From Syntrophaceae bacterium (lineage in GTDB: Bacteria; Desulfobacterota; Syntrophorhabdia; Syntrophorhabdales; WCHB1-27), in contig PLSJ01000150.1 in the NCBI GenBank assembly GCA_003165115.1, forward strand, positions 1 through 27,754: 27,754 nucleotides of DNA, written 5' to 3'. The position numbers and the translations under genes are program-made. The notes beneath the pieces were generated by a model. That model was given only the letters and a program-made list of their open reading frames with translations, ran no database searches and was not told where the DNA came from. This document shows positions 1 through 27,754 of this stretch, one piece after another (position 1 is the stretch's first letter; each line of letters starts with the position of its first letter).

Positions 1-63
1 ATCATATTCGGTGGCCAATTTGGATCGGAATCGTTGCGGGCGTGTTCATTAAACTGAAAACAA

Positions 64-100
64 CAAAAAAAAGAGGCAGGGCTTTGCGGGCCGTGCCTCT
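64..100 (-). terminator. Rho-independent terminator of the PEP-CTERM gene
   Basis: Read on the minus strand, AGAGGCA (100-94) pairs with TGCCTCT (78-72), with an inner GGC/GCC pairing after one mismatch. It is followed by a run of eight T residues (71-64). It lies about 20 nt beyond the stop codon of the gene at 121-747, as expected for an intrinsic terminator. Confidence 0.85.
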
Positions 101-120
101 CTGATAGATCCGTCTTCAGG

Positions 121-747
121 CTAAATCTTGAACTTTTTCCTGAGTGCAACAAGACCGGCAAGACCCGGGCCGAAAAACAGAAGGGTTGCGGGAATAGGTA
201 CCGGTGCGGCGGAGACGTTGGCGATGACCGCCCCGTATGCACCCGGCGTACCACTGGCAAAAGTGAGAGCCGTGTTCGATCCCGTTGCCGTGAAGAGGAA
301 AGACTCTTCGATGAAACCCATGTTGGTATGGGTATTGCCGCTGCCGGTAAAGGAATAGAGCGTAGGGGCGCCCGCCGCGGACACCGTAACCTGCTTGGTG
401 GCCGGTCCACCGTCAGGGTTCGCCGAAAGGAAGAACGTCACGTCATAGGCTTGCCCCGCCGTCGTGGAGAGAATCTGCTTTATCGCTCCCTGCGCATTCC
501 CATCGAGATCGATGCTTCCCGTACCGGGGGCGGTCCAATAGCTGCCGATCCAGTCAACGCTGCCCGCGGTAACCGTCCAACCAGGAATCGCCTTGGAGAG
601 TACGCTCGCCGGCACAGATATGGTCGTAAAACCTGAGCCGCCGGTCTGGTACGGCAGAAAGTCTCCGTTGGTAATGAGGTCTGCGTGTGCCGTGCCGAAG
701 GCGCACAACATGAGAACTAGTACAGCCGCCGCTAAAGTCTTTGCCAT
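121..747 (-). CDS. PEP-CTERM sorting-domain surface protein (choice-of-anchor/DUF642-like)
   Basis: Predicted exported protein of 208 residues. The ATG at 747 is preceded by a GGGGAGG ribosome site and opens a signal peptide (MAKTLAAAVLVLMLCAFGTAHA), with the mature part starting near DLITNGDF. The middle resembles the DUF642/choice-of-anchor beta-sandwich fold (NGDF start, PGWTV, SIDLDG). The C-terminus is a PEP-CTERM-like sorting signal: VPIPAT, a hydrophobic helix (LLFFGPGLAGLVAL) and a basic RKKFK tail. In that system an exosortase removes the tail during export to the cell surface of bacteria that make exopolysaccharide. It is a single-gene unit with its own promoter and terminator and has no evident link to the Grd locus. 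The sorting signal is clear; the DUF642 assignment is moderate. Confidence 0.85.
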   Translation of the reverse strand: MAKTLAAAVLVLMLCAFGTAHADLITNGDFLPYQTGGSGFTTISVPASVLSKAIPGWTVTAGSVDWIGSYWTAPGTGSIDLDGNAQGAIKQILSTTAGQAYDVTFFLSANPDGGPATKQVTVSAAGAPTLYSFTGSGNTHTNMGFIEESFLFTATGSNTALTFASGTPGAYGAVIANVSAAPVPIPATLLFFGPGLAGLVALRKKFKI

Positions 748-869
748 GTGAAACCTCCCCTTACAACATAGTCTTTTCAGGCGGCCCGGCTGTCTCTCCG
801 ATAATTTCACCGAGACCCGATTGCTTTCCGTCCCATCCTCACGGGTGGTTTGGCTTTATCTGCTACCTC

Positions 870-898
870 AGTGTAATACATTATCTAACTTGTGTCAA
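870..898 (-). promoter_or_regulatory. Sigma70-type promoter of the PEP-CTERM gene
   Basis: On the minus strand a perfect TTGACA (898-893) is followed after 17 nt by TACACT (875-870). Transcription would start near 863, giving a leader of about 115 nt before the ATG at 747. Confidence 0.65.
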
Positions 899-1072
899 GA
901 AAAAAGAGAGCCCGAACAACAATGTTTCTCACGTTCAGATAAACATAGATTTGTGGCCATATGATCATTTATCCCGCCATGGCGGCCCACATTAGGCATT
1001 ATGAGGTCGCGCCTGGGGTTACGCCATGCATTACCATCCGTGAAAGACAGGAACCATGATGTTATACGTGCG

Positions 1073-1147
1073 ATGACAGTCGAGTTCGCCACGAGGCTCG
1101 TTCAGAGCGGGGTGGACCCGTACAAGGTCCGGAGACGGTCATGCTGA
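1073..1147 (+). pseudogene. Possible tyrosine-recombinase (integrase) fragment
   Basis: A 24-codon frame reads ...EFATRLVQSGVDPYKVRR and stops at 1147. The piece resembles the segment of phage-type integrases around the second catalytic Arg region (typically FATRLVQSGVDLYKVQ followed by LLGH). The following LLGH box and tyrosine are missing, and upstream sequence in the same frame is not convincing. If real, it is a scrap of a decayed integrase. The rest of 900-1257 holds no gene I can support. Confidence 0.3.
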
Positions 1148-1204
1148 ACGACGGGCATTTCGTAGAAGGACCGACTCTGAAGGTGATACAATGAGTGGCA
1201 GGTC

Positions 1205-1226
1205 AGGCGCCGGGATAGAGGCGCCT
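1205..1226. repeat. GC-rich hairpin upstream of the acyl-CoA synthetase
   Basis: AGGCGCC (1205-1211) and GGCGCCT (1220-1226) form a perfect 7-bp inverted repeat with an 8-nt loop, 31 nt before the start at 1258. There is no T run, so it is not a classical terminator. It would sit in the 5' leader of the gene. Confidence 0.5.
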
Positions 1227-1257
1227 CCCGAATCCTGAGTTACGAGAGGAGAAGCTG

Positions 1258-2865
1258 ATGAGTCGGAAGCTCATACTGAAAGAGCTGAGTCGCTACAAGA
1301 TCGGAACCTACGCAGACATCATTTACCGGAACGCCATCCTGAACAAGGACCGCCTGGCGTTTGCTTATGGAACGGAGAGGATCACCTTTTCCGTCTATAA
1401 TGAAAGGGTCAACAGTATCGTCCGCGCCCTTTGCTCGATGGGCCTCGAAAAGGGAGACGGAATCGGCCTCCTTTCCTGGAACTGTCTCGAATGTACCGAG
1501 GTATTCGGGGCGGCGATGAAGGGGGGCTTTGTCGTATCGCCCTTTAACCCCAGGATGCAGGCGGAAGAACTCGATTACCTCATCAACTTCTCAGAGGTAA
1601 AGGCGCTCTTTGTGGGTCCGGAACTGGTAGGAATCATCGATCCGCTCCGCCCTCGCTTACCCGGCGTTGCCCACTACGTCTCCCTCGAGAAGGAAGCCCC
1701 GGGGATGCTCTTCCATAACCAGCTCCTTACCACGTTTCCCAAAGAAGAGCCTGATATCGTCGTCAATGAAGACGATCCCTTCATCATCTTCTACACGAGC
1801 GGCACCACCGGCGTGCCGCGGGGAGCCATATACACCCATTACCGGAAACTGGAAGAGGCAAGGACAAAGGCGCTCACCATCGGGATGCAAAAGGACGACA
1901 GACACGTCATGATCCTGCCCCTGTTCCACATAGGCGGCTGGTCCCACTTCTGGGCTTACTACTGCGTCGGGGCAAGCAACATAATCATGACCCAGAGGAC
2001 CTTTGATCCGGCTGCCACAATTCAAACCATCCAGGACGAAAAAGCAACGGACCTCCATATTGTTCCCACCCAGCTTCTGGGTATGCTCGCGGTTCCCAAT
2101 ATTGACGGATACGATCTGACCAGCCTGAAAAGGATCTGGTATGCGGCGTCCCCCATGCCCTTGGAACTGCTTCGCCGCGGCATTGAGAGGTTCGGTCCCG
2201 TCTTCGCACAGGGCTACGGCCAGACGGAGTCGGGACCGGACATCGCGATTCTCTCAAGGGAGGACCATGATGTCCTGGATAAGTCCCCGGACGAACAGAA
2301 GGTGCTGACCTCCTGCGGGCAGCCCTGCCTCTGGGTGCATGCCAGGATCGTGGACGAAAATCACCACGACGTGGAGCCCCACATAGTGGGCGACATCATT
2401 GTTCAAAGCAAATCCGTCATGGCCGGCTACTGGCGGATGCCCGATGAGACCAACGAGGCGGTCATCGATGGATGGCTCCACACGGGAGATATGGCCTACT
2501 ATGACGAGAGGGGCTATATCTACATCGTCGACAGGAAGAAGGACATGATCATCACCGGTGGAGAGAATGTTTACCCGCGCGAAGTCGAGGAGGTCCTCTA
2601 TCGCCACCCGGCAGTTTCGGAGTGTGCCGTTATCGGCGTCCCCGATGAGAAATGGGTAGAGCGCGTCCACGCCGTTATCGTGTTGAAGGAGGGACAGAAT
2701 ACAAGCCCGGATGAGATCGTCGCGTTCTGCAAAGAGCATCTTGCCCGCTACAAGACGCCGAGGTCCGTGGAATTCGTCGATTCCCTGCCTCGAAACCCTC
2801 AAGGGAAGATTCTTAAAAAGGAGCTTCGCGGGAAATACTGGCAGAAAGAGGAGAGACAAATATAG
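1258..2865 (+). CDS. AMP-forming acyl-CoA synthetase (long-chain-type/CaiC-like)
   Basis: ANL-superfamily adenylate-forming ligase of 535 residues, a full family length. It should activate a carboxylic acid to its CoA thioester with ATP and CoA. Visible motifs, in order, are the P-loop YTSGTTGVPRG at about 179-189, GYGQTES at 319-325, HTGD at 408-411, the hinge DRKKDMIITGGENVYP at 425-440, and NPQGKILKK with the catalytic Lys near 518. The start is an ATG after GAGAGGAGAAGCTG. The gene stands alone and is convergent to the Grd operon, so membership of that pathway is suggested only by proximity. Substrate cannot be read from the sequence; aryl, fatty or betaine-like acids are all possible. 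Confidence 0.9.
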   Translation: MSRKLILKELSRYKIGTYADIIYRNAILNKDRLAFAYGTERITFSVYNERVNSIVRALCSMGLEKGDGIGLLSWNCLECTEVFGAAMKGGFVVSPFNPRMQAEELDYLINFSEVKALFVGPELVGIIDPLRPRLPGVAHYVSLEKEAPGMLFHNQLLTTFPKEEPDIVVNEDDPFIIFYTSGTTGVPRGAIYTHYRKLEEARTKALTIGMQKDDRHVMILPLFHIGGWSHFWAYYCVGASNIIMTQRTFDPAATIQTIQDEKATDLHIVPTQLLGMLAVPNIDGYDLTSLKRIWYAASPMPLELLRRGIERFGPVFAQGYGQTESGPDIAILSREDHDVLDKSPDEQKVLTSCGQPCLWVHARIVDENHHDVEPHIVGDIIVQSKSVMAGYWRMPDETNEAVIDGWLHTGDMAYYDERGYIYIVDRKKDMIITGGENVYPREVEEVLYRHPAVSECAVIGVPDEKWVERVHAVIVLKEGQNTSPDEIVAFCKEHLARYKTPRSVEFVDSLPRNPQGKILKKELRGKYWQKEERQI

Positions 2866-2954
2866 TCCGGGCAATGAAATAGCGAGGTGGCGTGGAATTG
2901 CGCAAGAGGGAGCCACTCGCACCATATCAGGCCATACCCGCTTATCGACCGAAA

Positions 2955-3236
2955 CTAACCGCCCGAAAGCAGTTGCAGCGCGATGTGTATCGTGTCACCG
3001 TCTTTGATGACGGTCTCAAGGCCATGCGCGTATGACGCGAGGGCGCGGCCGTTAACCTCTATCTCCCACCCTCCCGCGATCCCACCGTCAGGCCGCAGAA
3101 ACGTCGGCGCATAGGTCGATGTGCGCGAAAGCAGGGCCAGAAGGTCTTTCAGGGCGATCTCCGGACACTCCAGCTCCAGGATTTCCGGGCTGCCCCCGCC
3201 GAGAAGTCCAAAATTCGACTCGACACGGATTTTCAT
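2955..3236 (-). CDS. MoaD/ThiS-family ubiquitin-like sulfur-carrier protein
   Basis: Predicted 93-residue beta-grasp protein ending in LLSGG, the diglycine tail that MoaD/ThiS proteins use as a thiocarboxylate sulfur donor. The ATG at 3236 follows an AAGAAGGGG ribosome site and begins MKIRVESNFG, a typical first beta strand. An in-frame upstream start would overlap the AOR gene and looks less likely. It is the last gene of the minus-strand operon, 40 nt after the AOR-family gene. MoaD-like genes are commonly found beside AOR genes, where they are thought to serve pterin cofactor synthesis, and that role is inferred here. Confidence 0.85.
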   Translation of the reverse strand: MKIRVESNFGLLGGGSPEILELECPEIALKDLLALLSRTSTYAPTFLRPDGGIAGGWEIEVNGRALASYAHGLETVIKDGDTIHIALQLLSGG

Positions 3237-3276
3237 AGACGGCCCCTTCTTCCTGTATCCCCGCCGCAGCCCATCA

Positions 3277-4950
3277 TTAAAAGTTGAAGAACCCGTCAAT
3301 CTCTTCCTGGGGCACGTCGAACACGCCCCCCGTCGGCGCCAGGGGTTCGGTCCTCATCCACTCGGGCACCCTGTCAGCGCCGGGCCCTATGCCCGCCTTA
3401 AGGTTGAATGCCCGCTCCTGCCGCAGCATCTCTTTGCCCATCTCCAGGAGGTCCTCGTAGGTCAGGCTCAACCCGTAGAAGGCATTGATCAGGGGCGCGA
3501 TGATTTCGGGGTACTTGTACGAAAACGTGAAGTGGCACAGTCCCGTGGCGTCCAGGGCAGTGTTGACGATCTGGGAGATCCGCGATATGGCCACCTGGCC
3601 GACCGGGGAAAGGTGGTCCCCGGCCCCGACGGGGCCGGCGGTATGATCGGCCCCCTGTGGGCTTGTCGCATACGTGACCGCCCATCCCTTCGATGAGCGC
3701 GCGGCATGGGCGGCTATGGCCTGGCCCTTTACCGTCGGCACCCGGTCGATCCCGAAGACCTTTGCGGTAACGTCGGCTCCGTTTCCGAGTACGCGCCCCA
3801 TGAGTGTGTCTTTGGCGATCTCCTCGATGAGCGCCTCGGCCCGCGCGGCATCGCCGAACTGAAACAGGCCGACATCGTTCAGAATGCCGATCGCACAGCC
3901 CGTGTCTACCGTATCTATGCCGATGCCGTCACATTTTCTATCCATGCGCGCGACGGCATCGAGGTCCCCGATGCCCAGATTCGAACCGAGGAGCGCCAGC
4001 GTCTCGAACTCAAGTCCCGCGGTGACATACCTGCCTTTGGCGTCGTGGAAGATATTGGAACAGCGCACGACGCAGCCGGGCATGCACCCATGTCCCATGG
4101 AACCGCCCCTGTCCTTGTTAAGCTCGATGAACCTGTCCGCATTTATGCCACCGACCTTGTCGAACTTTCCCAGCCGGTAGTTGTTCGTTTGAAGGCTGCC
4201 CCGGTTATTGTCGACATCCACGAAAGAGGCCGTGCTATGGGTAACGAGCTTCTGGCCATAGGGCGCGTTCTTCATCGCATCGAGGGCACCTTTCACCGCG
4301 GCCCTGAAGGCCGGGCCATCGACCGCTTTGCGGAAAGACGTACCCGCGTCGTCGATGACGATGGCCTTGAGCCGCTTCGCGCCCATGATGGCGCCCACGC
4401 CTCCCCGTGCCGCGTGCCGGCACGGCCTGCCCCCCACATCGGTCCCGGCCACGGTAGAGTTCGCGTAGCGTCTCTCTCCCGCCGGGCCCGTGATGATGAC
4501 GGCGATTTCCTGCCCGTATCGCCCGCGGAGCTTCTCACAGGCATCGTAGTTATCGAGACCGAGTATGTCGCCGGCAGGCTCCAGGGTGGAGCCCCGGGAG
4601 TCGAGCCTCATTACCTGCCACTGGCTCGCTTTTCCCTCCACCACGATGCCGAGGAACCCGAGCCGACCCAGTTTGTGCCCGAAGGCGCCGCCCACATTGG
4701 CCTCTTTGATCCCTCCGGTCAAGGGGCTCTTCCCTCCGACGGAAAGACGGCCGGAGCTTGGGGCCGTTGTCCCCGCGAGCAATCCCGCGGCCACGATAAA
4801 GGGATTCCCCCCGGCAAGGGGATGGACCCCCGGAGATGTGTGCTCCGTCATATACCAGTCTATAATGGCCCGCCCGCCCAGCACCTTATCGTCCGGAAGA
4901 GGCTCGACGCGCGTTCGCCCTTCAGCCATATCGACCTTCAGAAGATTCAT
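3277..4950 (-). CDS. Aldehyde:ferredoxin oxidoreductase family protein (tungsten-pterin)
   Basis: AOR-family enzyme of 557 residues. Characterised members interconvert aldehydes and carboxylic acids, using ferredoxin and a tungsten bis-pterin plus one [4Fe-4S] cluster. The N-terminal beta domain (LGGRAIIDWYM, GRLSVGGKSPLTGGIKEANVGG) is typical. Candidate cluster ligands are C289, C293, C297 (GCMPGCVVRC) and C472 (GLCHF). The first spacing is C-x3-C-x3-C, whereas Pyrococcus AOR has C-x2-C-x3-C. The chosen start at 4950 has AAGGAG seven bases upstream; a longer in-frame start at 4995 lacks this support. It sits between livF and the MoaD-like gene. It could oxidise an aldehyde produced by the Grd pathway or reduce an acid, and the direction is unknown. 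Confidence 0.9.
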   Translation of the reverse strand: MNLLKVDMAEGRTRVEPLPDDKVLGGRAIIDWYMTEHTSPGVHPLAGGNPFIVAAGLLAGTTAPSSGRLSVGGKSPLTGGIKEANVGGAFGHKLGRLGFLGIVVEGKASQWQVMRLDSRGSTLEPAGDILGLDNYDACEKLRGRYGQEIAVIITGPAGERRYANSTVAGTDVGGRPCRHAARGGVGAIMGAKRLKAIVIDDAGTSFRKAVDGPAFRAAVKGALDAMKNAPYGQKLVTHSTASFVDVDNNRGSLQTNNYRLGKFDKVGGINADRFIELNKDRGGSMGHGCMPGCVVRCSNIFHDAKGRYVTAGLEFETLALLGSNLGIGDLDAVARMDRKCDGIGIDTVDTGCAIGILNDVGLFQFGDAARAEALIEEIAKDTLMGRVLGNGADVTAKVFGIDRVPTVKGQAIAAHAARSSKGWAVTYATSPQGADHTAGPVGAGDHLSPVGQVAISRISQIVNTALDATGLCHFTFSYKYPEIIAPLINAFYGLSLTYEDLLEMGKEMLRQERAFNLKAGIGPGADRVPEWMRTEPLAPTGGVFDVPQEEIDGFFNF

Positions 4951-4984
4951 GACATTACTCCTTATCGCCGGCACCGCACTCGCC

Positions 4985-5719
4985 TTATCCGGCATTTACG
5001 GTACCTTTTCCGAGATAGATCTTTCTCACTTCCTCGTCGTTCATCAGGTCCCCGGCCGCGCCCTCCAGCATGATTTCACCCTGGGCGAGGACCAGGCCGC
5101 GGTCGGCAAAACGCAGGGCGACATCCGCGTTCTGTTCGACGAGCAAGATCGTGAGAGAAAATTCCTCCCGCAGCTCTTTAAGAATATCGAAGACCCGTCG
5201 CACGAGAAGGGGGGCCAGGCCGGCCGACGGCTCATCGAGCAATAACAGCTTGAGATCGCACATGAGCGTGCGTCCGATGGCAAGCATCTGCTTTTCGCCC
5301 CCGCTGAGCGAGCCCGCGGGCTGGTTGCGCTTCTTCTCGAGGACAGGAAAATATTTATAGACAATCGGAAGGTTGTCGGTATTGGGCGCCTTGATCCCGC
5401 ACCTCTGGCCGTAGGCCCCGAGGATCAGATTGTCTTCTACTTTCAAAGAGCCGAACACGTGCATCCCCCCGACGACGTGACCGATGCCGATCCTCACGAT
5501 CCGCGGTGAGTCCCATCCCGTGATGTCATGCTCCTGGAACGACACGACGCCCGATTTCGGGCGTATCATACCGGCCAGCGACCACAGGAGGGTGGTCTTG
5601 CCCGAGCCGTTGGCGCCTATGACCGCAAGGGTCTCGCCGATGCGCACCGAAAACGATATGTCCCGGAGCACGATGAGGCTGCCGTATCCGGCTGTCAGTC
5701 CCTGCACGTCAAGAAACAC
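4985..5719 (-). CDS. livF: Branched-chain amino acid-type ABC transporter ATPase LivF
   Basis: ATP-binding subunit of 244 residues of a Liv/HAAT-family importer, energising uptake at the inner membrane. It shows Walker A (GANGSGKTT, near residue 35), the ABC signature (LSGGEKQ), Walker B (LLLLDEPSAGLAP) and the switch His region (LLVEQNADVAL). The GTG start at 5719 has a strong AGGAGG site and lies inside the end of the livM-livG gene (11-nt overlap), so translation is probably coupled. The matching binding protein is probably the one encoded at 17178. Relatives carry amino acids, amides, urea or aromatic acids, so the substrate stays open. Confidence 0.93.
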   Translation of the reverse strand: MFLDVQGLTAGYGSLIVLRDISFSVRIGETLAVIGANGSGKTTLLWSLAGMIRPKSGVVSFQEHDITGWDSPRIVRIGIGHVVGGMHVFGSLKVEDNLILGAYGQRCGIKAPNTDNLPIVYKYFPVLEKKRNQPAGSLSGGEKQMLAIGRTLMCDLKLLLLDEPSAGLAPLLVRRVFDILKELREEFSLTILLVEQNADVALRFADRGLVLAQGEIMLEGAAGDLMNDEEVRKIYLGKGTVNAG

Positions 5720-7505
5720 TGCGCACCTCCTGACCCAGGTATGCCCTGATGACCTCCTCGTTCCTGCTCACCCCGTCGGCCGTGTCGAATGCGATGCCGC
5801 GGCCGAAATCGAGCACATAGACCATATCCGAGACGGACATCACAAGGGGCATGTTATGCTCCACCAGGACGATAGTCACACCCTGCTCCCGTATACGGCG
5901 CAGGAGGACCCCGAGCCTTTCTGCCTCCGCGGTATTCAACCCGGCGGCAGGCTCATCCAAAAGCAGCAGCTCCGGCCTCATGGCCAGGGCACGGCCCAGC
6001 TCGATCAGCCTCTGTTCACCGAATGAGAGGCTCTCCACTATATCGAAGGCCCTGCCCGTCAGGCCCAGGAATTCAAGGCTTTCCATGGCGCGATTCCCTA
6101 TTTCGGCTTCCTCCCTGCGGGCGCGGCCCACGTTGAGGCCGCCCGCGAGGATGCCCGATTCTCCGTCCAGGTGGCACCCTACCATCACATTCTCCACCAC
6201 GGTCATTCCCTTGAAAAGGTTGGTCAGCTGAAACGTCCTCCCCACTCCCATCCGGGCCATTTCGTGAGGGACCTTGCGTGTGACGTCCACGCCGGCCAGC
6301 GTGATGCTCCCTTCCCATGGGGTCAGGAAGCCGTTAATCACATTGAGCAGCGTCGTCTTCCCCGCTCCGTTGGGGCCTATGATCCCCACGATCTGATTGT
6401 ACTCGACCGAAAAGGAGACCCTGGACAAGGCTTCGGTCCCGCCGTACCTCTTCGAGATGCCGTTCAATTCGAGTATCTTCCCTTCTCCGTGCCCGCGGTC
6501 CCGCGGACCCGCCAGGACCGTCGCCGTATCGCGCCCGGGCGCGGGCGGTGACGCCTCGGCCGCAGCGGCGCCGCGTCTCTTTGAAGAGAGGACGGCCGCC
6601 AGGCCATCGGGAAAGACAAAGAGGGCGACGATCAGAAGGAGACCGTAGAACCCCATGCTGAAGTCCTGAAAAACGCGGAAAACCTCCGAAAACCCGACCA
6701 GGACAATGGACGTCACCAGTGTTCCCCAGATGTTCGCGCCCCCGATGATGACGATGATGAGGAGGGCAAACGAGTAGTCCAGGGTAAAAGATTCCGGGCT
6801 GATGAAGGTAATGAAATGTGCGAGCAGGGAGCCGGCGACCGCGCAGACCACCGCGCTGAAGCAGAATACCTTTCCCAGCTCCCACTGTACGTCGATACCC
6901 ATGGCGCTGGCGGCGGTCTCATTGGTCCGGATCGCGTGGTAGGCGCGTCCCAGCCTCGTCCGTCCCACGTTCTCGGCGAGAAAGACAAAAAGGATGATAA
7001 ATATCCCGAAAAGGTAGAAGAGCTGCCAATCGTGGCTCAGGACGAACCTGCCCAGACTGAGGTAGGGGATCCCCGGCACCCCCGACACCCCGCCGGTCAC
7101 GTCCGTCGTGTTCTTTGCCACGAGAAAGACGACTTCCCCCAAACCGAGCGTCCCCATGGCCAGGTAGACCCGGCGCAGCTTCAGGAACGGCACGGAGAAG
7201 AGGTACGCGAAGACAGAGGTCGTTCCTGCCGCGATCAACATGGCGAGCCAGGGGTTGAGGCCGGCCCGCACCGTGAGGAGCGCGGAGAGATAAGCCCCGA
7301 AGGCGTAAAAGGCCGAATGGCCGAGAGAGACGACCCCCGCATGACCGGTCAGAAGGGTCATGCCCGTAATGCTGATCGCGAACAGCGCCCACACGAGCCC
7401 GACCCTCATGAGGAAAGAGCTTTTGATGACCAGGGGGAAGCAGAAGATCATTGCGGCGAGTACGAGGAACGGCCAACGACGCTTTACAAGAGTTGCGATG
7501 CCCAT
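5709..7505 (-). CDS. livMG: Fused LivM permease-LivG ATPase
   Basis: A 598-residue fusion of two transporter subunits that are usually separate. Residues 1 to about 310 are a LivM-type permease with many hydrophobic helices (TGHAGVVSLGHSAFYAFGAY is the family signature). A low-complexity Ala/Pro/Arg linker follows (RRGAAAAEASPPAPGRD). The rest is a LivG ATPase with Walker A (GPNGAGKTTLLN), signature LSFGEQR and Walker B (LLLLDEPAAGL). The ATG at 7505 is preceded by AAAGGGG and overlaps the livH stop. Such M-G fusions occur in other genomes. The fusion fixes stoichiometry within the membrane complex formed with LivH and LivF. Confidence 0.92.
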   Translation of the reverse strand: MGIATLVKRRWPFLVLAAMIFCFPLVIKSSFLMRVGLVWALFAISITGMTLLTGHAGVVSLGHSAFYAFGAYLSALLTVRAGLNPWLAMLIAAGTTSVFAYLFSVPFLKLRRVYLAMGTLGLGEVVFLVAKNTTDVTGGVSGVPGIPYLSLGRFVLSHDWQLFYLFGIFIILFVFLAENVGRTRLGRAYHAIRTNETAASAMGIDVQWELGKVFCFSAVVCAVAGSLLAHFITFISPESFTLDYSFALLIIVIIGGANIWGTLVTSIVLVGFSEVFRVFQDFSMGFYGLLLIVALFVFPDGLAAVLSSKRRGAAAAEASPPAPGRDTATVLAGPRDRGHGEGKILELNGISKRYGGTEALSRVSFSVEYNQIVGIIGPNGAGKTTLLNVINGFLTPWEGSITLAGVDVTRKVPHEMARMGVGRTFQLTNLFKGMTVVENVMVGCHLDGESGILAGGLNVGRARREEAEIGNRAMESLEFLGLTGRAFDIVESLSFGEQRLIELGRALAMRPELLLLDEPAAGLNTAEAERLGVLLRRIREQGVTIVLVEHNMPLVMSVSDMVYVLDFGRGIAFDTADGVSRNEEVIRAYLGQEVRSVS

Positions 7506-7507
7506 CA

Positions 7508-8380
7508 CTAACCCCTTTCTCCCATCAGTCCCTCGGGGCGCAGCTTGAGCACCAGGAGGAGCAGGAGGATCGTGATAAGGTCCTTCAGGTTCGAGGAAAT
7601 AAATCCTGCCGTAAATACCTCGAAAAACCCGATGATGAGACCACCGACCAATGCCCCCACGGGGCTGCCCATGCCGCCCACCGCGGCCGCCACGAAACCC
7701 TTTATGGTGAGGCGGGTCCCTACGGCGTAACTGGTATAAGAAATCGGCGCCGAGGCGATCCCGGCGAGGCCGCCGACCAGCGCCGCGAAGATGAACGAGT
7801 AGGTGAAGAGCCTCTTTATGGGGAAACCGGACGCCCTCGCCAGGAGGTGGTTATCGCCGAGGCCGGTCATCGCCCTCCCCGTCCATGTCTTCTTGAAAAA
7901 GAGGAGGGTGAGCACCAGTGCCAGGGCGGTCAGGCCGACGATCCAGAGATGCTGCGGAACGATGCTTGCCCCGAAAATGGTGAGAGGGTCGTCTCCCGAA
8001 AAAGAGGAGACCGGCAAAGGGTCTTTGCCGAAGAGCATCATCACCGCCGTCTCCAATATCATGGCGATCCCTATGGTGATGATCGACACGTTTAACGAAG
8101 AAACTCCCCTCGCGAGCAGGGGGAGCACCACGAGCCACTGCGAAAGCAGCGCGACGACGATACAAACGGCGAGACTGGCCGGTATGGCTATGGCGAGGGG
8201 AATGCCCGTATGGTTCAGGAAGGCATATAAGCTGATGCCCCCGATCATGGCTATGCTGCCCTGGTTGAAGTACAACACCTCGGTCGAGCGGTAGATGATG
8301 ACCAACCCTAAGGCCATGAGCACGTAGATGCTGCCTTCCGTAAGCGCTGAGGCCAACAACTGTAAGGTATATTCGAGCAT
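7508..8380 (-). CDS. livH: Branched-chain amino acid-type ABC transporter permease LivH
   Basis: A 290-residue integral membrane permease of the Liv family, about the usual length, with around eight predicted hydrophobic helices. The N-terminus (LTEGSIYVLMALGLVIIYRSTEVLYFNQG) and the internal AAVGGMGSPVGALVGG motif are characteristic. It forms the channel with the LivM half of the next gene, whose start overlaps its TAG stop. It is the first transporter gene after a long inverted repeat that separates it from the alcohol dehydrogenase gene. Confidence 0.92.
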   Translation of the reverse strand: MLEYTLQLLASALTEGSIYVLMALGLVIIYRSTEVLYFNQGSIAMIGGISLYAFLNHTGIPLAIAIPASLAVCIVVALLSQWLVVLPLLARGVSSLNVSIITIGIAMILETAVMMLFGKDPLPVSSFSGDDPLTIFGASIVPQHLWIVGLTALALVLTLLFFKKTWTGRAMTGLGDNHLLARASGFPIKRLFTYSFIFAALVGGLAGIASAPISYTSYAVGTRLTIKGFVAAAVGGMGSPVGALVGGLIIGFFEVFTAGFISSNLKDLITILLLLLVLKLRPEGLMGERG

Positions 8381-8408
8381 GTCGATCCTTCCTTCAGGCC
8401 CGTCGCCC

Positions 8409-8450
8409 CCCGGCTAAAAGCAATTGCGCACGGTCCGCCTTTTAGCCGGG
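8409..8450. repeat. Perfect 12-bp inverted repeat between adh and livH
   Basis: CCCGGCTAAAAG (8409-8420) and CTTTTAGCCGGG (8439-8450) are exact inverted copies around an 18-nt loop. It occupies most of the 85-nt gap inside the minus-strand operon. No U tail follows in the direction of transcription, so mRNA processing or stability, a leaky terminator, or an operator are all possible. Confidence 0.7.
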
Positions 8451-8465
8451 TCTCTTCCGTCCCTT

Positions 8466-9506
8466 TTACGGGTTCAATATCACCTTTATCACATTCTCCG
8501 AGCGGCTGCCGAATATGCGATAAGCTTCCACGGCATCCGCCAGCGGCATGCGATGCGTGATGAGAGGGGTGAGATCGAGCTTGCCGCGCCCTATCAGCGA
8601 CATGAGCCGGGCCATGTGGACGACGTTTGCCCTCCCGGCCCTTATCTGCAATTGCTGGCGCAGTATTTGCCGTATGGACATCTCCTTCGCGAAGGGGAAG
8701 ACGCCGACTATCGAGATATTTCCGCCGCCTTTCACCGAGCCGAGGCACCCGTCCAGGGTCTCCGCGCTGCCCACCGCCTCGATGGCCACATCGCACCCTT
8801 TTCCACCGGTCATCTTCTTGATCTCTTCGGCGGCGTTTGTCCGGGCCGCATTTATCGTCACATCGGCCCCGAGCCTCTTGGCCGCTTCCAGGCGATAGTC
8901 GAGGGTGTCGACGGAGACGAGCACGCTGGGACCCCACAGGCGCGCGGCGGCCACGGTGCACAAGCCGACGGGACCCGCGCCGAAGACGGCGACCACGTCT
9001 CCCGGCTTGATCGATCCGTATTCGGACGCCATGTAACCCGTCGAAAGGATGTCGCCGACGAAGAGGACCTGTTCCTCGGTCAAGCCATCGGGAATAGGCT
9101 CCAGGACCGCGTCGGCAAAGGGGATGCGAAGATATTCTGCGTGGGCCCCTCCGTGTCCGCCCCACTGCGCCCCGTGTCCGAACATCCCGCCGTGCTCGCA
9201 GAAGACGAACAGGCCGTCCCTGCACGAGGCGCATTCGCCGCACTGAACCGTGTAAGAAAGGACCACCCGGTCGCCGGGCTTGTATTTCTTGACGTCGGGC
9301 CCGACCTCTTCGACCACGCCGGCCCCTTCATGTCCCATGATGCCGTCTTTCTCGAGAACGATCTTGCCTTTCAGGATATTCAGGTCGGACCCGCAGATGG
9401 CCGCGTGCGTGATCCTGACTATGGCGTCTTTACCTGCCAGCAGCTTTGGCTTAGGCACCTCTCCCAGTCTTACCGAGCCTTTACCGTCGAAAAGCACCGC
9501 TTTCAT
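8466..9506 (-). CDS. Zinc-dependent medium-chain alcohol dehydrogenase
   Basis: MDR-superfamily NAD(H)-dependent dehydrogenase of 346 residues (threonine/sorbitol dehydrogenase-like). Catalytic zinc residues are visible in AAICGSD (Cys near 38) and GHEGAG (His near 59). A structural zinc site is complete with four Cys in CGECASCRDGLFVFC. The Rossmann motif GAGPVGLCTV is followed by VSVDTLDYR, whose Asp favours NAD over NADP. The ATG at 9506 follows GAAGGAGGCAAGAG. It lies in the Grd operon between grdA and the Liv transporter. With the AOR it could connect alcohol, aldehyde and acid, perhaps for the residue left after the reductase takes its carboxymethyl part. That link is inferred. Confidence 0.92.
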   Translation of the reverse strand: MKAVLFDGKGSVRLGEVPKPKLLAGKDAIVRITHAAICGSDLNILKGKIVLEKDGIMGHEGAGVVEEVGPDVKKYKPGDRVVLSYTVQCGECASCRDGLFVFCEHGGMFGHGAQWGGHGGAHAEYLRIPFADAVLEPIPDGLTEEQVLFVGDILSTGYMASEYGSIKPGDVVAVFGAGPVGLCTVAAARLWGPSVLVSVDTLDYRLEAAKRLGADVTINAARTNAAEEIKKMTGGKGCDVAIEAVGSAETLDGCLGSVKGGGNISIVGVFPFAKEMSIRQILRQQLQIRAGRANVVHMARLMSLIGRGKLDLTPLITHRMPLADAVEAYRIFGSRSENVIKVILNP

Positions 9507-9574
9507 CTCTTGCCTCCTTCGTCTCGTTGTTCCTTCTTAAGTTCCTATCCGCATCCCTTCCGCGTCGATAGTCC

Positions 9575-9598
9575 CCGCCCGTGAGAATACCCGGGCGG
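9575..9598. repeat. Hairpin between grdA and adh
   Basis: CCGCCCG (9575-9581) pairs with CGGGCGG (9592-9598) across a 10-nt loop in the 163-nt gap downstream of grdA. There is no U run on the minus strand. It may stabilise the 3' end of a grd mRNA segment or act as a partial terminator. Confidence 0.5.
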
Positions 9599-9669
9599 TT
9601 TCCCTCCTCTTTTCTGTTCTTCCGGACGTCACAGGCCTTTGTTCGCGAGGAGGGTCGTCGCTCCCTTCC

Positions 9670-10128
9670 CTACGCGAGGTTCTCCCGGATGGCCTTGAAT
9701 TTCTGCGCCACTTCGTCAGTATCGACTATCATGCTGACGATGCCGGCCGATTCTTCGTATACGTCTTCCGGTATTTCCGCTTTCACTTCCGGTTCGAGAA
9801 TATGGTATATGGGGAGTCCCAACGAGACTCCCGCCAATGGACCTGCAAAGCTCGGGTCACCAACCGTCAATGTTTCCGCTGCGATCTCGGCGCCTTCGAT
9901 GTCGCTCGCTCCGAGCACAACCACGAGGTCATCCTTCCCCCGCTCATCGACCAGTTTCTTGATCTGTGACTGGCTCTCCATGTCCATCGTGCCTGCGGCT
10001 GTTCAGACGAAGCATTCGGTGGTCATGAAGGCTACTTCGGCACCGGCTGCCATCATGCAGCGGGCGATAGCGGGACCGGGGACTCCGTCCCGTTCTCCGA
10101 TGATAATGACTTTCTTGCCCTTGAACAT
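9670..10128 (-). CDS. grdA: Glycine reductase complex selenoprotein A (GrdA), Sec at codon 42
   Basis: GrdA is the small selenoprotein that takes the carboxymethyl group from component B as a Se-carboxymethyl-selenocysteine and passes an acetyl thioester to component C. Reading through the in-frame UGA at 10005-10003 gives 152 residues, close to the family length. The N-terminus [20 protein letters not shown] is typical, and the redox motif is ECFVU (Cys39-x-x-Sec42). Conventional gene calling would see only the C-terminal 105 residues. AGGAGGTAAGAA precedes the ATG. It is the only GrdA in the window, so it presumably serves both GrdE/GrdB pairs. Sec insertion is supported by the hairpin at 9968-9984. 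Confidence 0.96.
9968..10005 (-). promoter_or_regulatory. Sec UGA and bacterial SECIS hairpin of grdA
   Basis: The UGA is at 10005-10003. A stem of GAC-(A)-TGG with CCA-GTC (9984-9968, one bulged A) closes a 4-nt AGAG loop that starts 25 nt after the UGA. Stem length, distance and a G among the first two loop positions fit the published bacterial SECIS model. Confidence 0.75.
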
Positions 10129-10164
10129 TTCTTACCTCCTTTCGGCTCGGTTGAATGAGCCAGA

Positions 10165-11619
10165 TTATTTCCTTATGTTAGGGTTTGCCTCGAGCAGGAA
10201 CGATAAACCGTCCGAGAGCTGAGACATACGGCCTAGGAAGAGACTTCCCTTTGCCACGAACATGGTATTCTTTATACGACCCGCTTTCATATCAAGCGCC
10301 GCGTGACCCAGGAACGGCACCGCCGCCGGGATATGGCCCTGAGTGGGTGAAAAACCCGGCATGCCCCGTTGGCGCACGAAATCATCCACCGCAGAGCGGT
10401 CGATCTCTTTACGGATCGACGCAAGGGCAGCCATGATCTTGTAGTTGGTGAGCGGCGTGTTGCCGCTGCCCGCGGGCAGGGTGATCTCGGGGTTATGCAT
10501 CTCCGTGGCGTACTTGTCGATATCGATCATGCGCAGGCCCAACCGGTCGAGAGGCTTCACAATGAGGGACGTCATGATGTCCTGCTGGTTCGAACCGGCG
10601 CCGATGTTGTGCTTTCCCACGGAATCGAGGCGGATGACCGGGCTTGCCCCGTCGTCCTTGGTAATCAGGAAGGCGATGCATCCCAGCATGTCCTCGAGGA
10701 CGGGCATATTATTCTTGAGATGGCCCGAGTATTTCATGCCGATCTTCGCGAGGCATCCGCCGCCGATGACGACGACCCTGTCATAGACGCCCGCCTCGAC
10801 CTGGGCGGCCGCGTCGACAATCGCATGGATAGGCGCGGCGCAAAAGGCCTTTATATCGTGGCCCGAGGCGTTCACGCAGCGGCACATCTCTCCGATGGCT
10901 TTCGAAAGGCTCCCGCCTCCGCGGTTATACCGGTCGCCCACCGCATCTTCCGAGCAGCTCAGGATAAAATCGACATCTCCCGGCTCGATACCTGCCCGTT
11001 TGAACAGGTGGCGCATCACGAGTGCGCCTGAAGCCTTCGTGAGGAGGTTCTCCATCAGGACGTGGGCCTTGAGGGTATCGTCCGCGTCGTGGTCCCTCCG
11101 CAGACAGCCGACGACCTCTCCATCGAAAAAGAGGGGGAGGGCTGCGTCGTCGTTTATCTTGTCAATAATCTTGCCGATGGCGACACCGCTCCCCAGCTTC
11201 GACAGGTCGGCCTCGGAAATAAGGGGATGGGACGCCACCCTGTCCCTGATTCTCCCGATGAATTCGGGAGCGAGCCAGACCAGGTCGAAGTCATCGGCGG
11301 CCTTCATCCAGCCGTAAAACTGGTCTTCCGCGAGTATCTCACCGAAGGGGCCGTCCTTCCGTGCGTCCTTCACCTGATGCTCGTACCAGGGTTGGGGGAT
11401 ATCGTGAAGCGCGTCCGGGTGCAGGTTGCCGACAAACACCTGGTTGGGCGGATAGGCCACCGCCTCCTCGAAGCTCCTCACATGGGCATAGATCTTTTTC
11501 TCAAGGTCACCGCCGTGTCCGCCCGAAACAGAGATGTCCCTGATCGGTTTCGAGCCGTACCGGACGAAATTGGGGACATGCACAAGCGCATACGCGCACT
11601 CTTTCACTACAACAGCCAT
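10165..11619 (-). CDS. grdC: Glycine reductase complex component C subunit beta (GrdC)
   Basis: GrdC is a thiolase/FabH-like protein that accepts the acetyl group from GrdA. With GrdD it releases acetyl phosphate in clostridia. The protein here is 484 residues. It has YNRGGGSLSKAIGE, a FabH-like nucleophile context KAFCAAPIHA (Cys near 260) and the family-typical end GFSPTQGHIPAAVPFLGHA...KGSLFLGRMSQLSDG. The ATG at 11619 has GAGGTG upstream; a GTG at 11628 is the alternative. It lies 18 nt after the thioredoxin gene and 36 nt before grdA. No GrdD gene is present in the window, so the acyl acceptor might be CoA rather than phosphate, or GrdD is encoded elsewhere. Confidence 0.94.
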   Translation of the reverse strand: MAVVVKECAYALVHVPNFVRYGSKPIRDISVSGGHGGDLEKKIYAHVRSFEEAVAYPPNQVFVGNLHPDALHDIPQPWYEHQVKDARKDGPFGEILAEDQFYGWMKAADDFDLVWLAPEFIGRIRDRVASHPLISEADLSKLGSGVAIGKIIDKINDDAALPLFFDGEVVGCLRRDHDADDTLKAHVLMENLLTKASGALVMRHLFKRAGIEPGDVDFILSCSEDAVGDRYNRGGGSLSKAIGEMCRCVNASGHDIKAFCAAPIHAIVDAAAQVEAGVYDRVVVIGGGCLAKIGMKYSGHLKNNMPVLEDMLGCIAFLITKDDGASPVIRLDSVGKHNIGAGSNQQDIMTSLIVKPLDRLGLRMIDIDKYATEMHNPEITLPAGSGNTPLTNYKIMAALASIRKEIDRSAVDDFVRQRGMPGFSPTQGHIPAAVPFLGHAALDMKAGRIKNTMFVAKGSLFLGRMSQLSDGLSFLLEANPNIRK

Positions 11620-11637
11620 AGCTTTCACCTCATATGT

Positions 11638-11952
11638 TTATAACAGCTTTCCGATCTTCTCTTCAATCGCGGCGACGTCCACATCACCGCCGACGCGGTC
11701 GACCTCCTTGCCGTCCTTGAACAACAGCAGGGAGGGAAGTCCCATCACTTTCAACTCCATGCAGAGCCTCCTGTTTTTCGGGACCTCCACCTTGGCGAAT
11801 TTCACCTTTTCGCCGTACTTCTCTTCCAGCGCCTCAAACTGAGGCAGCAGCTTCATGCACGGCACTCACTGGGGGCCCCAAAAGTCGACTATCACCGGCC
11901 CCTGGGCCCCGGTCACTTCCTCGCTGAACGTTTCCTTCGTGATCTCCTTCAC
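11638..11952 (-). CDS. trxA: Selenocysteine-containing thioredoxin (UVPC active site)
   Basis: Thioredoxin of 104 residues, read through the UGA at 11868-11866. The active site is DFWGPQ-U-V-P-C, with Sec29 where the nucleophilic N-terminal Cys normally stands and Cys32 as the resolving thiol. The rest is classic (KVEVPKNRRLCMELKVMGLPSLLLFKDGKEVDRVGG, containing the cis-Pro). The GTG start at 11952 is preceded by GAGAGAGAGG and follows the grdB1 stop. Ignoring recoding leaves a meaningless headless 75-residue protein. In Grd systems thioredoxin re-reduces the selenoproteins with electrons from TrxB, whose gene is in the same operon. A perfect SECIS-like hairpin supports the Sec reading. Confidence 0.92.
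11831..11868 (-). promoter_or_regulatory. Sec UGA and SECIS hairpin of the thioredoxin gene
   Basis: The UGA is at 11868-11866. GCCTCA-GTT-TGAGGC (11845-11831) is a perfect 6-bp stem with a 3-nt loop starting with G, 26 nt after the UGA. This fits the bacterial SECIS model. Confidence 0.82.
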
Positions 11953-11978
11953 GGATTTAGCCCTCTCTCTCTTATGAA

Positions 11979-13295
11979 TTAGCCGCCGATCCGGCCCTTT
12001 GTCTCTTTGTTATCCGCCGGTTCTCTTGCGAGCGCGTCGAGCGCTTCCAGCACGATCCTGCGCCTGAGCGCCTTTTCCTCGGCGCGCGAGGTGCGGGGGT
12101 CGCCGAGCGGACTCGTAATGCCGATTCCCTGCGTTATTCTGTTTGCGCGAATTGTCCTGGCGATAGGCAGAAGGGCCGTGACAAGAACAGCGGGTATGCC
12201 CGCCCTCTCGAACTCTTTTTCAAGCACTGCACCGCAGCGCGTGCCCGTGCCTCAGGTCGAGGTGAGGAGCACACCCGAGACGTTGGCCAACGCCAGCTCC
12301 CGGGCCATCTCCCTGCCGATGCGGCGGGCGTTGTCCATGGTGGTGGCCACACCGGTGGTCACCAGAAAATCGGGGAAGAGCGACTTGAAGACGCCCTCCC
12401 TTTCAAGGTCTTCCATGACGTCGACCGGGAGGAGCCTGTTCGGGTCCTCGTTGACAAAAACCGTATCGAACCCGCGGTGCACGGATTGAAATTCTTCGGC
12501 TCCATGTGCGGCCAGGTCCGCAACGCGGTATTTTGCCCAGCGGCTCGCCCTTGCCGATTCGATATTGTCCGGATTTTCCCTCGGGACCAGTCCCCCTTCG
12601 GTGACGAGCGCGATGGTCGCTCCCTTCAGGTCGGCAACGGCCGGGGCAGGTGAAACGACGTCGAGGTCGGGCAGGAGGATCTCCGTTCGGAACGGGACCC
12701 CTTTCATCTTCTTCAGCAGGAGGTCGACGGCGCGTTCCGCGGCCGACTTCGAAGCCAGCACGTTTTGTTTTATGCCCCGTGGCAGGTAACCCTCCGCCTC
12801 CGGTCCCCCGATCGGCTCCCGGCCGAAAAGCCTGATTCCGAGGTCGATCATCTTCGGCATCGCCTTGGGCATCCCTACGGCGGTGTTGCCCGTCTCTATG
12901 ATGTAGATGCCTTTCCTGTAGAGGTCGACCCCCGGATTTTCGGGGAACATGCCGGTCACCGCGGGCAGGCCGAGCTCGTCCTGCACGCGGCGCGTCATCT
13001 CGCCGCACGCGATGCCATACCTGCCCGCGTTGAAGGCGGGGCCGGCGATGAACAGATCGCACGGCCGGGCGCCGATCATGTCGAGCAGTGCCTGGGAGGC
13101 GGCTTCCATCTCCTCGGAAAAGTAGTTGTCCCCGCAGAGGACGGTGGCAACCACCCTGCCCCGGTCCTTCAGGATACGGTCGATCAGGAGGCCGGGACCC
13201 ACGGGTCCGTCTATCACCATGGGGGGCACCCCGGCCTTGTCCTCGCCGCCTATCTGACCGAAAAACTGGTTCACATAATGGATGATACGCAGCAT
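11979..13295 (-). CDS. grdB: Glycine/betaine reductase-like component B selenoprotein GrdB1, Sec348
   Basis: GrdB carries the selenocysteine of the substrate-specific component B, which attacks the substrate C-N bond. Reading through the UGA at 12254-12252 gives 438 residues, the normal family length. Conserved features are the start HYVNQFFGQIGGEDKA, CGDNYF, AGPAFNAGRYGIACG, TGMFPENPGVDLYR, IALVTEGGLVP, VNEDPNRLLPVDV and the Sec site TSTUGTGTRCGA. The ATG at 13295 lies one base beyond the grdE1 TGA stop, with GGAGGGG inside grdE1, so the two are translationally coupled. The tail after Sec (82 residues, ending near GITSPLGDP...RRRIVLEAL) is also conserved. Its substrate cannot be told from sequence. 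Confidence 0.96.
12225..12254 (-). promoter_or_regulatory. Sec UGA and SECIS hairpin of grdB1
   Basis: The UGA is at 12254-12252. CGCTGC-GGT-GCAGTG (12239-12225) forms a 6-bp stem with one G-U pair and a GGT loop starting 18 nt after the UGA. The same element recurs in the other two GrdB-type genes. Confidence 0.82.
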
Positions 13296-13296
13296 G

Positions 13297-14556
13297 TCAA
13301 CGCCCCTCCGTTGTCAGGTGATTAGAGCCGATCTGGCTTATGGCGGTCGCGAGAAAGCGCAGGGGCATGCGAAGCTGCCCGTCCAGGGGACCGGGGAAGT
13401 CATGCATGGCGCGACCTCCCACGATCCTGCCCATGGGCAGCAGGTCCACGACGGCGTCGATGTTCCCGACGCTGACCATTGCATCGGCATTGTCGGAGCC
13501 GGCCAGAAGGGGCATCTCTCCGGCCCCGTCCGGGCCGAGCCATTCGTTATCGACCAGAACGGTCCTGATGCCCAGTTTTTCGCATTCATCGCAATTCTGC
13601 ATGAGGTCCACGTCCGTATGGCCCCCGCCCTCCTTCGTGAGGATAACCCCGTCGACGTGGAGCACGTTCTTCAAGAGGTTAGCCGCCATCATGGAGGTGC
13701 GCTTGATGTCGGTCATGGAGGTCGGCTCGGGCGTGATGACGACGCCCCCGAAGCACAGCTCCTTGCCGTGGCGTTTGTACAGACCGGCAACGACCGGATG
13801 GTTGAGCAGGGAATAGGTGTAATTCTTTATGGCGACGGAGAGGTTATAGTGTCCGCACACGATGGCCCCATCGAGGATTTCATTCGGATGGAGTATAGTC
13901 GGATAATAGTGCCGGCTGTTGTCCCCATAGACGAAGGGCTCCCTGGAATCTCCGTGGCTGTGGAGCTGGAACAGGTACCCTACCCGCGGCAGGGACGTTT
14001 CCTGCTTCCCCAGATCGAGGTCGAATATCTGCGCCTCGTCCGGCGTCACCCCTTTCGTGGCGGCCGCCAGATAGACCGAAGCCTTGCACCCCGCCTGTTT
14101 CAGGGCGAGCCCGTATTCCACGAGCGACGTCCCCGCACCCGGCGCGGTCAGGAGGCAGACATTGTGGGTTTTTGAATAAGGGGTCAAGGGCGCGCCGTTG
14201 CCATCCATATCGACGAGGCCGCCAATGAACCCCTGCGCTGCGCCGATCTCGAAGACCGTGGCGCCGCGGAGGACCCTGGTCACACCCTCGCCTGACGGGC
14301 CCGGCCACCGGAGCATGCCGGGAAAATAGGACTCCACGCCCGTCTTGATGCGCGGCTCGATGATGTCCAGCACGTTGGTGATCCGGGCATTCTCTCCCGG
14401 CCGGACAAGCTCTATATCGATGACGGCGATGCGGTCGTCCGAGGAAAGCTGACGGATCAGCTCGTTCTTATCGATCGAGAGGAGGCCGTCCGAGAACCGG
14501 GTCTTTTCGGAGAATCGTATCTCCCTGACATCGAAGTATTCCATTTCAAACTTCAT
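13297..14556 (-). CDS. grdE: Glycine/betaine reductase component B proprotein homologue GrdE1
   Basis: GrdE forms component B with GrdB. In clostridia it is self-cleaved to yield a pyruvoyl group from an internal Cys that may bind the substrate amine. This 419-residue homologue has family features (LVRPGENARITNVLDIIEPR, YSKTHNVCLL, LHPNEILDGAIV, HGKELCFGGVVIT, LTKEGGGHTDVDLMQNC). After HPNEILDGAIV it reads CGHYNLSV. There is a Cys near 234 but no Asn-Cys at the place where I recall the clostridial processing site, so pyruvoyl formation is uncertain. The ATG at 14556 follows AGAGAGG; a GTG at 14559 is the alternative. It is coupled to grdB1, and the natural stop is a UGA without a fitting Sec context. 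Confidence 0.93.
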   Translation of the reverse strand: MKFEMEYFDVREIRFSEKTRFSDGLLSIDKNELIRQLSSDDRIAVIDIELVRPGENARITNVLDIIEPRIKTGVESYFPGMLRWPGPSGEGVTRVLRGATVFEIGAAQGFIGGLVDMDGNGAPLTPYSKTHNVCLLTAPGAGTSLVEYGLALKQAGCKASVYLAAATKGVTPDEAQIFDLDLGKQETSLPRVGYLFQLHSHGDSREPFVYGDNSRHYYPTILHPNEILDGAIVCGHYNLSVAIKNYTYSLLNHPVVAGLYKRHGKELCFGGVVITPEPTSMTDIKRTSMMAANLLKNVLHVDGVILTKEGGGHTDVDLMQNCDECEKLGIRTVLVDNEWLGPDGAGEMPLLAGSDNADAMVSVGNIDAVVDLLPMGRIVGGRAMHDFPGPLDGQLRMPLRFLATAISQIGSNHLTTEGR

Positions 14557-14599
14557 CACGCCTCTCTTTCGGGGTCGTTCGCCGTCTTTACGTTCCGCC

Positions 14600-15529
14600 T
14601 CACCGCGCCTCCAGCAGGTACTGCTCCAGGCCCACCGCCGCCAGGGCGCCGTCGCCCACCGCCGTGGTTATCTGGCGAAGTCTCTTCGTCCTCACGTCTC
14701 CCGCGACGAACAGGCCCTTCGTCTTCGAGGCAAGGTCTTCGCCCACCTCAATGAACCCGGCCCTGTCGCGGTCCACGAGGTCTCCCAGGAAAGCGGTTTT
14801 CGCCTCGAGACCCACAAACACGAAGACCCCGTCCACCTTGAGTGTGGAGCGCCCGTCCGACTGCGTGTCCCGGAGAAGGACCGACTCCACCTGCCCTTTG
14901 CCGATGATCTCCAGGGGCGCCTTGTTCCACAAGAATTCGATGTTCCCTTGCCTGAAAGCCCTTTCCTGAATGACCACCTGCGCCCGAAGCCGGTCTCTCC
15001 GATGGACCACGGAAACGCGCCTGCAAAGGTTGGCAAGCGTCATCGCCTCCTGGATCGCGGAATCGCCGCCTCCTATTACCGCCACGTCCTGGTCCTGGAA
15101 AAACATGGCGTCGCAGGTGGCGCAATACGAAACGCCCCTTCCCACGAACTCCTTTTCACCGGGGATGCCCAGTTGCTTCCATTCGGTGCCGGCCGCGAGG
15201 ATGACACCCCTCGTCTCGATCTCGGACTCGCCTGATGTCACCAGAAACCTTCCGTCGTCCTTCCTGGAGACGAGGGACACGTCGAAAAATTCCTTGACCA
15301 CCAAGCCGAAGCGCTTCGCCTGTTCGGCCATGAGGCGCGTCAGGTCCGCCCCCGATATGCCCTCGGGAAATCCCGGATAATTATCTATCTGCTCGGTCCT
15401 GGCCGCCGTTCCGCCGAGGACGCCCCTCTCCACGAGTGCCGCGTCTATGCCTGCGCGTCTGAGGTAAACGCCCGCCGTCAGGCCCGCCGGCCCTCCACCT
15501 ATGATGACCGCTTCATGGAATTCACTCAT
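14600..15529 (-). CDS. trxB: Thioredoxin reductase
   Basis: FAD/NAD(P)H-dependent thioredoxin reductase of 309 residues, the usual low-Mr length. It shows the N-terminal FAD motif GGGPAGLTAGVYLRRAG, the redox dithiol CATC (in VSYCATCDAMFF), the nucleotide-binding GGGDSAIQEA and HRRDRLRA segments (basic residues are consistent with NADPH) and the C-terminal FAD motif GLFVAGDVR. It should reduce the Sec-thioredoxin encoded 3 kb downstream in the same operon, completing the electron path to GrdA and GrdB. It follows the regulator gene after 51 nt. Confidence 0.95.
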   Translation of the reverse strand: MSEFHEAVIIGGGPAGLTAGVYLRRAGIDAALVERGVLGGTAARTEQIDNYPGFPEGISGADLTRLMAEQAKRFGLVVKEFFDVSLVSRKDDGRFLVTSGESEIETRGVILAAGTEWKQLGIPGEKEFVGRGVSYCATCDAMFFQDQDVAVIGGGDSAIQEAMTLANLCRRVSVVHRRDRLRAQVVIQERAFRQGNIEFLWNKAPLEIIGKGQVESVLLRDTQSDGRSTLKVDGVFVFVGLEAKTAFLGDLVDRDRAGFIEVGEDLASKTKGLFVAGDVRTKRLRQITTAVGDGALAAVGLEQYLLEAR

Positions 15530-15580
15530 AAGACCTTCTTCTGCATTTCGCTACAACCTGCTGACGCATTCTCCCGGACA

Positions 15581-16897
15581 TCACTGCTGCCAATAAAAGA
15601 CGGTCGGCTCCTTCACCTCTGTTTCGAGGGACTCCAGGGCCTTCATCACGATTTTCCTTCTCAGCTCTTTTTCTCGTCTGGATGAGAGTTCCGGATTGCC
15701 CAGGGGATGGGTGATTCCCACGCCGGGTATGATCCTGCGCGCACCCATGATGAGCGCGGTCGGGGTCAGCGCGGTAATCAGGGCCGTTGGAAGGCCCGTC
15801 TTTTCGATCTCGTTGGCGATCACTGCACCGCAGCGAGTGCCCGTGCCTCAGGTGGAGGTCAGGATAACGGCCGACACCTGTTGATTTCTCAATTCCTGTG
15901 CGATGCTTTCACCGAGCCTGCGGCTGTCGTCGAGCGTGGTGCCGACGCCGGTGGTCGTGTAGAAATAATCGTGTATCTTCGAAAACGTTTCGTCCTCTTT
16001 CAGCTCCGTCAGGACATCCACCGGGAGGAGTCTGTTCGGGTCTTCGTTGACATACCGGTTATCCCATCCACGGTCGATGGATTCGAACCGCCCGGCCGGC
16101 AATTCGTTCATATCCGCGATACTGTACCTGAGGAACCGGCCGGCCCTCGCGGATTCAAGCCTGTCCGGGTTTCCCGCAGGCACGAGCCCGCCCTCGGTGA
16201 CAAGGGCAATGACGGTGCCCGAACGCATCCGCGTCCAGGGGATCGCGCGCGATTCGCGGCCCATCGCGGAAGGACTTCCTTCGATCCCCCGATGGCGATC
16301 GCGGCCTTCGCGCGACATGCGCGTCAGGGTCTCCAGGACCGTTTCACTGACGAATTCGAGACTGCCCGCGAGGTCAAACGAGTCCTCGACGTGCAGCTCT
16401 AGACCTTCGGCAATGTTGATTTTTCTCCATAAGCTATCTCTTTGCGGCACACTATACACGGCCATGCCCGCGCGCCGTTCCGGAAGGGCCGGCACCAAAG
16501 GGGTCAGGCCGCCCGAATGCATCGCATCCCCGAAAGGAGAACGGCCGCGCAAAAGGACCTCCTCCAGCGCCTCGTTTCGGGAGGTCTTCGTGACCTCGGC
16601 TATCTTTTTCAGGGTGAGGTTTTCCGTCTGGAGCAGCTTGACGACGAGGACCTGCAGGATGTGGCGGTACGCGTACCTGGCCTCTCTTCCGGTATGGGGC
16701 GCCGGATCTATCAGGCCGACCTGGTGGTAATAATTGATGGTCCGCTTCCCCGGCACGTCCACCACCTTATGGCGGACCTGCTTCCTGACGAACAGGGGGA
16801 CCAGCTTCGAAAGATGGGCGAGGAAATCGGACAGACAGATATCTCTTTCATGCGCGAGCGCCGTCAAAGTCCAGAATGTCGCCGAATCCGCTTTCAT
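15581..16897 (-). CDS. MerR-type regulator fused to a GrdB C-terminal selenocysteine domain (Sec350)
   Basis: A 438-residue fusion read through the UGA at 15850-15848. Residues about 39-105 are a MerR-like winged helix-turn-helix (KRTINYYHQVGLIDPAPHTG, then LVVKLLQTENLTLKKIAEVTK). About 117-225 is an unrecognised linker/sensor region (SLWRKINIAEGLELHVEDSFD). Residues 228-438 match the C-terminal half of GrdB (IALVTEGGLVP, YVNEDPNRLLPVDVL, LTSTUGTGTRCGAV) with the Sec site intact. The GrdB N-terminal half is absent and replaced. It is the first gene of the minus-strand operon, next to the divergent promoters, so it probably regulates both arms and itself. The likely role is a transcription factor that senses substrate, selenium supply or redox state through Sec. 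Confidence 0.93.
15821..15850 (-). promoter_or_regulatory. Sec UGA and SECIS hairpin of the regulator gene
   Basis: The UGA is at 15850-15848. CGCTGC-GGT-GCAGTG (15835-15821) is identical in sequence and distance to the grdB1 element, although the flanking codons differ. Confidence 0.82.
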
Positions 16898-16921
16898 GCC
16901 TGCGCGCCCCTTCTCTACCTC

Positions 16922-16951
16922 ATCTTAACTACTTTCAGTATTTACTGTCAA
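16922..16951 (-). promoter_or_regulatory. Promoter of the minus-strand Grd operon with MerR-like operator
   Basis: On the minus strand TTGACA (16951-16946) and TAAGAT (16927-16922) are separated by 18 nt. The dyad CAGTA-TT-TACTG (16936-16947) lies largely within the spacer, where MerR-family proteins bind. Transcription would begin near 16915, close to the ATG at 16897. Autoregulation by the encoded regulator is inferred. Confidence 0.6.
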
Positions 16952-17016
16952 GATATTTTTTCTATGTGCCGAAGTGCAGGTAGATAACCCCAGTTTCCGT
17001 TAAGAATATCATTACA

Positions 17017-17071
17017 TACGGACCGTACTCCTACATAATTGTCTTGACAAGTCGATATGGAGTTTTATAGG
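17017..17071 (+). promoter_or_regulatory. Promoter and operator-like dyads for the plus-strand arm
   Basis: A perfect TTGACA (17044-17049) is followed after 16 nt by TATAGG (17066-17071). An imperfect dyad centred on ATAT (17050-17063, 10 of 14 symmetrical) fills the spacer, and a perfect TACGG-A-CCGTA dyad (17017-17027) lies upstream. It would drive the binding-protein gene at 17178. Confidence 0.5.
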
Positions 17072-17177
17072 CTACGCTCGGCATTGACAATGCGTCGACA
17101 AACGGTGAGCGAAGGCGCAGTTAAGCGAGCAGGGACCATAAAAGAAGGACGTCAGACGATCAAGGGAGGTTCCACAA

Positions 17178-18374
17178 ATGTATAGCCGACAAAGAAGAAT
17201 TGGCCTCGTGCTCAGGGGCGCCGGTGTGTTGGGATTGGCTTTTTCGCTGCTCCTCGCTATAGGAGGAACGAGCGTCAAGGCGGCGGAGCCCATCAAGATA
17301 GGCGTCGTCCTGTGCATCACGGGATGGGGAGGACCGCTGGGGACCCCTGGGAAAGAGGCGATAACGATCGCCGCCGAGGATATCAACCGGCGCGGCGGGG
17401 TCCTGGGCCGGCAGATCGAGCTGTACTTCGAGGACGACCAGAGCAACCCGACGAATGCCGCCCTGGCGGCCACAAAACTGATCCGCGACAAAAACGTCGC
17501 CGCGGTGATAGGCTCGAACCTCACGGTCTTCTGCATGCCCATGCTCCCGATTTTCGAGCGGGAGCAGGTCCCGAACATCTCCCTCGGCGCCGGTCACGAG
17601 ATTACGGACCCCCTCAGGAAATGGGTGTTCCGCATTCCCCTCACGGATTATCGACTCTCTCCGAGGATGCTCAAGTTTACGGTGGAGACCCTGGGCGCCA
17701 AGAGGATCGCGCTTCTCTACAGCACGGACGCCTCCGGCATGATGGGGGCGAAGGGTGTCCTCGACAACGCGCGCAAGTTCGGAGCCACCATCGTCGCCAA
17801 CGAGAAATTCGACCCCAAAGATACGAACATGATCCCGCAGCTCACGAATATCAAGGCGGCAAACGCCGACGCCATAATACTCTACACCTCCGCGGCCCCC
17901 GCCGCCGTTGTCGCCAAAAACTACCAGCAGCTGGGCCTGAAGATGCCGGTCGTCGCGAGCCACGGGGTCCCGACTCCGGAATTTCTGAAGCTGGCCGGGA
18001 CGATAGTGGAAAACGGGCGCTGGATGCTTTACGGCATGAAGGCCCTGTACGCGGAGCAGCTTCCCTTGAATGAGCCGTGGCGCAAGAACATTTATGATCC
18101 CTTCAAGAAGAGCCTCAAGGAAAAGTACGGTAAATCCGACATCACGCCCTTCCACGCAAACGGACACGACGCCATGTACATCTTGGCCGAAGCCTTGAAG
18201 ATTGCCGGTACCGACGATCGCGCAGCCCTGAGGAACGCCTTGGAAAAGGTAAAGTACAAGGGCCTGCTGAATGCGGAATTCGCCTATACCGCTACCGACC
18301 ATGACGGACAAACGGGCGAGGCTTACGAGCCGCTGATCAGAAAGGACGGCAAGTGGTGGCCGTATAAGAAGTAA
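17178..18374 (+). CDS. livK: Liv-type ABC transporter periplasmic substrate-binding protein
   Basis: Type I periplasmic-binding-fold protein of 398 residues. A Tat/Sec-like N-terminus (MYSRQRRIGLVLRGAG, then a hydrophobic stretch) ends at VKA-AEPIKIG. The mature part has the family motifs IKIGVVLCITG, GVLGRQIELYFEDDQSNPTNAALAATKLI, AVIGSN and a late NGHDAMYILAEAL segment. The ATG at 17178 follows AGGGAGG. It should deliver substrate to the LivH/LivMG/LivF complex, which has no binding protein in its own cluster. It lies on the other strand, 9 kb from livH, just across the regulator. Ligand unknown; the family includes amino acid, amide and aromatic acid binders. Confidence 0.92.
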   Translation: MYSRQRRIGLVLRGAGVLGLAFSLLLAIGGTSVKAAEPIKIGVVLCITGWGGPLGTPGKEAITIAAEDINRRGGVLGRQIELYFEDDQSNPTNAALAATKLIRDKNVAAVIGSNLTVFCMPMLPIFEREQVPNISLGAGHEITDPLRKWVFRIPLTDYRLSPRMLKFTVETLGAKRIALLYSTDASGMMGAKGVLDNARKFGATIVANEKFDPKDTNMIPQLTNIKAANADAIILYTSAAPAAVVAKNYQQLGLKMPVVASHGVPTPEFLKLAGTIVENGRWMLYGMKALYAEQLPLNEPWRKNIYDPFKKSLKEKYGKSDITPFHANGHDAMYILAEALKIAGTDDRAALRNALEKVKYKGLLNAEFAYTATDHDGQTGEAYEPLIRKDGKWWPYKK

Positions 18375-18386
18375 CAAGGGATATAC

Positions 18387-18415
18387 CCGCCCGGCCGCGC
18401 CCCGCGGCCGGGCGG
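18387..18415. terminator. Very strong hairpin after the binding-protein gene
   Basis: CCGCCCGGCCGCG (18387-18399) and CGCGGCCGGGCGG (18403-18415) form a perfect 13-bp all-GC stem with a CCC loop, 12 nt after the stop. No U run follows, so it may act as a non-canonical terminator or a 3' stabiliser. A new promoter lies 26 nt further on, which supports a transcript end here. Confidence 0.6.
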
Positions 18416-18441
18416 TCCCGATCGAATACGCCTTTCCGAGG

Positions 18442-18470
18442 TTGAACTGAAGAAGAATCCTTTGTATAAT
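18442..18470 (+). promoter_or_regulatory. Sigma70-type promoter of the tct-grdE2-grdB2 operon
   Basis: TTGAAC (18442-18447), a 17-nt spacer, then a perfect TATAAT (18465-18470). The start of transcription would be near 18477. This makes the transporter plus second B component a separate unit. Confidence 0.75.
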
Positions 18471-18476
18471 TGGTCG

Positions 18477-18598
18477 CAGATGGAAACCCTGTGGCTATTC
18501 TGCGCAAACGAGGTCACGAGGGGAGAGCTTCGGCACGGTTCGAGAAATCTCTCCCTGGGAAACGTTGTGGCTATGTGACGCTCTTGATAGGAGGTCGG
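18477..18598 (+). promoter_or_regulatory. Structured leader with flanking direct repeats
   Basis: GGAAAC-nn-TGTGGCTAT occurs at 18482-18498 and again at 18558-18574. Between them GGGAGAG (18521-18527) can pair with CTCTCCC (18549-18555). The leader ends in AGGAGG before an ATG at 18599. No known riboswitch class was recognised; a regulatory RNA or protein site is possible. Confidence 0.4.
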
Positions 18599-18691
18599 AT
18601 GAACCTGAATTGAAACCGTAGACAGAATAGGGCCTGGTACAGGCAATACGAGGGGAACATAGGTCCAAAAAGAAGCAGAATTACCCTGGGC

Positions 18692-19642
18692 TTGTGCGCG
18701 GTCGTTTTCTTCATGGTGTCCATAGCATTCAATACAGGGGTTCGGGCGGCATCGTATCCCGAGCGGACAATTACACTGATCGTTCCCTACGCGCCGGGCG
18801 GCGTGACCGACCTCGGAGCGCGGGCCTTCGCCGACGCGCTCCAGCGCGAGCTGAAACAGACGGTTGTCGTGGTGAACAAACCGGGCGGGGGCACGACTAT
18901 CGGTGGTAACACCATCGCAACGGCAAAACCGGACGGGTACACCCTGGGCTTCCTGCCCACATCGGCGAGTATTCCGGAAGTGTTCACCTATTTCAACGAG
19001 GCCCCGTATACAAGCAAAGATTTGAAGCCTGCGGCGCGCGTGCTCGGGCCGGTTCTCGCCATCACGGTGAAAGCGGATTCCCCCTATAACAGTCTCAAGG
19101 ACCTCGTGGAGGCCGGGAAGAAAGCGAAGACGATGAAGATGGCTACGCACGGGAAGAGTACCCTCGGTTATCTCGTGCTGAGAACAGTGGGCAAAGCGGA
19201 GAAGGTGAACTTCACCGATGTCCCTTTTGCCGGCGATTCCCAGATTGTTCCTGCCATTCTCGGCGGACACGTCCCGGTGGGCACCCCGGCTTACCCGGCG
19301 ATCAAGTCCCTCGTCGATGCGAAACAGCTCAAGGTGTTGGCCCTCTGCCTTGAGAAACGGGCTGACTTTGCGCCCAACGTCCCTACGGTGGCCGAGCTTG
19401 GGTATAAGCTTGCCTTTGTCTCCTACCTGGGGATCTTTGCACCGAAGGACACCCCTGACGATATCGTGAAAAAGCTGAGCGATGCGGCACGGAAGATTAC
19501 CTCGGATGCCGATTTCCGGACAAAACTCAACAATATGGGCACTCAGGTGACTTATCAGGACACCGCCGCCTTCCGGAAGTCGATCTCATCGTACAAAGAA
19601 AATATGGCGGCTTTTTTCAAGGAAGAGGGATTGGTGAAATGA
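18692..19642 (+). CDS. tctC: Tripartite tricarboxylate transporter binding protein TctC; start uncertain
   Basis: Periplasmic solute-binding protein of the TTT family (BugT/TctC type). The mature protein begins near AASYPERTITLIVPYAPGGVTD, followed by VVVNKPGGGTTIGG and PDGYTLGF motifs, and captures an organic acid for TctA/TctB. The lowest supported start, TTG 18692, gives 316 residues and a signal peptide lacking its basic part. The frame is open upstream with a fitting basic segment (GPKRSRITLG). An ATG with a perfect AGGAGG stands in frame at 18599, but its fifth codon is UGA (18611-18613). Either a leader tetrapeptide MNLN is made, the UGA is read through, a non-AUG start is used, or the sequence has an error or mutation. 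Confidence 0.88.
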   Translation: MCAVVFFMVSIAFNTGVRAASYPERTITLIVPYAPGGVTDLGARAFADALQRELKQTVVVVNKPGGGTTIGGNTIATAKPDGYTLGFLPTSASIPEVFTYFNEAPYTSKDLKPAARVLGPVLAITVKADSPYNSLKDLVEAGKKAKTMKMATHGKSTLGYLVLRTVGKAEKVNFTDVPFAGDSQIVPAILGGHVPVGTPAYPAIKSLVDAKQLKVLALCLEKRADFAPNVPTVAELGYKLAFVSYLGIFAPKDTPDDIVKKLSDAARKITSDADFRTKLNNMGTQVTYQDTAAFRKSISSYKENMAAFFKEEGLVK

Positions 19643-19667
19643 GTTTCACTGGAGGAATGGAGGATCT

Positions 19668-20138
19668 GTGAAGGGCCGTATCGATACAGGCGGTTTCGGA
19701 TGGGTTATCCTGGGGTCCCTCATCTGTTTTCTTGCCTGGCGGGTCAGGCTCGGCACCTTCAGCGAGCCCGGGCCGGGCTTCATCGCATTCGGAGCGGGTT
19801 CTTTCCTCTGCGTAGTCGGCATCATTATGCTTCTCTCCGGTCTTGTTTCCCCGGCAAGCACGGAAGAGAGGGTCCCCTGGGATAGACTCTTCCCCCGGGG
19901 GGTGCGATTGAGGCTGGCGTACACGGTATTGCTTCTCTTCCTCTACACGATGTTCCTCGACAAACTGGGCTATGTCATCGGCACCTTCCTGCTGATGTGG
20001 GGGCTCTTCCTGAATTGGGAGCGCCCGCGATGGGTGACGAGCATGGTTGCCTCCCTCGTCACGGTCGGCGTCACCTACCTCGTTTTTGAGGTCTGGCTCC
20101 ACTGCCAGCTTCCCCGAGGAATTCTGCCACTGGGTTGA
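19668..20138 (+). CDS. tctB: Tripartite tricarboxylate transporter small membrane subunit TctB
   Basis: Small integral membrane subunit (156 residues, about four hydrophobic helices) of a TTT-family secondary transporter. It is poorly conserved in sequence, as is usual, but its place between tctC and tctA, its length and the pattern (GFGWVILGSLICFLAW, GPGFIAFGAGSFLCVVGIIMLL) identify it. It begins with GTG at 19668, preceded by GGAGGAATGGAGG, 25 nt after tctC. It works with TctA in the inner membrane. Confidence 0.88.
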   Translation: MKGRIDTGGFGWVILGSLICFLAWRVRLGTFSEPGPGFIAFGAGSFLCVVGIIMLLSGLVSPASTEERVPWDRLFPRGVRLRLAYTVLLLFLYTMFLDKLGYVIGTFLLMWGLFLNWERPRWVTSMVASLVTVGVTYLVFEVWLHCQLPRGILPLG

Positions 20139-20147
20139 AGGAGACGA

Positions 20148-21656
20148 ATGAGCTTAGTCCATGACCTCTTCTACGGTTTCGGCATTGCCATGCAGCCCTG
20201 GAACCTTCTCGCATGTTTCCTCGGCGTTTTCATCGGAACCCTCGTGGGCGTCCTTCCCGGCATCGGTCCCGTAGGCGCAATGTCCCTACTTCTCCCTATC
20301 ACCTTCGGCATCTCTCCCGTGACGGGTATCATCATGCTCGCAGGGATTTACTACGGCTCCATGTACGGAGGTTCGACCACCTCCATATTGGTAAATATTC
20401 CCGGTGAAGCCGCCTCGGTCGTCACCTGTCTCGACGGACACCAGATGGCGCTGAAAGGACGTGCGGGTCCGGCATTGGGAATAGCGGCCTTCGGCTCCTT
20501 CATCGCGGGGACGCTGGGGCTGATCGGCCTTATGTTTCTCGCCAACATACTGGCCCGTGTCGCCGTCATATTCGGCCCGGCGGAATACTTCGCCCTCATG
20601 TGGCTCGGGCTTTCCCTCGTCACCTATCTGACCCAGGGGTCGGTTTTGAAAGGGTTGACCATGGCAGGACTCGGCCTCTTCCTGAGCCTTATCGGACAGG
20701 ATGTGATCACGGGGAAAGTGCGCTTTGCCTTCGGGTTGATGGGGCTTGTGGATGGTGTGGGCCTTGTGCCCCTGGTCATGGGCATGTTCGGCGTTTCAGA
20801 GGTCCTTTTGAACCTTGAAAACCTCTACGAAAAGCGTGAGGTCATGAAAACCCGTCTGCGCGAGCTTCTCCCGAATAGGGAGGACTGGAAGAGATCGGCG
20901 GCACCTATCGGAAGGGGGACACTTATCGGGTTTTTCCTTGGAATTCTGCCGGGAGGGGGATCGGTGATATCGTCCTTCGTCTCTTACGCCACGGAAAAGA
21001 AGCTGTCGAAACATCCCGAGGAGTTTGGGAAAGGTGCGATCGAGGGCGTTGCCGGTCCCGAATCGGCCAATAATGCGGCATCGAGCAGTGGATTCATCCC
21101 CCTGTTTTCTCTCGGCATCCCCGCGAACGTCATCATGGCTCTTCTCCTCGGCGCCCTGATGATCCACGGGCTTAGACCCGGGCCTTTGCTCATCACAGAG
21201 AATCCCGAGGTCTTTTGGGGTACGGTGGCGAGTATGTACATGGGTAATGTGATGCTCCTCGTCTTGAACCTGCCCCTCATCGGCCTGTGGGTGCAGATAC
21301 TCAAAGTGCCCTACCGGACGTTGTTCCCATTGATACTGCTTTTCTGCTTTATCGGTGCATACAGCATAAGCGCCAATACGTTTGACCTGTACATAATGCT
21401 CGTCTTCGGCATACTGGGCTACGCGTTCCGCAAGATGGGCTACGAACCGGCACCGCTGGTGCTTGCCTTTATCCTGGGACCGATGCTCGAACAGAATCTC
21501 CGTCAGGCCCTGATACTTTCTGAAGGCAGCATGGCTGTCTTTGTGACAAGGCCCCTGACCGCCGCACCGCTTTTGGTGTCTCTTATTCTGCTTCTTTCCA
21601 CCATCCTTCCTTCGCTCAGGAGGAAGAGGAAAGAGGTGATAACGGAAGAGGATTAG
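20148..21656 (+). CDS. tctA: Tripartite tricarboxylate transporter large permease TctA
   Basis: Large permease of 502 residues with about 11-12 hydrophobic helices. The signature GVLPGIGPVGAMSLLLP near the N-terminus, its repeat-like partner GILPGGGSVISSF near the middle, and MYGGSTTSILVNIPGEAASVVTCLDG are characteristic of TctA. The ATG at 20148 follows AAGGAGACGA. TTT systems import citrate-like, dicarboxylic or aromatic acids by cation symport. Here the downstream genes grdE2 and grdB2 suggest the cargo is the substrate of the second B component, or its precursor. Confidence 0.94.
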   Translation: MSLVHDLFYGFGIAMQPWNLLACFLGVFIGTLVGVLPGIGPVGAMSLLLPITFGISPVTGIIMLAGIYYGSMYGGSTTSILVNIPGEAASVVTCLDGHQMALKGRAGPALGIAAFGSFIAGTLGLIGLMFLANILARVAVIFGPAEYFALMWLGLSLVTYLTQGSVLKGLTMAGLGLFLSLIGQDVITGKVRFAFGLMGLVDGVGLVPLVMGMFGVSEVLLNLENLYEKREVMKTRLRELLPNREDWKRSAAPIGRGTLIGFFLGILPGGGSVISSFVSYATEKKLSKHPEEFGKGAIEGVAGPESANNAASSSGFIPLFSLGIPANVIMALLLGALMIHGLRPGPLLITENPEVFWGTVASMYMGNVMLLVLNLPLIGLWVQILKVPYRTLFPLILLFCFIGAYSISANTFDLYIMLVFGILGYAFRKMGYEPAPLVLAFILGPMLEQNLRQALILSEGSMAVFVTRPLTAAPLLVSLILLLSTILPSLRRKRKEVITEED

Positions 21657-21759
21657 GAACGACCAATTGAGCAAACCTTCGATGCTCTCGGGCTGATTAT
21701 CACCGCGGAGACACCTGGTCGGAGCCGGTGCCTCTCTGCGACAACAGGAGGGTTTTCTT

Positions 21760-23049
21760 ATGAAGCTTCAACTGGATAGGGTGATTATCCGGGATGTACG
21801 GTTTGGCGCCACGACCGCCATCCATGACGGCGCACTGCATGTAGATAGAAGCGCGCTTCAATACCTGTTGCTGCAGGATAAAAGGTTTGCCGCGGTCGAT
21901 ATAGAACTTGCCCACCCCGGCGAAAAGTGCCGGATAACCAAAGTCCTCGACGTTATCGAGCCGAGGGCGAAGACCAGCGAGGGGGATGAGGATTTCCCCG
22001 GTGCCGTGGGTGGACAGGTGCCCGCGGGCAGAGGGAGCACGTGCGTCCTCGAGGGCGCCGCGGTTGTCCTCAGCGACTACAGGGAGAAGGTCGAGTCGGG
22101 CAGGAGCATGGACCCGAACGGAGAAATAATCGATATGTCAGGTCCCGGTGCCGAGGCAGGCCGCTATGGGAAGACCCATAACGTCGTGTTGCTGCCGACC
22201 CCGGCCGAAGGGGTGAACACGCACGAATATCTGGCCGCTTCCAAGATCGCCGGATTGATGGCCGCCGCCTACCTCGCGAGGGCAGGGAAAGGCATGACAC
22301 CGGACCGCACGGAAACGCTGGAGCTTCCCTCGCTGATGGCGACGGATAAAGCCCTGGCCGGTCTCCCAAGGGTCGTCTACATTTTTCAGATCCTCACGAC
22401 CCAGTTCGACCCGATACCGGGTGAACCCGTTCTTTACGGGATGAACGTGCCCGGCATGGTACCGACATTGCTTCATCCCAACGAAGTGATCGACGGGGCC
22501 CTTACCTCTCCCCTTCCGGCATTGAATGTCCAGACCTACCAGGTCCAGAACCACCCGATTATCAAGGAACTCTACGCAAGACATGGAAAGGACCTTTTCT
22601 TTGCCGGGGTGATCGCATCGACAGCGCCGAACAACATGGCCGAAATAGAGAGGATGTCGAATATGGCGGCAACCATGGCGCGATATGTGGTGGGAGCACA
22701 GGGCGCGATCCTGACCAAGACGGGAGGGGGGGCGCCGGAGCTTACCATGGCGAGAACGGCCCAACGCTGCGAGCGCCTCGGCATAAGGACGACCCTTGCC
22801 GTTCTCCATATGGCGGCGGATGTGAGGGGTGAGGTAACCCTGTTCAGCATGCCGGAAGTCGATGCCATCGTCAGCCTCGGGGTCCCCTTCACCCGCGTGA
22901 CCCTTCCGGCGGTGGAGCGGGTAATAGGAAGACAGCATGCGGTTCCTGGCGCCCCACCGATCGACGGTGAGATAGTGCGGACAGAAAATGGGGTAAGGGG
23001 TATCCATTGCCAGTTGGGCAGTTCCCGCATCAGGGCGGTCAAATACTAA
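21760..23049 (+). CDS. Second component B proprotein homologue GrdE2, no candidate pyruvoyl Cys
   Basis: GrdE-family protein of 429 residues with AHPGEKCRITKVLDVIEPR, GKTHNVVLLPTP, LHPNEVIDGALTS, HGKDLFFAGVIAS and ILTKTGGGAPELTMARTAQRCE. The region that carries the processed Cys in clostridial GrdE (just after HPNE..DGA) reads SPLPALNVQTYQV, and there is no Cys at all between about residues 94 and 339. A Cys-derived pyruvoyl at the usual place is therefore impossible. Either it stays unprocessed or another residue is used. It pairs with grdB2 (98-nt gap) as an alternative B component. AGGAGGG precedes the ATG. Confidence 0.92.
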   Translation: MKLQLDRVIIRDVRFGATTAIHDGALHVDRSALQYLLLQDKRFAAVDIELAHPGEKCRITKVLDVIEPRAKTSEGDEDFPGAVGGQVPAGRGSTCVLEGAAVVLSDYREKVESGRSMDPNGEIIDMSGPGAEAGRYGKTHNVVLLPTPAEGVNTHEYLAASKIAGLMAAAYLARAGKGMTPDRTETLELPSLMATDKALAGLPRVVYIFQILTTQFDPIPGEPVLYGMNVPGMVPTLLHPNEVIDGALTSPLPALNVQTYQVQNHPIIKELYARHGKDLFFAGVIASTAPNNMAEIERMSNMAATMARYVVGAQGAILTKTGGGAPELTMARTAQRCERLGIRTTLAVLHMAADVRGEVTLFSMPEVDAIVSLGVPFTRVTLPAVERVIGRQHAVPGAPPIDGEIVRTENGVRGIHCQLGSSRIRAVKY

Positions 23050-23147
23050 GGAGCGGACCCCCGGTGCGTGCCGGATCGGGTTATCGGGCACGACGGTGTC
23101 ACGCGACCGGAGCGGGGCAAGCCCCCAAGATTTGTGGAGGTGTTGAA

Positions 23148-24449
23148 ATGATAAGAGTGGCTCTGTATCTCAACCAGTTTTTTGGCGGCGTTGGGGGGGA
23201 GGATAAAGCGGACCTGGCGCCCCGCCTCACCGAAGAGATCGTCGGTCCCGCCAAGGCCTTCCGCGCCGCCCTGGGCGATCGGGGCGAGGTGGTTGCCACG
23301 GTCATTTGCGGCGACAATTACTTCGCCGAGAATATAGAAGGCGCAAGTAAAGAAGTGAAAGAACTGTTGGCTCCCTATCGGCCCGACCTTCTTTTTGCCG
23401 GACCCGTGTTCAACGCGGGGCGGTACGGCATCGCCTGCGGAGCCGTCTGCAAAATGGCTCAGACCGACCTCAAGATCCCGGCGATAACCGGCATGTACCG
23501 GGAAAACCCTGGGGTGGACCTCTACAGGAAAGACGTCTACATCGTCGAGACCGGGGATACCGCGCGCTCCATGGCTGATGTCGTCAAGAGAATGACGACA
23601 CTGGCATGGAAGCTCCTTGCGGGTGACAAGATGGGAAACCCGGCCGACGAAGGGTACTTTTCACGAGGTTGGCTGACAAACGAAGCCTCAGAGAAGACAG
23701 GGGCAGAAAGGGCCGTGGATATGCTTTTGCACAAGCTGCGGGGAGAGCCTTTTGAGTCGGAAGTTCCGCGGCCGGCATACGACAGGGTGAAGCCCGCCCC
23801 CGCCATAAAGGACCTCCGTTCGGCCACGATCGCCCTCGTCACCGATGGCGGACTGGTCCCGAAGGGAAACCCCGACAAGATCGAGGTGACCGCTGCAACG
23901 CGCTTCGGTATATACGACATCACGGACAAGGACAGACTCGATCCTAACGGTTACGACGTCAACCATGGCGGCTACGATTCCGTTCTGGTGAGGCAGGATC
24001 CGAATCGCCTCGTTCCGGTAGATGTGATGCGGGAGCTGGAGAAAAAGGGAGTCATCGGGACCCTGCATAACCGCTTTTACAGTACCACCGGTCTGGCGTG
24101 TATCGTGGAGGTGATGAAAAAGATAGGCCAGGCTATCGCCGAAGACCTCAAGCGGGAAGGCGTCTCGGGCGTTCTCCTGACTTCTACCTGAGGGACGAGC
24201 ACGCGTTGCGGTGCAACGCTCGCGAAAGAAATAGAAAGGGTCGGGATACCTGCCGCCCATTTGTCCGCCGTCGCCCTGGTGGCCGAAATGGTCGGCTCCA
24301 ACAGGATCCTGCCTGCGCAAAAAATTGTCAGTCCCCTAGGCAATTCGGCCCTCAAGCCGGAGGACGAAATTCAACTACGCCGGTCTCTTGTCGAAAAGGC
24401 GCTCATGACTTTGCAGACTGTGATAGAGGAACAAAAAGTGTTTTCTTAG
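23148..24449 (+). CDS. Second component B selenoprotein GrdB2, Sec348
   Basis: GrdB-family selenoprotein of 433 residues, read through the UGA at 24189-24191. It begins MIRVALYLNQFFGGVGGEDKA after GTGGAGGTG and shows CGDNYF, AGPVFNAGRYGIACG, ITGMYRENPGVDLYR, IALVTDGGLVP, RQDPNRLVPVDVM and the Sec site LTSTUGTSTRCGAT. The post-Sec tail (VSPLGNSALKPEDE...EKALMTLQTVIEEQKVF) closely follows the clostridial pattern and is more canonical than that of GrdB1. It is encoded with GrdE2 and a TTT transporter, so it likely acts on a different substrate than GrdB1, while sharing GrdA, GrdC and thioredoxin. Confidence 0.95.
24189..24219 (+). promoter_or_regulatory. Sec UGA and SECIS hairpin of grdB2
   Basis: The UGA is at 24189-24191. 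GCGTTGC-GGT-GCAACGC (24203-24219) is a perfect 7-bp stem with a GGT loop starting 18 nt after the UGA. Relative to grdB1 a C-G pair has become U-A and a G-U pair G-C, so pairing is conserved while sequence changed. Confidence 0.88.
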
Positions 24450-24483
24450 GCCTGCATTCGGGGTCTGCGACCTACCGTAGCAG

Positions 24484-24702
24484 GGCAACCATCGTAAAGA
24501 CCGTTGTCGCCGGAAGCGCAAAGAATCGTGACGTCGTCCTTTTCCTCATTCCGGGCTCACGCGCACTGTGGTCAGCGGCCGAGACCACCGCATCATGCAC
24601 ACATCTACAGAATCGGCGACATTCATCATAAAACGCCTCCTCCAAGCGGCACACGTTTGCCGCGGCTATTGGTTGCCGTCCCGTCGTTTTCTTATCTTCA
24701 GG
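24484..24702. repeat. Degraded direct-repeat copy A
   Basis: This stretch is an imperfect same-orientation copy of 26393-26625, with many matching blocks (for example AATCGTGAC, CACCGCATCATGCAC, GCGGCTATTGGTTG) but substitutions and small indels. It begins within about 35 nt of the grdB2 stop, marking the edge of the rearranged accessory region. Confidence 0.8.
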
Positions 24703-24750
24703 TCTAAAGCGTTTTCCCACACGTAGGGGTCATTGGCGCTAATATACAAG
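24484..24750 (-). pseudogene. Remnants of a duplicated lysozyme-like tail and small secreted-protein gene
   Basis: On the minus strand, 24750-24650 encodes a tail ending LKIRKRRDGNQ and a stop, matching the end ALKIRKQRGNNQ of the lytic-transglycosylase-like gene at 26589-27182. Just beyond, the ATG at 24630 opens MNVADSV, the counterpart of MNVAGF at 26548. A missing base (CGCCGATTC versus CGCCGGATTC) shifts the frame, and the signal-peptide part ends early at FTMVALLR. Both genes are therefore represented only by decayed ends, consistent with an old tandem duplication followed by deletion. Confidence 0.7.
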
Positions 24751-25327
24751 GTGTAACACCGCGGTGTTGATTCCGGCTCGAAGAAGGATCAGGGGCAATC
24801 CCCTCCCCACTGCTTCTTCATTCGTCTCCGTATTGCCGCAAGACCGATGAGGCTGGGGGGCAAACAAAAGTACGGCGGCGGGCCGGGGCATACGTTTACC
24901 GTACCTGTTTGCATCTTACCCCGTCCCTGCATACCTGCCAGTTATCAACCACCCCATAACATCTTGCGTACCATCCTCATTCATGCCCTGAGTTGCACTG
25001 TGTACGATGTCCATACGTCCAGCATACTCTTTCCCCTCGACTCTTTCGAGGATACTCTCCAGTGGGGTGTTGGCGGCGCTGAAAAAGATACCAGTTATGG
25101 CGTAGTGGTCCCCCTCCAACAGAAAGTCTTTTCTCCTTGCAGCATTGCCCTGATGGTAAGAGAGAGTGAGGGCATGGCGCCTTTGCCCGAAGCGCACCCC
25201 TCTCGCGGCGCCCATTCCTTCCGCAATATCTCCGCTGCCCCCTCCGCAGGCTGTCTTCTTTGAGTTTTTGAGCGTCGCGGCCGTATGACCTTCTGACGGC
25301 AAGTTTGCCGAAAAGGGGGATGGGGCG
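24751..25327. other. Stretch without a supportable gene
   Basis: Open frames exist on both strands, but none has a convincing ribosome site or a recognisable family. One minus-strand frame (25215-24916, MGAARGVRFGQRRHALTL...) looks protein-like in composition but has its only ribosome-site-like bases directly against the ATG. I regard the region as decayed mobile-element or intergenic DNA. Confidence 0.5.
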
Positions 25328-25624
25328 ATGGTCAAGCGATGCTTTTTCTGCGGACAGTACTTTACGCCCGATTGCCGGGTAAGGGACCGGCAGAAGTCGT
25401 GCCGCCGCCCCGAGTGCAAGAAGGCGCGAAAGAAAAAGGCCCAGGAGGCCTGGTTGGAAAAGAACCAGGGCTACTTCCAGGGGCGCTACCCCTATGTGAA
25501 GTTGTGGAGGCAAAAACGAAGGAAGATGATACAAGACAAGATGCCCCCGAAAAAGCCTTACGTGGAGTTTGTTATCCGCATACCGGGAAAGAAGAAAGAC
25601 ATGATACAGACGAGATCCGCCTGA
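25328..25624 (+). CDS. Small zinc-ribbon-like protein, probably part of an IS element
   Basis: A 98-residue basic protein with CFFCGQYFTPDCRVRDRQKSC and CRRPECKKARKKK, giving a Cys-rich zinc-ribbon-like N-terminus. It continues with a conserved-looking WLEKNQGYFQGRYPYVKLWR segment. I recall similar small proteins next to IS21-like transposase genes in deltaproteobacteria but cannot name a characterised family. The ATG follows a purine-rich AAAGGGGGATGGGGCG. A truncated transposase reading frame begins 100 nt downstream on the same strand, which supports the IS link. Function unknown, with nucleic-acid binding the likeliest. Confidence 0.65.
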   Translation: MVKRCFFCGQYFTPDCRVRDRQKSCRRPECKKARKKKAQEAWLEKNQGYFQGRYPYVKLWRQKRRKMIQDKMPPKKPYVEFVIRIPGKKKDMIQTRSA

Positions 25625-25723
25625 AGCGCGTTGGCGCAAGGACGTTTGCGGCCGATGGGTGCGGATAAGACATGATGCAAGACGAGATGGACCGCGATCC
25701 GGCTTCCGCCGTAGACTGCATCC

Positions 25724-25893
25724 ATGGACGACGAAACTCTGAAAATAAAAGTGAGGCTCTTATCCGAGGTCGAGCATTTGAGCATCCGCCAGATCGCCGA
25801 GCATTTGGCTATCTCGCGGAAGAGGATCGTGCGGGTCATGGGCGATGCGCCTGTTTGCAAGCGGCCTTCGATCATCGAACCTTACGAGCGGCT
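25724..25893 (+). pseudogene. IS21-like transposase, N-terminal fragment
   Basis: The frame starts MDDETLKIKVRLLSEVEHL and contains a helix-turn-helix, LSIRQIAEHLAISRKRIVRVM, then KRPSIIEPYERL, the pattern at the start of IS21-family IstA transposases. The remaining several hundred residues with the DDE domain are missing. At about 25893 the sequence switches into the 3' end of the minus-strand gene at 25872-26548. The element was thus truncated by a deletion or rearrangement. Confidence 0.65.
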
Positions 25894-26548
25894 AGATCGC
25901 CCTCGATCAGCTTTCCGTTCTTCACGGGATAGGTGGTTCTACCCTTGCCGCTGGGGCAGCGCATAGGGTCGCCGGGAAGATACTCTTCGGTGTTAACCAG
26001 TATCTTCCTATCCTTGATCGTGTCGAAATGAACAATCCGTTGCCCTTGGCCGCCCACTTCCTCCGATGCCGCAAGCTCAAATTTAGAGCCCTTCTCCAGA
26101 AAAACGGCAAGGTACACCTGGTCGTTGTTCCCGCAGCAGAAGCTCCCTATCTCATAGAGGACGGCGATATCTTCTTCACCGTCCCCGTCTAAATCGCCAA
26201 AGCAGAACGTTCTTCCGTCCGGATATTCAGTGCCACGGCAGGTGCTTCGAGGGTTCGGCCCACAGCGGTTCGCCTCGTACCAGTCTATATACCGCTTGAT
26301 ATATTTATTGAGCTGGGCCTCCAGGCAGGAGGGACGGCCTGTTGAACCGTCCCTCCTGCCTGGACCGTGGACGCTAAGGGCACCGTAACCATGGCAATTA
26401 TCGTAAGGACCGTTGCCGCCAGAAGCGCGAGGAATCGTGACATCCTTCTTGTCCTCATCCTCGTTTTTGTGCCCGGCTCGCGCGCACTCTGGCCACGGGC
26501 CGAAACCACCGCATCATGCACGTGCTTACAGAATCCGGCGACGTTCAT
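25872..26548 (-). pseudogene. Secreted FG-GAP-like protein gene with a frame break at a hairpin
   Basis: The ATG at 26548 (after GGAGGAGGTAAG) opens a protein with a signal peptide (RRMSRFLALLAATVLTIIAMVTV...STVQA) that soon runs out at 26285. A second frame carries the apparent mature protein: QLNKYIKRYIDWYEANRCG, then FCFGDLDGDGEEDIAVLYEIG (FG-GAP/calcium-loop-like), then a C-terminal beta-rich part with several Cys, ending at 25872. The switch occurs at a perfect hairpin (26320-26364). The last residues (AARKVR) come from the abutting IS fragment. Lying just after a lysozyme-like gene, it might have encoded a periplasmic immunity protein, but that is speculation. Confidence 0.65.
26320..26364. 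repeat. Perfect 18-bp stem hairpin inside the secreted-protein gene
   Basis: TCCAGGCAGGAGGGACGG (26320-26337) and its exact inverse complement (26347-26364) flank a 9-nt loop. It lies exactly where the reading frame of the host gene changes, and no U tail is present on either strand, so a small inserted repeat (REP/MITE-like) is more likely than a terminator. Confidence 0.8.
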
Positions 26549-26625
26549 CTAAACTTACCTCCTCCGGGCGGCACGCTTCCGCCCGCGGCTATTGGTTGTT
26601 GCCCCGTTGTTTTCTAATCTTCAGG
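26393..26625. repeat. Direct-repeat copy B
   Basis: This is the more intact copy of the repeat at 24484-24702. It covers the last codons of the lytic-transglycosylase-like gene, the 40-nt gap after it and the signal-peptide region of the next gene. Confidence 0.8.
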
Positions 26626-27182
26626 GCCTGCATCGCCCTGTCATACGTGGTGTCAAAATAGCCGCCTACATTGGGATCATGCCAGTTGCCCTTGAGATAG
26701 TCGCCCACTCCTTTCGCATGGGCGTTCTGGCCTTGGTTCCATTTGCCGTAGGCGATCTGCTTTTGGTCATATCCCTTCACGTTCGGGTCACTGGCGATCT
26801 CGCCGGCCCTGTCCCAAATGCTGGGGACCCATGCGCCCATCACCTTTGTCTGCGCGTCAGGGTCGTTCCTGGCCTTGTCGGCATTATCAATGTCCGGATC
26901 GTACTGCTTATTGTAGTGCTTCACCGCATCTCCCCACGTTTCCCGCTTGAACTGACCGAGGCCGTACTCGTCCGAGCCTTTTGCACTGCCCTTGGCGTTC
27001 GGGTCGAAGCCCGACTCAAGCCCTATGGTGGCAATGCCGAAGGCCTTTTGCTCGTCCGTAAGCCCCATCTTGTCCCATGTGCGTTCCGCTTTCTCGATGG
27101 TCGCGTTCTTCTGGTCCTCGGTAACATTGCCAATGCCCTGTCCTTTCTTGGTCTGGATGGTTTCCCAATCGCTCTCCGGCAT
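26589..27182 (-). CDS. Lytic transglycosylase/lysozyme-like protein
   Basis: A 197-residue protein with a goose-lysozyme/SLT-like core: AFGIATIGLESGFDPNAKG contains the likely catalytic Glu (near 56), followed by EYGLGQFKRETWGDAVKHYN. It should cleave peptidoglycan. It lacks a signal peptide (MPESDWETIQTKKGQG), so it may be released through a secretion system, phage-type lysis or a cytoplasmic partner. The ATG follows AGGAGGTAAGGGAT, five bases after the stop of the upstream gene, so they form an operon. A degraded copy of its tail lies at 24650-24750. An effector role with a secreted immunity partner is possible but unproven. Confidence 0.72.
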   Translation of the reverse strand: MPESDWETIQTKKGQGIGNVTEDQKNATIEKAERTWDKMGLTDEQKAFGIATIGLESGFDPNAKGSAKGSDEYGLGQFKRETWGDAVKHYNKQYDPDIDNADKARNDPDAQTKVMGAWVPSIWDRAGEIASDPNVKGYDQKQIAYGKWNQGQNAHAKGVGDYLKGNWHDPNVGGYFDTTYDRAMQALKIRKQRGNNQ

Positions 27183-27187
27183 ATCCC

Positions 27188-27754
27188 TTACCTCCTCTCA
27201 AGTTTGTATTCGACTATCTTGGGAAGCGGCTCATCCGAGTGCCTGTGGAACGCCGCGTCCCATTTGTCGACGTCTTTAAGAATATCCACGATGTAGCGTC
27301 GACCCTTAATATCTGTTAACTCCGCCGCTATACCGGGGAGGTCGAGCTGCCCTGCGAGAAAACCGTGGATGTAGTAAGCAGCCGGTCTCACGCCGGCCTT
27401 ACGCACGTCCCTGACGCTGTCGAAGAGGGGCTTGTAGATTTCGGGACCGAGGGCCAGTTGCAGGACGGCGGTCCCTTCTTCGGGAGCCCCTTTGTCAGGG
27501 GGCGCCACGATCCTGAAATAGATGTTGAAGTCCTCGTAATCGGCCGGGTCGAGCCCGTTCTCATTGTAGAACCCGGCGAGATCGGGACTGGGGAAATCCA
27601 GGTGGACCTTTATCCTTATTAACGGCCGGCTGCGGTCGTCCTTGTCCCTGATCGTCCATACGGGTGTTTTGTCGGTTCCGTAAATCGTGGCTTTGTGGCC
27701 ATATGCGGGCTCGCCGGGATAGTCGGACGTGAATACGAACTGGTGGTCCGCGAC
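27188..27754 (-). CDS. Unknown protein, N-terminus outside the window
   Basis: The minus-strand frame is open from the window edge to TAA at 27188, giving at least 188 residues. It reads ...FTSDYPGEPAYGHKATIYGTD... and ends ...HSDEPLPKIVEYKLERR. I recognise no family. The composition is soluble and Asp/Pro/Tyr-rich, with no membrane segment in the visible part. It is directly upstream of the lysozyme-like gene in one transcription unit. An internal GTG at 27508 could be mistaken for the start, but the frame clearly continues upstream. Confidence 0.6.
   Translation of the reverse strand, partial: VADHQFVFTSDYPGEPAYGHKATIYGTDKTPVWTIRDKDDRSRPLIRIKVHLDFPSPDLAGFYNENGLDPADYEDFNIYFRIVAPPDKGAPEEGTAVLQLALGPEIYKPLFDSVRDVRKAGVRPAAYYIHGFLAGQLDLPGIAAELTDIKGRRYIVDILKDVDKWDAAFHRHSDEPLPKIVEYKLERR

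Follow-up and report, generated by a model that had tools for sequence, protein, structure and literature searches.

GrdB, the selenoprotein B of glycine, sarcosine and betaine reductases (PF07355, TIGR01918), has a C-terminal domain with the motif UGTGTRCGA, whose selenocysteine (Sec) is encoded by an in-frame UGA with a SECIS element. PrdB corresponds to the C-terminal half alone and is not known to carry a helix-turn-helix (HTH). One review relates the PrdB of D-proline reductase to the C-terminal half of GrdB and describes it as Sec-containing in clostridia (PMC13188914). For most prokaryotic selenoproteins a role in redox reactions is assumed (PMC9312934). A Sec protein with a regulatory label is the FmdB-family 'putative regulatory protein' of the GOS data (PMC2398784; also in PMC13188914); the GOS table holds two such Sec sequences and the available portions of text mention no HTH. 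The MerR regulators CueR, CarH, NmlR and TipAL, found as fold matches to the protein described here, have the same winged HTH. CarH offers a further parallel in taking its effector domain, a cobalamin domain, from metabolism.

The protein described here is encoded in the window, by which we mean the whole stretch of 27,754 nucleotides analysed, from the draft genome (G000) of a Syntrophaceae bacterium. The gene (15581-16897, minus strand, as are its parts below) comprises 438 codons and a TGA stop, with one internal TGA, at codon 350, read as Sec. A MerR-type winged HTH is present at residues 51-104 (16586-16747; Pfam MerR_1, 28.8 bits against a cut-off of 21.6). It is followed by a beta hairpin and long helix with an LELHV motif, predicted in the AlphaFold2 model at residues 157-203 (16289-16429), which may be a dimer or linker part. 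Residues 228-434 (15596-16216) form the C-terminal (selenocysteine) domain of GrdB (TIGR01918, 237.8 bits; domain model pLDDT 96.2), with the Pfam GRDB match covering residues 228-349 (148.7 bits). The in-frame UGA (15848-15850) specifies residue 350 within TSTUGTGTRCGA and is followed by Cys356. This agrees with the preliminary description, which had placed the HTH at about residues 39-105, in one frame with the GrdB C-terminal half and its Sec motif (16897 to 15581), and had counted 349 residues up to the UGA and 88 beyond it. Its further claim that the N-terminal half of GrdB has been lost is borne out by the full-length equivalog TIGR01917, of which only profile positions 224-430 are matched (231 bits against 602.2). 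The PrdB equivalog TIGR04483 is likewise not reached (75.9 bits against a cut-off of 300, residues 275-425). There is no support for reading the terminal TGA (15581-15583) as another Sec codon, the other two fusions read as DNA ending nearby with TAG and TGA. Neither a search of PDB sequences with the query P0001 (E 0.01) nor Foldseek with the whole fusion model (E 0.001) returned a match. The fold of the GrdB domain resembles LacI-type and periplasmic binding domains, which we take as a hint only.

In the fusion, a MerR module and linker stand in place of the N-terminal half of GrdB, and the GrdB domain is 43-53% identical to four aligned GrdB C-terminal halves. Most conserved GrdB residues, including Sec and Cys356, are retained. 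However, the His at window position 275, part of an SIHxG motif and present in 35/35 GrdB rows (P0050, omitted from this count, has it too), is replaced in the 49 fused rows by Asp (44) or Ser (5), and at position 278 the Phe or Tyr of GrdB is Trp in 49/49 fusions. Left out of these 49 rows, which also serve in the tree below, are the window's own protein (P0002) and the later find P0132; among the rows, two pairs are identical over the part used (L064 = P0046, L066 = P0034). Given the replaced His and the lost N-terminal half, the fusion is probably not a catalytic component B subunit. It differs from PrdB in falling far under the equivalog cut-off and in having an HTH, and from the MerR regulators above in its effector, a selenoprotein reductase domain, in its LELHV linker, and in lacking a conserved Cys before the Sec site (at most 6 of 41 fused rows have one at any position). 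Judging by its sequence, we class it as neither GrdB nor PrdB but as a protein of the MerR type whose effector domain is new. A second regulator-enzyme fusion was also seen (L039:1-1887, minus strand), in which a similar N-terminal MerR module is joined in frame to a different metabolic enzyme, an acetyl-CoA hydrolase/transferase, with no stop inside the 629 residues read.

The MerR-GrdB build recurs in at least 48 protein clusters, the window's own included. The last protein search scored about 8000 candidates, those sharing most words with the query; 303 reached E 1e-40 or better and the best 120 of these were used, among which the fusions score E 4.7e-120 or better. Next below them come a fragment, P0133 (1.2e-79), which also ends at the Sec site, and then plain GrdB (1.8e-61). 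Precomputed Pfam annotation finds both domains in 46/48 clusters; P0008 and P0010 are annotated with GRDB only yet align throughout. By genome, fusions were found in 2/395 genomes of the phylum (the window's own and G016) and in 1/85 genomes of the class of G424, Deltaproteobacteria bacterium HGW-Deltaproteobacteria-15. As the genome searches scored only the best first-look candidates and the protein searches about 8000, all these counts are lower bounds. A search for more fusion DNA in the phylum of G424 apparently covered the same genomes as the 395-genome search again, G803 having the contig coordinates of G016, and a contig search gave no locus with P0001 as query and one with A2. In the databases, many family members are recorded under the source name 'DNA-binding transcriptional MerR regulator'.

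The tree built on the GRDB part has 104 rows and only 122 columns and is therefore weakly resolved. In it, the 49 fused rows group together with one long-branched GrdB (SH-aLRT 95), and forcing them together changed the likelihood by +4.09 (p-AU 0.589). The simplest reading is a single old fusion event for all MerR-GrdB proteins. The N-terminal ~200 residues, including an LELHV-like hairpin, also exist as free-standing MerR proteins (L040, L054, L057, P0125 and P0127), so that the GrdB domain seems to have been added to a small regulator that was already complete. Two of these free-standing proteins, L054 and L057, adjoin VIT/VWA-like proteins, named by eye. An origin from a phage or plasmid was rejected: PHROGs gave no match at E 0.01, and of 17 matching plasmid records none covered more than 80% of the query, the five listed aligning with the GrdB part alone.

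Among the relatives listed, 46 of 47 end at Thr, one residue before the Sec site (43/44 in one set, plus P0122, P0123 and P0132; P0042 ends slightly earlier). All are of 385 residues or fewer and therefore none has Cys at the site and continues; of the listed fusions 0/48 do so, in contrast to one plain GrdB, P0045, with Cys at this position. The GrdB-like P0048 and P0050 have Trp there, perhaps a UGA read under another code or perhaps a real change. These relatives are predicted proteins, and the next codon was read as DNA in three genomes (the window's, G016 and G424): it is TGA in 3/3, with the frame open for 87-90 codons beyond. Between these three fusions 54-61% of residues after the UGA are identical, third codon positions change about twice as often there as the first and second, and Sec350 and Cys356 are kept in 3/3.

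The UGA is directly followed by a SECIS element (15810-15847, minus strand; 7-bp stem at 15820-15836), matched by Rfam SECIS_4 with 30.8 bits (E 0.0025), which falls short of the gathering score, 38. The element in G016 scores 22.9 bits, also below gathering, and that in G424 is not listed by the Rfam model. We compared the hairpin over 29 sequences (28 distinct), namely the 3 fusions and 26 other grdB-like genes, chosen by a motif filter that also dropped repeats and left out distant UGA loci without the motif (L008-L012). In this set 99.5% of cells in the stem pair, and three of the seven pairs show changes on both sides. The covariation score of 0.303 was equalled in 0/500 shuffles, and slid versions reached at most 0.143; 19/500 shuffles had at least as many pairs with double changes, and the count of pair types was not above shuffles (498/500 as high). 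Most of this variation comes from grdB genes rather than from the 3 fusions, in all of which the stem pairs, with one double change (C-G to U-A) in G424. The preliminary description had called the hairpin identical to that of grdB1; this holds for the loop and the inner six pairs, while the outermost pair is U-A in the fusion and G-C in grdB1. The same description argued that Sec is under selection here and named homologues lacking both Sec and Cys as evidence to the contrary. No such homologue was found, and the shared end point of 46/47 listed relatives, the absence of Cys, and the UGA, frame and pairing stem in three genomes indicate that the Sec site is under selection. With an in-frame UGA, a SECIS just downstream, albeit below the Rfam gathering score, and a conserved frame after it, we regard the fusion, pending proof, as a selenoprotein.

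The decoding machinery is seen in part. SelB scores over cut-off in the window's own genome, and G424 has a tRNA-Sec (73.6 bits, anticodon TCA). In G000 (75% complete) no tRNA-Sec was found over cut-off, the four matches being tRNAs for Ser and Trp. In G016 (97% complete) 0/7 matches exceeded it, and those checked, three in number, are tRNAs for Ser, Trp and Leu. That none was found in two of three genomes is the main loose end of the Sec reading.

The fusion is the first gene of a minus-strand cluster for a selenium-dependent reductase. It is followed after 51 bp by a thioredoxin-reductase-like flavoprotein (14600-15529; TIGR01292, 338.4 bits, just under the cut-off of 343.45), a GrdE/GrdG-like component B subunit (13297-14559; PF09338, 383.3 bits), a full-length GrdB1 with one internal TGA (11979-13295, by profile matches and translation), a thioredoxin with an in-frame TGA in its active site, WGPQUVPC (11638-11952, absent from the plain ORF list), GrdC, the component C beta subunit (10165-11628; NF040746, 650.1 bits) and the selenoprotein GrdA with Sec42 (9670-10128; NF040748, 218.7 bits). 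Beyond GrdA lie a zinc-type alcohol dehydrogenase, ABC transporter genes and an aldehyde ferredoxin oxidoreductase. Divergently, on the plus strand, are a periplasmic binding protein (17178-18374; PF13458, 206.1 bits), a tripartite transporter TctC, TctB and TctA (18692-21656, by family matches) and a second GrdE with GrdB2 (21760-24449; GrdE at 21760-23049, GrdB2 with an internal TGA in the frame 23007-24449, by family and SECIS matches). In all, five genes of the window contain an in-frame UGA, namely the fusion, GrdB1, GrdB2, GrdA and thioredoxin. Elsewhere in the window, a c-di-GMP-I-GGC riboswitch match (776-863, minus strand; 57.6 bits, gathering 59) overlaps the start of a choice-of-anchor C family frame (121-810).

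In the other genomes with DNA the surroundings are comparable, so that grd genes lie beside the fusion in 3/3, a point the preliminary description had proposed to check. In G016, whose contig ends 103 bp upstream of the fusion, it is followed by a thioredoxin gene, then GrdC and GrdA, then genes that by eye look transporter-like, and lastly GrdE and GrdB; the thioredoxin there reads WGPQCGPC, against WGPQUVPC in the window. In G424, GrdE follows the fusion and a divergent set with GrdE, GrdB, GrdC and GrdA lies opposite. The GrdE beside the G424 fusion (L066:13492-14501, L067:1-720) ends in an in-frame piece of GrdB (residues 107-217), the GrdB parts flanking this piece being missing there. 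Moreover, a fusion and a plain GrdB come from the same source, with equal length of the longest contig, in P0039/P0150 and P0010/P0165, which suggests, short of proof, that P0039 and P0010 too are linked to plain GrdB genes.

The fusion and the transporter genes diverge from an intergenic region at 16898-17177. Motif comparison and promoter prediction place an operator-like motif, TTGACAGTAAATACTGAAAG (16932-16951, minus strand), 34 bases upstream of the fusion start, where it overlaps the predicted -35 box. A TTGACA-N-TAAATACTG motif is common to the divergent promoters of the window and of G424, the two loci with visible upstream DNA; in G424 it reads TTGACATTAAATACTGTCAA on the divergent grdE side and TTGACACTATTTGGTGTTAA before the fusion gene itself. 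The match between window and G424 is 16/18, and 2/200 random pairs were as good. Searching for the pattern TTGACANTAAATACTG gave a single copy in G000 and a single copy in G424, each at the fusion locus, and none in G016. Allowing one mismatch adds one further G424 copy, around which inspection of 3 kb by eye showed no grd gene, and a reversed control also matches G424 once. Because the pattern was drawn from these two loci, its distribution is support and not proof. Window and G016 likewise match at 16/18 (0/200 as good), mostly through an A-rich run and TTGACA, and the G016 and G424 promoters share nothing beyond chance (192/200 as good). The G016 promoter carries another dyad. The full dyad pattern TTRACA-N8-TGTYAA is found in G424 only; even when one mismatch was allowed, neither the window nor the G016 piece contained it. 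In the MerR family, a dyad operator lies inside a promoter whose spacer is long, 19-20 bp; in the window the predicted spacer is 18 bp and the candidate motif overlaps the -35 box. TTGACA is also simply the -35 consensus.

We consider it reasonably probable that the fusion regulates, in a Sec-dependent manner, transcription of the grd (glycine-reductase-type) and transporter operons next to it. This reading draws on observed parts: the fusion and its family of at least 48 clusters, the UGA, SECIS and post-UGA frame, the lost GrdB half, the changed His, the grd context and the motif of two promoters. As a dimer, the fusion would bind where TTGACA-N-TAAATACTG overlaps the -35 box of its own promoter, and would thereby control both divergent operons. 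Sensing would fall to the GrdB domain, which has ceased to be a full component B: its Sec350/Cys356 pair would react or dock with a partner from the pathway (GrdA, GrdE or thioredoxin) and so report pathway activity or redox state. In this respect, GrdA is considered likely to interact with the Sec motif of GrdB itself (PMC13188914, review). Selenium supply would also be tied to transcription of a selenoprotein-rich operon, as the UGA must be decoded and the complete regulator would form only when selenium is available. In the structure models the domain fold continues through codon 350 and a form stopped there would be without two strands and three helices; hence the full-length protein would be selenium-dependent, and lack of selenium would leave a 349-residue form without the second half of the sensor fold.

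The same observations can be read differently. If the UGA were mostly a stop, the 349-residue MerR form would be the working regulator and read-through incidental. That 46/47 listed database proteins end there fits such an account, though gene callers stop at UGA anyway, as do the SECIS scores below gathering and the failure to find a tRNA-Sec in two of three genomes. We nevertheless find it quite improbable in view of the 54-61% of post-UGA residues kept, with their position-3 bias, the stem that pairs in all three fusions, the UGA-containing grdA, grdB and thioredoxin of the same cluster, and a predicted fold that runs through codon 350. An assembly error, a sequencing error or decay is suggested by little besides the draft state of the genomes and their many short contigs, and its probability is close to nil: the 48 or more clusters, the single tree group and the intact open frames in three genomes rule it out. 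The preliminary description had likewise allowed for HTH and GrdB parts joined only by a sequencing error; what emerged instead were at least 47 further clusters with a MerR HTH and a GrdB C-terminal domain, and the same join as DNA in two other genomes.

A further account is a bifunctional trigger enzyme, in which the GrdB domain would still work as, or replace, the C-terminal half of component B together with GrdE, and would bind DNA when idle. Stand-alone PrdB, which works with PrdA, provides an analogy, and TIGR04483 matches residues 275-425 of the fusion, which also retains Sec, Cys356 and the majority of the conserved GrdB residues. Moreover, the linked grdB1 of G424 is a remnant (107-217) after GrdE that ends near where the fused domain starts, and just one other GrdB C-terminal domain is found in that genome at E 0.001. 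This remnant may, however, be plain decay or misassembly, the window and G016 retain a full GrdB in the same cluster, and the His of 35/35 GrdBs is replaced in 49/49 fused rows. On balance we think such a dual role unlikely.

For the regulator reading, precedent was sought in the selenoprotein and glycine-reductase literature. No Sec-containing MerR-type regulator was found in what was searched, which leaves a lack of prior description unproven. The word 'MerR' is absent from the available portions of PMC13188914, PMC9312934, PMC1794560, PMC2398784, PMC8318568 and PMC5029168, and PMC10298544 has, in the portion available, one word beginning 'merr'. The components are known, and the combination of MerR with the Sec domain of GrdB is in none of the literature searched. 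Tentatively, the family may represent a new class of selenoprotein transcription factors, in which a MerR regulator captured the Sec domain of a reductase, so that selenium supply and the chemical state of the Sec-Cys pair would both decide transcription of the pathway. If this is true, Sec would be used for signalling, within a conserved family of DNA-binding regulators, and selenium supply would have a direct transcriptional link to selenium-dependent metabolism. Gene callers, moreover, would be recording the whole family as ordinary, truncated proteins.
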